Shown here one piece after another: positions 1 through 48,408 of a DNA stretch of 48,408 nucleotides. Both the position numbers and the translations under genes were made by a program. The notes beneath the pieces are model-generated. The model was not told the DNA's origin. It saw nothing but the letters and a program-made list of their open reading frames with translations, and did no database searches. Source of the DNA: a virus; the IMG/VR virus record IMGVR_UViG_3300050014_000239, positions 1-48,408 of that record. One strand, 5' to 3'. Position 1 is the stretch's first letter, and the number at the start of each line of letters is the position of its first letter.

Positions 1-93
1 CGCGGTCGCGGTCGTGGTCGCGGTCGCGGTCGCGGTCGTGGTCGCGGTCGGGGTCGTGGTCGGGGTCGTGGTCGTGGTCGTGGTCGCGGTCGC
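1..93. repeat. GGTCGN hexamer tandem repeat at the contig edge
   Basis: About 15 copies of a six-base unit, GGTCG followed by C, T or G, run from the first base to position 93. Because the period is a multiple of three, it can be translated. The frame beginning at base 1 reads alternating Arg-Gly and stays open to a stop at 388-390, so it could be the RG-rich tail of a gene lying mostly outside the window. That reading would overlap the next gene by about 200 bases, which is unusual here. The frame that reads Val-Ala-Val through the repeat joins the downstream gene, but that gene has a much better start at 182. Confidence 0.8.
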
Positions 94-181
94 TATGACC
101 ATCGCGAGCACATATGTCGGCGGCACCACTCAAGAGGACAAGCCCGCCGTGCCCCCAAGCGCCTCTTACCCGGAGGGAGAG

Positions 182-643
182 ATGAGCGGGAGCTGCCGGG
201 CGACGAACCTGACGGTCGCTCCATTGACCATCAAGGCATCGGAGGCATTTGTTCGCCAGTACCATCGGCACAGTTCGGGACGCGGCTCGGGCAAGTTCGC
301 GGTGGCGGCCCAGCTCGGGCACCGGACGGTCGGCGTAGGGCTCGCAGGACGGCCATCTGCAATTCCGCTGGACGATGGTCGCACGATTGAGGTCTTGCGC
401 GTCTGCACGGACGGCACAGAAAACGCCTGCTCGTTTCTCTACGGCGCTCTGCACCGCATCGCCCGCACGATGGGCTATAGCAAGGCGATCACCTACACGC
501 TCGCCACAGAGCCCGGCTCAAGTCTTCGGGCGGTGGGCTACAAGGCGGTGGCCGATGTCAAGCCGGACCACGGGGATCGACCCGGTCGCCCTCGGGTGAA
601 GCGCGCGCCCGTCGCTCGATGTCGATGGGAGCGTGGACTATGA
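182..643 (+). CDS. XF1762-like phage protein (GNAT-like fold suspected)
   Basis: This 153-residue protein matches, from memory, the phage/prophage XF1762-like family: an N-terminal stretch with HRH (QYHRHSS), a central VGVGLAGRP, and the conserved block around TDGTENACSFLYGALHRIARTMGY followed by ITYTLATEPGSSLRAVGY. The last two blocks resemble the acyl-CoA-binding half of GNAT acetyltransferases, but no substrate is known. The ATG at 182 was chosen because GGAGGGAGAG lies directly upstream; the frame extends further 5' only through the tandem repeat. The stop overlaps the next start (ATGA). Confidence 0.7.
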   Translation: MSGSCRATNLTVAPLTIKASEAFVRQYHRHSSGRGSGKFAVAAQLGHRTVGVGLAGRPSAIPLDDGRTIEVLRVCTDGTENACSFLYGALHRIARTMGYSKAITYTLATEPGSSLRAVGYKAVADVKPDHGDRPGRPRVKRAPVARCRWERGL

Positions 644-1149
644 CTCCGGGCCAGCAAGAGCCCGACGTGCCCATGAGTGCGTGTGAGGCAGTGAACAGAC
701 ACGAGGCTGCTCTACGTGAAGACTCCGAGCGACGGGAGCAGCGTAAAGCCGAACGCCGGGGAGCGAAGCGGAGCAAACCTGTTCCGCCGCGAGCGCCACA
801 GCGTGGAGCACCCCTCGGCCGCTCCACCACCGCTCAACGTGACCGGATCGGAGACCTGGCGTGCGTCCACTGTGGCAAACACGCGGGTGCTTGTCACCCG
901 GCGCACCTTATTCCTCGTGCTGTCACATCCCAGGAAGCCGCAGACGATCCTCGCATGACGATTGCTCTGTGCCCCCCGTGCCACCGTGAATACGATTCAG
1001 GGCTGATTGACCTGTCAGGTGACCTTGAGCCTCGCTGGCGTGATTCAGTCGAGTGCGCCGTAGGTGCTGTGGGATTGTGGACCGCTCTCCGGTACATCAC
1101 GGGTCCCAAGACGCTCGCTGAGATCGCAGAGAAGGCGTTGGCGGCATGA
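640..1149 (+). CDS. HNH-like zinc-binding protein
   Basis: The 169-residue product has a charged N-terminal half (Arg/Glu/Lys-rich, residues 20-55). A C-terminal module follows with Cys75-x2-Cys78, His-Leu at 89-90 and Cys111-x2-Cys114-His115. This spacing is that of compact HNH nuclease domains, where two CxxC pairs hold zinc and a His acts on the phosphodiester. The expected second catalytic Asn or His is not obvious, so it may be nuclease-like rather than active. It starts in an ATGA overlap with the preceding gene. HNH proteins near terminase genes often assist packaging, but this one is about 7 kb away. Confidence 0.55.
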   Translation: MTPGQQEPDVPMSACEAVNRHEAALREDSERREQRKAERRGAKRSKPVPPRAPQRGAPLGRSTTAQRDRIGDLACVHCGKHAGACHPAHLIPRAVTSQEAADDPRMTIALCPPCHREYDSGLIDLSGDLEPRWRDSVECAVGAVGLWTALRYITGPKTLAEIAEKALAA

Positions 1150-1409
1150 GCCCCACCCAACCCACCATCCACCTGCGAGTCGGCCCCGGTGGAATGAGCA
1201 TCTATTGCGGCCGTACGTACTCCGACCACCTAGGCTTCGGGAGCAAATACCCACTGGTGCCCTACCGATACAGAGCCGAGTGGGGCGCGAGTCTCGGTAG
1301 GAGTACCCACGCCAAGCTGATCTCCTGGGCGTACTGGTTGACGGTCATCCACCCGGCGCCATTCCGTCTCTGTGGGACGTGCCGTCGGCTGCACGCGAGA
1401 GAGCTATGA
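1146..1409 (+). CDS. hypothetical protein
   Basis: This 87-residue protein is held by ATGA overlaps on both sides, which argues that it is translated. I recognise no family. It has an aromatic middle part (YRYRAEWG, SWAYWL) and ends with CGTCRRLHAREL, a CxxC pair of zinc-knuckle type. Confidence 0.5.
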   Translation: MSPTQPTIHLRVGPGGMSIYCGRTYSDHLGFGSKYPLVPYRYRAEWGASLGRSTHAKLISWAYWLTVIHPAPFRLCGTCRRLHAREL

Positions 1410-1912
1410 CGCCCGTCCAAAGCAGAGACACATACGACGCCTCAGTAGGCAGCAAGCGCACGCTCAAGGAAGCGCAGGCGGCCGTGGGCAGGCACGCAAC
1501 GCTGCCGCTCACTGGACGGATTGTGGATGCTGGAGAATCGTCGGAAGGCGTCTACGTCAAGTTCGAGCTGGATGAGCGGTGGGGCTTCCCACATCCATTC
1601 AGTTTTGTTATGGATCTCGACCCGTTCGAGTTGGGAGGCAGGAGCGTCAGCGTCCCCGAGTCCGTGCCCCTGCTGGCCGGTGTGCTCGCCGATCTTGCAC
1701 AGGCCCCGGCACTCTCCCCGATCTCGACCGTCAAGGTGATCGAGCTTCCCTGCTGCGGTTTTCGTTTCGACGCGGATGCCATCGACTCCTCTCAGGACGG
1801 TCCGAGCCAGGTCTACTGGCCTCCCCGGTGGACATGTCCCCAATGTGAGCGCACCTTCACGCCCGACCTGACGGGCCGCGGGCTGGACGAGATGCCGGAG
1901 GTCTCCCGGTGA
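1406..1912 (+). CDS. hypothetical protein with C-terminal zinc ribbon
   Basis: The 168-residue product starts in an ATGA overlap; an upstream in-frame ATG at 1379 is less likely. Its middle part looks like a small beta-rich domain (VYVKFELDERWGFPHPFSF). The C-terminal third carries LPCCGFRF and then WTCPQCERTF, a likely four-cysteine zinc ribbon. I do not recognise the family. It sits among early genes transcribed as one unit. Confidence 0.55.
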   Translation: MTPVQSRDTYDASVGSKRTLKEAQAAVGRHATLPLTGRIVDAGESSEGVYVKFELDERWGFPHPFSFVMDLDPFELGGRSVSVPESVPLLAGVLADLAQAPALSPISTVKVIELPCCGFRFDADAIDSSQDGPSQVYWPPRWTCPQCERTFTPDLTGRGLDEMPEVSR

Positions 1913-2283
1913 GCCGCGAGCCCACCCAAACCGACAGGGTTATTGCTGCGGCTAGATCCTACCGAGGAGTCTGCCGTGTGGACTTCCAGAAGCCCACGAT
2001 CGACGGTGGCGACCCGATCCTGAACTTCCCAGGACGGCTGTTCGACGCCGAGCGACGTGGGTGCTCTTTCGAGGTCATCGGCAAGAGGAACCGCTGCAAG
2101 GTCTTCCGCCTCATCGAGGAGCCCGACGTTGAAGTCGGCCGTGGAGGCCCCCGAGACGAGGGTTCAAATCCCCCACCGTCTCCCAGTGGGCAATTGAGCT
2201 CCACGGCCGACTTGAGCGCCGAGCAACGACTGTTCGAGCCACCCCCGATGTCTCACTACAACCCGATGGCGGAGGCGGCGTAA
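1909..2283 (+). CDS. hypothetical, helix-turn-helix-like protein
   Basis: The 124-residue product begins at GTG in a GTGA overlap. Residues 5-70 resemble the short phage helix-turn-helix domain in which a variable N-terminus is followed by PILNFPGRLFDAERRGCSFEV and a beta-hairpin with a basic turn. The remainder is Pro/Ser-rich and probably disordered. The C-terminal PMSHYNPMAEAA closely resembles the C-terminus of the next gene's product. A tRNA-3'-end-like sequence lies inside the coding region at 2157-2184. No function is assigned beyond probable DNA binding. Confidence 0.5.
   Translation: MSREPTQTDRVIAAARSYRGVCRVDFQKPTIDGGDPILNFPGRLFDAERRGCSFEVIGKRNRCKVFRLIEEPDVEVGRGGPRDEGSNPPPSPSGQLSSTADLSAEQRLFEPPPMSHYNPMAEAA
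2157..2184 (+). other. tRNA-Ser 3'-end-like sequence (possible attP core)
   Basis: The 28 bases contain a near-canonical T-arm core (GGTTCAAATCC) followed by ACCGTCTCCCA, which resembles the T-arm and acceptor 3' strand of actinobacterial tRNA-Ser genes. No matching 5' acceptor strand is found upstream, so this is not a complete tRNA. Such 3'-end fragments commonly serve as attP cores for integrases that use tRNA genes. No integrase lies in this window, and the sequence is inside an open reading frame, so it may be chance. Confidence 0.3.
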
Positions 2284-2840
2284 TGCGTTTCTGCTATGCA
2301 GACCCGCCCTACCTCGGGTGTTGCAAGCTCTACGACCATCATCACCCGGACGGTCGATGCTGGGATGACCTTGGCACGCATCAAGACCTGATTGCGCGGC
2401 TGACGGACGAGTTCCCGGACGGATGGGCACTTAGTGCTTCGTCGGTGTCGCTCAAGGCGCTTCTCCCGGCCTGCCCCGAGGATGTGCGGGTCGCAGCGTG
2501 GGTCAAGCCATTCTGTGCGTTCAAGAGCGGCGTGCGGCCCTGCTACGCACGGGAGCCCGTGATCTTTCGGGGCGGACGAAATCCCGCCAACGGACACCCG
2601 CATCCACCGCCCGTCAAGGGCGGCGCACAGACGACACCAAAGGACTTCATCGCCGAGTCAATCACGCTCAAGAAGGGCCTCACGGGAGCCAAGCCGCAGA
2701 AGGTCTGCCGTTGGATCGCTGACCTACTCGGCTACCAGGACGACGACGATCTCGTTGACCTATTCCCCGGCACGGGTGCGATGGGCACCGCGCTTGCCCA
2801 GGGAGTTTTGCCGATGTCTCACTACCAAGAGGCGGCATAG
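2283..2840 (+). CDS. DNA methyltransferase (amino-methylating, DPPY type)
   Basis: This 185-residue protein opens with DPPY at residues 7-10, the catalytic motif IV of N6-adenine and N4-cytosine methyltransferases. It carries the SAM-binding motif I (DLFPGTGAMG) at about 159-168. Motif IV before motif I marks a permuted, beta-class-like order. The size fits the compact methylases of actinophages. It should transfer a methyl group from SAM to the exocyclic amine of a base in phage DNA, probably as protection against restriction; no partner nuclease is adjacent. The start is a TAATG overlap with the previous stop. The end repeats the previous gene's tail (PMSHYQEAA). Confidence 0.8.
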   Translation: MRFCYADPPYLGCCKLYDHHHPDGRCWDDLGTHQDLIARLTDEFPDGWALSASSVSLKALLPACPEDVRVAAWVKPFCAFKSGVRPCYAREPVIFRGGRNPANGHPHPPPVKGGAQTTPKDFIAESITLKKGLTGAKPQKVCRWIADLLGYQDDDDLVDLFPGTGAMGTALAQGVLPMSHYQEAA

Positions 2841-3671
2841 GTGGCGAAGGGCTTTGACTCGCTGCTCATCACAACCAACTTGGCGGCCAACCGCAAGTTC
2901 GGACGCCTCACCGTCCCCGAGCGATGGTGTGCTGTGCATGGTGTGTGGGCCATCGCAGCAGAGTCCCCGATCAGGGGGTATCTGCTCATCGCCGCTGACG
3001 AGGCCGCCGTCGAGCGGGACTATGCGAAGCAGGCCGATGTGAGCCTCGCTATCGCCAGGTCCACGGTGCGCAAGATGCGCCAGCTAGGGATGCTTGAGAT
3101 GGATGACGACATGGGTGTCGAGAACGTCCACGACTGGCACGAGCACCAACAGGAGCCCAAGCCGTCTGAAAGCCGCGAGGCGTGGAAGAAACGCAAGCGT
3201 GATTCACGCGCCAAGAAGTCCCGATGTCCCGATGATGTCACGCGGGACACCCCCCCCTTGTCACGCGGATGTCACACCCCCGAAGTAGAAGTAGAAGTAG
3301 AAGTAGAAAACAACAGCCCCCCAAGCCCCCCGGTGGGGGGCCGGCGTCGGGATCGAGAAAAATGGAAACAGGAATACACGGCATGGGTGCAAGCACACCC
3401 ACCCGATCTGCTGGCGGAGGAGTGGGAGCCGACACGACTCAGGCTCGTCGAGGTGGTCGAGCAGCTCGGTGCCGGCCAGTACGAGATGTACCAACTCTCA
3501 TCGCTGCATCCACACTCGATCGTGGACGGCGTGTGGCTGCTGGGCGGCACACCAATCGCGACGCAACGGCTGAAGGAACTCGGAGCACGCAAAGGCTTCA
3601 CTGAGGCCGTGGGTTTCGAGTGGAAGCTAATCGACTGCAAGTGCCAGGCGGCCGTGGAGAAGGCAGTGTGA
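2841..3671 (+). CDS. replication-initiator/replisome-organiser-like protein
   Basis: This 276-residue protein begins at a GTG directly after the previous stop. Residues 1-95 look like the winged-helix domain of phage replisome organisers (NRKFGRLTVPERWCAVHGVW, then ARSTVRKMRQLGMLE). A basic linker with SREAWKKRKRDSRAKKSR follows, typical of these proteins. The middle is low complexity, including EVEVEVEVE encoded by a perfect six-base repeat. The C-terminal 100 residues may bind a helicase or loader. It would recruit the host replisome to the phage origin. The family call is by pattern only. Confidence 0.5.
   Translation: MAKGFDSLLITTNLAANRKFGRLTVPERWCAVHGVWAIAAESPIRGYLLIAADEAAVERDYAKQADVSLAIARSTVRKMRQLGMLEMDDDMGVENVHDWHEHQQEPKPSESREAWKKRKRDSRAKKSRCPDDVTRDTPPLSRGCHTPEVEVEVEVENNSPPSPPVGGRRRDREKWKQEYTAWVQAHPPDLLAEEWEPTRLRLVEVVEQLGAGQYEMYQLSSLHPHSIVDGVWLLGGTPIATQRLKELGARKGFTEAVGFEWKLIDCKCQAAVEKAV
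3282..3305 (+). repeat. (GAAGTA)4 tandem repeat inside a coding region
   Basis: Four perfect copies of a six-base unit encode Glu-Val repeats in the linker of the replication-initiator-like protein. Length changes by slippage would stay in frame. Confidence 0.9.
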
Positions 3672-3964
3672 GCCGAGAGCAGTACATGGCAGCTCTCGCC
3701 AAAGCGAACGGGTTGCGCTTCGGGCGTGCCGTGGTCAAGCGCAAGCTACGCGAGGGACGGATCACGCTCGCCGACGCACTGGCCCACCCCTACTGCCAGT
3801 CGATGAGCGTGTTCGACCTACTGTGCGCCCAACGCCAATGGGGACGACGTCGGGTCCTATCCACACTCAATCGACTGGCCGATGAGGGATTCACGATCAG
3901 CGAGACACGCAGGGTTGAGATGCTGACCGACCGGGAGCGGGAGGCACTTGTCGATGCCCCCTGA
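3668..3964 (+). CDS. mIHF-like nucleoid/host-factor protein
   Basis: The 98-residue product follows the pattern of the actinobacterial integration host factor mIHF, which is S13/H2TH-like and unrelated to E. coli IHF. It has a basic N-terminal helix (KRKLREGRITLADAL), then SMSVFDLLCAQRQWGRRRVLSTLNRL with the helix-two-turn-helix, and the closing TRRVEMLTDREREAL, matching mIHF's RRLRGLGDRQRKAL. mIHF binds DNA non-specifically and supports phage integration and nucleoid packing. The GTG at 3668 (GTGA overlap) was chosen over an upstream in-frame ATG at 3620 that would lie inside the preceding gene. Confidence 0.7.
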   Translation: MSREQYMAALAKANGLRFGRAVVKRKLREGRITLADALAHPYCQSMSVFDLLCAQRQWGRRRVLSTLNRLADEGFTISETRRVEMLTDREREALVDAP

Positions 3965-4325
3965 GACACCACGCACCTGGACGCTGATTCGTGGCCTTCA
4001 TCCTGAGCAGACGGTGGTCTTTCGTGCCAGTGGCGCGTTGCTGCGGGACGAGGAGATTGTCGACGTCATCGAGAAGGCCCCCGTAGACGCTGAGATCGAG
4101 CGGCTCACCCGCGAACGCGACGATCTGTACAGCCAGGTCGTTGGCGCAGGCATCCTGGCGTCAGACGCTGATGAGGCCGTGCGAGGGCGGAATGCCGAAC
4201 GAGAGCGGATGCTGGACCTGTTGGAGCACATGTTCACGACGACGGGTGACTTGGAGCCGGGCTGGGAGAGCGATATCGAGACTTGCCTTACTAGCCACGG
4301 CCGTCTACCCAAGGAGGGAGCGTGA
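3954..4325 (+). CDS. hypothetical coiled-coil protein
   Basis: The 123-residue product starts at an ATG that overlaps the previous gene by 11 bases; a TTG two codons upstream is less likely. Residues 45-65 (AEIERLTRERDDLYSQ) form a probable coiled coil. The N-terminal part (RTWTLIRGLHPEQTVVF) is likely a small beta unit. I do not recognise the family. Confidence 0.5.
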   Translation: MPPETPRTWTLIRGLHPEQTVVFRASGALLRDEEIVDVIEKAPVDAEIERLTRERDDLYSQVVGAGILASDADEAVRGRNAERERMLDLLEHMFTTTGDLEPGWESDIETCLTSHGRLPKEGA

Positions 4326-4453
4326 GCGAAAGGCTGCTCGTGTGGTGGTACGGATTCGGCTTGAGATGGACGGAGTGGCGATGCGCTCGCAAGGGCGGCG
4401 ACCATTACATGCACGGCAAACATCGCATCGTGAGACTGCTGGGGTGGTTCTGA
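4322..4453 (+). CDS. small hypothetical protein (43 aa)
   Basis: A GTG in a GTGA overlap, preceded by AAGGAGGGAGC, opens a 43-residue reading frame ending at TGA 4451-4453. The product is Trp/Arg-rich (LLVWWYGFGLRWTEWR). The strong ribosome site and coupled start favour a real gene. Function unknown. Confidence 0.5.
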   Translation: MSERLLVWWYGFGLRWTEWRCARKGGDHYMHGKHRIVRLLGWF

Positions 4454-4489
4454 GCCGACCCCTAAACGACAGGAGCCACCGCGTCAACG

Positions 4490-5338
4490 ATGGCCCCTGG
4501 GAACACTCCTCTGCCGAGTTGTGCTCGTCCACTAAGCATCTTCCCAGAGCTATCGGACGAAAGGACGCGAGTGGTCGTCAGCCAAGCGGACATAGATCAG
4601 ATTCGAGGCAAGATGCACCGAAGGGTGATAGAGCTTCCGGTCAAGCGCGGCACGATGGGAGAGTTGAAGCGGTGTCCCGCAAGAGAAGGCGGCATCTACC
4701 ACCTCAAGCCACGCATCCCATACGACCGCTACCAGAGCGAAGCAGACTGTCAGCCGACCCGCGCAAGAGCGATTCTACGCCTGATCGACCTCTGCGAGAC
4801 ACCGACACGAACCGTTGCGATCACCGTGACCGGAGCCGAACGTCAGGGCGATGTGTGGCTCGTCCGCTTCGAGAAGGGCGAGCGCCCCGAGTTGTTCGAC
4901 CGACTACGATTACTGCGAGGGAACGCGCCGCAAGCTCCGACCTGTGGGGCTCCGGTTCGTCTTGCGGATGGTCGCGTGAAGCCATGTGGCCGGGCGTTTC
5001 CCGACAGAGATTATGTGACGGGCAGGCCGGTTACTGTCTGTGCCTGTGGAGCCAAGCGACCACCGGAAATCGAGGACGACCACGGGTATACTTCGAGGCG
5101 GTCATCTGCGATGAAATCGGAGGGTGAGGCCGTGCCTCAAGAGATGCAGGATGGGTGGGCCGAGAAGGCGGCGGAGCGCGATGCGGCAATGCGCGAGGAA
5201 ATGCGCCTGCGTGCCCTCCGCGCCATCGGCGAGATCCTGCCTTACGCAAAGGACGAGCGTGAGCGCAAGCGACTCCGATCGGCGCGAAACCAAATCGCTG
5301 CCCTCGGCGCACCCGATCTGTCTGCGGTGGCGATATGA
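4490..5338 (+). CDS. hypothetical protein, ASCH/PUA-like plus zinc ribbon
   Basis: This 282-residue protein has three visible parts. Residues 30-145 resemble an ASCH/PUA-like RNA- or nucleotide-binding fold (HLKPRIPYDRYQ, then RTVAITVTGAERQGDVWLVRFEKG). Residues 150-195 hold Cys pairs (PTCGAP, KPCGRAF, VCACGAK) that could bind zinc. Residues 210-275 are helical and charged. The ATG at 4490 follows AGGAG by about 14 bases, longer than ideal, so an internal start is possible. The stop overlaps the next gene (ATGA). Confidence 0.45.
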   Translation: MAPGNTPLPSCARPLSIFPELSDERTRVVVSQADIDQIRGKMHRRVIELPVKRGTMGELKRCPAREGGIYHLKPRIPYDRYQSEADCQPTRARAILRLIDLCETPTRTVAITVTGAERQGDVWLVRFEKGERPELFDRLRLLRGNAPQAPTCGAPVRLADGRVKPCGRAFPDRDYVTGRPVTVCACGAKRPPEIEDDHGYTSRRSSAMKSEGEAVPQEMQDGWAEKAAERDAAMREEMRLRALRAIGEILPYAKDERERKRLRSARNQIAALGAPDLSAVAI

Positions 5339-5820
5339 GGATATGCCAGGGTTGCGGACGCGAGCTGACGGGTGCGGCCCGCAAGTGGTGCTCGCAGCGC
5401 TGTCGCCGCGATACCTGCTACGGAGGCGTCTGTACCGAGTGTGGTGCGCGCACGTCGGGCGCTCGTGGTCCAGGTCATGCGGCGTCGCGCTGCTTCCCGT
5501 GCGCACATCAGGCGCTCCCTGTCGCCGAGAAACGAGAGCGCAATGCGGCGCGCGTAAAACGCTACTACCAGCAGAAACCGGAGGTCGTTAAGCGCCTCAA
5601 CAAGGAATACGCTCGCCGTAACCGCGAGAAGAGAGCCGCTTGGCGGGCTGTAAGCAAGACACTACGCGAAGGAACCCTGAGCAAGCCTGAGCGCTGCGAA
5701 TCTTGTGATGCGGCTGTGCGCCTTAACGGGCACCACGACGATTACGACAAGCCGCTAGAGGTGGCTTGGCTGTGCCCACTGTGCCACAAGGCTACTCATC
5801 TGTCGGCGGAATCTGTATAG
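5335..5820 (+). CDS. zinc-finger/HNH-like protein
   Basis: The 161-residue product has an N-terminal zinc module (Cys4, Cys7, Cys19, Cys23) and a helical basic middle (residues 62-110). It ends with an HNH-like motif in which CESC is followed by HHDDYDKP and then CPLCHKATH. This HHxxYDKPL...W.C..CH pattern is common in small phage zinc proteins often labelled HNH endonuclease-like. Whether it cuts DNA cannot be told. It starts in an ATGA overlap and ends before a non-coding hairpin. Confidence 0.55.
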   Translation: MRICQGCGRELTGAARKWCSQRCRRDTCYGGVCTECGARTSGARGPGHAASRCFPCAHQALPVAEKRERNAARVKRYYQQKPEVVKRLNKEYARRNREKRAAWRAVSKTLREGTLSKPERCESCDAAVRLNGHHDDYDKPLEVAWLCPLCHKATHLSAESV

Positions 5821-5826
5821 TGGTCT

Positions 5827-5872
5827 CCAGCCAAGTCCGCATGTCATCCGCGACAGGATCGCGGTTGGCTGG
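5827..5872 (+). promoter_or_regulatory. two-part inverted repeat (hairpin) in an intergenic gap
   Basis: CCAGCCAA (5827-5834) and CCGCGA (5848-5853) are both complementary to one continuous 14-base right arm (5859-5872). The result is a bulged stem with a five-base loop. No T-tract follows, so it is either a factor-dependent terminator/processing site or an operator. It fills the only real gap between two gene runs on the early strand. Confidence 0.6.
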
Positions 5873-5911
5873 CCCAAGGTGGCAAGGCACGCCGCGCCAT
5901 AGGGTCGCCGC

Positions 5912-6241
5912 ATGAGAACCAAGGTCGCCCCGAACATCTTCGACGTCGGCGACGGCTTCGAGATCGAGATGCGCTTTGGCCGAGACAGACTCGTCCGCCG
6001 GCGCTGCAAGAGCCTCCAGGAAGCCCGAGAAATGCGAGACGGCCTACGCCTAGACCGCAACCGGGCAAGCAGGAAGCGCGAGACAGATCGCTACTCGAAA
6101 CTGAAGCCCGTCTTCTCCCCGGCGCCAGTGCTCTGCCGCTGTGAGAAGCCATGGTGGGACTCGCATAGCGGAGATTGCATCCGATGCGGGCGAGCGTGTC
6201 CGGCTGCCGTGCCCATCGTGCTCAAGAGGAGGGCGGCGTGA
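5912..6241 (+). CDS. hypothetical DNA-binding-like protein
   Basis: In this 109-residue product, residues 5-50 form a three-strand pattern followed by a helix (DGFEIEMRFGRDRLVRRRCKSLQEA). This resembles AP2-like or integrase arm-binding domains. The C-terminal half has four cysteines (LCRCEKP, CIRCGRAC) suggesting a zinc ribbon. It is the first gene after the hairpin gap. DNA binding is inferred only. Confidence 0.45.
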   Translation: MRTKVAPNIFDVGDGFEIEMRFGRDRLVRRRCKSLQEAREMRDGLRLDRNRASRKRETDRYSKLKPVFSPAPVLCRCEKPWWDSHSGDCIRCGRACPAAVPIVLKRRAA

Positions 6242-6269
6242 ACAGCAGCGAAGAAGTCGTCGGCCCCTG

Positions 6270-6518
6270 ATGAGCAAGCGCGCGGTAGAGGTCGGATGGT
6301 TCGAGGGCCGCAGCCCAATCACGGTCAGACGTGAGATCGAAGTTGGGATCATGTGGGAAGCCATCGCCAAGCACTTCGGCCAAGCAGCCCTCGGCAAAAC
6401 CCCACACGAGGCCGTCAAGAACCTAATCGAGGCCCTCAACGAACGCGGAATCGTGGGGCATGGTCACAGCGACACGGACAAGCTCACGTCCTTGGAGCGG
6501 GAGGCAGCAAGCCTATGA
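6270..6518 (+). CDS. hypothetical protein
   Basis: This 82-residue protein, possibly a small helix-turn-helix (ITVRREIEVGIMWEAIAKHFG), has no family I can name. The ATG at 6270 overlaps the stop of a ten-codon GTG minigene (6238-6270) that begins in the previous stop, so translation may be relayed through the minigene. The end overlaps the next start (ATGA). Confidence 0.45.
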   Translation: MSKRAVEVGWFEGRSPITVRREIEVGIMWEAIAKHFGQAALGKTPHEAVKNLIEALNERGIVGHGHSDTDKLTSLEREAASL

Positions 6519-6697
6519 GCAAGCTCATCGCAGCCCTCCTCGGCATCGCAGTCGGCTATCGACTAGCTCAGCGTGAGGCACACGAACGAGTCATCGTGCC
6601 AGAACGCTCGCGCCTGCCGATCCACATGTACGGATGTACCAGCCTAGCCCAGTGCGAACACGAGGCCCTAGTCGCCGAACGTGCGATGCGGCAATAA
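6515..6697 (+). CDS. small membrane-anchored hypothetical protein
   Basis: The 60-residue product starts in an ATGA overlap. Residues 3-16 (KLIAALLGIAVGYRLA) form a short hydrophobic segment, either a membrane anchor or a signal-like helix. The rest is soluble. It is the last gene before a 150-base regulatory gap. Confidence 0.45.
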   Translation: MSKLIAALLGIAVGYRLAQREAHERVIVPERSRLPIHMYGCTSLAQCEHEALVAERAMRQ

Positions 6698-6780
6698 CCC
6701 AACCTTGAGTCGGCCACCCGGACTATCCGGACAACGCGAGAGCACCACGACATGGATACGGTTCTCGCCGCCGACCTGGG

Positions 6781-6803
6781 CCGCAGGTCACTCTCACCTG
6801 CGG
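6781..6803 (+). promoter_or_regulatory. perfect 8-bp inverted repeat, candidate operator or terminator
   Basis: CCGCAGGT and ACCTGCGG are separated by seven bases, giving a perfect stem with no T-tract. It lies just upstream of a candidate promoter and a ribbon-helix-helix repressor gene. This position favours an operator for that repressor. A terminator for the upstream genes is the alternative. Confidence 0.55.
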
Positions 6804-6809
6804 TCGAAC

Positions 6810-6840
6810 TTGAGACGATAGACGGCCTAGATGGTACACT
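6810..6840 (+). promoter_or_regulatory. candidate sigma-70-type promoter
   Basis: TTGAGA (6810-6815) and TACACT (6835-6840), 19 bases apart, precede the ribbon-helix-helix gene by six bases. The -10 box is preceded by TGG, an extended -10 feature that would compensate for the long spacer. The closeness of the start codon implies a leaderless or nearly leaderless mRNA. Confidence 0.4.
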
Positions 6841-6846
6841 GAGTAC

Positions 6847-7053
6847 ATGCAGGTCAAGATCAGTCTTCCGGATGAGCTTGTCTCCGCGATGGACGGTCGG
6901 CGAGGCGACGTGTCTCGGTCGATGTTCGTGAGACGAGCCATCGAAGTAGCCACCTCCGGTCCCCATATTCAGGGGCCTGTAGTCGATCTATCCATAAGCG
7001 GCCAGTCCCGCTCAGAAGCATTCCGCAACGCAACCCAGGGGAAGACGAAGTGA
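6847..7053 (+). CDS. ribbon-helix-helix (CopG/Arc-type) regulator
   Basis: This 68-residue protein begins MQVKISLPDELVSAMD, the beta-strand and first helix of ribbon-helix-helix DNA-binding proteins. RSMFVRRAIEVA follows as the second helix. Such proteins dimerise and insert the paired strands into the major groove at short inverted repeats. The palindrome and promoter just upstream suggest autoregulation. It heads a run of small genes leading to the terminase. No toxin partner is apparent next door, so it is probably a phage regulator rather than an antitoxin. Confidence 0.7.
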   Translation: MQVKISLPDELVSAMDGRRGDVSRSMFVRRAIEVATSGPHIQGPVVDLSISGQSRSEAFRNATQGKTK

Positions 7054-7172
7054 GCACAATCCTTCTACTCCAAGTCGGTAGGGCGCTCTTCATAGTGGTC
7101 GCCAGCCGGATGCTGTGGTTCGCGCTCGGTTTTGCGTTTCAGTTTCGACGAGAACGCCGAGGGAAGAGATGA
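7050..7172 (+). CDS. small membrane protein (40 aa)
   Basis: A GTG in a GTGA overlap, preceded by GGGGAAGACGAA, opens a 40-residue frame. About 30 residues are hydrophobic (ILLLQVGRALFIVVA and MLWFALGFAF), followed by a basic tail (RRERRGKR). This is the layout of a one- or two-pass membrane peptide with a positive cytoplasmic end. Function unknown. Confidence 0.5.
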   Translation: MSTILLLQVGRALFIVVASRMLWFALGFAFQFRRERRGKR

Positions 7173-7420
7173 GCGACTTCGGGGACGCCATGCGAGACCT
7201 ACGTATGCAGAGCGGACCGACGGGCTTCAGTGTGCTCAAGATCGCCCGCGCCTTCGACGTACCGCGAGACGTTAAGTATCTGGCGGACACCATCCGCCGC
7301 ATCTCTATTGAGAACCCCGACCTCGACGACTGGCTGATCGCCGTACTGGTGCTCGATGAGATCGGACCTTCGCTGGGTGAGAAGCTTCTACTGTGGGGGA
7401 TCAAGCGGCTGCGTATGTAG
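7169..7420 (+). CDS. hypothetical protein
   Basis: The 83-residue, mostly helical product starts in an ATGA overlap with the small membrane gene. The sequence (FDVPRDVKYLADTIRRISIENPDL) is acidic and leucine-rich. I do not recognise the family. Confidence 0.45.
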   Translation: MSDFGDAMRDLRMQSGPTGFSVLKIARAFDVPRDVKYLADTIRRISIENPDLDDWLIAVLVLDEIGPSLGEKLLLWGIKRLRM

Positions 7421-7431
7421 GAGGATGACCG

Positions 7432-7797
7432 ATGATTGGCGTTGCGAAAGATCCAAAGGCGCGGCTGAAAGAGCTGCAAGTTGGCTGTCCCGACGAGCTG
7501 AGGCTACTGGGGGTCGTCGAAGGTGAGGAGGACACCGAGGAGTCGATCCACGCTCTACTGGCGGAGCACCGGATTCGCGGAGAGTGGTTCCGCCCGGCGA
7601 CGGACGTGTTCGAGATCATCGACATGATGACCAATGACAACACTGAGACATGGCGTCGCTTCGTCCTAAGGCGTATGCAGAGAAGCCGCAGGGCCACGAT
7701 GAGGATTGAAGCGCCGCGAGAGTTGATCGAGCGCTATATCGAACTTCGCGAGCAACTGGCTGTGCGCAGGGCGCAGACCTGCCAGTCCTTGGACTAG
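7432..7797 (+). CDS. T5orf172-like (GIY-YIG-related) domain protein, N-terminally short
   Basis: Residues 2-60 match the body of the T5orf172/MUG113 domain: IGVAKDPKARLKELQVGCPDELRLLG, then ESIHALLAEHRIRGEWF. In complete members this is preceded by the GIY strand (YVIQ...VKIG); here the protein starts inside that strand. The nuclease tyrosines are therefore missing and catalysis is doubtful. The ATG at 7432 has GGAGGATGACCG before it, so the short form looks genuine rather than misannotated. Residues 75-121 are helical and basic. Confidence 0.6.
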   Translation: MIGVAKDPKARLKELQVGCPDELRLLGVVEGEEDTEESIHALLAEHRIRGEWFRPATDVFEIIDMMTNDNTETWRRFVLRRMQRSRRATMRIEAPRELIERYIELREQLAVRRAQTCQSLD

Positions 7798-7799
7798 GC

Positions 7800-8483
7800 G
7801 TGCCCATACCGGGTCCAGACAAGGAGTTGTGCGGCGCACAGTTGCCAAAACGACCTGCTGGCGTCACCTGCAAACACCCGGCGGGCTATAAGACCGACCA
7901 CCTCGGCGTAGGGCACTGCTACCGCCACGGGGGTTCCACGCCGACGCACGAGAAGGCCGCCTCAGTAGAGCTGGCCAAGCGCGAGTGCGCAACTCTCGGC
8001 ATCCCAATCGAAACGACTCCTGCCGAGGCGCTGATCCATGAGGTGTGGGAGGCGTCGGGCAATGTCGAGTTCTACCGTCGGCTGGTGCAGGAGCTTCCAA
8101 CGCATCCGGAGGATGATGAGTTCGTCGAGGATGAGTCGGAGAACGGCGGCCACTGGGAGCGCGGCGACCCCGGCATCTACGGCCGCACCTACCACGTCTC
8201 GGGCATCCCGACAGGCGAGGCCAAGCCTCATGTCCTGGTCGTGCTCTACAACGATGAGCGCAAGCGCAAGCGCGAAGCCAGCGAAGGCGCATTGAGGGCT
8301 GGTGTAGACGAGCGTCGCCTGCGACTTGCCGAAGCCGACGCTGAGTGGATCACCGCCGCCCAGGTCAAGACGTTCGAGGCGATGGGCTTGGCTGATCGGC
8401 TAGAGGAGTTTCGCAATGGCTTCAACGCTAATCTCGCCACCAGTACGGAGCCCGCTCGTCTCGGCGCTGCTGGCGCAGGCTGA
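7800..8483 (+). CDS. terS: terminase small-subunit-like protein
   Basis: This 227-residue protein is placed directly upstream of, and overlapping, the large terminase. Its N-terminus carries a Cys/His zinc-like motif (CGAQ, CKHPAGYKTDH, HCYRHGGSTPTH) seen in many actinophage genes at this position. A helical region with an acidic segment (HPEDDEFVEDESE) and a long charged C-terminal helix (NDERKRKREASEGALRAGVDERRLRLAEADAEW) follow. It would recognise phage DNA and load the large subunit. The start is GTG at 7800, two bases after the previous stop. The assignment rests on position and the HGG motif. Confidence 0.6.
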   Translation: MPIPGPDKELCGAQLPKRPAGVTCKHPAGYKTDHLGVGHCYRHGGSTPTHEKAASVELAKRECATLGIPIETTPAEALIHEVWEASGNVEFYRRLVQELPTHPEDDEFVEDESENGGHWERGDPGIYGRTYHVSGIPTGEAKPHVLVVLYNDERKRKREASEGALRAGVDERRLRLAEADAEWITAAQVKTFEAMGLADRLEEFRNGFNANLATSTEPARLGAAGAG

Positions 8484-9900
8484 GGCACGGCTAGACACTG
8501 GCCGCTGGTTCTGTGACCGGCCAGAGTGCGAAGGCGAGCCACACGAGGGCTTCCACTGGTGCGAGCATCCACTTGAGGGACCGCACGAATCGTCCTGTCG
8601 TCATGCTCGGCACGCACAAGTACCGCCGGACGGCGACTGGTTCGTCTGGCTCATCATGGCTGGTCGAGGTTGGGGCAAGACGCGCACGGGAGCAGAGTGG
8701 CTAGCGCGTGAAGCGCAGCAGCATCCCGGCGCGCACTACGCAGTGATCGGGCGCACCACTCAAGAGTGCCGCGAGGTGTGCTTGGAGGGCGTTTCTGGTC
8801 TACTGCGCGCACTGGACCTGCGACTCGACTCCCCCGGCTACAACCGGACGACTGGCGAGATCAGGCTTCAGAACGGCGCTGTGATCCACGCATACAGCGC
8901 AGAGAAGCCCGAGAGCATCCGTGGGGCGAACCTAGCCGGGGCTTGGTGCGATGAGATCGCAACCTGGCGCTATATCCAAGTGTGGACCGAAGGGCTCATG
9001 CCCGCCTTGCGTATCGGTCGTCCACGAATCGCGGTGACTACCACTCCACGGCGCACGACACTTGTTCGTGATCTGGTTGGTCGCACCGACGGGTCAGTGG
9101 TCGTCGTACGCGGGACGACGTTTGACAATGAGGCGAACCTATCGCCCGAGGCGCTGACGGAACTGCGCCGCCGATATGAGGGCACGAGGCTAGGCCGTCA
9201 AGAGTTGATGGGCGAGCTGCTCGGCGAGCTTGAGGGTGCGGTCTTCGATGAGTTCCGCTGGGACAAGCACACCGTCGAGGGCACCCGAACTCTCGACAGC
9301 CCGTTCCCGGTCTACCGTGGTATCGACTTTGGCTTCCATCACGCGCCCTGTCTGTGGATCGAGGTCCAGAACGAGCAGTGCGTCTTTGTGTTCCACGAAG
9401 TGCATTGCCAGAAGATGACGACGGCCGAAATGGCCGCTGAGGTCATCAAGACCGACGCTGAGCTCGATCTGGACCCGGACATCCCAGCCTACGTGGACCC
9501 AGCGGGCAAGGCTCGGAGCGTTGCGACTGGCGAGCCCGAAATACACGTCTTGGAGCGAGCCGGCCTTAGCGTCCAGAAGGCGGATGAGAAATGGGGTCCA
9601 GAGGCGCGCGTGGAGGTCATCAAGGAGCTGCTGCGCGAAGACCGGCTCTACATCAGCCGAGAGGGCTGCCCGGACCTCATTGAAGCCATCGAAGAGGCCA
9701 TATGGGACACGCACACAGGCATCGAAGGCGCGCCGAAGGAGACGTACAAGAAGGACGGCAAGTGGGATCACCACCTAGATGCGTTGGGCGAGGCGCTCAT
9801 CCGCATCTTCCCACCCGAGGGTGGTGTGGCGGCGGTTGAGTCCGTGGAGTCTGTGGGGCCGTGGACGCCGGGGTACTACTCGGGCAGTGAGTATGGATAG
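8416..9900 (+). CDS. terL: terminase large subunit (ATPase and nuclease)
   Basis: The 494-residue product is the DNA-packaging motor. The Walker A motif AGRGWGKT lies at residues 82-89 and Walker B with the catalytic Glu (WCDE) at 177-180. A coupling motif (TTTPRR) comes near residue 213. The RNase H-like nuclease domain starts at GIDFGF with its first acidic residue, Asp304, and ends with a further acidic cluster near KWDHHLDALGEAL. An unusual N-terminal extension (residues 20-65) is Cys/His-rich (CDRPECEG, HWCEHP, SSCRHARH) and probably binds zinc. The ATG at 8416 has AGAGGAG upstream and overlaps the small subunit by 68 bases. Confidence 0.95.
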   Translation: MASTLISPPVRSPLVSALLAQAEARLDTGRWFCDRPECEGEPHEGFHWCEHPLEGPHESSCRHARHAQVPPDGDWFVWLIMAGRGWGKTRTGAEWLAREAQQHPGAHYAVIGRTTQECREVCLEGVSGLLRALDLRLDSPGYNRTTGEIRLQNGAVIHAYSAEKPESIRGANLAGAWCDEIATWRYIQVWTEGLMPALRIGRPRIAVTTTPRRTTLVRDLVGRTDGSVVVVRGTTFDNEANLSPEALTELRRRYEGTRLGRQELMGELLGELEGAVFDEFRWDKHTVEGTRTLDSPFPVYRGIDFGFHHAPCLWIEVQNEQCVFVFHEVHCQKMTTAEMAAEVIKTDAELDLDPDIPAYVDPAGKARSVATGEPEIHVLERAGLSVQKADEKWGPEARVEVIKELLREDRLYISREGCPDLIEAIEEAIWDTHTGIEGAPKETYKKDGKWDHHLDALGEALIRIFPPEGGVAAVESVESVGPWTPGYYSGSEYG

Positions 9901-9915
9901 CCGGAGGGAGTGTGC

Positions 9916-12075
9916 ATGACCCTAGCCTCACACAACGGCTATGCAGCCGAGGACGAATCGCTAGAAGACGATCTCTCGCCAGCTTCAGGCTTCGTCATCC
10001 CAGGTCCAGCGATGGGCTACGACGACGACTGGGACCTAGACCTCTCAACAGGTCCGTGTCCAGACAGCATCCCAAGCGCATACGAGGTCGATGCGCGCCT
10101 GTGGCTAGGCCAGTTCTCCAAACAGCGTGCGACGGGCCGTACGGTTCTGCGGGAGTCCAAGCGCGGGATCTTCACGAACAAGGCAGCCCTGGACGGCTAC
10201 TGCGACCAGGTGCTTGAGGGCACCGGCAAGCGACGTCGTGAACAGATGAGGGAGGCGTGGGGCTACGAAGGCCAGGGCGGAGACGGCTTCGCCTATGGAG
10301 CAGAAGGTGTCCCATCGCTGATCGGCGGATCGAGCCTGACTCAGCAGTTCCTACCGCTGATCCCCGGTCCGCTCACGCGCCAGCTCTACTGGCAGTCCTA
10401 CTTTGAGATGAGCGCCAAGAGCTTCGAGGCGTACAACCACGATCCGATCTCGTGGCGTGCCGTGCACCTGGTCGAGCAGTTCGCCCTTGGAGCCGGTCTG
10501 AAGGCCAAGGTCACCAAGTCCACGGGCACTGGCAAGGGCCAGACTCACGACACGGCTCAGACAGCGTGGGATGCGTTCTGGAAGATCAACAAGATGGACG
10601 ACCGGCTTGCGAAGATCTGCCGGGACCTGTCGATCTACGGCGAGCAGTTCATCCGCTACTTCCAGCAGCCCGGCAACCCGAAGGGCCTGTTGATCCGCTC
10701 ACTCGATCCGGCGTCCATCTACGACATCGTGACCGACCCCGAGGACTTCGAGACGGTCTTCTTCTACCACCAGCAGTTCCAGGCTCCATACCAGCTCTAC
10801 GCGCCCCCAGGAACGAAACCGCTGGGCGCTCAACCGGCGCCGACCGGTCCGACCATTCCGGGAGCGATAACCCGCTACATCATCCGCCAGATCGACTGGC
10901 GCGAGATCGACCACTACCGGATCAACGTCGGCAACTCCGAGCGCAGGGGACGCTCAGACCTCTATCCGGTCTTGGGTTGGATCAAGCGGATGCGCGACTA
11001 CATGACCAGTCGCGTCGTGCAGGCGGACATGCACTCCCGCTATGCGTACGACCTCGAAGTCGAGGGCAACGCGAAAGACCTCGCGGCGATCAAGCGGCAG
11101 CTCTTTCCCGGTGGTCGCCCGCCGGCACCGGGCAATGTGTTTGGTCATAGCTCGAAAGCGAAGCTGACCGCGCTGAACTTCCAGCAGGCGGCAACGGGGC
11201 TCTCGGGCGACGCGACGTTCGAAGCGCTCATCAACATCATCGCAGTGGGGATCGGCGTCCCAAAGGAGTATCTCGGCGTCACGGGCAGAGCGACACGAGC
11301 CAATGCTCTGGTAGCGACGGAGCCAGCCAGCAAGCGCTTCCAAGACGCCCAGGAACAGCTCCGCACGATCCTTGAGAACATCGCAGAGCGATTCTTCAAG
11401 CAGGCCGGGATCACCGACGCGGAGATCGAGTTCACGTTCCCGTCGATCGCTCGGGAGGAACGCACAGCCAAGCTTGAAGACCTCGGGACCGCAGAGGGCA
11501 TGGGCTGGATCTCCAAGCAGACCGCAGCCACGATCGCGGCCAAGGAGCTCGACATCGAGGGCTACAACTTCGACAATGAGCAGGAACTGATCGCCAAGGA
11601 GTTCCCCGAAGTCGAGACCGAACCTGGCGACCCGAACCCGCTCACAGGCGAGCCGACCAAGAAGCCCAAGCAGGGCGATGGGAAGCCACGTCGTGCGGTC
11701 ATCATGGCGACCAAGCGCCAGACGGGCAAGTTGGACATCACCAAGAGCCCGTCGGATGAGGACGAGCCGCCCGGACTGCTCGTGCCGACGGACGGCTCAG
11801 CCCCCGAACCCGGTGAAGGCGAACCGGCAACCCGCGGTGGCTTCCCCGCCAAGGCAAATCCCGCGACTGGCGCAGGCGCCAAGTCGATCAAGCAGGACTC
11901 GAAGGTCAAGGAGAGCGCGATCACGCTGACGCCCGAGCAACTAGCCACGCTCATGCGTGAGGCACGCGCGCCACGACGCCGGCCCGACGATCCCTCTTTC
12001 CAGAAGTCCGCTGAGGAGTTCAAGCAGGAGTCGGCAAGGAACCTCGGGGAGTTGGTCAAGGCAGCATCGAAGTGA
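9916..12075 (+). CDS. portal protein
   Basis: This 719-residue protein would form the dodecameric portal ring at the capsid vertex. Its position between terminase and head-morphogenesis genes fits. Recognisable portal features include SWRAVHLVEQFALGAGL, RDLSIYGEQFIRYF, LDPASIYDIVTDPEDFETVFFY and the helix-rich IAVGIGVPKEYLGVTG segment. The C-terminal 170 residues are Pro/Glu/Lys-rich and likely disordered. The ATG at 9916 follows GGAGGGAG at proper spacing; a GTG two codons upstream overlaps the ribosome site and was rejected. The stop overlaps the next GTG. Confidence 0.9.
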   Translation: MTLASHNGYAAEDESLEDDLSPASGFVIPGPAMGYDDDWDLDLSTGPCPDSIPSAYEVDARLWLGQFSKQRATGRTVLRESKRGIFTNKAALDGYCDQVLEGTGKRRREQMREAWGYEGQGGDGFAYGAEGVPSLIGGSSLTQQFLPLIPGPLTRQLYWQSYFEMSAKSFEAYNHDPISWRAVHLVEQFALGAGLKAKVTKSTGTGKGQTHDTAQTAWDAFWKINKMDDRLAKICRDLSIYGEQFIRYFQQPGNPKGLLIRSLDPASIYDIVTDPEDFETVFFYHQQFQAPYQLYAPPGTKPLGAQPAPTGPTIPGAITRYIIRQIDWREIDHYRINVGNSERRGRSDLYPVLGWIKRMRDYMTSRVVQADMHSRYAYDLEVEGNAKDLAAIKRQLFPGGRPPAPGNVFGHSSKAKLTALNFQQAATGLSGDATFEALINIIAVGIGVPKEYLGVTGRATRANALVATEPASKRFQDAQEQLRTILENIAERFFKQAGITDAEIEFTFPSIAREERTAKLEDLGTAEGMGWISKQTAATIAAKELDIEGYNFDNEQELIAKEFPEVETEPGDPNPLTGEPTKKPKQGDGKPRRAVIMATKRQTGKLDITKSPSDEDEPPGLLVPTDGSAPEPGEGEPATRGGFPAKANPATGAGAKSIKQDSKVKESAITLTPEQLATLMREARAPRRRPDDPSFQKSAEEFKQESARNLGELVKAASK

Positions 12076-12866
12076 TCCCGCCAGAGGCGATCCAAGCATT
12101 CGCTGAGCGCCAGCGCCAGCTAGTCCACGACTCATACGACAAGGCGTGGCAACAGGGCGTAGAAGGCTACGAACCCGACGCTGACCCCGAAGACCCGACA
12201 CCCGCACACCAGCACCGTGGCGAGGAGGCGAGCCTAGGCGGCCTCCTGCTGCTCAAGGCGCGAACGAACCGCGTCTACGGACCTCCGAGCGCACCTGATC
12301 CTGCGAGGCGTCAGCAGGCTCTAGCCGGAGCGCTCAAGTCCACGGAGCGGATGACCGGCGAACTCGCGCAGCTCTCGCCGACGCCCGAACACTTCGAGGA
12401 AGCCCAGGCCGAAGTGGACGCCAGCAAGATCGCTGTCGAGGGCCTGACGGCAGCGGCTCTTGGAATGGCAGTCGCCGAATGGGCCGAATCCAACGCCTAC
12501 CGACTCGACTCGGGCGCGAGTGTTGCCTGGGCCGGCGAGCAGGCTGGGTATGCGGAGAGTGCCAACACGGCAGGGGATTTGATCCAGTGGCAGTCAGAGG
12601 ACGACGAATCCGTTTGTGAAGATTGTGAGGGGCTGGAGGCGATGGGGCCGATGCCGCTCGAAGACTTCCCGACGATGCCAGGCGAGGGCTCGACTACTTG
12701 CAACATAGGTTGTCGTTGCGCGATGGAGGCTGTCTCAGTTGAACCGCTACCCAACGACGAACTCGCGCCGCTCTCAGAAGAAGACAGCGCGACGCTGGAG
12801 AAGGTGGCCGGGCAGGCCCAGGAACGCATGGACAAGCTCGCACCGAACTTCGCAATGACAGGCTGA
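12072..12866 (+). CDS. head morphogenesis (minor capsid) protein
   Basis: The 264-residue product lies directly downstream of the portal, the usual site of Mu gpF/SPP1 gp7-like minor head proteins. The C-terminal part shows the family's hallmark: a stretch ending WQSEDDESVCEDCEGLEAMGP, then CNIGCRCAM, in which paired cysteines follow a helical domain. It probably acts at the portal vertex during head assembly or DNA ejection. It starts at GTG in a GTGA overlap. Confidence 0.7.
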   Translation: MIPPEAIQAFAERQRQLVHDSYDKAWQQGVEGYEPDADPEDPTPAHQHRGEEASLGGLLLLKARTNRVYGPPSAPDPARRQQALAGALKSTERMTGELAQLSPTPEHFEEAQAEVDASKIAVEGLTAAALGMAVAEWAESNAYRLDSGASVAWAGEQAGYAESANTAGDLIQWQSEDDESVCEDCEGLEAMGPMPLEDFPTMPGEGSTTCNIGCRCAMEAVSVEPLPNDELAPLSEEDSATLEKVAGQAQERMDKLAPNFAMTG

Positions 12867-12874
12867 AACACAAC

Positions 12875-12886
12875 GAAAGGCAGGCA
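12875..12886 (+). promoter_or_regulatory. extended ribosome-binding motif GAAAGGCAGGCA
   Basis: This motif lies just before the ATG at 12889. It recurs almost unchanged before the starts at 28585 and 33684. Shorter versions (GAAAGG) precede 15070, 17131 and 32668. The core pairs with the anti-Shine-Dalgarno; the flanking conservation goes beyond what pairing needs. Confidence 0.6.
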
Positions 12887-12888
12887 GT

Positions 12889-13296
12889 ATGAGTCCAGCA
12901 ACAATCACAGCAGTCGATGAGTCCGCCGTCGATAGCAATGCCCTCGGCGCGGCTCTGGACGTACAGGCGATGGACGCCGCACAGAAACGAGTGACCCATC
13001 CGTTCTCGATCTTCTGCGACGCGGTGCGCGAGGCCGAGGGCCTACCCGCATCCCAGCAGGCCAAGCAGGTCGTCTCGGAAGTCTGCAACGCCGTGGCGAA
13101 GCTGACGATCGTCGATGAGAAGCAGATCGACGAGCAGGCCGAGCACATAGCCAAGCTCGTGTCCAAGGACCGTGAGGAGATGGGCGACAAGCAGCTCTGG
13201 CTCGGTCCCGCGACACGCATCGCCAAGCGCGCGCTGACGCTGCGCTCGGAAGGCAAGGCTGTAATCGCGGACTCGGCGAAGATAGATGGCAACTAA
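12889..13296 (+). CDS. hypothetical head-region protein
   Basis: The 135-residue, helical product contains many Ala, Lys and Glu residues. It lies between the minor head protein and the protease/scaffold block. No family is recognised. The ATG follows the GAAAGGCAGGCA motif. Confidence 0.5.
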   Translation: MSPATITAVDESAVDSNALGAALDVQAMDAAQKRVTHPFSIFCDAVREAEGLPASQQAKQVVSEVCNAVAKLTIVDEKQIDEQAEHIAKLVSKDREEMGDKQLWLGPATRIAKRALTLRSEGKAVIADSAKIDGN

Positions 13297-13759
13297 CTAC
13301 GCGGGCTCCCAGGAAATCCGCCAGGAAGTCGGCAACGCGCTAGGGCGGTTGGAAGCAGACCGGCCCAGGCTTGCGGCGGCGACAGCGCCCGGCAACATGG
13401 CTCGGCTCATAACGGCCGTGCTGACGATCATCGACCGGGAATGCGTCATGCGCTTCGGGTTGCGGAGCTTCGACGAACGTCGGCGCTATCTGAGCACGTC
13501 GGCGAGCTTCCACGCAGACGGCATCAAGCTATTCGTGTCCTCACCAACTGGTGGTGGCCGCAGGCGTGAATGGGTGTTGGATCGTCAAGTGCGCAAGGAG
13601 GGGTTGCTGCGCATCCCGGAGATCGTCGATCTGACCGAAAGGATTGTGTTGCACGCTGAGAGGCTACTCGCCGAGCGCGGGTGGGATGCGACTCGACTGC
13701 TACCGTCCGCCAAGGGACGTGACGGCGCGTGGTTGATCAACTTCTTTGATGGGGAGTAA
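13286..13759 (+). CDS. hypothetical protein
   Basis: This 157-residue protein overlaps the previous gene by 11 bases. The C-terminal part (LTERIVLHAERLLAERGWDATRLLPSAKG) is helical. I do not recognise it. Its stop codon is followed within two bases by a five-base-period CC array. Confidence 0.5.
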   Translation: MATNYAGSQEIRQEVGNALGRLEADRPRLAAATAPGNMARLITAVLTIIDRECVMRFGLRSFDERRRYLSTSASFHADGIKLFVSSPTGGGRRREWVLDRQVRKEGLLRIPEIVDLTERIVLHAERLLAERGWDATRLLPSAKGRDGAWLINFFDGE

Positions 13760-13760
13760 G

Positions 13761-13832
13761 CCTCGCCATGCCATACCTTGCCAGACCTCGGCTCGCCTTG
13801 CCCGACCTTATCTGGCCCGACCTCACCAGACC
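13761..13832. repeat. NNNCC array, block A1 (15 units, period exactly 5)
   Basis: CC dinucleotides start at 13761 and then at every fifth base up to 13831, with only 13791 (GC) and 13811 (TC) off pattern. The three bases between are variable (ATG, ATA, TTG, AGA, CGA). The period cannot be coding. The block begins immediately after the plus-strand stop codon and ends just before a tRNA-like hairpin. Confidence 0.9.
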
Positions 13833-13835
13833 ACA

Positions 13836-13879
13836 AGGATTGGGCGCGGAGTCGAACCGCGCCTACGACCATCCAATCC
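13836..13879 (-). other. tRNA-like mini-hairpin (T-arm plus acceptor-like stem)
   Basis: On the minus strand the order is GGATTGG, nine bases (ATGGTCGTA), a 7-bp stem GGCGCGG/CCGCGCC with loop TTCGACT, and then CAATCC. The stem and loop look like a tRNA T-arm, and the outer GGATTG/CAATCC resembles an acceptor stem. The D- and anticodon arms are missing and there is no room for them. It may be a tRNA remnant, a tRNA-mimicking processing signal or a strong hairpin between convergent genes. It is flanked by the two NNNCC blocks. Confidence 0.5.
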
Positions 13880-13894
13880 ACTACCCATGCGTTG

Positions 13895-13951
13895 CCTTGC
13901 CCTACCCCACCCAACCTCACCGAACCCGGCCGAGCTGCACCGCACCTGGCC
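13895..13951. repeat. NNNCC array, block A2 (12 units)
   Basis: CC recurs at 13895, 13900, 13905 and so on to 13950, with one exception (13935, CT). The block stops at the base next to the stop codon of the minus-strand gene, so relative to that gene's mRNA it reads GGNNN. Confidence 0.9.
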
Positions 13952-14817
13952 CTACAAGATCGTGAAGTTCGTAACCTCATACCTCCCGTAGGTCGGCCGG
14001 AAGTCGGCCAAGCCCACAAGCCGTCCCGCCTGCCCGATGACCTCGTTCAACTCGGACGGGTTGATGTACTCGGGCGTCTGGACCATCAGGTCGAACACGG
14101 CTTCCCAGCCCGAGAGCATCGCGGGACGCACACGGGTCACGCCAGCGCGCTGGACGGTCACACGCCGTTCGTCGAGGTAGTCCCAATCGGCGGTCCCGAG
14201 GCTCGCCAGATCGGTCAGGACGATCACCCCGGCCTTGTAGAGATCGAGCGCCGACTTGCGTGTCGAGCGGGGGTCCTGCCGGTACTTCGCCGCTCCCTGC
14301 GGGCCGGCGATTGCGCCCTTCAAGTACGCGCCGGGGATCGCCAACTCGCCCTCCGTCGTGCGGTAGACGTAGCTGTCGATGTTGTCGGTCTTCTTAGCCG
14401 CCGAGTTCTTGCGGGCGGCGGCCTTCGCCGCCACCGCCTCATTGCTCCATCGGTGGAAGAGGATCGGGCAGACGACAGCAGCACAGCAAGCACCCGCAGT
14501 ATCGGCCGGTGGAACGCCGGTTCCCGAGGGTCCACGGACCCGAAGAGCCTGTGAAGGACGGGCGTCGTCGAAGACCCCTGAGACGCTCGAACCCTCCAGG
14601 AAGCAAAGGGAGCAAGGAGCCGGGCGACCGGCACCCCAAGCCCAAGCTATTCTCACGCCCCTCGGGGCGTGAGCGAAACCCCGGCCTTCAGGCGGGGGAG
14701 GTTCATCGTGTAGGGCTCCTCGAATGCGATCGTCGAGGCTCCGTCGTTTGCCTGCTGCTCGCCCATCTGCTCGGGCTTGCCGTTCTTGCTCGCGCGTACC
14801 TTGGTAGCCTGCGCCAT
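13952..14817 (-). pseudogene. conserved phage hypothetical gene interrupted by omega-RNA-like copy 1
   Basis: The minus-strand gene has a strong ribosome site (AGGAGGT) and ATG at 14817. Its first 37 codons end at 14707 (FEEPYT). A 239-base insertion (14706-14468) then brings a stop after 17 foreign codons and a frame change. The remaining 171 codons (14467-13955) read on as PILFHRWSNEAV and KKTDNIDSYVYRTTEGE, ending RPTYGRYEVTNFTIL. This C-terminal block resembles a conserved but uncharacterised phage/prophage protein family. From memory, a few residues between the two halves seem to be missing, so the insertion may also have removed sequence. The gene stands alone on the minus strand within the head operon, like a moron. 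Confidence 0.75.
14468..14706 (+). mobile_element. omega-RNA scaffold/IS605-type right end, copy 1 (orphan)
   Basis: These 239 bases are identical to 28773-29011. They comprise the last codons of a TnpB frame and a 10-bp perfect hairpin (CTCACGCCCC/GGGGCGTGAG). A second hairpin (CCCCGGCCT/AGGCGGGG) and the terminal GAGGTTCAT follow. As I recall, the ISDra2 TnpB reRNA ends in a hairpin followed by GAGGTTCAA and then the guide, so the anatomy matches an omega-RNA scaffold. No tnpB core, left end or tnpA accompanies it. The potential guide begins CGTGTAGGGCTCCTC at 14707. Confidence 0.8.
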
Positions 14818-14844
14818 GTCGAACCTCCTGGTTAGGTTTGGCCA

Positions 14845-14876
14845 GCTCCCCGGGCGCTTTGCACGTCGCGGGGAGC
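14845..14876 (-). promoter_or_regulatory. inverted repeat in the leader of the minus-strand gene
   Basis: GCTCCCCG and CGGGGAGC are 8-bp perfect arms separated by 16 bases. They lie between a candidate -10 box and the start codon at 14817. It could be an operator or a leader hairpin. Confidence 0.5.
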
Positions 14877-14881
14877 ATTTA

Positions 14882-14887
14882 ATTGTA
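14882..14887 (-). promoter_or_regulatory. candidate -10 box (TACAAT) for the minus-strand gene
   Basis: TACAAT on the minus strand lies 64 bases upstream of the ATG at 14817. No convincing -35 box is seen at the expected distance, so the promoter call is tentative. The stretch from 14888 to 15069 otherwise holds only GC-rich sequence and the leader of the protease gene. Confidence 0.3.
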
Positions 14888-15069
14888 GGCGCAGTCTACA
14901 CCATCTCTCCGCGCCGTTCCGCCTGCCTGACGGCGCGAGAGCCGACGTACGCAGTCGGGGACCCGCAGAGGACCCCACGTAAGCCGTCACGGCGGTGCTG
15001 GCGCTCGCCGTCCGCGGCTCCCCCTGCGGGCGGCTGAGCGCCGCAGAACCACTCTCCGAAAGGACACTC

Positions 15070-16557
15070 ATGCAGAGACCTAGATGGTCGCGCTTGCGCG
15101 AGGCGACCGCCGTTACCTCGGAGGCTCCGCTGCTTCGAGGCGGGGCCGAACCCAAACTCGACGCCGATCTCGATTACGACGACGACGGCACGACTCAGGA
15201 CTGCCCGAAGTGCGACAGCGGCTTGATGGCCGATGGCACGCCTTGTCCGACCTGCAAAGGCGCAGGAACCGTCCCAGTAGGGAAGACTCGCGAGTCCAAG
15301 CGGATCTCCGAACTGGAGAGTCTGCTCGCTAGCACCACTGAGCGCCTGCGTGAGGCCGGTTCCGATGTCTTGGGCAGCACCTTCGCGCCAATGACAGCCA
15401 CGGACGGTGGCTACGAAGTCGTCCTGATCCGCGAGGGGTTGGGCAACTCAGACGACTCTCGCTACTACACCAAGCACGCTGTCCAGGAGCTTGTCGCCTC
15501 TGGCACTTGCGAGGGGATGCAGGCGTACGCCGATCATCCCTCCCTCGACGAGGAAGAGTTCCTGCCCGAGCGCTCGATCCGCGACATGGTCGGCAGCTAC
15601 ACGGGCGTCAAGCTCGCCGAGTCTGCCACTGGACTCGCGGAGGCGAGAGCAATCTTCAAGCCGGTCAGAGGACCGGGCTATGAGTGGGTCGAATCGCTGG
15701 CCGAGGCCGCTGTGGGCAACCGCACCAGCAAGCCGCTGGTCGGCATCTCGCTGTACGGGGCTGCCGCCGGTGAGGACCGTGAACGACCCAATGGAAGTTT
15801 CGGTCCGATGGCCGACCTCGTCAGACCGACGAGCGGAGACATCGTGACGAATGCCGGAGCCGGTGGCGCATTCGTGCGCCGGCTCATGGAGAGCGCACGC
15901 GCTAAGCGGGCGGCTCTCGACACCTCACAGAAGGAGAAGAACTCAATGCAGCTCTCAGAGCTGATTACCAAGATAAAGGAGTCGGCCACGAAGCTGCGTG
16001 AGGCCGACACCGACAAGAAGCACGGTGCCGTAGCAGACGAGCTGGAGAAGCTCTCCGGCGAGAAGGTCGATGCACCCGAGCCCGACTTCGGTCAGTTGAC
16101 CGTCGAGAGGCTACAGGAGTCCGCGCCGACACTGGTTGCGACACTCCGCGAGTCCGCGAAGGCCGAGGTCAAGATCCCGGCGAGCGCGCCGGAAGCCGAC
16201 GCGGCCCTCAAGGCCGAGAACGAGAAGCTCTCCGGCGAACTGCGCGAGGCCAAGAAGGCCGTCGCGGACACGGACATGGCTCTCTCGGGCATGAAGGTCA
16301 TGCGCGAGGCCAAGGTTCCCGAGGAAGACGCAGAGTTCTTCCTCTCGAAGTTCCGTGAGGCCGGCGCTCGTGACGAGGGCGCCATGAAGGCCGTCATCGA
16401 GGCCGAGAAAGCACGCGAAGATCGCATCGTCTCTCGGGTCCGCGAGTCCGCCGGACTGGACTTCGTCGAGGGCGTGCCGGGCTCGACCGGAAGCACGGGC
16501 GATGGCCAGTTCGACCTGGGTCCCGACGTTCCCAAGCCCGAGAGGGTAGCGGCGTAG
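15070..16557 (+). CDS. head maturation protease fused to scaffold
   Basis: This 495-residue protein has three parts. Residues 45-70 form a DnaJ-like CxxC...CxxCxGxG zinc motif (CPKCDSG, CPTCKGAG). Residues 95-280 look like a prohead protease: ADHPSLDEEE, then MVGSYTGVKLAESATGLAEARAIFKP and GISLYGAA. Residues 293-495 are a charged coiled-coil scaffold with many RESA repeats. The protease would trim the scaffold from the inside of the assembled head. The ATG at 15070 follows GAAAGGACACTC; an upstream in-frame start at 14995 lacks a ribosome site. An internal start produces the scaffold alone. Confidence 0.75.
   Translation: MQRPRWSRLREATAVTSEAPLLRGGAEPKLDADLDYDDDGTTQDCPKCDSGLMADGTPCPTCKGAGTVPVGKTRESKRISELESLLASTTERLREAGSDVLGSTFAPMTATDGGYEVVLIREGLGNSDDSRYYTKHAVQELVASGTCEGMQAYADHPSLDEEEFLPERSIRDMVGSYTGVKLAESATGLAEARAIFKPVRGPGYEWVESLAEAAVGNRTSKPLVGISLYGAAAGEDRERPNGSFGPMADLVRPTSGDIVTNAGAGGAFVRRLMESARAKRAALDTSQKEKNSMQLSELITKIKESATKLREADTDKKHGAVADELEKLSGEKVDAPEPDFGQLTVERLQESAPTLVATLRESAKAEVKIPASAPEADAALKAENEKLSGELREAKKAVADTDMALSGMKVMREAKVPEEDAEFFLSKFREAGARDEGAMKAVIEAEKAREDRIVSRVRESAGLDFVEGVPGSTGSTGDGQFDLGPDVPKPERVAA
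15946..16557 (+). CDS. nested scaffold protein from an internal start
   Basis: Inside the protease-scaffold gene an in-frame ATG at 15946 is preceded by AAGGAG (15931-15936) at ideal spacing. It would give a 203-residue, highly charged, coiled-coil protein (MQLSELITKIKESATKLREADT). The arrangement matches lambda C/Nu3 and several siphophage protease/scaffold pairs, where the free scaffold is made in excess from within the protease gene. The site is seen directly; use of it is inferred. Confidence 0.65.
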   Translation: MQLSELITKIKESATKLREADTDKKHGAVADELEKLSGEKVDAPEPDFGQLTVERLQESAPTLVATLRESAKAEVKIPASAPEADAALKAENEKLSGELREAKKAVADTDMALSGMKVMREAKVPEEDAEFFLSKFREAGARDEGAMKAVIEAEKAREDRIVSRVRESAGLDFVEGVPGSTGSTGDGQFDLGPDVPKPERVAA

Positions 16558-16584
16558 AGCCGCTTCGACCAAGGAGATACGAAC

Positions 16585-17100
16585 ATGACTACCACACCAC
16601 AGAATCTCGATCTGGTCGCGTCGGGGAACCGTTTTCCCAAGTCGCTGCCGGTCACGACCGATCAGAAAATCAACCAGGGCGACCTGGTCTACTGGGACTC
16701 GGTCAACGGGACCCTGAAGTCCCTCGACACCTCCGCTCACGCGGAAGCCGGAGCCGGCAAAGGCTTCTGCGGCATCGCCGAGGGCACCACGCCCATCAAC
16801 ATCTACGGCGAAGAGTTCGTGGCGGCGCTGAACGTCACCCGCTTTGGTGCCGTGTCGCTGAAGACGACTCCCGGCGAGTTCTACGGCGACTTCCAGGAAG
16901 TGACCGTGGGCGCTGACGCGCAGACGATCACGCTGGTCGGTGCCACAGAAGCCAACCGCGTTGGGTTCGTCGTATCCGACCCGCCAACGGTGGCGAAAGG
17001 CGCTGCGGGCTCCACGCCTGTCGGCGAGAAGCTGACCGGAGCCGCAGGCGTGTACGCGCGTGTGTGGCTTGAGCCCAAGTTCCCGTCCAAGTTCGTCTAG
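16585..17100 (+). CDS. capsid decoration/stabilisation protein
   Basis: The 171-residue product lies between scaffold and major capsid gene, the usual place for decoration proteins. It is beta-rich and Gly/Thr-rich, with NRFPKSLPVTTDQKINQGDL followed by YWDSVNGTLKSL, as in lambda gpD-like and other trimeric head proteins. It would cap threefold or pseudo-threefold positions of the shell. The start is ATG with AAGGAGATACGAAC upstream. Confidence 0.6.
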   Translation: MTTTPQNLDLVASGNRFPKSLPVTTDQKINQGDLVYWDSVNGTLKSLDTSAHAEAGAGKGFCGIAEGTTPINIYGEEFVAALNVTRFGAVSLKTTPGEFYGDFQEVTVGADAQTITLVGATEANRVGFVVSDPPTVAKGAAGSTPVGEKLTGAAGVYARVWLEPKFPSKFV

Positions 17101-17130
17101 ACGACGGCCTGAAAGGAAAGTGATAACACG

Positions 17131-18267
17131 ATGATGGACCTGAGAACACTTCAGGCCAAGCGCATCGAGAAGGTCCGCGAGAGCACACGACAGAGCTGTC
17201 TGAAGACCCTCCGCGTCGATCCGTACGAGTCGATCGACTGGGAGAGCCCCGACTTCTCCGTCCTGAAGCTGCGCGAGTCCTGCTCCAGGATGCGTGAGGC
17301 CGTCGCAGAGACGAGCTTCCCACAGCTCCTGCGCGCGGGCGTCCAGCAGTTCATGTTCGACGCCTACAACACGGTGCCGACGATCTTCCAGGACTTGGTG
17401 CGAGTGACGAGCTCGAACAAGTACGAGGAGCTCTACGCGCCGCTGTACAACTCCGAGCTGCCCGTCGAGGTGCTGCCCGGGGAACCGTTCCCCGACAGCC
17501 GTATCGTCGGGCTGGACGTGCATGTGCGTAACCGCAAGTGGGGTCGGCTCTTGGCCTACCAGCGGGAGTTGGTGGACGACGACATGACGGGACAGATCTC
17601 CCAGCGTGCCGCCAACCTCGGCCAGCTCATGCGCTACATCGAAGAGTTGATGGTGGCGCAAGCGATCATCGAAGCCCGAGACACGTTCGGCAAAGTCGCA
17701 ACGACGGGCTACACCACGGCGATCGGCAACACGCCCAGTGTCCCGGGTGGCCTGTCTCAGGCTGGCCTTGAAGAAGCGGATGTGGCCCTCCAGAACATGG
17801 TCGATCCCCTCGGCAACTTCATCCTGATTATGCCCGACACGGTGCTCGTATCGCCGTCGGACAAGTTCAACGTGCTGAAGCTGCTCAACTCGACCCTCCA
17901 GCCGTCCGTTCCCGGCGCGGCCAACCAGAACGTCACAACCGTTCCGGGCGGCACAACGGGATGGACCATGACGATCAACCCGCTCCAGGGCGAGTACACC
18001 GCCAAGGTGACGCGCTTCCTGCCGGGCTCGACCACCAAGCTCGGTGGTCCAGGTCTGAAGGGTCCGGGTCTCGACGGCGCGCACGGTGCGTGGCTTCTCA
18101 TGGAGACGAAGAAGTCGATCGTCTTCCAGGACCGCGAGGGTCTGGAGATCGTCCAGGAGAACCCGCAGGGTGGTACTGCGTTCGAACTGGACGAGTATCG
18201 CTACCGCATCCGGCGACGCTTTGCGGTGGAATGTATCGACAGCCGCTTCCTGTTCCGAGGCAATTAA
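17131..18267 (+). CDS. major capsid protein (HK97-like fold)
   Basis: The 378-residue product follows the decoration gene and precedes a strong terminator, as expected for the most highly made protein. An N-terminal helical arm (residues 1-60, charged) is followed by segments typical of HK97-fold capsids: NTVPTIFQDLVRVT, LLAYQRELVDDDMTGQI, LGNFILIMPDTVLVSPSDKFN, and the C-terminal beta strand around EYRYRIRRRFAVECID. It may be a glycosylation target, given the sugar genes downstream. The ATG at 17131 has GAAAGGAAAGTG before it. Confidence 0.85.
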   Translation: MMDLRTLQAKRIEKVRESTRQSCLKTLRVDPYESIDWESPDFSVLKLRESCSRMREAVAETSFPQLLRAGVQQFMFDAYNTVPTIFQDLVRVTSSNKYEELYAPLYNSELPVEVLPGEPFPDSRIVGLDVHVRNRKWGRLLAYQRELVDDDMTGQISQRAANLGQLMRYIEELMVAQAIIEARDTFGKVATTGYTTAIGNTPSVPGGLSQAGLEEADVALQNMVDPLGNFILIMPDTVLVSPSDKFNVLKLLNSTLQPSVPGAANQNVTTVPGGTTGWTMTINPLQGEYTAKVTRFLPGSTTKLGGPGLKGPGLDGAHGAWLLMETKKSIVFQDREGLEIVQENPQGGTAFELDEYRYRIRRRFAVECIDSRFLFRGN

Positions 18268-18274
18268 GAGACCG

Positions 18275-18312
18275 ACGGGCTGCTGGCTTCGAGCTGGCAG
18301 CCCGTTTGTGCT
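18275..18312 (+). terminator. rho-independent-like terminator after the capsid gene
   Basis: ACGGGCTGC (18275-18283) pairs perfectly with GCAGCCCGT (18297-18305) across a 13-base loop, followed by TTGTGCT. The nine-base GC-rich stem directly after the major capsid stop is a classical position. The short T-tract suggests partial read-through into the connector genes. Confidence 0.75.
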
Positions 18313-18325
18313 CTAGGAGGCCCAG

Positions 18326-18727
18326 ATGGATCTAAGCGAGCTGCGTGCCCTGGACGACTGGTGCAAGGGCGACCTCCAAGGATTGCTCGCGCGCGTTCGC
18401 GAGGGCGTCTACGGCGCACCCGGTAGTCCACGGGTGTACTTCGAGGATGCGGACACCTATAAGGACATCACGGATTTGTACAGCATCCTCAAGCAGAACC
18501 TCGACACCGGCAGCCCCAATCTGGAGAACAGCCAGGTCGAAGGGCTTGCCGCTTCAATCCAAGACGGATACCCGCTCTCGGCTGTTGAGATAGGCGTGCT
18601 CCAACGCCTGCTGGCGAAGTACGCGAAAGACCTCGCGGAGCTGCGGGCGAGCCCCGATCGCCAAGGACAGGACTACACGTCCGTCCCTGACGCCGGGACC
18701 GCTCGCTTGGTCGGTAGCCACGCCTAG
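18326..18727 (+). CDS. hypothetical head-completion-region protein
   Basis: This 133-residue protein follows TAGGAGGCCCAG. It is helical and acidic (TDLYSILKQNLDTGSPNLENS, LQRLLAKYAKDLAELRA). Its position after the capsid gene suggests a connector or head-associated role. No family is recognised. Its last codons run into an NNNCC array. Confidence 0.5.
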   Translation: MDLSELRALDDWCKGDLQGLLARVREGVYGAPGSPRVYFEDADTYKDITDLYSILKQNLDTGSPNLENSQVEGLAASIQDGYPLSAVEIGVLQRLLAKYAKDLAELRASPDRQGQDYTSVPDAGTARLVGSHA

Positions 18728-18769
18728 CCATGCCGAGCCGTGCCACGCCGAACCCTGCCTAGCCACGCC
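18723..18769. repeat. NNNCC array, block B (10 units, no exceptions)
   Basis: CC occurs at 18723, 18728, 18733 and so on to 18768 without a break. The block starts in the last codons of the upstream gene and fills most of the gap to the next start at 18803. Confidence 0.9.
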
Positions 18770-18802
18770 GTAGGTTCAAGCATACCCGAAGGGAGGCCAC
18801 GC

Positions 18803-19225
18803 ATGAACGATCTAGCGCGAGAGCGCGCGGAAGCCGAGGTAGCCATCTCAGAACGCCAGCCCGATGACCCGATCTCAGTCGTGGTCGGCTCGGCGCTGTA
18901 CTCGGTCCACCACCGCTTCCCCGACCTGCACATGGACTTGTCCTCAAGCTCGGCAATGAGGGGCGGCGGCCTGCACGTATCGCGGTTCTACTTCAACGCA
19001 AAAGTGGTCGTGGACATCATCGAGCATCCCGGACGAGTGGTACGTGAGATCGCAGCCAAGCGCGACTACTGCGCTCGGAAGGGACTGCGCTACGTGATCG
19101 TGACTACCAACTTCGACGACGAGGGTGTGCGCTCACAGCTCGCGCCCGTACGTCTGCCAGCGTCCAAGCCACGAACCACGGCGAGTGAGCCTGTCCGCAA
19201 GCCACGAACCCGGAAGACGGCATGA
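18803..19225 (+). CDS. hypothetical protein, nuclease-fold-like
   Basis: The 140-residue product starts at an ATG after GGGAGGCCACGC; an earlier in-frame ATG at 18740 falls inside the array. The central part (KVVVDIIEHPGRVVREIAAKRD, then GLRYVIVTTN) has a D-x2-E and K pattern reminiscent of small PD-(D/E)XK nuclease folds, but similarity is weak. The C-terminal tail is basic (KPRTRKTA). Confidence 0.45.
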   Translation: MNDLARERAEAEVAISERQPDDPISVVVGSALYSVHHRFPDLHMDLSSSSAMRGGGLHVSRFYFNAKVVVDIIEHPGRVVREIAAKRDYCARKGLRYVIVTTNFDDEGVRSQLAPVRLPASKPRTTASEPVRKPRTRKTA

Positions 19226-19362
19226 CTCACATCGGCGATGTGCTCTTGAAGGATGGCAAGCCCACGGGTCAGATGAGGGCTCTGTGCGGCGTGGTGTGCT
19301 CAAAACTGTCGTCCGGTGGTCCAGTGTGTCCACGGTGTAGGGATCTGGCGAAAGCTGCGTGA
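19222..19362 (+). CDS. small zinc-ribbon protein (46 aa)
   Basis: An ATGA overlap opens a 46-residue frame with two Cys pairs: LCGVVC and VCPRC, spaced by about 12 residues. This is the pattern of a minimal zinc ribbon. Such small proteins are frequent in actinophages; function unknown. Confidence 0.5.
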   Translation: MTHIGDVLLKDGKPTGQMRALCGVVCSKLSSGGPVCPRCRDLAKAA

Positions 19363-19366
19363 ACTC

Positions 19367-19564
19367 ATGGCTCAAGTCGAATACATCGGGACGCGCCTAC
19401 CACGTACCGAGGCCATCACATCTGGCGCCGTAATGCAGGTCATCACCGTCACGCGACCCATCCCTCGCCGGACACGACTACTGCGCCCGACGCCTCGCGC
19501 TCAACATGGCCCCTCTGCTCGGGATCGGCCTGTAGCACTGCCGCTAAGCGTGAGAGGTAGGTGA
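19367..19564 (+). CDS. possible small hypothetical protein
   Basis: This 65-residue frame fills the space between the zinc-ribbon gene and the connector. The ribosome site is weak. The first 27 residues (MAQVEYIGTRLPRTEAITSGAV) look protein-like; the rest is Arg/Pro-rich and less convincing. Confidence 0.3.
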   Translation: MAQVEYIGTRLPRTEAITSGAVMQVITVTRPIPRRTRLLRPTPRAQHGPSARDRPVALPLSVRGR

Positions 19565-19568
19565 GCCG

Positions 19569-20270
19569 ATGCCAGAAAACGCGACAGTCCTCACCGCCCG
19601 CAATGCGGTCCGTCACCAGATACGCGACGGCCTGAGCACGCTCGACGCGACTCCCGTTCCGTTCAACATGGTCCGTCTCGAACCGCTCACGGATCAGGTG
19701 TCCATAGCGGCGACCCCCACGCAGACCGTCTTCCAGGTCCGCTATGACCTCGTGCCGACACAGGAGCACATGACGGTCACGGCGGTCCCCGCGACGCTGG
19801 TCGCGTTCGTTGACGGGTCGTGGACTCCGACGCTGCCGACCAAGGACGTGGACGCCTACGGCAACTTCACGCTGCCTTCAGCGCCCGTCAAAGAACTGCT
19901 CGTCTCCTACGCATGGCAATATCTGAGCGACGGCGAGATCGACCAGTTCGTCGAAGAATCCCGACGGTGGCTGAGGGAGTTCGGCGAAGTCAGTCAGATC
20001 CCTGACGGCCTCACGGGTGCGTTGGCTCGCTACGCCTCAGCGCTAGCCCTGCGAGCGTTGATGCGCACGGCGAACATTGCCGACCAGAAGGCCGGCGACA
20101 CGGGCATCAACTTCTCGGACTTGGCGAAGTCCTACGCGACGCAAGCGAAGGAACTGGAGACCAGGGCTCAGGCGGACAGAGACGCCTTCTACAGCCGCTC
20201 TAGTGAGGCACTCGAACCTTTCGTGGAATCGGGGGGGCTCGCTATCCCTGGATATCAACCGCTCCGCTGA
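19569..20270 (+). CDS. head-tail connector-like protein
   Basis: This 233-residue protein occupies the site of the head-tail adaptor after the capsid gene. The N-terminal 90 residues look beta-rich (QVSIAATPTQTVFQVRYDL). A helical bundle follows (LLVSYAWQYLSDGEIDQFVEESRRWL, LARYASALALRALMRTANI, FSDLAKSYATQAKELETRAQADRDAFY), similar to gp6/gp15-type adaptors. The stop overlaps the first glycosyltransferase by one base, so the sugar genes are translationally tied to the virion genes. Confidence 0.55.
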   Translation: MPENATVLTARNAVRHQIRDGLSTLDATPVPFNMVRLEPLTDQVSIAATPTQTVFQVRYDLVPTQEHMTVTAVPATLVAFVDGSWTPTLPTKDVDAYGNFTLPSAPVKELLVSYAWQYLSDGEIDQFVEESRRWLREFGEVSQIPDGLTGALARYASALALRALMRTANIADQKAGDTGINFSDLAKSYATQAKELETRAQADRDAFYSRSSEALEPFVESGGLAIPGYQPLR

Positions 20271-20995
20271 TGAAGGTTGTCGTAGGTGCACCCGTAGCCG
20301 CACGAGACTGGGCCTTGAAGCGCTGGTTCGAGTGCCTGTACTCACAGACCCGCGTCCCCGACGAGTTCGTGTTCGTCGTCAAGGACGTGGACGGTGACCG
20401 CTCAAGGCAGCTTTTGCACGAGCTGGGACCCAAGCCACCAGCGCTCAGCTACGCCATCGACACGACGCGATATGTCCCGAGGATGGAGCGCAACAGCGTG
20501 GGGGCCGAGTACGTGTATGCCGACTTCGCATGGCGCAGGAACCGACTGCTTCAGATGGTCCGTAAGCGCGAACCGGATGTCTTCCTCAGTCTCGACACAG
20601 ACATCATGCTCGAAGACCCGACCACGATTGAGCGGCTGCTTGAGCTGCTTGAGCGGGCGCCTGTCGCCGCGCCGCTCACCTACTTGCACCCTGCCGCAGC
20701 AGCATCCGAGTGTTTCAACGCGGGCTGGTGGGCCGGCGGCGAGCCGGGAAGTCCGACGCGCGCCTGGCGACGTGCGACGGTCGATGAGGCGCACGGCACG
20801 ATCCCAGTGGACATCCCGATGGCTGCTGTGGCGATGCACCGTCGAGTGGTCGATACCTGCAAGTACGCCTACCACGAGTGCGGCGAGGATATGGGCTTCG
20901 CGCAGGATCTTGACCGGCTCGGCTACACCTGCTTGTGGGACACGGATCTTGGGGTTCGTCATGTCATGGCAGCAGAGGAACTGGGGGCAACATGA
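20270..20995 (+). CDS. glycosyltransferase, GT-A fold (first of the cassette)
   Basis: This 241-residue protein opens VVVGAPVAARDWALKRWFECL, the nucleotide-binding start of GT-A enzymes. It has the metal/nucleotide-sugar motif FLSLDTDIML near residue 106, and a later HECGEDMGFAQDLDRLGY that fits the acidic catalytic helix. It is shorter than complete GT2 enzymes but has both halves of the fold. It would move a sugar from a nucleotide donor to a protein or growing glycan. ATG overlaps with both neighbours place it in the structural operon. Confidence 0.7.
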   Translation: MKVVVGAPVAARDWALKRWFECLYSQTRVPDEFVFVVKDVDGDRSRQLLHELGPKPPALSYAIDTTRYVPRMERNSVGAEYVYADFAWRRNRLLQMVRKREPDVFLSLDTDIMLEDPTTIERLLELLERAPVAAPLTYLHPAAAASECFNAGWWAGGEPGSPTRAWRRATVDEAHGTIPVDIPMAAVAMHRRVVDTCKYAYHECGEDMGFAQDLDRLGYTCLWDTDLGVRHVMAAEELGAT

Positions 20996-21963
20996 GGCGG
21001 GCACTCATCACGGGGATCGGTGGCATGGACGGTTCACACCTAGCCGACCTGCTGCTGGAGAAGGGCTACGAAGTCTTCGGCTTGGTCCGTCGCAGCGCAC
21101 GGCCACCATCGCCCAACCTCGACTACTGCAAGGACCGGATCACTCTCCTGCACGGAGATCTCTGCGATGAGTCCTCGTTGCACCGCGCTGTGGCTGAGTG
21201 CGAGCCCCACGAGGTCTACAACCTAGCCGCGCAGAGCTTCGTCGGCGCGAGCTGGGAGCTACCGCTCATCACCGCCGACATCACTGGACTCGGGGTCGGA
21301 AGGATGCTTGAGGCCGTACGCACACATGCTCCCGATGCGCGCTTCTACCAAGCCTCCTCCAGTGAGATGTTCGGTGACACCGACGGCTTTCTCGACGAGC
21401 AATCCCACTTCAAGCCGCGATCGCCCTACGGAGTGGCAAAGGCATTCGGCCATAACCTGGCGGTCAACTACCGCGAGAGCCACGGTATGCACGTGAGCTG
21501 CGGCATCCTCTTCAACCACGAGTCCGAGCGCCGGGGCCTTGAGTTCGTCACGCGTAAGATCACTCATCGCGTGGCAGAGATCAAGCTGGGCCTAGCCGAC
21601 TGCCTGAGTCTCGGCGCTCTGACGCCACAGCGGGACTGGGGCTATGCACCGGACTACGTTCAAGCGATGTGGCTCATGCTCCAGCGGGATGAGCCCGATG
21701 ACTACGTGATCGCCACCGGAGAGTGCCACAGCGTCCAGGAGTTCGCCGAGGAGGCATTCGGGGACTGGGACTGGGCCAAGTACACCACCACGTCCGATGC
21801 ACTACGCCGGCCAGCGGAGATCGCGGTCCTGCGCGGCGATTCCAGCAAGGCACTCTCCGAGCTGGGATGGAAGCCGACGGTTGAGTTCGAGGAGATCGTC
21901 GCGCGAATGGTCGAGCACGATCTTGCTCTTTGCGGCGATGGTCGTCTGAAGGCTTGCGTATGA
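20992..21963 (+). CDS. gmd: GDP-mannose 4,6-dehydratase
   Basis: The 323-residue product is a short-chain dehydrogenase of the extended type. The NADP-binding GIGGMDGSHLA (Gly8, Gly11, Gly14) corresponds to GITGQDGSYLA of Gmd. The catalytic Ser124-Glu125 lies in SSSEMFG and the Tyr146-x3-Lys150 in YGVAK. LFNHESERRGLEFVTRKI and RDWGYAPDYVQAMW are the family's substrate-side blocks. It converts GDP-mannose to GDP-4-keto-6-deoxymannose. No reductase that would finish GDP-fucose or GDP-rhamnose is seen; the C-methyltransferase downstream could act on the keto sugar. Start: ATGA overlap. Confidence 0.9.
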   Translation: MRRALITGIGGMDGSHLADLLLEKGYEVFGLVRRSARPPSPNLDYCKDRITLLHGDLCDESSLHRAVAECEPHEVYNLAAQSFVGASWELPLITADITGLGVGRMLEAVRTHAPDARFYQASSSEMFGDTDGFLDEQSHFKPRSPYGVAKAFGHNLAVNYRESHGMHVSCGILFNHESERRGLEFVTRKITHRVAEIKLGLADCLSLGALTPQRDWGYAPDYVQAMWLMLQRDEPDDYVIATGECHSVQEFAEEAFGDWDWAKYTTTSDALRRPAEIAVLRGDSSKALSELGWKPTVEFEEIVARMVEHDLALCGDGRLKACV

Positions 21964-23012
21964 GGCCGTTCTCAGTGGTGGCTCCTCTAGTGTCTGCCGA
22001 CGGGTACGGGGTCAGTGCGGAGCAGATGGTGCTCGCTGCGACTGACCTTGGCGCAGACATCGAGTTCGTCTCTCACGACTGGTCCGACCCGCGCTATACC
22101 GACTCGAAGCTGCTGGATCTCCAGGCACCGCAGATCACGCGCGATGTCGTGGTGGTTCACTTCCTTCCCTTCGCGTTCACGCGGTTCCGCGCTTCGGTCA
22201 CGCTCGGCTCGACCATGTTCGAGACGGACTCGATCCCGCCGTTCTGGATACCGTGCTGCAACGCGACAAACGGGATCATCGTCCCGTCAGAGCACTGTAG
22301 AGAAGCGTTCCAGCCGCATCTCGACGTGCCAGTGGAGGTTGTGCCACTCGGGGTCGATACGGGCTTCTACCGGCCCGTAGAGCGTGAGCATGAGGGTTCG
22401 TTCACGTTCCTGATGACCGGGCTGCTGCACTACCGCAAGGGCGCAGACCTAGCCATCCGAGCGTTCCGGGAGGAGTTCGCCGGCGAGGATGTCCGTCTGG
22501 TGCTCAAGACGCGCCGCAGTTTCCTCGACGTAGGAGACGAGCGACTCGACGACCCTCGCATCCGAGTGATCGACGGAGACGCCACGCGAGAGGAGATGCG
22601 CGAGCTCTACACGATGGCCGACTGCTTCCTAGCGCCGTCCCGCGGTGAGGCGTCCGGTCTGACACCGCGTGAGGCAATGGCTACCGGCCTGCCGACGATC
22701 CTGACCGACTGGGGTGGCTTGCAAGAGATTGCGGATGAGTCCTACAGCTACCCAGTCGAGGTCGAGTGCTTGGAGCCCGCGCCGCCGAGCTGCTCAAGCT
22801 ATGACGCGAACGTGGCCGGCCATCAGCCGATTGGGAACTTCGCGCGCCCGAGTGTGACCGATCTACGGCGCAGGATGCGTGAGGTCTACTCCGATAGGCA
22901 GGCGGCGAACGCGAGGGGCTTAGCAGGCGCTGAGTTCGTCGCACGAGAGTTCAACTGGGGCAAGTGTGCTCGGCGGTGGTTGGACGTGATCGAGGGGATG
23001 GCGGGAACGTGA
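21960..23012 (+). CDS. glycosyltransferase family 4 (GT-B)
   Basis: The 350-residue product shows the GT4 layout. The N-terminal domain has GYGVSAEQMVLAA. The C-terminal nucleotide-sugar domain has FLMTGLLHYRKGADLAIRAF and RGEASGLTPREAMATGLPTI, the E-x7-E-like signature that holds the donor ribose and phosphate. It would transfer a hexose or deoxysugar with retention. It begins in an ATGA overlap with gmd and ends in a GTGA overlap. Confidence 0.85.
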   Translation: MRPFSVVAPLVSADGYGVSAEQMVLAATDLGADIEFVSHDWSDPRYTDSKLLDLQAPQITRDVVVVHFLPFAFTRFRASVTLGSTMFETDSIPPFWIPCCNATNGIIVPSEHCREAFQPHLDVPVEVVPLGVDTGFYRPVEREHEGSFTFLMTGLLHYRKGADLAIRAFREEFAGEDVRLVLKTRRSFLDVGDERLDDPRIRVIDGDATREEMRELYTMADCFLAPSRGEASGLTPREAMATGLPTILTDWGGLQEIADESYSYPVEVECLEPAPPSCSSYDANVAGHQPIGNFARPSVTDLRRRMREVYSDRQAANARGLAGAEFVAREFNWGKCARRWLDVIEGMAGT

Positions 23013-24340
23013 TCGGAGCGCAAATAATACTGGGCGACTTGCCGGAGCCCTTCCTAGCGGCTGCACTCAAGTCCATTGGCTGGTGCGACTACTTTACGGT
23101 GATCCAAACGGCCGATGGCACTGAGGGCCAAGCACGTAACATGCAGATCGTTCGGGATAACATCCCCTTCGGAAGGCTGAAGCAGGCGGTCATCAGCAGC
23201 GACGAAGGGTTTGCGGCGGCACGCAATATGGCGCTCGACCTAGTTCCCGATGGCGACTACGTGATGATCCTCGACGCCGATGAAGTTCACTACCCAGCTT
23301 GGAAGGACATCTGCGGCTACTACCTAGCCAGCGGTGCCGACTCGATCACTGCCGCCTTTCATCACTTCGTCTGCTACCGGGACGCGGTGCAGGCCATCTA
23401 CCCCCGCGAGATCGTCTTCCGCAAGTACCCCGAGACGCAGTTCGTCGGCAAGGTTCATGAGAAGCTGTATACGACTCGACGCAACCCCGTCACGGCGGAC
23501 TATCGCTACTGCCACTTCTCCTACCTCCGCCCGCAGCCCAACGTGTTCGAGCGGTGGCGGCGCTACAGCGAGATCGAAGGCGAACCCAACCACTACGACG
23601 GCCAGAGCCCCGAGCACATCATCGACGACCGGGTGAGCGTTGCGACACGCTTCACGTTGGACTACCCGCCAGCCGTGGCCGACTTGATCGAGGACTACCC
23701 GGTCTGTCCGGTTGCGTTGCAAGGCGAGAGCGAACCCGAGCCACTGAAGGTCGGGCTCGTGTTGCTGACGATGCCCGGCGATGAGGAGCAGGTCAAGGCG
23801 ATGATCGCGACGCTACGCCAGACGGAGAGCGACTACCGCATCTACCGACTGAATGCGCCGGGACCCACCCTGTCGCTTGCGGAGTCGCTCAATCGCATGT
23901 TCCGCGAGGCGCTCGACGAGGGCTGTGAGTACATCGGGTGGATTCACCCGGACATGCGCTTCAACGATCCCGAGTGGCTCAAAGGCTTGCTACACGAGTT
24001 GCGCTGCTGGCCGAAGGTCGGGAAGGTCTGTGCGGCGAATACGCGCGACCCGATCCCCGAGGACGTGATTGACGGACACGAGCAGTGCTACTTGATCCGA
24101 GCGAGCGTTCTACGCGAGATCGGACTGTTCGATGAGGGCTATATCGGGATCGGCGGATACGAGGACTGGGACATGAATCGACGGATCGTCAACGCCGGCC
24201 ACCGGGTCGTCATCACACCGCGCTCGCAGGTGTTTCACGAGGGTATGGCGACCCGCTCCAAGCGCGACACGAACGCCGAGGCCCAGGCCAACGCCGCGCG
24301 CTACGAAGCCAAGTGGGGCGACCGCGGGGCACCCGTGTGA
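23009..24340 (+). CDS. double-domain glycosyltransferase (two fused GT2-like modules)
   Basis: This 443-residue protein carries two GT-A domains. Residues 1-235 hold an N-terminal unit with FAAARNMALDL, the donor motif MILDADEVH and later HFSYLRPQPNVFERW, as in protein or core glycosyltransferases. Residues 248-443 hold a second unit with LVLLTMPGDEEQVKAMIATL, IGWIHPDMRFNDPEW and GGYEDWDMNRR, the ED-containing catalytic site. Two active sites in one chain could add two successive sugars. The GTG start lies in a GTGA overlap. The closest alternative is one active and one binding domain. Confidence 0.75.
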   Translation: MIGAQIILGDLPEPFLAAALKSIGWCDYFTVIQTADGTEGQARNMQIVRDNIPFGRLKQAVISSDEGFAAARNMALDLVPDGDYVMILDADEVHYPAWKDICGYYLASGADSITAAFHHFVCYRDAVQAIYPREIVFRKYPETQFVGKVHEKLYTTRRNPVTADYRYCHFSYLRPQPNVFERWRRYSEIEGEPNHYDGQSPEHIIDDRVSVATRFTLDYPPAVADLIEDYPVCPVALQGESEPEPLKVGLVLLTMPGDEEQVKAMIATLRQTESDYRIYRLNAPGPTLSLAESLNRMFREALDEGCEYIGWIHPDMRFNDPEWLKGLLHELRCWPKVGKVCAANTRDPIPEDVIDGHEQCYLIRASVLREIGLFDEGYIGIGGYEDWDMNRRIVNAGHRVVITPRSQVFHEGMATRSKRDTNAEAQANAARYEAKWGDRGAPV

Positions 24341-24591
24341 TGACCGAACAATCCGCAGCGATAGGCGACATCGCCCGCTACGCCGACCTGCTCTGCGCCC
24401 TGGGCGAACTCGAAGACCGCAAGCGCGAGATCGAGGCTGAGCAAGCTGAGCTGGGAGAGACGGTGATCCCCGAGCTGCGAAAGGTGGGCGTCGTCACGAT
24501 GGAAGGCAAGAACGGCGTCGAGATCTCTCTGTGGGCGGAGCGCGATCCCGAGGACGGGACCTACAACGTGGAATCGCGGGTGAGCGCATGA
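24340..24591 (+). CDS. small coiled-coil hypothetical protein in the sugar cassette
   Basis: The 83-residue product has a helical N-terminus (LCALGELEDRKREIEAEQAELGETVIPEL) and a short beta-like C-terminus. It resembles small phage DNA-metabolism accessory proteins more than sugar enzymes. A TGATGA junction links it to the fusion glycosyltransferase, and an ATGA overlap links it to the next gene. Confidence 0.5.
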   Translation: MTEQSAAIGDIARYADLLCALGELEDRKREIEAEQAELGETVIPELRKVGVVTMEGKNGVEISLWAERDPEDGTYNVESRVSA

Positions 24592-25817
24592 ACTGTCGCA
24601 ACTGCCAAGCGGAGCTGACCCGCGTGTTCGTGGACCTTGGCACATCACCGCTGTCGAACGCCTACGTGCGTACGGACCAGCTCGACGAGCCCGAACCGCA
24701 CTTCCCGCTGCGCCCGTATATCTGTGACGAGTGCTTGCTCGTGCAACTACCAGTCTTCGAGACGCCCGAGGAGATCTTCGGCGACTACGCTTTCTTCTCG
24801 GGCCAATCGCAGACGTGGGTCAAGCACTGCGACGACTTCGCCACGAAGGCCGTCCAGAGATTCCGTCCGGAGCGCGTGCTTGAGCTGGCGAGTAACGACG
24901 GGACGATGCTGCGCGCGTTCCAGCGTTGGGACGTGACCGCGACAGGAGTAGAGCCTGCTCGCAACGTGGCCCGACAAGCCCTGCTGGAAGGCCTGCCGAC
25001 CATCGACCGATTCTTCACGTCGGAGCTGGCGGACGAACTGGTCGCCGATGGCTACCGTGCTGACCTGATCGTGGCGAACAACGTGCTCGCGCACGTTCCG
25101 GACCTGGACGACTTCATCGGCGGGATCAAGACGGTGCTGGCACCGGATGGTGTCGTGAGCATCGAGGTCCCGAGCCTCGTCAAGCTGATCGAGGGCAACC
25201 AGTTCGACACGATCTATCACGAGCACTTCAGCTACTTCACGCTGCGCGCACTCTGCGACGTGCTGTACCGGCGCGGCTTGTACGTCTTCGACCTCGAAGA
25301 GCTGCCGACGCATGGCGGCTCGCTGAGGGTCTATGCGCAGCACTACACGGGGAACAATCTCTACTCCTCACGTCTAAACGATGCCACTACCCACGAGGTG
25401 CGCGAGGGCTTCGCTGAGATCGACGCTTATCTGGACTACGCACACAAGCCGGCCGAACTCAAGCAGCGGATGATGGAGTTGCTGACCGGACTGCGCCGCG
25501 AAGGCAAGCACATCGCGGGCTACGGTGCGCCGGCCAAGGCCACGACCTTCCTTTCCTACTGCGGCATCGGTCCGGAGACAATCGAGTTCATCGTTGATTC
25601 GACACCCTCCAAGCAGGGCAAGTACCTACCGGGGGCCCGCATCCCGATCTTCCCGCCGGAGCATCTGACGGTCGAGCAGCCGGACGTGATCGTGATTCTC
25701 CCCTGGAACTGGAAGGACGAGATCGCCGCCAAGATCGAGCGCGACTGCGACTGGAATCCGATGGTGCTCTGCCGTGACGAGGTGCTGAGCGGTGGACTCG
25801 TTGCTCTCGCCGCCTGA
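24588..25817 (+). CDS. sugar C-methyltransferase (NDP-keto-sugar type)
   Basis: The 409-residue product follows the TylCIII/NovU-like three-part plan. An N-terminal zinc domain has Cys3, Cys6, Cys46 and Cys49. A SAM-binding Rossmann domain has VLELASNDGTML (97-108). A C-terminal domain includes GYGAPAKATTFLSYCGI. The conserved IYHEHFSYF holds the Tyr-His pair that assists carbon methylation next to the keto group. Substrates of this family are 4-keto-6-deoxy sugar nucleotides. Gmd upstream supplies one, so together they would make a branched-chain sugar. Confidence 0.85.
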   Translation: MNCRNCQAELTRVFVDLGTSPLSNAYVRTDQLDEPEPHFPLRPYICDECLLVQLPVFETPEEIFGDYAFFSGQSQTWVKHCDDFATKAVQRFRPERVLELASNDGTMLRAFQRWDVTATGVEPARNVARQALLEGLPTIDRFFTSELADELVADGYRADLIVANNVLAHVPDLDDFIGGIKTVLAPDGVVSIEVPSLVKLIEGNQFDTIYHEHFSYFTLRALCDVLYRRGLYVFDLEELPTHGGSLRVYAQHYTGNNLYSSRLNDATTHEVREGFAEIDAYLDYAHKPAELKQRMMELLTGLRREGKHIAGYGAPAKATTFLSYCGIGPETIEFIVDSTPSKQGKYLPGARIPIFPPEHLTVEQPDVIVILPWNWKDEIAAKIERDCDWNPMVLCRDEVLSGGLVALAA

Positions 25818-26418
25818 GTTGAGCGTATGCATACCAACTCTCCGCCGGTCAGAGCACCTGGAGCGGGCGGTTGAGTCGGTCGCACGCCATACCGCCCATG
25901 TGGACTACGAGATCGTGGTCGTGCATTGCGGCGGACGGGTACGTGGCTACACCGCGCCGATGAACCAGGCGATGCGTGCCGCGAGAGGTGAGTTTCTGCT
26001 GGCGCTCAACGATGACGTTGAAGTGTCGGACGGGTGGATAGACCCGCTGCTTGAACAGGCGAGAGCCGGAGTGTGGGCCTGCACGCCGGACATGACGCAC
26101 ACGGATGGTCCTCAGGTGTTCGCTCCCTACTGCCTGCTTCTGCGCCGGGAGGCGTTGGAGGAGTTGGGCGGCCTGGACGAGCGGTTCGTCTTGTGGGCCT
26201 CTGACATCGACCTAGCCCGTCGCCTCATTGAGGCTGGTCATCCGCCGGTCAAGGTGCTGCTGCCGAACCCGATCACGCATACGGTCGGCGCCACCGGAGC
26301 CGAGAATCCCGAGCTCGCCGCCGAGCTTGGCCGGATCTGCTTGGAAGACCTCGATCGCTACCGCGCGAAGTGGAGCGTTGGGGCTAATGATGACAAGGGC
26401 AGGATGGCGCTGCTGTGA
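25792..26418 (+). CDS. glycosyltransferase family 2 (mini-GT2, paralogue 1)
   Basis: This 208-residue protein has LSVCIPTLRRSEHLERAVESV at its start and YEIVVVHCGG. The donor motif is LALNDDVEVSDGW (the NDD form of DxD), and GGLDERFVLWASDIDLARRL carries the acceptor-side ED/DxD-like residues. It shares the layout of the products at 27053 and 29352, pointing to local duplication. It starts at GTG inside the end of the preceding gene. Confidence 0.8.
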   Translation: MDSLLSPPELSVCIPTLRRSEHLERAVESVARHTAHVDYEIVVVHCGGRVRGYTAPMNQAMRAARGEFLLALNDDVEVSDGWIDPLLEQARAGVWACTPDMTHTDGPQVFAPYCLLLRREALEELGGLDERFVLWASDIDLARRLIEAGHPPVKVLLPNPITHTVGATGAENPELAAELGRICLEDLDRYRAKWSVGANDDKGRMALL

Positions 26419-27068
26419 GCGTCCTATGCGTCTACCTGCGCGGTCCCGAAGGCTCCGTGTTCGACAGCTACGCGATCCGGTTCCTCACGTCCTACCTCAG
26501 CCATCCGGCTGGCGCCGAGCACGAACTGCGGATGGTCCCGAACGCCACCAACATCGACATCGGGATCTTCCAGCGCATCGCTCGTGAGGAGTCGGCGGAT
26601 CGCATCATGTTCCTCGGCAGCTACGCCCGCGTTCGTTACGACGACTGGCTGGCGAAGCACCTTGACGCGATCGAGCCGGATGACGTGGCGATGGTGGCCC
26701 CGAATGGATCGTGGGAGCAGGGCTACTCCACCCGGCTGCCCAACCCGCATCTGCGAACGTCGAACTTCATGGTCAAGCCGGCGCTGCTCAATGCGCTGGG
26801 TCTACCGGTCTACACGGACAAGCGCGAGTGCTACGAGTTCGAGCACGGTGACGCATCCGTCTACAGGCAGTTCACAGACGCGGGCTTGCGGTGCTTGGTG
26901 GTTGGTCAGGAGTGCTCCTACGGTGAGCGCGCGTGGCCCGACTCGGGCACGTTCCGCGTCCCGGGCCAACCCAATCTGCTCATCGCCGACAAGCAGTCAG
27001 ACGCTTACGACGCCGCTGGTCCGGACGAGAAGCGCGACCTTGAGAGGCGAGCATGGTCAGCATCGTAG
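26415..27068 (+). CDS. glycosyltransferase-like protein
   Basis: The 217-residue product has GT-A-like outlines: a beta-alpha start (VLCVYLRGPEGSVFDSYAI), MFLGSYARVRYDDWL in the place of the donor motif, and TSNFMVKPALLNALG and CYEFEHGDASVYRQFTDAGLR in the acceptor half. The DxD residues are not clear, so it may be a non-catalytic or divergent member. GTGA overlaps place it between two GT2 genes. Confidence 0.55.
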   Translation: MSVLCVYLRGPEGSVFDSYAIRFLTSYLSHPAGAEHELRMVPNATNIDIGIFQRIAREESADRIMFLGSYARVRYDDWLAKHLDAIEPDDVAMVAPNGSWEQGYSTRLPNPHLRTSNFMVKPALLNALGLPVYTDKRECYEFEHGDASVYRQFTDAGLRCLVVGQECSYGERAWPDSGTFRVPGQPNLLIADKQSDAYDAAGPDEKRDLERRAWSAS

Positions 27069-27667
27069 TTCCCTCCTTCAAGAACCATCCGGCGCTGTTC
27101 CGGGTGATGCGCGCTATCGAGCCGACGACACCCGGCGACTACGAGATCATCGCCGTGGACCAGGGCCGTGCGCGCGGCTGCGTCTCAGCGACCAACCAGG
27201 GCTTGCGGGCGGCGAAGGGCGACGTGCTGGTGATGATGAACGACGACTGCATCCCAGCGGACGGATGGCTGGGACCGCTTCTCGCGGAGATCGAGGCGGG
27301 AGCTTGGCTCGTTGGCCCGGACTGGCGTTATGCGCGGCTAGCAGGGCACTGCACCGCCATGTCGCGGGCGTGCTACGAGGCCACCGGAGGACTCGACGAG
27401 CGCTTTCGCCACTGGTGCGCCGACCACGATCTTGAGCTGCGGGTGGCCGACATGGGTGGCGTCATCCGCCAGGCCGTCGAATCGCATGTCACCCACGAGT
27501 ACAACGACCCGAACCGCATCCACCATCGCGCGACGACCCACACCGGCAACTGGGAGGAACTGCCGAACGTCGGCCAGTGGTACCTCGACGATATGGAGGT
27601 CTACCGCTCGATCTGGGGGACTCGCACGATCCATGACCTGCCGGGCTATGGGGATGGCTGGGAATGA
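27053..27667 (+). CDS. glycosyltransferase family 2 (mini-GT2, paralogue 2)
   Basis: The 204-residue product has VSIVVPSFKNHPALFRVM, YEIIAVDQGRARG and VMMNDDCIPADGWLGPL. HCTAMSRACYEATGGLDERF precedes the acidic DHDLELRVADMGG. The close match to paralogue 3 (VSATNQGLRAAKGDVLVMMNDD against WAANRGLRAAEGELLVLLNDD) shows recent duplication. It probably adds a single sugar. Confidence 0.8.
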   Translation: MVSIVVPSFKNHPALFRVMRAIEPTTPGDYEIIAVDQGRARGCVSATNQGLRAAKGDVLVMMNDDCIPADGWLGPLLAEIEAGAWLVGPDWRYARLAGHCTAMSRACYEATGGLDERFRHWCADHDLELRVADMGGVIRQAVESHVTHEYNDPNRIHHRATTHTGNWEELPNVGQWYLDDMEVYRSIWGTRTIHDLPGYGDGWE

Positions 27668-28560
27668 AGATCGGCTACCTGACGAGCTACGGGACGGCGT
27701 GCGGCGTGAGTGAGTATGCGCGGCATCTTGCCGGTGCCTTCCGGCGATGCGATGGCGTGGAGTTGACCGTGCTCGGCTCGCGCAATGTGGGCGCACGGCG
27801 ACTGATCGAGCCTGAGTCGGGCACCGTGGAGTGCTTCGACATCGGCTGTTGGCGACCGGACGGCCGCTACTCCCTCGACGCCGATCTGATCCTCGCGCTT
27901 GACCTCGACGTGCTCCAGGTCAACTACCAGTCGATGCTACTTCAGCAGGAGCCACTCGGCCAACTTGCCCGTGACTTCAAGGGCGTGACGGCGGTCACGT
28001 TCCACGACTCCTGCAATCGCTCCGACTTCCCGGCTGACGCATTCGACATTCGATTCACGCACCGTGAAGGCGTTGGCCCGGCGAACCACGTCATCCCGTT
28101 CGGCATCGAGAACCACCCGCCGCTGGTCAGGACGTTTGGCCTGGGCCGCACCCGCGAGGATGTAATCCGGCTGATCTGTGATGCGCACGGCTGGACGTTC
28201 GAGAGTGCGGCCACGTCGGAGGCGGCGTTGGGTGGACAGACTTGGATGACCCAAGGCGAGCTGCACGCTTGGCTGCGAGAAGCCGACGCGATCGTGCTCT
28301 GGTACGACGACGTAGAGATGGCCGGATCGAGCCAAGCCGCGCGCACGGCGATCGCCACCCGCCGGCCGGTTTTCCTGAGCGACACGACATGGTTCCGCGA
28401 GATACCTTGCGGATACGGCGTCCACAAGCTCTCAAATGCAGCGGCGCTGGAGCGTTCGATGTTGCAGAGCCTCTCGCCGCCCTTCGTTGCGGAGTGCTCC
28501 TGGGATCGGGTGGCGGAGCTACATCTGAGCGCCTACGGGAGTAGAATTACGGCTACATAG
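27664..28560 (+). CDS. glycosyltransferase family 4-like protein
   Basis: The 298-residue product begins MKIGYLTSYGTACGVSEYARHLA, the glycine-rich acceptor-binding start of GT-B enzymes (GVSEYAR is typical of phage GT4 proteins). QVNYQSMLLQQEPLGQLARDFKG continues the first domain. The C-terminal donor domain is shortened, and a clear E-x7-E is missing; AGSSQAARTAIATRRPVFLSD is the nearest equivalent. It may be divergent. It ends 24 bases before the interrupted gene. Confidence 0.65.
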   Translation: MKIGYLTSYGTACGVSEYARHLAGAFRRCDGVELTVLGSRNVGARRLIEPESGTVECFDIGCWRPDGRYSLDADLILALDLDVLQVNYQSMLLQQEPLGQLARDFKGVTAVTFHDSCNRSDFPADAFDIRFTHREGVGPANHVIPFGIENHPPLVRTFGLGRTREDVIRLICDAHGWTFESAATSEAALGGQTWMTQGELHAWLREADAIVLWYDDVEMAGSSQAARTAIATRRPVFLSDTTWFREIPCGYGVHKLSNAAALERSMLQSLSPPFVAECSWDRVAELHLSAYGSRITAT

Positions 28561-28570
28561 GCAGGCAACA

Positions 28571-28580
28571 GAAAGGCAGG
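28571..28580 (+). promoter_or_regulatory. extended ribosome-binding motif GAAAGGCAGG
   Basis: The same motif as at 12875 and 33670 lies four bases before ATG 28585. It shows that 28585 was the true start of the virion-type gene now split by the insertion. Confidence 0.55.
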
Positions 28581-28617
28581 ATTTATGAGGAAGATCATCG
28601 GGGCGGCACTCGGCGTC

Positions 28618-28772
28618 GTGAGCCCCTACCGGACCTCGCAGGAATGCTCTGCCTGCGGGCACGTCGCAGCGGAGAGCCGCGAAAGCCAAGCGGCCTTCCG
28701 TTGCGTGGCCTGCGGGTTCGAGCGCCACGCGGACATAAACGCCGCGTGCAACATCCGCGAGCGAGGGCTCGC
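28618..28772 (+). pseudogene. tnpB: TnpB C-terminal zinc-ribbon fragment
   Basis: About 50 residues match the end of IS200/IS605-type TnpB (OrfB). They read SPYRTSQECSACGHVAAESR, a CxxC pair; then QAAFRCVACGF, the second CxxC pair; then HADINAACNIRERG, containing the last RuvC aspartate and the conserved Asn-Ala-Ala. Everything before this (most of RuvC and the REC/WED regions) is missing, so the fragment cannot be a nuclease. It is in frame with the phage start codon at 28585, so a short chimera may be made. The coding frame continues into the omega-RNA-like sequence to 28977. Confidence 0.9.
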
Positions 28773-29011
28773 GCAGACGACAGCAGCACAGCAAGCACCC
28801 GCAGTATCGGCCGGTGGAACGCCGGTTCCCGAGGGTCCACGGACCCGAAGAGCCTGTGAAGGACGGGCGTCGTCGAAGACCCCTGAGACGCTCGAACCCT
28901 CCAGGAAGCAAAGGGAGCAAGGAGCCGGGCGACCGGCACCCCAAGCCCAAGCTATTCTCACGCCCCTCGGGGCGTGAGCGAAACCCCGGCCTTCAGGCGG
29001 GGGAGGTTCAT
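28773..29011 (+). mobile_element. omega-RNA scaffold/IS605-type right end, copy 2
   Basis: This copy is base-identical to copy 1 over 239 positions. Here it directly continues the TnpB frame, showing that the repeat is the 3' end of a tnpB gene plus its right end. It ends in GAGGTTCAT at 29011. The potential guide begins CGACAAGTGCATCGTTGGC at 29012. Confidence 0.85.
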
Positions 29012-29351
29012 CGACAAGTGCATCGTTGGCGAACATGGCTATCCGGAGCAGCAGGTCAAGGCCACGACCTCGGTTGAACACGCCAATATCACGGCGGCAT
29101 ATTCCGAGGCTGGCTTTACGTCTGGCTACACAACGCCAGATTGGCTCACCGGGACGCCCCAACCGCTATTCGGTACGCAGGAATACGAAACGAACGGCAA
29201 TCAACTGGCGGGGACCTTTACGTACACGACGCCAGCAGGTGCCAATGTCACAGCGACCTACCAATGGCTGACGGGCAACGAAACCCCCGTCCCCGCTCTC
29301 GGGAGCTACGAATGCGTGTTCTCGGGGATTGCGGAGATTGCTGGCGGTTAA

Positions 29352-29909
29352 GTGCTCGCCAGCATCGTCGTCCCGACCTACCGGAACTATGATGTGCTCA
29401 CACGCTGTTTGCGAGCGGTGCATGAGCACACGGAGGGCGACTACGAGCTGCTGGTGATTGACAACGGTTCGCGCGCCCGGGGCTGGACCTGGGCCGCGAA
29501 CCGTGGTCTGCGAGCCGCCGAGGGCGAACTGCTGGTGCTGCTCAACGATGATGTGGTCGTCATGGACGGTTGGCTTCCGCCGCTCTGGCGGGCCTTCCAC
29601 GATGAGCCCGACCTACTTGCCGCGTCTTCCTCTGACCCCGGCGGTGACAACTGGCCGCTCAACGTGTGGTGCGTGGCCTTCACGCGGGAGTCCTATCGGA
29701 CGGTGGGCGGCTTCGATGAGCGCTACATCCACTGGCAGTCTGACTGCGATCTAATGCAACGGATCACGGACATGGGCCGTCGGTATCAACGGGTGGAGGA
29801 GTCCCACGCTCGACACCTGCGCGGCGAGGCACCCACGGACGAGAAGACGCTCGCCACGATGCGTGCCTGGCACCGGAATGACTTTGACGGCCGTGAACCC
29901 GGCTGGTAA
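29352..29909 (+). CDS. glycosyltransferase family 2 (mini-GT2, paralogue 3)
   Basis: The 185-residue product, the shortest GT2 in the cassette, has ASIVVPTYRNYDVLTRCL, YELLVIDNGSRARGW, VLLNDDVVVMDGWLPPL and TVGGFDERYIHWQSDCDLMQRITDMG. The GTG start follows the TAA of the split gene without a gap. It is closest to the product at 27053. Confidence 0.8.
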   Translation: MLASIVVPTYRNYDVLTRCLRAVHEHTEGDYELLVIDNGSRARGWTWAANRGLRAAEGELLVLLNDDVVVMDGWLPPLWRAFHDEPDLLAASSSDPGGDNWPLNVWCVAFTRESYRTVGGFDERYIHWQSDCDLMQRITDMGRRYQRVEESHARHLRGEAPTDEKTLATMRAWHRNDFDGREPGW

Positions 29910-29928
29910 GCAATACAGGAGGGCAGCC

Positions 29929-30639
29929 ATGAGGAGCGCCAAGGACATCGCACGCGAAGCCGTGGAGGATCACAAGGCAGCGCAGAAGGAGGGCGAGCTA
30001 GCGCGTACGCTGACGCTCCTGCGACGCATCAAGCCGCGCAACATCCTGGAGATCGGTGGCTTCTTCGGCGGGACGGCTTGGGCGTTCGATCAGGTCAAGG
30101 CTCCCGGCAAGACGGTCATCGTCGATTCCTTCCGTCTGGAGGGGCGACTTGAAGAGGCCGTGAACTTCGAGCACATCAACGCCAACTCACAGGACCCGCT
30201 GACGCTGGAGGCTGTCAAGGACGCCTTCGGCGGAGAGCCGGTGGACTTCCTGTTCATCGACGGAGACCACTCCTACGCCTGCGTCCGGCAAGACTTCAGG
30301 CTGTATGCGCCGCTTGTCCGGTCGGGCGGCATGATTGGCTTCCATGACGTGTCGGTGGAGCAGGTGGCCCGCAACCGGGGCGGCCATGACGTGATCCCAC
30401 TCTGGAACCAGGTGCGCCGCTTCTACAAGCACGAGGAGATCTACGAGGAGCCCAAGACTCCGCCTGAAAAGTACGGCGGCATCGGCATTCTGTTCGTCGA
30501 GGGTCAAGACGTGCCCGAGATCGGAGAGCCGACAGACGAGGATCGCATCGGGCGCGTGATGCTCGACGAGCCATGCGGCAAGTGCGGGCGCAAGCTCATC
30601 CCCCTTGAGGAAGTCCTATGTGCGGCATGTGCTGCGTGA
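29929..30639 (+). CDS. class I SAM-dependent methyltransferase with zinc tail
   Basis: The 236-residue product has ILEIGGFFGGTAWAF near residues 42-56 (SAM motif I) and VDFLFIDGDHSYACVRQDF, the motif of the Methyltransf_24/CmcI-like group. GGMIGFHDVSVE follows. Members often O-methylate sugars using a metal held by the Asp/His residues. The last 25 residues (CGKCGRK, CAACAA) form a zinc ribbon that looks added. Its place at the end of the cassette suggests capping of the glycan by O-methylation. AGGAGGGCAGCC precedes the ATG. Confidence 0.75.
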   Translation: MRSAKDIAREAVEDHKAAQKEGELARTLTLLRRIKPRNILEIGGFFGGTAWAFDQVKAPGKTVIVDSFRLEGRLEEAVNFEHINANSQDPLTLEAVKDAFGGEPVDFLFIDGDHSYACVRQDFRLYAPLVRSGGMIGFHDVSVEQVARNRGGHDVIPLWNQVRRFYKHEEIYEEPKTPPEKYGGIGILFVEGQDVPEIGEPTDEDRIGRVMLDEPCGKCGRKLIPLEEVLCAACAA

Positions 30640-30648
30640 GGAGGCCAG

Positions 30649-30945
30649 ATGCCAGCAAAGAAGCCACCTAAGCCGCCGCCAGTCCCACCGGGCGGTGAAG
30701 GCGCACGGGCGTTCCTAACCGACGCTCAGCTCGCCGAACTGGGGCTGACGCCGGATGTGGCCGCCAGCATCCTCACAGACGCGAGCAGCCTCTACACGTA
30801 CGTCCAGGCGAACCCCTACGCCACGCGAGACGCTCTCGTGCAGTGGGCGAACAGCACATGGGGCGAAGGGGCTGTGGACCGCCTCAACGCGGCTCTGGCC
30901 TTCCTTGAACGCTCCGGCAAGCTCGCCTCACTGAATGTAGGCTAG
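30649..30945 (+). CDS. hypothetical connector-region protein
   Basis: The 98-residue product starts with a Lys/Pro-rich arm (PAKKPPKPPPVPPGG). A helical domain follows (LTDAQLAELGLTPDVAASIL, WGEGAVDRLNAALAFLERSG). The position at the return of neck genes suggests a structural or adaptor role. Not recognised. Confidence 0.5.
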   Translation: MPAKKPPKPPPVPPGGEGARAFLTDAQLAELGLTPDVAASILTDASSLYTYVQANPYATRDALVQWANSTWGEGAVDRLNAALAFLERSGKLASLNVG

Positions 30946-30947
30946 CC

Positions 30948-31283
30948 GTGCTCCCGCTGACCGCGCGCGCCGCGATCTACCGTTCGGTCGCGGAACCCTC
31001 AAGGGGCACGAACGTACGGTCTAAGCAACAGGTGTACGCGGACGTCCCCTGTCTAATCGTGCCAATCAGCAACTTCGATCGGATGCAGTCCTACAGTCTC
31101 GAATCGACGCATGTGGCCTGGTGCCCGCGATGGCTGGAACTGCTCAAGGAAGACGAGCTGCGGAGTGGCACGCGCACAGACCAGATGGGCGATGTCGCAC
31201 CGACGATCTACGTCGTCAACGGACGACGCCGATTCGCCATCGGGCTAAGGCATACCGCCTTCTACGTCTCAGAGCGAGAGTAG
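30948..31283 (+). CDS. head-closure/neck-like protein
   Basis: In this 111-residue product, the beta-rich sequence RSKQQVYADVPCLIVPISN, followed by STHVAWCPRWLELLKEDELR and a final GLRHTAFYVSERE, fits the stopper/head-closure family of siphophages. These proteins plug the portal after packaging. It starts at GTG two bases after the previous stop. Confidence 0.55.
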   Translation: MLPLTARAAIYRSVAEPSRGTNVRSKQQVYADVPCLIVPISNFDRMQSYSLESTHVAWCPRWLELLKEDELRSGTRTDQMGDVAPTIYVVNGRRRFAIGLRHTAFYVSERE

Positions 31284-31299
31284 AAGACGGCTGCCTCAT

Positions 31300-31366
31300 C
31301 CATACCTAGCCTTGCCTTGCCGGACCGCGCCACACCCAGCCATGCCCTGCCGCGCCGGACCCTGCC
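31300..31366. repeat. NNNCC array, block C (14 units)
   Basis: CC recurs at 31300, 31305, 31310 and so on to 31365 without exception. It begins 17 bases after a plus-strand stop and ends 37 bases before the next start at 31403. Confidence 0.9.
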
Positions 31367-31402
31367 GAACGCACTGAAGTCTACCTCAAGAGGAGGGCCG
31401 CC

Positions 31403-31894
31403 ATGTTCTCGCTGCGAACCGCAGGAGCTGGACAGATGGTTGCGGCCCTGGAGCTGCACGCCAGACATGTCGAGAACCTCGGCGCACGCCTTGAGAAGGC
31501 GTCCGACCTCATCTACCGCGAGACCGCCCACCGCTTCGACACTGAAGGCGACGGGACGTGGCCGCCACTGACTGAGTCCACGGTCGCAAAGAAGGAATCC
31601 CAAGGCTACGGTGAGCCGGCGAAGGCACTGTACGCCGAAGGTAACCTGTATGAGTCCGCGACCTCGCCGTATGGTCCGTACTCCGAACGGCTCCATGTCC
31701 ACAGCGAGGGCTTCCAGCGGATTGTGATGCTGGTGGACTGGGAGAACAACGGCTGGCAGATACCACCCGTGCTCTCCGAAGGAACCGAGACGGCGGGCGT
31801 CGGGCATCACACGACAATCCCCGCCCGTCCGATCTGGCCGCCAGCAGAGCAGATGCGCGAGCCGGTTGGCGCGATCCTCATGGCGGGACTGTGA
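31403..31894 (+). CDS. tail-completion/neck protein (gp10-like)
   Basis: The 163-residue product has a helical start (ALELHARHVENLGARLEKASDLIYRETAHRFDTEGDGTWPPLTESTVAKK), a signature of phage virion-morphogenesis/HK97 gp10-like proteins that join head and tail. It ends in the typical IPARPIWPPAEQMREPV. AAGAGGAGGGCCGCC precedes the ATG, and GTGA couples it to the next gene. Confidence 0.75.
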   Translation: MFSLRTAGAGQMVAALELHARHVENLGARLEKASDLIYRETAHRFDTEGDGTWPPLTESTVAKKESQGYGEPAKALYAEGNLYESATSPYGPYSERLHVHSEGFQRIVMLVDWENNGWQIPPVLSEGTETAGVGHHTTIPARPIWPPAEQMREPVGAILMAGL

Positions 31895-32457
31895 CCCTTC
31901 CTCAGCCTTCAGCCGCGCCGAGTTTCGAGGAGTGCCTCGACATGCTGGCCTACCTGCTGGCGACGGACGAACGCACTTCCGAAGTGGCTTGGATCATCGG
32001 GGATGTCGGGATGGGCGCGCCGCAACGGACTCCATTCGGCTACATCGCGCCACGCAACGACAACATTCCGTGGATGACGGCCGCCGGCTCTGTGGGTGGT
32101 CTGCCGGGTGGTCCTCACGGCCTAGACGATCACCTGCTGCTCATCCCGATCACCGTGGCGGTACAACCGCACGCCTACCTTCAACCGATCGAAGCTGCTC
32201 CGCCGGAATCTTCCCCGCTCTCCAAGCGGTCCCTCGGGACCCAGCCGCCCTACTTCGAGCAGCCGGGCTACCGGGTGGCGATGGAGCTTCAGGACCGCAT
32301 CAGGCGCGTGCTCCGAGAAAACATCACCGTTGGCGGTGAGCTCATCACGACGAAAATCGTGGAGACGACCTACGTGCTCCAGACGATCGAATCGGACGTT
32401 TACCGGGCGCTGCGCATCAGCGTCCAGGCACAGCAGCGCCGCCGCCGTGGCATCTAG
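31891..32457 (+). CDS. tail terminator-like protein
   Basis: The 188-residue product lies between the gp10-like protein and the tail tube, where the tail terminator is expected. LLLIPITVAVQPHAYLQ and the helix MELQDRIRRVLREN, followed by VLQTIESDVYRALRISVQAQ, fit the alpha-beta fold of that family. It would cap the tube at its final length. Start: GTG. Confidence 0.5.
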   Translation: MTLPQPSAAPSFEECLDMLAYLLATDERTSEVAWIIGDVGMGAPQRTPFGYIAPRNDNIPWMTAAGSVGGLPGGPHGLDDHLLLIPITVAVQPHAYLQPIEAAPPESSPLSKRSLGTQPPYFEQPGYRVAMELQDRIRRVLRENITVGGELITTKIVETTYVLQTIESDVYRALRISVQAQQRRRRGI

Positions 32458-32470
32458 AGAAAGGACTCCC

Positions 32471-32665
32471 ATGTCCGTGAAGTTCCGCTACACCGGGAGC
32501 GCCCCTGCGTTCAGTCCCCATGTCGGGGATGTCGAGCCGGGCGGCTCCTATGAGGTGCCGGCCCATCTTGTGCCGCGCTTTGAGCGCGCAGAGGACTGGG
32601 AGCCGGTCAACAGCCCTAAGTCTGACGCCCCGACACGGGTGACAAGACCAAACAGAAAGGTCTAG
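32471..32665 (+). CDS. small hypothetical protein (64 aa)
   Basis: This short protein has a beta-like start (VKFRYTGSAPAFSPHVGDVEPGGSYEVPAHL) and resembles small neck or tail accessory proteins of actinophages with the same YTG...V.PG..Y.VP layout. It has an AGAAAGGACTCCC site and lies three bases before the tail-tube start region. Confidence 0.5.
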   Translation: MSVKFRYTGSAPAFSPHVGDVEPGGSYEVPAHLVPRFERAEDWEPVNSPKSDAPTRVTRPNRKV

Positions 32666-32667
32666 AA

Positions 32668-33660
32668 ATGCCAATCCAAAGCGAGCGTGTGGTTGGCGTG
32701 GCCCCGGAGAGCGTCTTCGGCAGCTTCGTCGCGCCCACCCTATTCGTGCCCTGCATCGCCAAGCCCAACAGCAACCTAGCGGTCACGCGCCCAGAACAGT
32801 CAATCGGCTTCCGTGGTCAGCGCACCGACGTGCCCGTCAAATTTGAGACGGAAGTCACGCTGACCGGGCCGCTGATCCCAGTCGTCTGGTCGAATCTCGC
32901 CGCGTATGCCTTCGGCAAAGGCTCCGACGGCTACACGTCAGTAGCCGGCGCGGCCCACCACCTCCTGACCCCGCAGCCCCAGTGCCCATCGTGCTCAGTC
33001 GAGCTCGACGACGACATCATCCCCGGCGAGCAGGTTCTGGCCCGTCAGTTCTCCGGAGGCATCGTCGATCGCTTCCAGATCAAGGCGACCAACCAGACGC
33101 TGATCGAAGCCGAGGCGCAGCTCATCCTTCAGAAGGAGGCGACCCCCGCAACTCCGGGCGCCCCCTCGCCGGGAGACCTGCTGCCGACGTACTCGACGAT
33201 CCAGCCGTTTGACTTCTCGACGCTGGCCTTCTCCTACAAGGGGCAGTCCAACACGGAACTCAAGGACACGACGATCGCGCTGCTCAACAAAGTGGTGCGT
33301 GTGTTCTCCTCCAACGGTCTGCTGACCGCTGCCCGTCTGGTTCCGACCCGCCGTGAAGTGACGCTCACAACGAACCTGGACTTCCTGAGCACCGTGTTCT
33401 ACAACGACTGGATCGCGGCGAAGAACGAAAAGCTCACCTCCGGAATCGTCATCACGATGACCACGGCGGCGCTGATCCCCACAACCGCCGTTCCGTACAG
33501 CGTCAAGTTCACGATCCCCGGTCTGCGCCCGATGGGCGTCTGGGATGACCCGGCCGCCTCAGACGTGTTCGAACAGTCGATGACGTTCTCCGCGACTGTC
33601 CAGGGTGCGAACGAGATCTCAGCAGAATTCGTGAATGAACAAACTGGCGCCCTAGCGTAG
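32668..33660 (+). CDS. major tail (tube) protein
   Basis: The 330-residue product sits directly before the frameshifted chaperone and tape measure, the expected position for the tube protein. It is beta-rich and Thr-rich, with LTGPLIPVVWSNLAAYAFG and a PCIAKPNSN loop. The C-terminal half (SYKGQSNTELKDTTIALLNKVVRVFSSN, VKFTIPGLRPMGVW) fits the tube fold with possibly a second Ig-like domain. The tube protein is a plausible acceptor for the phage-made glycan. Start: AGAAAGGTCTAGAA before ATG. Confidence 0.75.
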   Translation: MPIQSERVVGVAPESVFGSFVAPTLFVPCIAKPNSNLAVTRPEQSIGFRGQRTDVPVKFETEVTLTGPLIPVVWSNLAAYAFGKGSDGYTSVAGAAHHLLTPQPQCPSCSVELDDDIIPGEQVLARQFSGGIVDRFQIKATNQTLIEAEAQLILQKEATPATPGAPSPGDLLPTYSTIQPFDFSTLAFSYKGQSNTELKDTTIALLNKVVRVFSSNGLLTAARLVPTRREVTLTTNLDFLSTVFYNDWIAAKNEKLTSGIVITMTTAALIPTTAVPYSVKFTIPGLRPMGVWDDPAASDVFEQSMTFSATVQGANEISAEFVNEQTGALA

Positions 33661-33669
33661 GTCCACAAT

Positions 33670-33682
33670 GAAAGGCAGGCAA
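33670..33682 (+). promoter_or_regulatory. extended ribosome-binding motif GAAAGGCAGGCAA
   Basis: This is the third occurrence of the long motif, directly before the GTG at 33684. Confidence 0.55.
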
Positions 33683-33683
33683 G

Positions 33684-34142
33684 GTGTCACTGAAACGAGT
33701 AGATGCAACGAGTACACGACGATTCACGCGCGGCGAGGATCTAGGCGAGGGTCGGGTCAAACGCGACGCCGACGATGCGTGGATCGAGTTGAGGATCGCG
33801 CTCTCAAAGCGCGAGGATGCACAGATCAACGACAGCACGGGCGTTGAGCGGATCGTCGCGCCAGAGGGCGTGATCCTGCGCGGGAAGTCCCTCGGCGGAG
33901 ACCCCAAGGTCTTCGAGCTCTTGGCCGTCGGTTGGTCGCTTGAGGGCGGTAAGCCGAAGGTCGATGACTACGAAGCCCTCGATGCTCTCGACGCCGCGTG
34001 GGTAGACGAATGCCTCAGCGTGGCGGTGGAAACCGCGCGAGGTGAGGCGGTGGGAAAAGAGAACTCGCCCGTGAGGGAGGACCCGCCGAAGAGTGGGCAC
34101 GCCTCATCTGTAGCGGAGGACGCCCCGCCGTCCACCGACTAG
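33684..34142 (+). CDS. tail assembly chaperone, short (G-like) product
   Basis: This 152-residue protein follows the tube gene. It has a beta-like start (KRVDATSTRRFTRGEDLGEGRVKRDADDAWIELRIALSKRED) and a Pro/Glu-rich C-terminal tail. It matches the zero-frame chaperone of siphophages, which holds tape measure and tube protein during assembly. The GTG start is set by the GAAAGGCAGGCAA motif. A slippery heptamer at 34052 leads to the long product. Confidence 0.75.
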   Translation: MSLKRVDATSTRRFTRGEDLGEGRVKRDADDAWIELRIALSKREDAQINDSTGVERIVAPEGVILRGKSLGGDPKVFELLAVGWSLEGGKPKVDDYEALDALDAAWVDECLSVAVETARGEAVGKENSPVREDPPKSGHASSVAEDAPPSTD

Positions 34143-34291
34143 ACGACGACGATCGCCTCGTCGCCAGCCTGTGGGGCGAATGGGTGCTCATGGGCCGTGA
34201 GTGCTCTTGGCTTGAACAGCAGGAGCTACCCGCCGGCTTGGACGCCGTGTTTCGTGCGTTCCTTCGAGGTGAAGCCCGGGCGAAAGGGTAA
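33684..34291 (+). CDS. tail assembly chaperone, -1 frameshift (G-T-like) product
   Basis: The heptamer GGGAAAA at 34052-34058 is in the canonical G-GGA-AAA frame. Slipping back one base opens a 77-codon frame that runs 34058-34291 (TAA). The new tail has helical, Trp-rich sequence (LVASLWGEWVLMGRECSWLEQQELPAGLDAVFRAFLRGEA) typical of the T part of such chaperones. The fused protein would have about 202 residues. The extension frame contains no good start codon with a ribosome site of its own. Confidence 0.8.
34052..34058 (+). promoter_or_regulatory. programmed -1 frameshift slippery site GGGAAAA
   Basis: An X-XXY-YYZ heptamer in the correct phase of the chaperone gene (GGA is codon 124), just before the zero frame ends and the -1 frame continues. 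It is a close relative of lambda's GGGAAAG. Confidence 0.85.
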
Positions 34292-34296
34292 GAAGG

Positions 34297-34334
34297 CGGC
34301 CACAAATCTGACGCAGGGTTTGTGGCCGTCTGTG
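34297..34334 (+). terminator. hairpin between chaperone and tape measure
   Basis: CGGCCACAAA (34297-34306) and TTTGTGGCCG (34319-34328) form a perfect ten-base stem around a 12-base loop, followed by TCTGTG. It starts six bases after the frameshift product's stop. It is either an attenuator lowering tape-measure transcription or an mRNA-end-stabilising hairpin. Confidence 0.65.
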
Positions 34335-34353
34335 CGATAAGGGAGGTGCCGCT

Positions 34354-37300
34354 GTGCCTAATGCGCATGAAATGCTGTCATACACGGTCAGCGCAGATGA
34401 CAAGGCATCGGCGGTCTTCCGTGGCGTAGGCGCAGAGATCACGAAGCTGGCGAACCTCGGCAACACCGGACTCTCCGGGCTCTCCAAGAATATGGCTTCG
34501 CTGTCCTCGAAGAAGCCGTTGGAGTTCGTGAAGGCTGAGCAGGCCGTGCAGATCGCGCAGACCGAGGCGCAGATGGCGAAGCTGACCAAGACGACGACGC
34601 TGGCGGGGAACGCGACAAAGCTCCAAGCGGCGGAAATGGGCCTGCTCACCCAGCGCCACAAGCAGCTCCAGGGTGAGATGGCGCTCACGGAAGGCTCTCA
34701 CGTACGGCTGAGCAAAGCCGCGACCGTCGCGTCCGTCGGCATTCTTGCGGCCGGTGTGGCAGTTGTCGCGGGTTCCATCAAGCAGGCCGTCACATGGGAG
34801 AAGCTCGGTAAGACGATCGAACAGCAGACGGGCCTCTCGGGCAAGTCCATGAAGGACTTGATGAGCACGATTAACAACATGACGGGGCATGTCCCGTACA
34901 AGCTGAATGAAGTCTCCCAGGCGGCGGTGATCCTCAAGCAGAGCTTCCACGAGACCGGTCCGGAAATCGAAAAGACCGCACCGGCGATGATCGCGTTTGC
35001 CAAGCGCGCGGGACAGGAAGTCACTCCGGCCGTGCAGGGCCTCTCCAACGTCCTGCTCCAGTACCGCAAGCCGCTCAGCGATGTCACGATGCTCACGGAC
35101 AAGCTGGTCGGCGTCTCGCAGCTCACCCAGCAGCCGTTGGGAGCGATGGAGTCTACAATCGAACGGTTCGGCCCGAAGCTCCAGGCGATGGGCTTCGGTC
35201 TCAACGAATCCATCCGCCTCATGGGGGTTCTCGGTGAGTCCGGCGTGAAGGCCGAACAGATGGGCCGAGGACTTTCTGCGGCGTACACGCTCGCGCAGAA
35301 GCAGCTCGGGGTGACAGCGGCCAATCCGCACGGCAATCCCCAGGAACTGCTCGACAAGGAAGGTCTCGCGCTCAAGAAGGCCGAAGATGCTGTCACTAAG
35401 TACAACGAATCGACACCCAAGACGCTCGCGGCGCAGAACAATCTTGACCGTCAGCGCGTACTCGCTTCAGAACACCTTGATCTTCAGCGCCACAAGTACG
35501 ACGAACTGAAGAAGTCGATCGACGCTGCGGGTGGTTCTCACGCCACGGTTTCCACGGTCATTCAGGGCGAGATCAAGGGGATTGAACACGCCAAGTCCAG
35601 CACGGAAGCCTACTCGCTTGCGGCGAGTGCGTTCGGGAAGATGGTGGGACCGGCGTTCGCTCGCGCCTTCTATAACAACAAGACCGCTATTGAAGCGACC
35701 GACGCGGCGATGAAGAAGCACGGCGAGACACAGGCGCTCGTCAAGAGGGAAGAAGAAAGCCTCGGCGGCAAGGTTACGGAGTTGGACGAAACCTGGCACA
35801 AGACTGAGCGCACGCTTGGCAATGATCTGGTCCCAACACTGTCGGAGTTTCTAAAGCTCGTCCAGGGCGGCACCACCGATATCGAGAAGTTCGTCAAAGG
35901 CAACGCGAGCCTAGCGGAGGCGCTTGGTGCGGTAGCGATGGTGGGGTCCGTCGGATTCCTGGCGCGTAAACCCATTGTGAGTGCCGCGAAAGACATCGGT
36001 GGCATCGTCTCGAAAGTGACGGGGATCGGCGGTGGCGGTGCCGGGAGTGGCGAAACATGGGGGGTTAGGGGACCGATCAAGCCCGGTTCGCTGGCGAACC
36101 CGACGGCAGTGACGATGGTAGGTAGTGGCGGATCGCCCATCCCCGGCGGCGGCAGCGCGAAGACGGCCGAGGAAGACACCAAGGGGATGCTCGCAAAGTT
36201 CGCGGAGCAGCACCCGTACATAGCCGCTGGCGGTCAAGGTGCTATCGCGCTTGCCGTCGGCGCCGCCATTCCATTGGCTTCAGCGGCCGCTATTAACGCT
36301 GTGGCGGAGGCGATCCATCCGGGGATGACCAAGGAACACTCGCCTCCGGAAGTGAACAAGCTGCTTCTAGGTGGTCAGCCCCTTGGGGCTGGACAAGTGG
36401 GAGCGCCCGGCATCGTTGAAGCTCACGGCATCAACCAGGCCGACGCACACCGGATCGTCGAAAACACGAAGGCGCAGGTCGAAGCGAACAAGCTGCTGAT
36501 CGACTCCAACGCGAAGATCAAACAGTCCGAAGAAGAGTTGTCCACGATGCGCCAGCAGGGCGAAACGGGCACGAAGGCATACCAGAAGACGTTGAATAAC
36601 CTTGCGGGCGCGGAGGCAGAGCACGCCAAGGGCGTCAGGGACCTGACTACGGCCGAGCAGCATAACGCCGAGATGATGCGCACTGGGGTTGAAGCGAGTC
36701 TCGTCCGGCTCGACTCGGCACTCGCAGCGCATCCGAGCGGATCAACCCTGGCAGCGGTGATGGCGAAGTACAAGAACCTCGACGCGATCGTCAGCGGTGC
36801 GATGCAGTCCGGGTATATCTCCGTTGCCCAGGGCACCCAGGAAATCAACAAGATTCTCTCCGGTGAGCTAAAGGCGTTGGGGATCAAAGCGCCCTCGATC
36901 AAGAATCAGGCGTTCGGCCCGCTGCCCGGCGGCGGTGGCAACGCCCTACAGGAAACGAACACGGGCGGCGGCTCCGGCTTTAGTGGGCTCGCAACCGGTG
37001 GCCGTGTCCCCGGAGCCGTAGGCCCCGACAACTGGACGCTGATCGACCCGTCCGGCCGTCCAGCAGCAAAGGTCGGCGGCTCCGAGCTGCTGATAGCCAA
37101 CCGTCATACCGAGGCGCAGGCGTCTCAAGCGACGATGGCGGTCTACGGCAAGACGCTGGGAGAGATGGTCACGGGAGAGCACACGCCGCACTCGGCTGCT
37201 ACGGGCGGTAGGTTCGCCACGGGTGGGCGTATCGTCACCGCCTCAGAGTTCGGCGGCCACAATGACCCGTCAGCGTACTTGCACTCCACGGCGTCGGGGA

Positions 37301-39696
37301 AGATCGCTAACGACTCGCTGTGGGGATTCGCGGAGCTTTCCAACCCGCCGGGCTCGCTGAACTTCTCGGCACTTGGGCATCTCCCGATGGGGTCGCTGAT
37401 CGACATCGCCTACGGGAGCCGTACGGCCCGCAGAGTGCCTAAGGTGGACGTGGGCGCAGGTGGTTCGGGTCTCGGCGGTCACATCCGTGCGGTGGACCTC
37501 ACCTATGCGGTTGCGCAGGCCCTCGGGTTCGGTGGCCTTGGCGACGTGAAGATCTTCGGCGCGGGCCAGGGTCCAGCGGGTGGAGCGTCGGGCGGCGCAG
37601 CGCACATCAAGACGCCGAAGTGGACAGGACCCGGCGGCATCATCGGTCAGATAGGCCGTGCTGTGCTGCACAGGGTCGCCGCTGCGGCCAATGCGAAGCT
37701 CGCTGCGGTCCATCCATCGTCGGGTGCCAGTGGACTCGGCACAGCGGCCGGAGCGGCTCCTACGGGCGGAGGCTTCGCGCAGATGGGGCTCGTGCCCTGG
37801 CCCACGTTGTTCGCACCGCACGAGATCGCCGGGTGGATCGTGCCAGAGGTGAAGTACGCGCAGGCGCACGGCTGGCATGGGCAGATCACCTCGGGCTACC
37901 GCCCCGGTGCTTCGATGCACGCGCTGGACGTCTACCCCGGCGGTGCCGTGGACTTCGGTGGCGAATCCGACCCCGCCGGCCTGGCGAACCGCGAAGCCTT
38001 CCTTGCGGCGACCGCTGGCTACACCGGCTCGAAGCTATTGAAGCCCATTGGCTTCCGTGACGACGGTCACCTCTCTGGCACTGGTCATGCGCTTGGCGGT
38101 CGTGTTGGGTTCGCTGGCTCGTTTGGTCAAGGCGGCTCTGTCACTGCGTCGAGCCCGACAATGGCGATCTTTGGTGACAAAGGCACGGAGACCGCCACGT
38201 TCATCCCGCATGCTGCGACGGGGATACGACTCGGCAGCAAAGGGCTCGGCGAAAGTGTAGGCACCAACCCCGATACGGGCAATATCGAATATCACACGCA
38301 GGAAGAATGGGCACAGATACGTTTGGTCCACTCGTCGCAGACCAAGCATGAAGCGCTGTACAGGAAGGCCCATCCGAAGGCCAAGAAGCCGTTGAGCCCG
38401 GGAAAGGAGCTCGAAGAGGATATTCGCGAATCGTTGGGTATCGCAAAATCCGAGCCCGGCAAGGACATCTCCGAAGCACAGAGGGTCGGGTCGAGTACTA
38501 CGGCGACCTTGCAAAAGCTTCTCACGGAGGCACGCAAGCTCCACTCGAAGGTACTCACCGCGAAGCTGAAGGGCGACATCGAAGGGATCGTCAAGCACAC
38601 TGGCGGGATGATCGAGAAGCTAGCGCTGGAAAACCCGACCGAAGCGCCCGCCGCCGACAAGTCGGCCATTGCCGGACTCCAGAAGCTGATGGGGACTGCT
38701 ACGGCGAAGGGCTCTAAGGCGCTCACGGACACGCTCATTGGCGACCTGTTGAAGGTCGCCGCGAACTGGCAGAAGGACATCGTGAGCAAGTTCTCCAAGG
38801 GCGAAGCGCACACGACCGCTCACGAGAACCTGAAGATCGTCAACGAATCCCTGGCGCAGATCGCAGGCCCAAAGGGTATCGGCTCGACGCTCCCGACTGC
38901 CGCCACCGATCCCGCCTACCTCGCAGCGCAGCAGGCTGGCAAGGAAGGCGAGATCAAAGAACTGCAAGCAGAGGATAAGGTACTCAGAGATAAGGATAGG
39001 GCACTCAGGGTTGCCGAGGCTAAGGCCAAGAAGGAGCATAATAAGAAGCTCACTGCTGCGCTTCATGCCGAGATCGTTTCGCTCCAGGCCCCGATAGGGG
39101 AAGTGGAGGATGCGATCACCGGCGCGAAGGTTGATGTCGGCAACCTCGAAATCGAATACAAGAAGGCGATGTACGAAGCCTTCAAGAAAGGCATCGCCGA
39201 AGTAGACGCCGGCCTTCAGGCGCACATCTCGCAAATCCAGACCGGGGAAGCGCTCGAAGAAGGCCAGGAGCACCGTGAAGGCAAGGATTTCTCGGGTCTT
39301 GAAGAACTCAAGACCAAGCAGGAAGGCGTCCTGACTCCGGCGCAGATCGCTCAGGCGAAATCCGACTATGCGGCGTACAAGACTCACCACGAAGAACAGA
39401 TCAAAGTCGATGAAGAACAACGCCAGCACGACATCGGATCTCTAGGTGGACTCTCAGGCGAAGACCGCTCAAGCATGGAACGGACGATCGAAGGGCTTGC
39501 CACGTCTATCAACACCTTGCAGAATCAGATCTACGATCAGGGCAAGTCCACTGAAAAACTGACCGAAGCGACGAACGAAAACACGAAGGTGCTGGGAGGC
39601 TCGGTTGGGTTAAGCTTTAATGGCCAGCAGTACGTCGCAGGTGCAGGGGCGAGCCAGTCGTCTAACAGCGGCGCTGACATCGCCTTGGGAATCTAG
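34354..39696 (+). CDS. tape measure protein with embedded peptidase-like domains
   Basis: This 1,780-residue protein sets tail length. An N-terminal coiled coil and a hydrophobic segment (near 122-142, VASVGILAAGVAVVAGSI) are followed by phage tape-measure repeats (SGKSMKDLMSTINNM, VQGLSNVLLQYRKPL). At about 945-1070 are GGR-type repeats and a domain with GFAELSNPPGSLNFSALGHL, then KVDVGAGGSGLGGHIRAVDLTY, possibly a lytic double-psi barrel. At about 1145-1245 is a VanY/M15-like peptidase module with ITSGYRP, HALDVYPGGAVDFGG and GHLSG, offering zinc ligands. The rest is coiled coil. Such domains open the cell wall during DNA injection. Start: GTG after GGGAGGTGCC. Confidence 0.85.
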   Translation: MPNAHEMLSYTVSADDKASAVFRGVGAEITKLANLGNTGLSGLSKNMASLSSKKPLEFVKAEQAVQIAQTEAQMAKLTKTTTLAGNATKLQAAEMGLLTQRHKQLQGEMALTEGSHVRLSKAATVASVGILAAGVAVVAGSIKQAVTWEKLGKTIEQQTGLSGKSMKDLMSTINNMTGHVPYKLNEVSQAAVILKQSFHETGPEIEKTAPAMIAFAKRAGQEVTPAVQGLSNVLLQYRKPLSDVTMLTDKLVGVSQLTQQPLGAMESTIERFGPKLQAMGFGLNESIRLMGVLGESGVKAEQMGRGLSAAYTLAQKQLGVTAANPHGNPQELLDKEGLALKKAEDAVTKYNESTPKTLAAQNNLDRQRVLASEHLDLQRHKYDELKKSIDAAGGSHATVSTVIQGEIKGIEHAKSSTEAYSLAASAFGKMVGPAFARAFYNNKTAIEATDAAMKKHGETQALVKREEESLGGKVTELDETWHKTERTLGNDLVPTLSEFLKLVQGGTTDIEKFVKGNASLAEALGAVAMVGSVGFLARKPIVSAAKDIGGIVSKVTGIGGGGAGSGETWGVRGPIKPGSLANPTAVTMVGSGGSPIPGGGSAKTAEEDTKGMLAKFAEQHPYIAAGGQGAIALAVGAAIPLASAAAINAVAEAIHPGMTKEHSPPEVNKLLLGGQPLGAGQVGAPGIVEAHGINQADAHRIVENTKAQVEANKLLIDSNAKIKQSEEELSTMRQQGETGTKAYQKTLNNLAGAEAEHAKGVRDLTTAEQHNAEMMRTGVEASLVRLDSALAAHPSGSTLAAVMAKYKNLDAIVSGAMQSGYISVAQGTQEINKILSGELKALGIKAPSIKNQAFGPLPGGGGNALQETNTGGGSGFSGLATGGRVPGAVGPDNWTLIDPSGRPAAKVGGSELLIANRHTEAQASQATMAVYGKTLGEMVTGEHTPHSAATGGRFATGGRIVTASEFGGHNDPSAYLHSTASGKIANDSLWGFAELSNPPGSLNFSALGHLPMGSLIDIAYGSRTARRVPKVDVGAGGSGLGGHIRAVDLTYAVAQALGFGGLGDVKIFGAGQGPAGGASGGAAHIKTPKWTGPGGIIGQIGRAVLHRVAAAANAKLAAVHPSSGASGLGTAAGAAPTGGGFAQMGLVPWPTLFAPHEIAGWIVPEVKYAQAHGWHGQITSGYRPGASMHALDVYPGGAVDFGGESDPAGLANREAFLAATAGYTGSKLLKPIGFRDDGHLSGTGHALGGRVGFAGSFGQGGSVTASSPTMAIFGDKGTETATFIPHAATGIRLGSKGLGESVGTNPDTGNIEYHTQEEWAQIRLVHSSQTKHEALYRKAHPKAKKPLSPGKELEEDIRESLGIAKSEPGKDISEAQRVGSSTTATLQKLLTEARKLHSKVLTAKLKGDIEGIVKHTGGMIEKLALENPTEAPAADKSAIAGLQKLMGTATAKGSKALTDTLIGDLLKVAANWQKDIVSKFSKGEAHTTAHENLKIVNESLAQIAGPKGIGSTLPTAATDPAYLAAQQAGKEGEIKELQAEDKVLRDKDRALRVAEAKAKKEHNKKLTAALHAEIVSLQAPIGEVEDAITGAKVDVGNLEIEYKKAMYEAFKKGIAEVDAGLQAHISQIQTGEALEEGQEHREGKDFSGLEELKTKQEGVLTPAQIAQAKSDYAAYKTHHEEQIKVDEEQRQHDIGSLGGLSGEDRSSMERTIEGLATSINTLQNQIYDQGKSTEKLTEATNENTKVLGGSVGLSFNGQQYVAGAGASQSSNSGADIALGI

Positions 39697-39698
39697 CC

Positions 39699-41666
39699 AT
39701 GTCTTTCGTCCTCTACCGTTTGGCCCTCAGCGATCCAGAGACGTTCCGCGAGGCTCTTGGGGACGAAGTCACGAGCAGCGGCGGAGCCCCAGTCCCCGCG
39801 ATCCGTAGCGCTCTGCGCCACCAGGCCGCGATCTTCACGCTCGGCCCGGAAGCGGAAGACACGATCGCCGAACGGTTGAGGATTCGTCGTCAGCTCCGCT
39901 CGTTGATGAACAACACGCCGTTCAAGCTCTCGGGCTACTACGTGCTGTGGAGTGTGGACAAAGAGCGCGACGGATGGTACATGCCGGACAAGGGCGAGCT
40001 TGAAGACGGCTCAGGCTCTATCGGCGTGGCGACGGGCTGGTTCAAGATGGCGCAGTTCGTGTGGTTCAAGATCGGCCAGCCGAGAACCCACAGACGCGCG
40101 ATGTGGGTCTACCTCAAGGATTTGCGCACCGGCTTGTTCCCCAGGGACTACCGCAAACAGATCTTCTCGACGGACTTCTCGACGCTGACCGCGTTGAACT
40201 TGACCTACCTACCGCCGGGTGCCACGGACGTGTCGAGTGCCGCTATCGGCAGCGCAGTCAAACTCCTCGCGCTTCCCACTGGCTTTGACGGCGGTGCATG
40301 TCAACTCGCTGTCGGCCTCGTGGACAATCTGCGCGTCAGCTATGAGCAGCCCCTAGCCAGTCGCAACCTCGGCCAGGTCATCGCGTATGACCGTCGAGGG
40401 ACCTTCACCGCTCCGGCGAAAGAAGTCGGGGCGGGCTGGGAGGAGATGTACGGCCCGGACTACCCGTACAACTGGGTGGAAGGCGGAGCGATCGACACGC
40501 CCGTATTGGAAAACGGATTGTGCCGTGTCAGGTACAACCGTGAAGGCACATGGCCCGGGTGGAGCGTGGACGTGTGGAACGGTACGGAATGGTTGGAGCA
40601 GGGGAAGATCGTTATATCGCGTGCAGGGACGCAGGACACGACGCTCGTCTCAGCTCAGCTCGTCGAGTACTCGGAAACCCGAGCGGTAATGACGTGCGTG
40701 CTCCACGCAGGCTTCGCAGGTAGTCACGAGGTCGTCTACATCACCCTAGAGCGCGGCTGGACCGGACCGACCGTGGAGGTCTATCCGGCGCTGAAAGAAT
40801 CCGAAGAACAGGCCGAGGCGGAGATCAGCTTCTTCATGTTCGGCACCGACACGAACATCTCAGCAGCGAAGATCGACACGGGCAATGCTGGCGCGGCGAT
40901 CTCGACCGCGATGGGGCCATCGCACACCGGCTCCTTCCCCGGCGCGACCGCCCTCGGTACAGCCACCTTCACCGGCGAGAACGAGGTCATGGTCTTGCGT
41001 CAAGGCAAGGAATACGCTCTCTCAGCCGCCGTGGTGCAGGCCGCGAACAAAGCGTACGTGCGCGGTACACTGGAAGGCGCATACGAAGCGAAACGAAACG
41101 AGATAGTGGTCGAATCGTTCTCAGCGGGATGGGCAAGCATGGACCTCTCATTCTACCCGCTGCAAGCTCAGCAGATCCTAGAGGCCGAGAGCATGACGCT
41201 CAGCTCGGGTACGTCGAACACCGAAGACGCCACAGCCTCCGAAAAACACGCTGCGACCTCAACGCGCATCGTTGACAAAGCTCACGTCACGCAAGCAACA
41301 TGGCCGAACAGCGACTACGGGACCTACCGAGTGTTCGCTCATGTAAGGGTTACCGCTGGGGAGGAACTCTCGATCTACGCGAAGACAACCAAAGGTGTCG
41401 GGACGACCGGGGCGACATCTTCCAGCACCTACGTGTGGCTGGACCTCGGGGATATCGTGTCGAACAACTCGACGCTCGAAATCCATGCGTGGCTCAGCAA
41501 AGCGGCTGCTACGCCGACGCCGTTCTATGTGGACCGGATTGAAAGCTTCCTCGTTGCAGATCGCGTGACGGAACATGGGGGTGTCTATCGCGGCGGGAGG
41601 GACCTTGGCCAATCGGTTCTCTCGGACTCGCGGACCATACCGACCGTGGTGACTCGGAGTACGTGA
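39699..41666 (+). CDS. minor tail protein (distal tail-like)
   Basis: The 655-residue product is the first gene after the tape measure, where the distal tail protein is expected. It has a beta-rich N-terminal 200 residues (FKLSGYYVLWSVDKERDGWYMP, AMWVYLKDLRTGL) and a central sandwich (TWPGWSVDVWNGTEWLEQGKIVIS). The C-terminal module (residues 485-620, ILEAESMTLSSGT, YGTYRVFAHVRVTAGEELSIYAKTT, FYVDRIESFLV) looks like a carbohydrate-binding beta-sandwich. It ends in an overlap with the next minor tail gene. Confidence 0.7.
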   Translation: MSFVLYRLALSDPETFREALGDEVTSSGGAPVPAIRSALRHQAAIFTLGPEAEDTIAERLRIRRQLRSLMNNTPFKLSGYYVLWSVDKERDGWYMPDKGELEDGSGSIGVATGWFKMAQFVWFKIGQPRTHRRAMWVYLKDLRTGLFPRDYRKQIFSTDFSTLTALNLTYLPPGATDVSSAAIGSAVKLLALPTGFDGGACQLAVGLVDNLRVSYEQPLASRNLGQVIAYDRRGTFTAPAKEVGAGWEEMYGPDYPYNWVEGGAIDTPVLENGLCRVRYNREGTWPGWSVDVWNGTEWLEQGKIVISRAGTQDTTLVSAQLVEYSETRAVMTCVLHAGFAGSHEVVYITLERGWTGPTVEVYPALKESEEQAEAEISFFMFGTDTNISAAKIDTGNAGAAISTAMGPSHTGSFPGATALGTATFTGENEVMVLRQGKEYALSAAVVQAANKAYVRGTLEGAYEAKRNEIVVESFSAGWASMDLSFYPLQAQQILEAESMTLSSGTSNTEDATASEKHAATSTRIVDKAHVTQATWPNSDYGTYRVFAHVRVTAGEELSIYAKTTKGVGTTGATSSSTYVWLDLGDIVSNNSTLEIHAWLSKAAATPTPFYVDRIESFLVADRVTEHGGVYRGGRDLGQSVLSDSRTIPTVVTRST

Positions 41667-44512
41667 TGGCCGAAAACGTCAACCAGCAAAGCGATGTCGC
41701 CGAGCGGGAGATCATCTTCCCGCACACATACAGCCTACGTCTGATCGCACCGAAGGCAGCGAGCATCACAGAACCGGGTGTCGTGAACCCACTCGGGTCG
41801 GGCTACACGGTCCTAAGCAAGCTCCTCTACGCCAAGCCCCTACCAGTCAGCCACGAACCGACAAGCCCGGACTTCCACGAAGGCAACTACGTACTCCGGC
41901 TGAATGACGCGGGCGAATGGACGCTCACCTTCCCCAACCGCGATGCGTCAGATGGCCAACCCTGGCGCTCCCGGTTCTCCTCAGACGGCCACGTCCAGTT
42001 CATCGAGATAGCCAATGGAAACGAAGTCGAGTTCATCGGGACCATCGTCAAGATATCCAAGGACAGGCAGAAGGTCGTCATCTCAGGTTACGACGGGTTC
42101 TGGCTGCTCAAGAAGGCGTACGAGAAGGAATACCGGGGGATCACGGCACCACGGGATTTGATCGAGCGGTACACGCGGGTGGATGTGGTGCCGATCTACA
42201 TGAACTTTGTGGGAGCGGTTGAAGCGCCGGCCTGGCAGACGTTAGTGCTCAAAAACTCATACTCCTACACATCGGCTCCTAGTCAGCCCGGCTGGAAACT
42301 CACAGCGATGCCTGGCTTCACAGTTGGTGAAAACACCGCCATCCAGCTGGAAACTAAAAGCCTCTACCCAATCCCCAACTTCGGGTCGTGGAGCGCACGA
42401 GTGAAAATCGCGCCCACGACGTTTGCAGGCGTAGTTAGCGTTGAACTAGGATTTTGGGTCGAAGAATCCTCCGGTGCTTACGTATTCTTCCAGCTCAAGG
42501 GCATCGGCTTTGAAAAATACGGCGGCGGCATCTCCCGGCCAATCCTCTGGCGGAGTGTCGAACTGTCCGGCAAACCCTCTAACGCTACGGCCACGCTTCC
42601 CCTCACGGGATCTACGTTGCTGACGGCAGTTGCGCCCATCACGCTCGATCTTGAGTGCGACGGACGTTGGATAGCCGGCTATCTGAACGGCCAGCTCGTC
42701 GGCTACGTGCCAGCGTTCGCAGCCACGAACCTGAGGCTGGCGGTCGCCCTGAACGCCACCAACACGGAATCGGGCGCCGGTCCGGGAGCCGACGTCTCCA
42801 TCGAAGAAGCCTTCCTGCGCACATCGAAGCCCTTCCTCCTCCGTGGCACAAACAAGGGCGACTACGTTCTACCCGGCAGCGCCGCCACCTACCCCTACGG
42901 TGGCCTACACGCCGACTACTACGCGCACGGCGGCTCAGCGGCGGGCTGGCAGGAAACCGTGTTGGCTCCCGATCCACACAAGCCAGAACCCGTCGTGTGG
43001 CAGGAACCGACGATCAACTACACGGGTGCCGGTCCGTGGACACCGCCGGTCTCGGGCATCCCGAAGGAATACTTCGCTGTGCGCTGGTATGGCGCAGTGT
43101 ATCTCGACCTCGAACATAACACGTCGATCGAACTGTTGCTCGAATGGCTTAACGATGGCGCTCGACTGTGGATTGGCAAGACATTCTTCGGCGAACAGAT
43201 CATCGACGCATGGACGCCGCATGTCGAAGGAGTCGTAAAAGGGACCGTTACCGCTGCGTCTCTCGGAGCCAAGAAGGGCTGGTTCCCGATCATCCTTGAG
43301 TACTATCAATCAGCAGGTTCTTCGGGCATCACCCTGAACTTCAAGGCGAAAACGGGCTGGACCGATCCGGGCGGCACGGTGATCGCAGGGGAAACCGCGA
43401 CGGTCATCCCGTCCACATCTCTGTCCCCGCTAGGTTGCTTCAACGAACCGATCCAAGGCCAGTCGCACTTCGACATAATCCAAAACACGGCCAAGCAGTT
43501 CGGCTATCAGCTCGCGTTGGAACCGAAGCAGCTTGAGTCCAACGAATTTCCCGGCCAGCTCGTCCCTGTAACGAGAGTAGGCAAAGACTTCAACGAGGTC
43601 ATCGAAGCCGATGACATCGACCGCCGCTCAGGGATCAATAACTACACCTACACCCTGGACGCGACGGACTCGGCGGCAAGCATCCGGGCATTGGGATCAG
43701 GGATCGCGGACGGGAAGGGCTCACAGGTCGCGTTCGAGACGCTGAGCCCGGAAGCCGTCGAAGAAGCCCTGTTCGACACCCAAGCGTTCATCTCCGAAGG
43801 CAACGTGGCCGAGCCCCAACTACTCGCCGCCCTAGCTGAAGCACAGCTCGCCCTCCGTCTCGGCTCCTGGGACAACCTCAGCGGCGAGCCGATAGCGAGA
43901 GACAGACTTGCGGACACCTTCCCACTCACCGGGAAACTCTCCCTACTCAAATGGCGAGCCGGCGACGGTATTCGAGTATGGCTCCCCGACGTAGGCGTGG
44001 AAGACACGACGCCGCGCGCGATCATGCAGGTCACGCGCACGTTCGGGCCCGAGGGCAGGATCGGGACGCAGATCGGGTTTCGCTCCCGGCCGAAGGATCA
44101 CCTGTACGCGCTGCGGCAGTTGCTCCGGTCCCTGGCTCAGCCTTATCGTTCGTCGCAGGGCGTCTACGAAGACGTGCCGGGGATTGTCTTTGAAGCACAG
44201 CTCGCCGAAGGATTGCAGAGCCTTGGCAACTCCTACTGTTCAATCCTCCCGCAGGACAGAGTTATCGGCGCTAAGGTCAGAATCCTGAAGAACACTGGAG
44301 GCGCGGCGATACACGTTGTCATCAACGGGGTGGATCAGACGACAGCGCTTGGCGGTCCCTGGTCATCGGCACCCCTGGAGATACCCTGCACTCAAGTCGC
44401 TGCCCCGGTAAGTGCCACCGAGGGTCGTATGCGGCTGTACGTGGAAAAGCTGGCAGGGAGTCCCGCAAGCACCGTTTCAGCCCAGCTCATTCTCACCGTA
44501 CTGCGGGCGTAG
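41666..44512 (+). CDS. minor tail protein with PA14 domain
   Basis: The 948-residue product is a tip/hub-type protein. It has an N-terminal phage tail domain (VLRLNDAGEWTLTFPNRD, WLLKKAYEKEYRGITAPRDLIERYT). A concanavalin-like insert lies near residues 190-390. A PA14 module follows from about 405 to 560 (GGLHADYYAHGG, YFAVRWYGAVYLDLEHN, DGARLWIGKTFFGEQIIDAW, GWFPIILEYYQS). The C-terminal hub part resumes with FDIIQNTAKQFGYQLALEPKQ. PA14 binds sugars or proteins, so it probably contacts the host surface. GTG at 41663 is an equally possible start. Confidence 0.75.
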   Translation: MAENVNQQSDVAEREIIFPHTYSLRLIAPKAASITEPGVVNPLGSGYTVLSKLLYAKPLPVSHEPTSPDFHEGNYVLRLNDAGEWTLTFPNRDASDGQPWRSRFSSDGHVQFIEIANGNEVEFIGTIVKISKDRQKVVISGYDGFWLLKKAYEKEYRGITAPRDLIERYTRVDVVPIYMNFVGAVEAPAWQTLVLKNSYSYTSAPSQPGWKLTAMPGFTVGENTAIQLETKSLYPIPNFGSWSARVKIAPTTFAGVVSVELGFWVEESSGAYVFFQLKGIGFEKYGGGISRPILWRSVELSGKPSNATATLPLTGSTLLTAVAPITLDLECDGRWIAGYLNGQLVGYVPAFAATNLRLAVALNATNTESGAGPGADVSIEEAFLRTSKPFLLRGTNKGDYVLPGSAATYPYGGLHADYYAHGGSAAGWQETVLAPDPHKPEPVVWQEPTINYTGAGPWTPPVSGIPKEYFAVRWYGAVYLDLEHNTSIELLLEWLNDGARLWIGKTFFGEQIIDAWTPHVEGVVKGTVTAASLGAKKGWFPIILEYYQSAGSSGITLNFKAKTGWTDPGGTVIAGETATVIPSTSLSPLGCFNEPIQGQSHFDIIQNTAKQFGYQLALEPKQLESNEFPGQLVPVTRVGKDFNEVIEADDIDRRSGINNYTYTLDATDSAASIRALGSGIADGKGSQVAFETLSPEAVEEALFDTQAFISEGNVAEPQLLAALAEAQLALRLGSWDNLSGEPIARDRLADTFPLTGKLSLLKWRAGDGIRVWLPDVGVEDTTPRAIMQVTRTFGPEGRIGTQIGFRSRPKDHLYALRQLLRSLAQPYRSSQGVYEDVPGIVFEAQLAEGLQSLGNSYCSILPQDRVIGAKVRILKNTGGAAIHVVINGVDQTTALGGPWSSAPLEIPCTQVAAPVSATEGRMRLYVEKLAGSPASTVSAQLILTVLRA

Positions 44513-44516
44513 CGAT

Positions 44517-45356
44517 TCATTGCGGCACCGGGATGACGCCGCCCGTCTTGCTGTGGCAAACGATCCGGTTCCCTTCGCTGGTGTGTATTTCTACCGGGGT
44601 TCCGCCGATGGCTCGACAGTTCGTCTCAAAGCGTTCGACTTCGCGCTGATGCCTTTCGCGTTCACGTCGCGCATGTTCGGCTGCTTCCTTGCGTACTTTG
44701 GCGCGACGCTCGAACCCTTCGGCTCGTTCTTTACGCTTGGCGGCGGCGCACCACCGGGCGGTTAGGGTGTTCTTGAAGTGACCGCTGTACATGAGGGGCG
44801 CCCCAGAACCGCCTTGTGCTTGTACGGAGAAATGGAGGGTCTGTCCTCGACCGTGACACGACCAATAGGTCGTGAGGACTTCGGGTCCGGGTTCGCCCCA
44901 TCCTCCTGCTTCGGGGTGCTGGAAACGAAATGTCCGTGCGCCGTGGTCGCCCGTGACCGTCACTCGGGCATAAGGCGACGTGCTGATAACGATGGCGGTC
45001 CAGCCAGGGGCACTGTAGAAAGAGCCGCGATGTGAGCGCACCGTCACGTTGAGGAACGTAGCGGGTGCCCTTTCTTCGGCTGCCAGCGCAGCCTTTTCGG
45101 TGCAGTCTTCAGCTTCGAAGCGCCATTCATTCAGAGAGCATGGCGGATTGGCTTCTGCATGTGCTTGTTCTTCGGCGGCCTGTGCTTGTTCTTCGGCGGC
45201 CTTCTGCCTTTCATGTGCGCATTCTTCTGGCGCTTTCGGAAACGCAGACGAGTACTGAGCCTCCACGCACGCTACGGAAGACTGTTCTTCAGCACGCGCT
45301 ATTGCCGGAACGGCTAGCGGGATGAGTACAGCGAGGATGGCGATACGCTTGAGCAT
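44517..45356 (-). CDS. secreted protein with charged repeats
   Basis: The 279-residue product starts with a signal peptide (MLKRIAILAVLIPLAVPAIARAEEQ). A Glu/Ala repeat (KAAEEQAQAAEEQAHAEA) is encoded in part by a 21-bp tandem repeat. A beta-rich domain follows (residues 97-200, FLNVTVRSHRGSFYSAPGWTAIVIST, LHFSVQAQGGSGAPLMYSGHF), then a basic helix and a C-terminal Cys pair. The style matches actinobacterial exported proteins. On the minus strand between tail and lysis genes it looks like a moron. GTG at 45359 is the alternative start. Confidence 0.6.
   Translation of the reverse strand: MLKRIAILAVLIPLAVPAIARAEEQSSVACVEAQYSSAFPKAPEECAHERQKAAEEQAQAAEEQAHAEANPPCSLNEWRFEAEDCTEKAALAAEERAPATFLNVTVRSHRGSFYSAPGWTAIVISTSPYARVTVTGDHGARTFRFQHPEAGGWGEPGPEVLTTYWSCHGRGQTLHFSVQAQGGSGAPLMYSGHFKNTLTARWCAAAKRKERAEGFERRAKVRKEAAEHARRERERHQREVERFETNCRAIGGTPVEIHTSEGNRIVCHSKTGGVIPVPQ
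45160..45201. repeat. 21-bp perfect tandem repeat (two copies)
   Basis: The unit TGTGCTTGTTCTTCGGCGGCC occupies 45160-45180 and 45181-45201. It encodes the AAEEQAQ/AAEEQAH repeat of the minus-strand secreted protein. Confidence 0.9.
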
Positions 45357-45763
45357 CACGGGGTCACCTGGCTCGTGACGCTCTGCGGTGCGCTCTGTGA
45401 TCCGGTCCAGCCAGGATGCCAGCCCGCCAATTCGGGTTCGGTGTCGGATTCGCGCAGGCTCCCGCTGAGCTTGAGCTTGCCATGAATAAGCCGGACCGTG
45501 ATCCGTTCGGTAAGCATGGCTGGACCTTCGTTGACGGTGACGACGCCGGACTCCGTGAGATTGCAGGCGATCCGCGTGGCTGTCCCGCGTCGGCAGGCCG
45601 TGACGCTAATGTCCGCGCCGCCTTCTTCGCGGCCCATACTCTTGATTGCTGCCTTCGCGCGTGCGACCGTCAGGTAGGGCTTGTGCTTCCGCGCTCCCGC
45701 TACCCCCGGCAGAGCAAGCGAGACGACAGCGAGGACGAGGATGGGGGCGATACGCTTGGTCAT
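45356..45763 (-). CDS. small secreted protein
   Basis: The 135-residue product has a clear signal peptide (MTKRIAPILVLAVVSLALPGVAGA). Its mature part has AKAAIKSMGREEGG, a Cys pair (TACRRGTATRIACNL) and a beta-like end (ITVRLIHGKLKLSGSLRE). AGGAAGGAACCCTGCCGAC precedes its ATG. It is the first gene of a two-gene minus-strand unit; the stop overlaps the next start. It would be released outside the cell; role unknown. Confidence 0.6.
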   Translation of the reverse strand: MTKRIAPILVLAVVSLALPGVAGARKHKPYLTVARAKAAIKSMGREEGGADISVTACRRGTATRIACNLTESGVVTVNEGPAMLTERITVRLIHGKLKLSGSLRESDTEPELAGWHPGWTGSQSAPQSVTSQVTP

Positions 45764-45790
45764 GTCGGCAGGGTTCCTTCCTGTTGGCCT

Positions 45791-45820
45791 GGCCCGGGTC
45801 GTCGAAAGCGCTGCCGGGCC
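45791..45820 (-). promoter_or_regulatory. inverted repeat in the leader of the secreted-protein unit
   Basis: GGCCCGG and CCGGGCC are separated by 16 bases between the candidate promoter and the start at 45763. It may be an operator or leader hairpin. Confidence 0.4.
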
Positions 45821-45833
45821 ACTTGTCGTCGGG

Positions 45834-45862
45834 ACCGTAGCACCAAGTTCGACCTATTGCAA
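45834..45862 (-). promoter_or_regulatory. candidate promoter for the minus-strand secreted genes
   Basis: On the minus strand, TTGCAA (45862-45857) and TACGGT (45839-45834) are 17 bases apart. The -35 box is good and the -10 box moderate. An own promoter fits a moron unit. Confidence 0.4.
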
Positions 45863-45900
45863 CCAGGGGGGCCTACGATGCTACGACCCGAGATGACTAC

Positions 45901-46086
45901 GTGTCGAGCCCGTTGAGCAAGCGTAGGAGCTGCTGCTTGTCGATCCCGCATGTGCGGACCATGCCGTTGAGGATCGGTGCTGCGGGCTACCCACAGCGCC
46001 TCGAATCCGCGAAGTGGCGTGGGAGCCTCGATGCCCAAATCGCCTGCTTGATTCGAGACCTCAACCGACAGGAGCAGCATGGCTGA
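45901..46086 (+). CDS. possible small hypothetical protein
   Basis: A GTG-started frame of 61 residues (MSSPLSKRRSCCLSIPHVRTMPLRIG) ends inside the start region of the next gene (overlap 8 bases). It is Arg/Ser-rich, with a final helical part (DAQIACLIRDLNRQEQHG). The stretch 45863-45900 holds nothing else recognisable. Confidence 0.35.
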   Translation: MSSPLSKRRSCCLSIPHVRTMPLRIGAAGYPQRLESAKWRGSLDAQIACLIRDLNRQEQHG

Positions 46087-46498
46087 ACAAACCGAGCAGC
46101 AGAGGGAGGCGAAGGCGGTCGCCCTAGCGAACGCAACACAAGCAGCAGCTCTTGCGCTGGCCGACCAAACCGCATTCAAGGCCGTAGGACTGGCCAATGA
46201 CCGCCAAGCCGCCGCACTTGTGCTCGCTGAAGAGAAGGGCAGAAAAGACGCCAAGCTAGAAGCACGGATCGACGGCCACGACCAACACTTCGCGCTCGTG
46301 AACGGTTCGATCGAGCGGACAGCAAAAGGACTGACCTCCCTCGGAAAGAGCGTTGCTGACTTAGCGAAAGCCTTCGAGATGAGCACCGCAGTCGCGGCTG
46401 ATCGTGCGGGAAGGCAGCTCAGCACGCGCACCTTCGTCTTTGGGCTGATCGGCGCGGCGACTGCGGTCATTATCGCCGTTTCCTACCTGCACCTCTAG
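46079..46498 (+). CDS. coiled-coil protein with C-terminal membrane anchor
   Basis: The 139-residue product is Ala/Glu-rich and helical for residues 1-110. It ends in a single hydrophobic span (TFVFGLIGAATAVIIAVSYLHL). A similar long-helix-plus-tail-anchor plan is seen in some accessory lysis proteins. It lies just upstream of the holin-like gene. CAGGAGCAGC precedes the ATG. Confidence 0.55.
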   Translation: MAEQTEQQREAKAVALANATQAAALALADQTAFKAVGLANDRQAAALVLAEEKGRKDAKLEARIDGHDQHFALVNGSIERTAKGLTSLGKSVADLAKAFEMSTAVAADRAGRQLSTRTFVFGLIGAATAVIIAVSYLHL

Positions 46499-46776
46499 GC
46501 GTAGACGGCCGATCGCAGCTCGGCCACAAGAGCCTGCAAGTCCGGCAGAAGTCCGGCAAACACAGCAAGTCGCTCCCGCAGATCGTCGGAGATCTCCACG
46601 TCGGAACTCGCGGCACGGTCGAGCAGTATTTCGGCCTCGCAACGGAGGGTCAGCTTCCGTCCCGCGATTGCCCGTGCGGCGTCTAGTGCAGCAGTGTCGC
46701 AGTCAATCAAGCGGCACAGAACGCCTGGCGCTATCTCGCGCTCAGAGTAAATCTCAGTGCTGTAGGTGGAAAGCAT
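46495..46776 (-). CDS. hypothetical protein
   Basis: This 93-residue minus-strand frame is convergent with the preceding gene (four-base overlap) and divergent from the holin-like gene. The product is helical and acidic (TAALDAARAIAGRKLTLRCEAEILLDRA, DLRERLAVFAGLLPDLQALVAELRSAV). The ribosome site is weak, and no family is recognised. It fills an otherwise empty stretch, which supports it modestly. Confidence 0.45.
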   Translation of the reverse strand: MLSTYSTEIYSEREIAPGVLCRLIDCDTAALDAARAIAGRKLTLRCEAEILLDRAASSDVEISDDLRERLAVFAGLLPDLQALVAELRSAVYA

Positions 46777-46812
46777 GAATCAATGGTAACGCTCCCTCCG
46801 GAAGGAATCAAG

Positions 46813-47316
46813 ATGACACAGCCAGTCCACGGACACTTCCATCTTCACGCCCCGAAGGCCGCCGATCAGGGCGAGACGCTCAGCGAACGAATCATGGCCG
46901 GCATCACCCGCAAGGTGGGAACGCTGGCGTGCGCGATCGTCTTCGCCGTGATCGCGTTCCTCGGCGCTCCGGCCAAGTTCGCCGAAGGCACCAAGGGCAT
47001 CATCGAATGGCTGGCGCAGCAATTCTTGCAATTGGTTTTGCTCGCGATCATCCTCGGCGGCCAGCGTGTCTCCGAAAAGATGGCGGACGCTCAGACCAAG
47101 CACATGGCACTCGGCATCGACACGACGCTCGATGCGCTTGATACGAAAACCGAGGGCGGCCTCAAGGTGATTCTCGCCGCCATCGAGGCAGGGAGACTTC
47201 CGGCTGTCGATGCCTTCGGGGAAAGGGTCCCACCGTCACCCAAGCCCAAGGCCAAGGCCAAGTCGAAGCCCATCGAACGGAAGTCCAAGATTCACTCAGG
47301 GAAGGCTGTCGAATGA
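46813..47316 (+). CDS. holin-like membrane protein
   Basis: The 167-residue product has two hydrophobic spans, VGTLACAIVFAVIAFLGA (residues 31-48) and LQLVLLAIILGG (about 69-80). An amphipathic region and a Lys/Pro-rich C-terminal tail (PKPKAKAKSKPIERKSK) follow. This topology next to an endolysin indicates a holin that times membrane opening. GGAAGGAATCAAG precedes the ATG; a GTG at 46783 is less likely. The stop overlaps the endolysin start. Confidence 0.65.
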   Translation: MTQPVHGHFHLHAPKAADQGETLSERIMAGITRKVGTLACAIVFAVIAFLGAPAKFAEGTKGIIEWLAQQFLQLVLLAIILGGQRVSEKMADAQTKHMALGIDTTLDALDTKTEGGLKVILAAIEAGRLPAVDAFGERVPPSPKPKAKAKSKPIERKSKIHSGKAVE

Positions 47317-48335
47317 CCAGACGCCTAATCATCTTCGCGGCCCTCTGCGCCGCACTTCTCGTGGGCGGCTGTGGCTCATCCTCTCTCCGGCCGCAGTCGC
47401 CTGCGACTAAGGCGAAGCTGATCCAGAAGGCGATCCAAGCCTGCCCCAAGGCCGCGAACGGAGCAGGGCACATGGGGGCATGTGCTCCTCCGAGCGTGGG
47501 GCTACATCGCCTTGGCACGTTCCGCATTCCCGCTGGCCCCATCTACCCCGATCGGTCAAACAACGATCCGACCTCGAATGTGGCGGGGATAGCCCGCGAC
47601 GGCCACCCGGCACTCGTCGTCAAGATCAACCAAGGCACGGGCTTCATCGACCGCACAGCCGCAGCGATGCTCAACCTAGCTCGCAGACACGGCCTCGCGG
47701 TGGGTGGTTACGACTTCGTTGAAGATTACGACGCAGCGGAGGCTTACGTGTTCGTGAAGCAGCTCCGCGCCGTGGGGGCGTGTTCGGGACGTGGAGTGCT
47801 TCCCCCGACCCTCGATGTGGAGTACGGAGCCTTCAGCTACTCCGGTCTTGCGCATATGGAAGCCATCGTGCGGCGCTCCTGCGGGCGCGTGAAGGACTAC
47901 ACGGGGGCTTGGTACTGGACCCCCCACGCAGGTTGTCGATGGCCCGCAGGCACTCCCGCGTGGCTCTCCGGCTATCCCTTCGCGCCGATCCCCTGCGGAC
48001 TTCCCCGAGCGCTCTACCTTGAGCACCAGTTCACGTCAGATGGTTGCGATGGGGCGTCGTGCGGTGTGGACCTGACCCGATTCAACGGGACGATGGCTCA
48101 GTTCCGGGCCTTCGCCCATATCGCCAGCCCGAAGCCCAAGCCAAACCCCCGTCGAGCCGTCCTTCTCCACCGTCGAGCCGTGCTGAGGGTCTTACTCACC
48201 CGTCATCGCTGCCGCACTGGACACGCCAAGCCTGCCCGTTACCGCTCGGCGTGTCGCACATGGCTTCACGAGGGCCAAATCATGAACCTCCCCCGCCTGA
48301 AGGCCGGGGTTTCGCTCACGCCCCGAGGGGCGTGA
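47313..48335 (+). CDS. GH25 endolysin with lipoprotein signal, C-terminus replaced by inserted element
   Basis: The 340-residue product begins with a lipobox signal (LIIFAALCAALLVGGCGSS), so the enzyme would be exported by the host and anchored by lipid. The GH25 muramidase domain follows, with ALVVKINQGTGFID, GYDFVEDYDA and the catalytic pair in LDVEYG (Asp168, Glu170). GAWYWTPHAGC and CGVDLTRFNG complete it. A basic C-terminal wall-binding-like tail (VLLTRHRCR, YRSACRTWLHEG) reaches residue 323. Residues 324-340 (MNLPRLKAGVSLTPRGA) come from the antisense strand of omega-RNA-like copy 3, so the original end is lost. Confidence 0.85.
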   Translation: MTRRLIIFAALCAALLVGGCGSSSLRPQSPATKAKLIQKAIQACPKAANGAGHMGACAPPSVGLHRLGTFRIPAGPIYPDRSNNDPTSNVAGIARDGHPALVVKINQGTGFIDRTAAAMLNLARRHGLAVGGYDFVEDYDAAEAYVFVKQLRAVGACSGRGVLPPTLDVEYGAFSYSGLAHMEAIVRRSCGRVKDYTGAWYWTPHAGCRWPAGTPAWLSGYPFAPIPCGLPRALYLEHQFTSDGCDGASCGVDLTRFNGTMAQFRAFAHIASPKPKPNPRRAVLLHRRAVLRVLLTRHRCRTGHAKPARYRSACRTWLHEGQIMNLPRLKAGVSLTPRGA

Positions 48336-48408
48336 GAATAGCTTGGGCTTGGGGTGCCGGTCGCCCGGCTCCTTGCTCCCTTTGCTTCCTGGAGGGTTCG
48401 AGCGTCTC
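48282..48408 (-). mobile_element. omega-RNA scaffold/IS605-type right end, copy 3 (partial at window end)
   Basis: The final 127 bases are the exact reverse complement of 14580-14706 and 28885-29011, including both hairpins and the terminal GAGGTTCAT. The element points left, antisense to the endolysin gene. Its potential guide, read on the minus strand from 48281, begins GATTTGGCCCTCGTGAAGCC. The rest of the element lies beyond the window. Confidence 0.85.

What the first reader, a model, noticed from the sequence alone, without database searches (positions are those of the whole stretch)
14468..14706. Orphan TnpB-type omega-RNA scaffold without its nuclease, inserted in a phage gene
The sequence shows two hairpins followed by GAGGTTCAT, and it is identical to a copy that continues a TnpB frame. 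The ISDra2 reRNA has the same end architecture. Copy 1 retains essentially only the stretch that would be the guide-RNA scaffold, with no tnpB core, no left end and no tnpA. A phage carrying bare omega-RNAs could supply guides to a TnpB made by the host or another element, or could just be a decayed insertion. Identity of the copies argues for recent spread or for selection on the RNA.
Basis: partly seen in the sequence, partly recalled or inferred. Interest (0 to 1): 0.85.

Follow-up and report, generated by a model that had tools for sequence, protein, structure and literature searches.

The report
Truncated IS605 remnants in a phage
Three identical pieces in this phage are the right-hand ends of a bacterial jumping gene (IS605 type) whose left parts have been lost; the piece still carries the guide-RNA scaffold of the TnpB nuclease, but the evidence points to broken leftovers rather than a working guide-RNA supply.

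Summary
Window 14468-14706 (C1) is the right end (RE) of an IS200/IS605 transposon, including a complete-looking TnpB guide-RNA (reRNA/omega-RNA) scaffold, with no left end, tnpA or tnpB core. C2 (28599-29011) has the same RE plus a tnpB C-terminal piece. I found the parent: a Solirubrobacterales MAG (palsa_744) carries a full 1896-bp IS605 (tnpA, 461-aa tnpB, target TTGAC, right end GAGGTTCAT) and a second copy 97% identical to the phage pieces. The phage copies share the exact right end but have different left ends. At C1, 33 homologues show that about 24-27 bp of the phage gene left of the insertion point is gone, and the gene is frameshifted. This fits full-length (or one-ended) IS605 insertion with loss of the left part and flank. 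No other copy turned up in viral contigs, phages, plasmids or about 600 sampled relative genomes. An orphan reRNA acting through a host TnpB is not excluded, but nothing positive supports it. Verdict: decayed IS605 insertions in a phage; a new member of a known kind.

The parts
14468..14706 (+). C1: IS605 right-end remnant (last ~66 codons of tnpB plus RE) containing the reRNA scaffold; left junction uncertain by 3-5 nt; right end exact after GAGGTTCAT
   Evidence: 233/238 identical to the MAG element L004
14707..14726 (+). would-be guide of C1 (CGTGTAGGGCTCCTCGAATG), phage gene sequence
   Evidence: position by analogy to ISDra2 reRNA (PMC8612924); transcription not tested; no second target found in window or fetched loci
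13952..14819 (-). phage gene interrupted by C1 (PHROG 4652, unknown function); N-terminal part MAQATK...FEEPYT at about 14707-14819, C-terminal part PILFHRW...NFTIL at about 13952-14467; about 24-27 bp missing and frame shifted
28599..29011 (+). C2: longer IS605 right-end remnant with tnpB C-terminal zinc-finger/TNB piece and the same reRNA scaffold
   Evidence: 402/413 identical to L004
28585..28605 (+). left flank of C2: start (MRKIIGA) of an interrupted phage gene, fused in frame to the tnpB piece (ORF 28585-28977); junction has microhomology CGGGxCGGC
29012..29351 (+). right flank of C2: remaining C-terminal part (about 111 aa) of the interrupted phage gene; its first ~16-20 nt would be the guide
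   Evidence: no homologue found
48282..48408 (-). C3: third right-end copy, inverted, cut by the end of the contig after exactly 127 nt; lies at the 3' end of a GH25-type endolysin gene (47313-48335)

Best explanation
C1, C2 and C3 are right-end remnants of an IS605 element from a Solirubrobacterales-like bacterium. Full-length (1.9-kb) elements inserted by TnpA 'peel and paste' just 3' of TTGAC sites in the phage. Left parts (LE, tnpA, most of tnpB and, at C1, about 24-27 bp of flank) were then lost by short-homology deletion, probably favoured because a capsid tolerates little extra DNA; alternatively the insertion was one-ended from the start. What remains keeps a sequence-intact reRNA scaffold as a by-product. 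Shown: parentage, exact right ends, different left ends, target loss at C1, absence of LE and tnpA. Inferred: deletion after insertion, the packaging pressure, absence of present function.
For: Parent found: L004 (Solirubrobacterales MAG) is 97% identical over 413 nt including tnpB. The same MAG holds a full element, L048:584-2479, with Y1 transposase and TnpB; joining its flanks at TTGAC|GGGCACC restores an unbroken ORF, which fixes target and ends; a second LE in that MAG also follows TTGAC. All phage copies and both MAG copies stop exactly at GGTTCAT. C1 and C2 start at different points of tnpB. The great majority of 33 homologous sequences of the C1 gene have ten residues between PYx and (I/L)LFH; the window retains at most one or two. 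One homologue (L035) has GTCAA, i.e. TTGAC on the element strand, exactly at the insertion point. No LE, tnpA or other RE in the window. Decay of IS605 elements down to an ends-only form is documented in Halanaerobium (PMC7290912).
Against: All retained pieces are right ends and none is a left end, though with two fully read copies this is weak (chance 1/4 to 1/2). No intermediate full-length copy or empty site of the same phage is available. The flank loss could be measured only at C1, by comparison with homologues 50-66% identical.
Confidence: 0.85

Rival explanations
1. Orphan reRNA acting in trans: during infection the remnants are transcribed (C2 lies in the direction of the phage genes around it), a host TnpB of the same family loads them, and the RNP cuts TTGAC-flanked copies of the uninterrupted site in competing or co-infecting phages, spreading the insertion by repair.
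For: The 160-nt 3' region is nearly invariant between phage and host elements; three hairpins persist with two compensatory base pairs between L038 and C1/L004. The MAG TnpBs appear to keep the D/E/D RuvC residues (read). TnpB and reRNA work when supplied from separate plasmids, and the reRNA is ~150 nt with a ~16-nt guide (PMC8612924), so C1 is long enough.
Against: Conservation reflects the host elements, not phage selection; covariation rests on three sequences and 49 of 500 shuffles reach it. No sigma-70-like promoter near C1 (a weak test), and C1 runs antisense to its gene. No other phage or viral contig carries the unit. Host identity is not shown.
Confidence: 0.06
2. A MITE/PATE-like non-autonomous element moved by a host TnpA in trans.
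For: Short multicopy unit with a precise right end.
Against: No left end or LE hairpin, left ends differ between copies, target deleted at C1. TnpA needs both ends (established for IS608/ISDra2).
Confidence: 0.02
3. Assembly chimera: the repeat is a collapsed metagenome IS and one or more junctions are false.
For: The contig ends inside C3 after exactly 127 nt, typical of a k-mer overlap at an unresolved repeat; the IS has more than one copy in the MAG.
Against: Both flanks of C1 are the same gene in order; C2 flanks are plausibly one gene; the exact right end recurs in five contexts. A chimera would not readily give different left breakpoints with flank microhomology.
Confidence: 0.06

Closest known systems
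IS605-type element of Solirubrobacterales MAG palsa_744 (L048/L038; L004)
   Same: Same tnpB C-terminus, RE hairpins and GAGGTTCAT end; 83-97% identical DNA
   Different: The bacterial copy is complete with LE, tnpA and tnpB; the phage copies lack the left part
ISDra2 (Deinococcus) TnpB-reRNA (PMC8612924)
   Same: IS200/IS605 family with tnpA and tnpB; insertion 3' of a 5-nt target; reRNA from the tnpB 3' end plus RE with guide from the flank
   Different: TTGAC target instead of TTGAT; phage copies have no nuclease; no activity shown
Decayed IS605 loci of Halanaerobium hydrogeniformans (PMC7290912)
   Same: Remnants of one IS605 family at different stages of decay, down to ends-only
   Different: There the ends-only form is PATE-like with both ends; here only the RE is kept, and in a phage

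Membership tests
IS200/IS605 transposon (IS605 group), as a remnant | TnpB homology at the 3' part | tested here: met
   C2 piece: Pfam PF07282 E=1.2e-14; 97% DNA identity to L004
IS200/IS605 transposon (IS605 group), as a remnant | Conserved right end with subterminal hairpin and exact boundary | tested here: met
IS200/IS605 transposon (intact element) | Left end and Y1 transposase | tested here: not met
   absent from window; present in parent
IS200/IS605 transposon (IS605 group), as a remnant | Insertion 3' of a fixed 4-5 nt target without duplication | tested here: inconclusive
   TTGAC shown for the parent; target lost at C1, homologue L035 fits
Functional TnpB reRNA (omega-RNA) | Scaffold sequence and fold | tested here: inconclusive
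   Sequence near-identical to host elements and hairpins shared, but covariation is weak and fold z-scores of the phage copies are only -1.6 and -2.0
Functional TnpB reRNA (omega-RNA) | Expressed, TnpB-bound RNA with 3' guide | not testable with these tools
   needs RNA data
Known Rfam RNA family | Match at gathering score | tested here: not met
MITE/PATE-like non-autonomous element | Both transposon ends present | tested here: not met

The most novel reading that the evidence does not exclude
The phage carries nuclease-free TnpB guide RNAs that borrow the host's TnpB to attack rival phages with an uninterrupted site, a guide-only homing or exclusion system.
Probability: 0.05. Interest if true: 0.85.

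Novelty: new member of a known kind. Interest (0 to 1): 0.25.

Why it matters
It shows an IS605/TnpB element entering one phage genome at least three times, and that broken copies can retain sequence-intact guide-RNA scaffolds. Orphan reRNAs can therefore be a by-product of decay, which has to be ruled out before function is claimed. If such a scaffold did work with a host TnpB, it would be a cheap route to RNA-guided conflict between phages.

Tried and rejected
Rfam scans at both thresholds found no omega-RNA family. Exact and degenerate right-end patterns in viral contigs gave nothing except L053, a chance match inside a phage protein gene without tnpB. Blastn in phages and plasmids found nothing. 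Homologues of the genes interrupted at C2 and C3 were sought to measure flank loss there; none, or only one that stops before the junction, was found. More distant TnpB relatives in viral contigs are only 24-42% identical and were not followed. A clean MITE was rejected because the left end is missing. Reading the identity of the copies as selection was rejected because the bacterial element is itself 97% identical. Host assignment through a phage sugar-epimerase gene gave only 48% protein identity in the MAG and says nothing about host.

Full report
What is there. The window is a 48,408-bp linear virus record. Terminase, portal, capsid, tape-measure and endolysin genes show a tailed phage. 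Repeat search finds C1 at 14461-14708 and C2 at 28766-29013 in direct orientation, and an inverted 127-nt copy C3 at 48282-48408 that ends with the contig. Element-derived sequence is 14468-14706, 28599-29011 and 48282-48408. The copies are identical wherever they can be compared. Directly upstream of its repeat, C2 carries an open TnpB C-terminal frame with the zinc-finger motif and the last RuvC aspartate region; C1 begins about 57 codons further into tnpB. No tnpA, left end or further right end exists in the window.

The parent. A 28-base right-end pattern scanned over one genome for each of 84,980 bacterial and archaeal species hit a single contig, L004, of a Solirubrobacterales MAG. L004 is 97% identical to C2 over 413 nt and holds at least 310 codons of tnpB. 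The same MAG has a complete 1896-bp element, L048:584-2479, with a divergent Y1 transposase and a 461-aa TnpB. Removing it at TTGAC|...|GGGCACC gives an uninterrupted ORF, so target and both ends are fixed. A second left end in the MAG also follows TTGAC. Among 232 genomes of the order no other has more than a short or weak DNA match, and among 396 genomes of the phylum no other has the right-end pattern.

How the phage copies arose. The right boundary is exact in C1, C2, C3, L004 and L038 while the left boundaries of C1 and C2 differ. For C1, 33 homologous sequences from 32 viral contigs show the uninterrupted gene: nearly all have ten residues between PYx and (I/L)LFH, whereas the window retains one or two. 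So roughly 24-27 bp left of the insertion point is gone and the frame is shifted. The insertion point lies right after the PYT codons; homologue L035 has GTCAA there, which is TTGAC on the element strand. Both left junctions show short homology between phage and tnpB sequence (CGGGxCGGC at C2; possibly GCAG at C1, inferred from homologue L012). The simplest reading is insertion 3' of TTGAC followed by short-homology deletion across the left end. A one-ended insertion that was repaired illegitimately would leave the same trace and cannot be told apart here.

The RNA. The last 160 nt fold into three main hairpins, the fold is well conserved between phage and bacterial copies, and two pairs change on both sides. 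With three sequences this is suggestive only. ISDra2 reRNA is ~150 nt with ~16 nt of guide from the flank (PMC8612924), and processed omega-RNA species of other TnpBs are 79-466 nt (PMC10278001), so the piece kept in C1 is long enough. No Rfam family matches. Nothing shows transcription, TnpB binding or a target elsewhere.

Assembly. C3 is exactly 127 nt long at a contig end, the mark of a k-mer overlap at an unresolved repeat (own knowledge of metaSPAdes settings). Its true extent is unknown. C1 is trustworthy because both flanks are parts of one gene in the right order; C2 is plausible for a similar reason but has no homologue to check.

Verdict. These are decayed IS605 insertions, a known kind of thing (PMC7290912), in an unusual place. 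Guide supply in trans remains an open but unlikely possibility (about 5%).

Noticed in passing
window 28585-28977: C2 leaves a 130-aa ORF fusing seven codons of a phage gene, behind a plausible ribosome-binding site, to the TnpB zinc-finger/TNB C-terminus.
   Followed up: partly
window 48282-48408: The contig ends inside the repeat after exactly 127 nt, suggesting an assembly break; the phage genome is probably incomplete on this side.
   Followed up: partly
window 20935-29909: Nucleotide-sugar epimerase, glycosyltransferase and methyltransferase-like genes between capsid and tail genes; C2 lies inside this cassette.
   Followed up: no
window 13760-13906: Degenerate GCC-TGCC-GACC repeats (18-nt unit, six copies at 72% or more) next to the C1 gene.
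   Followed up: no
window 1-108: Tandem CGCGGT-type repeat at the contig start.
   Followed up: no
window 13952-14819 minus; L005-L036: The C1 gene belongs to a phage protein family of unknown function (PHROG 4652) with a conserved AAKYRQDPRSPRKSA motif, found in 32 viral contigs.
   Followed up: no
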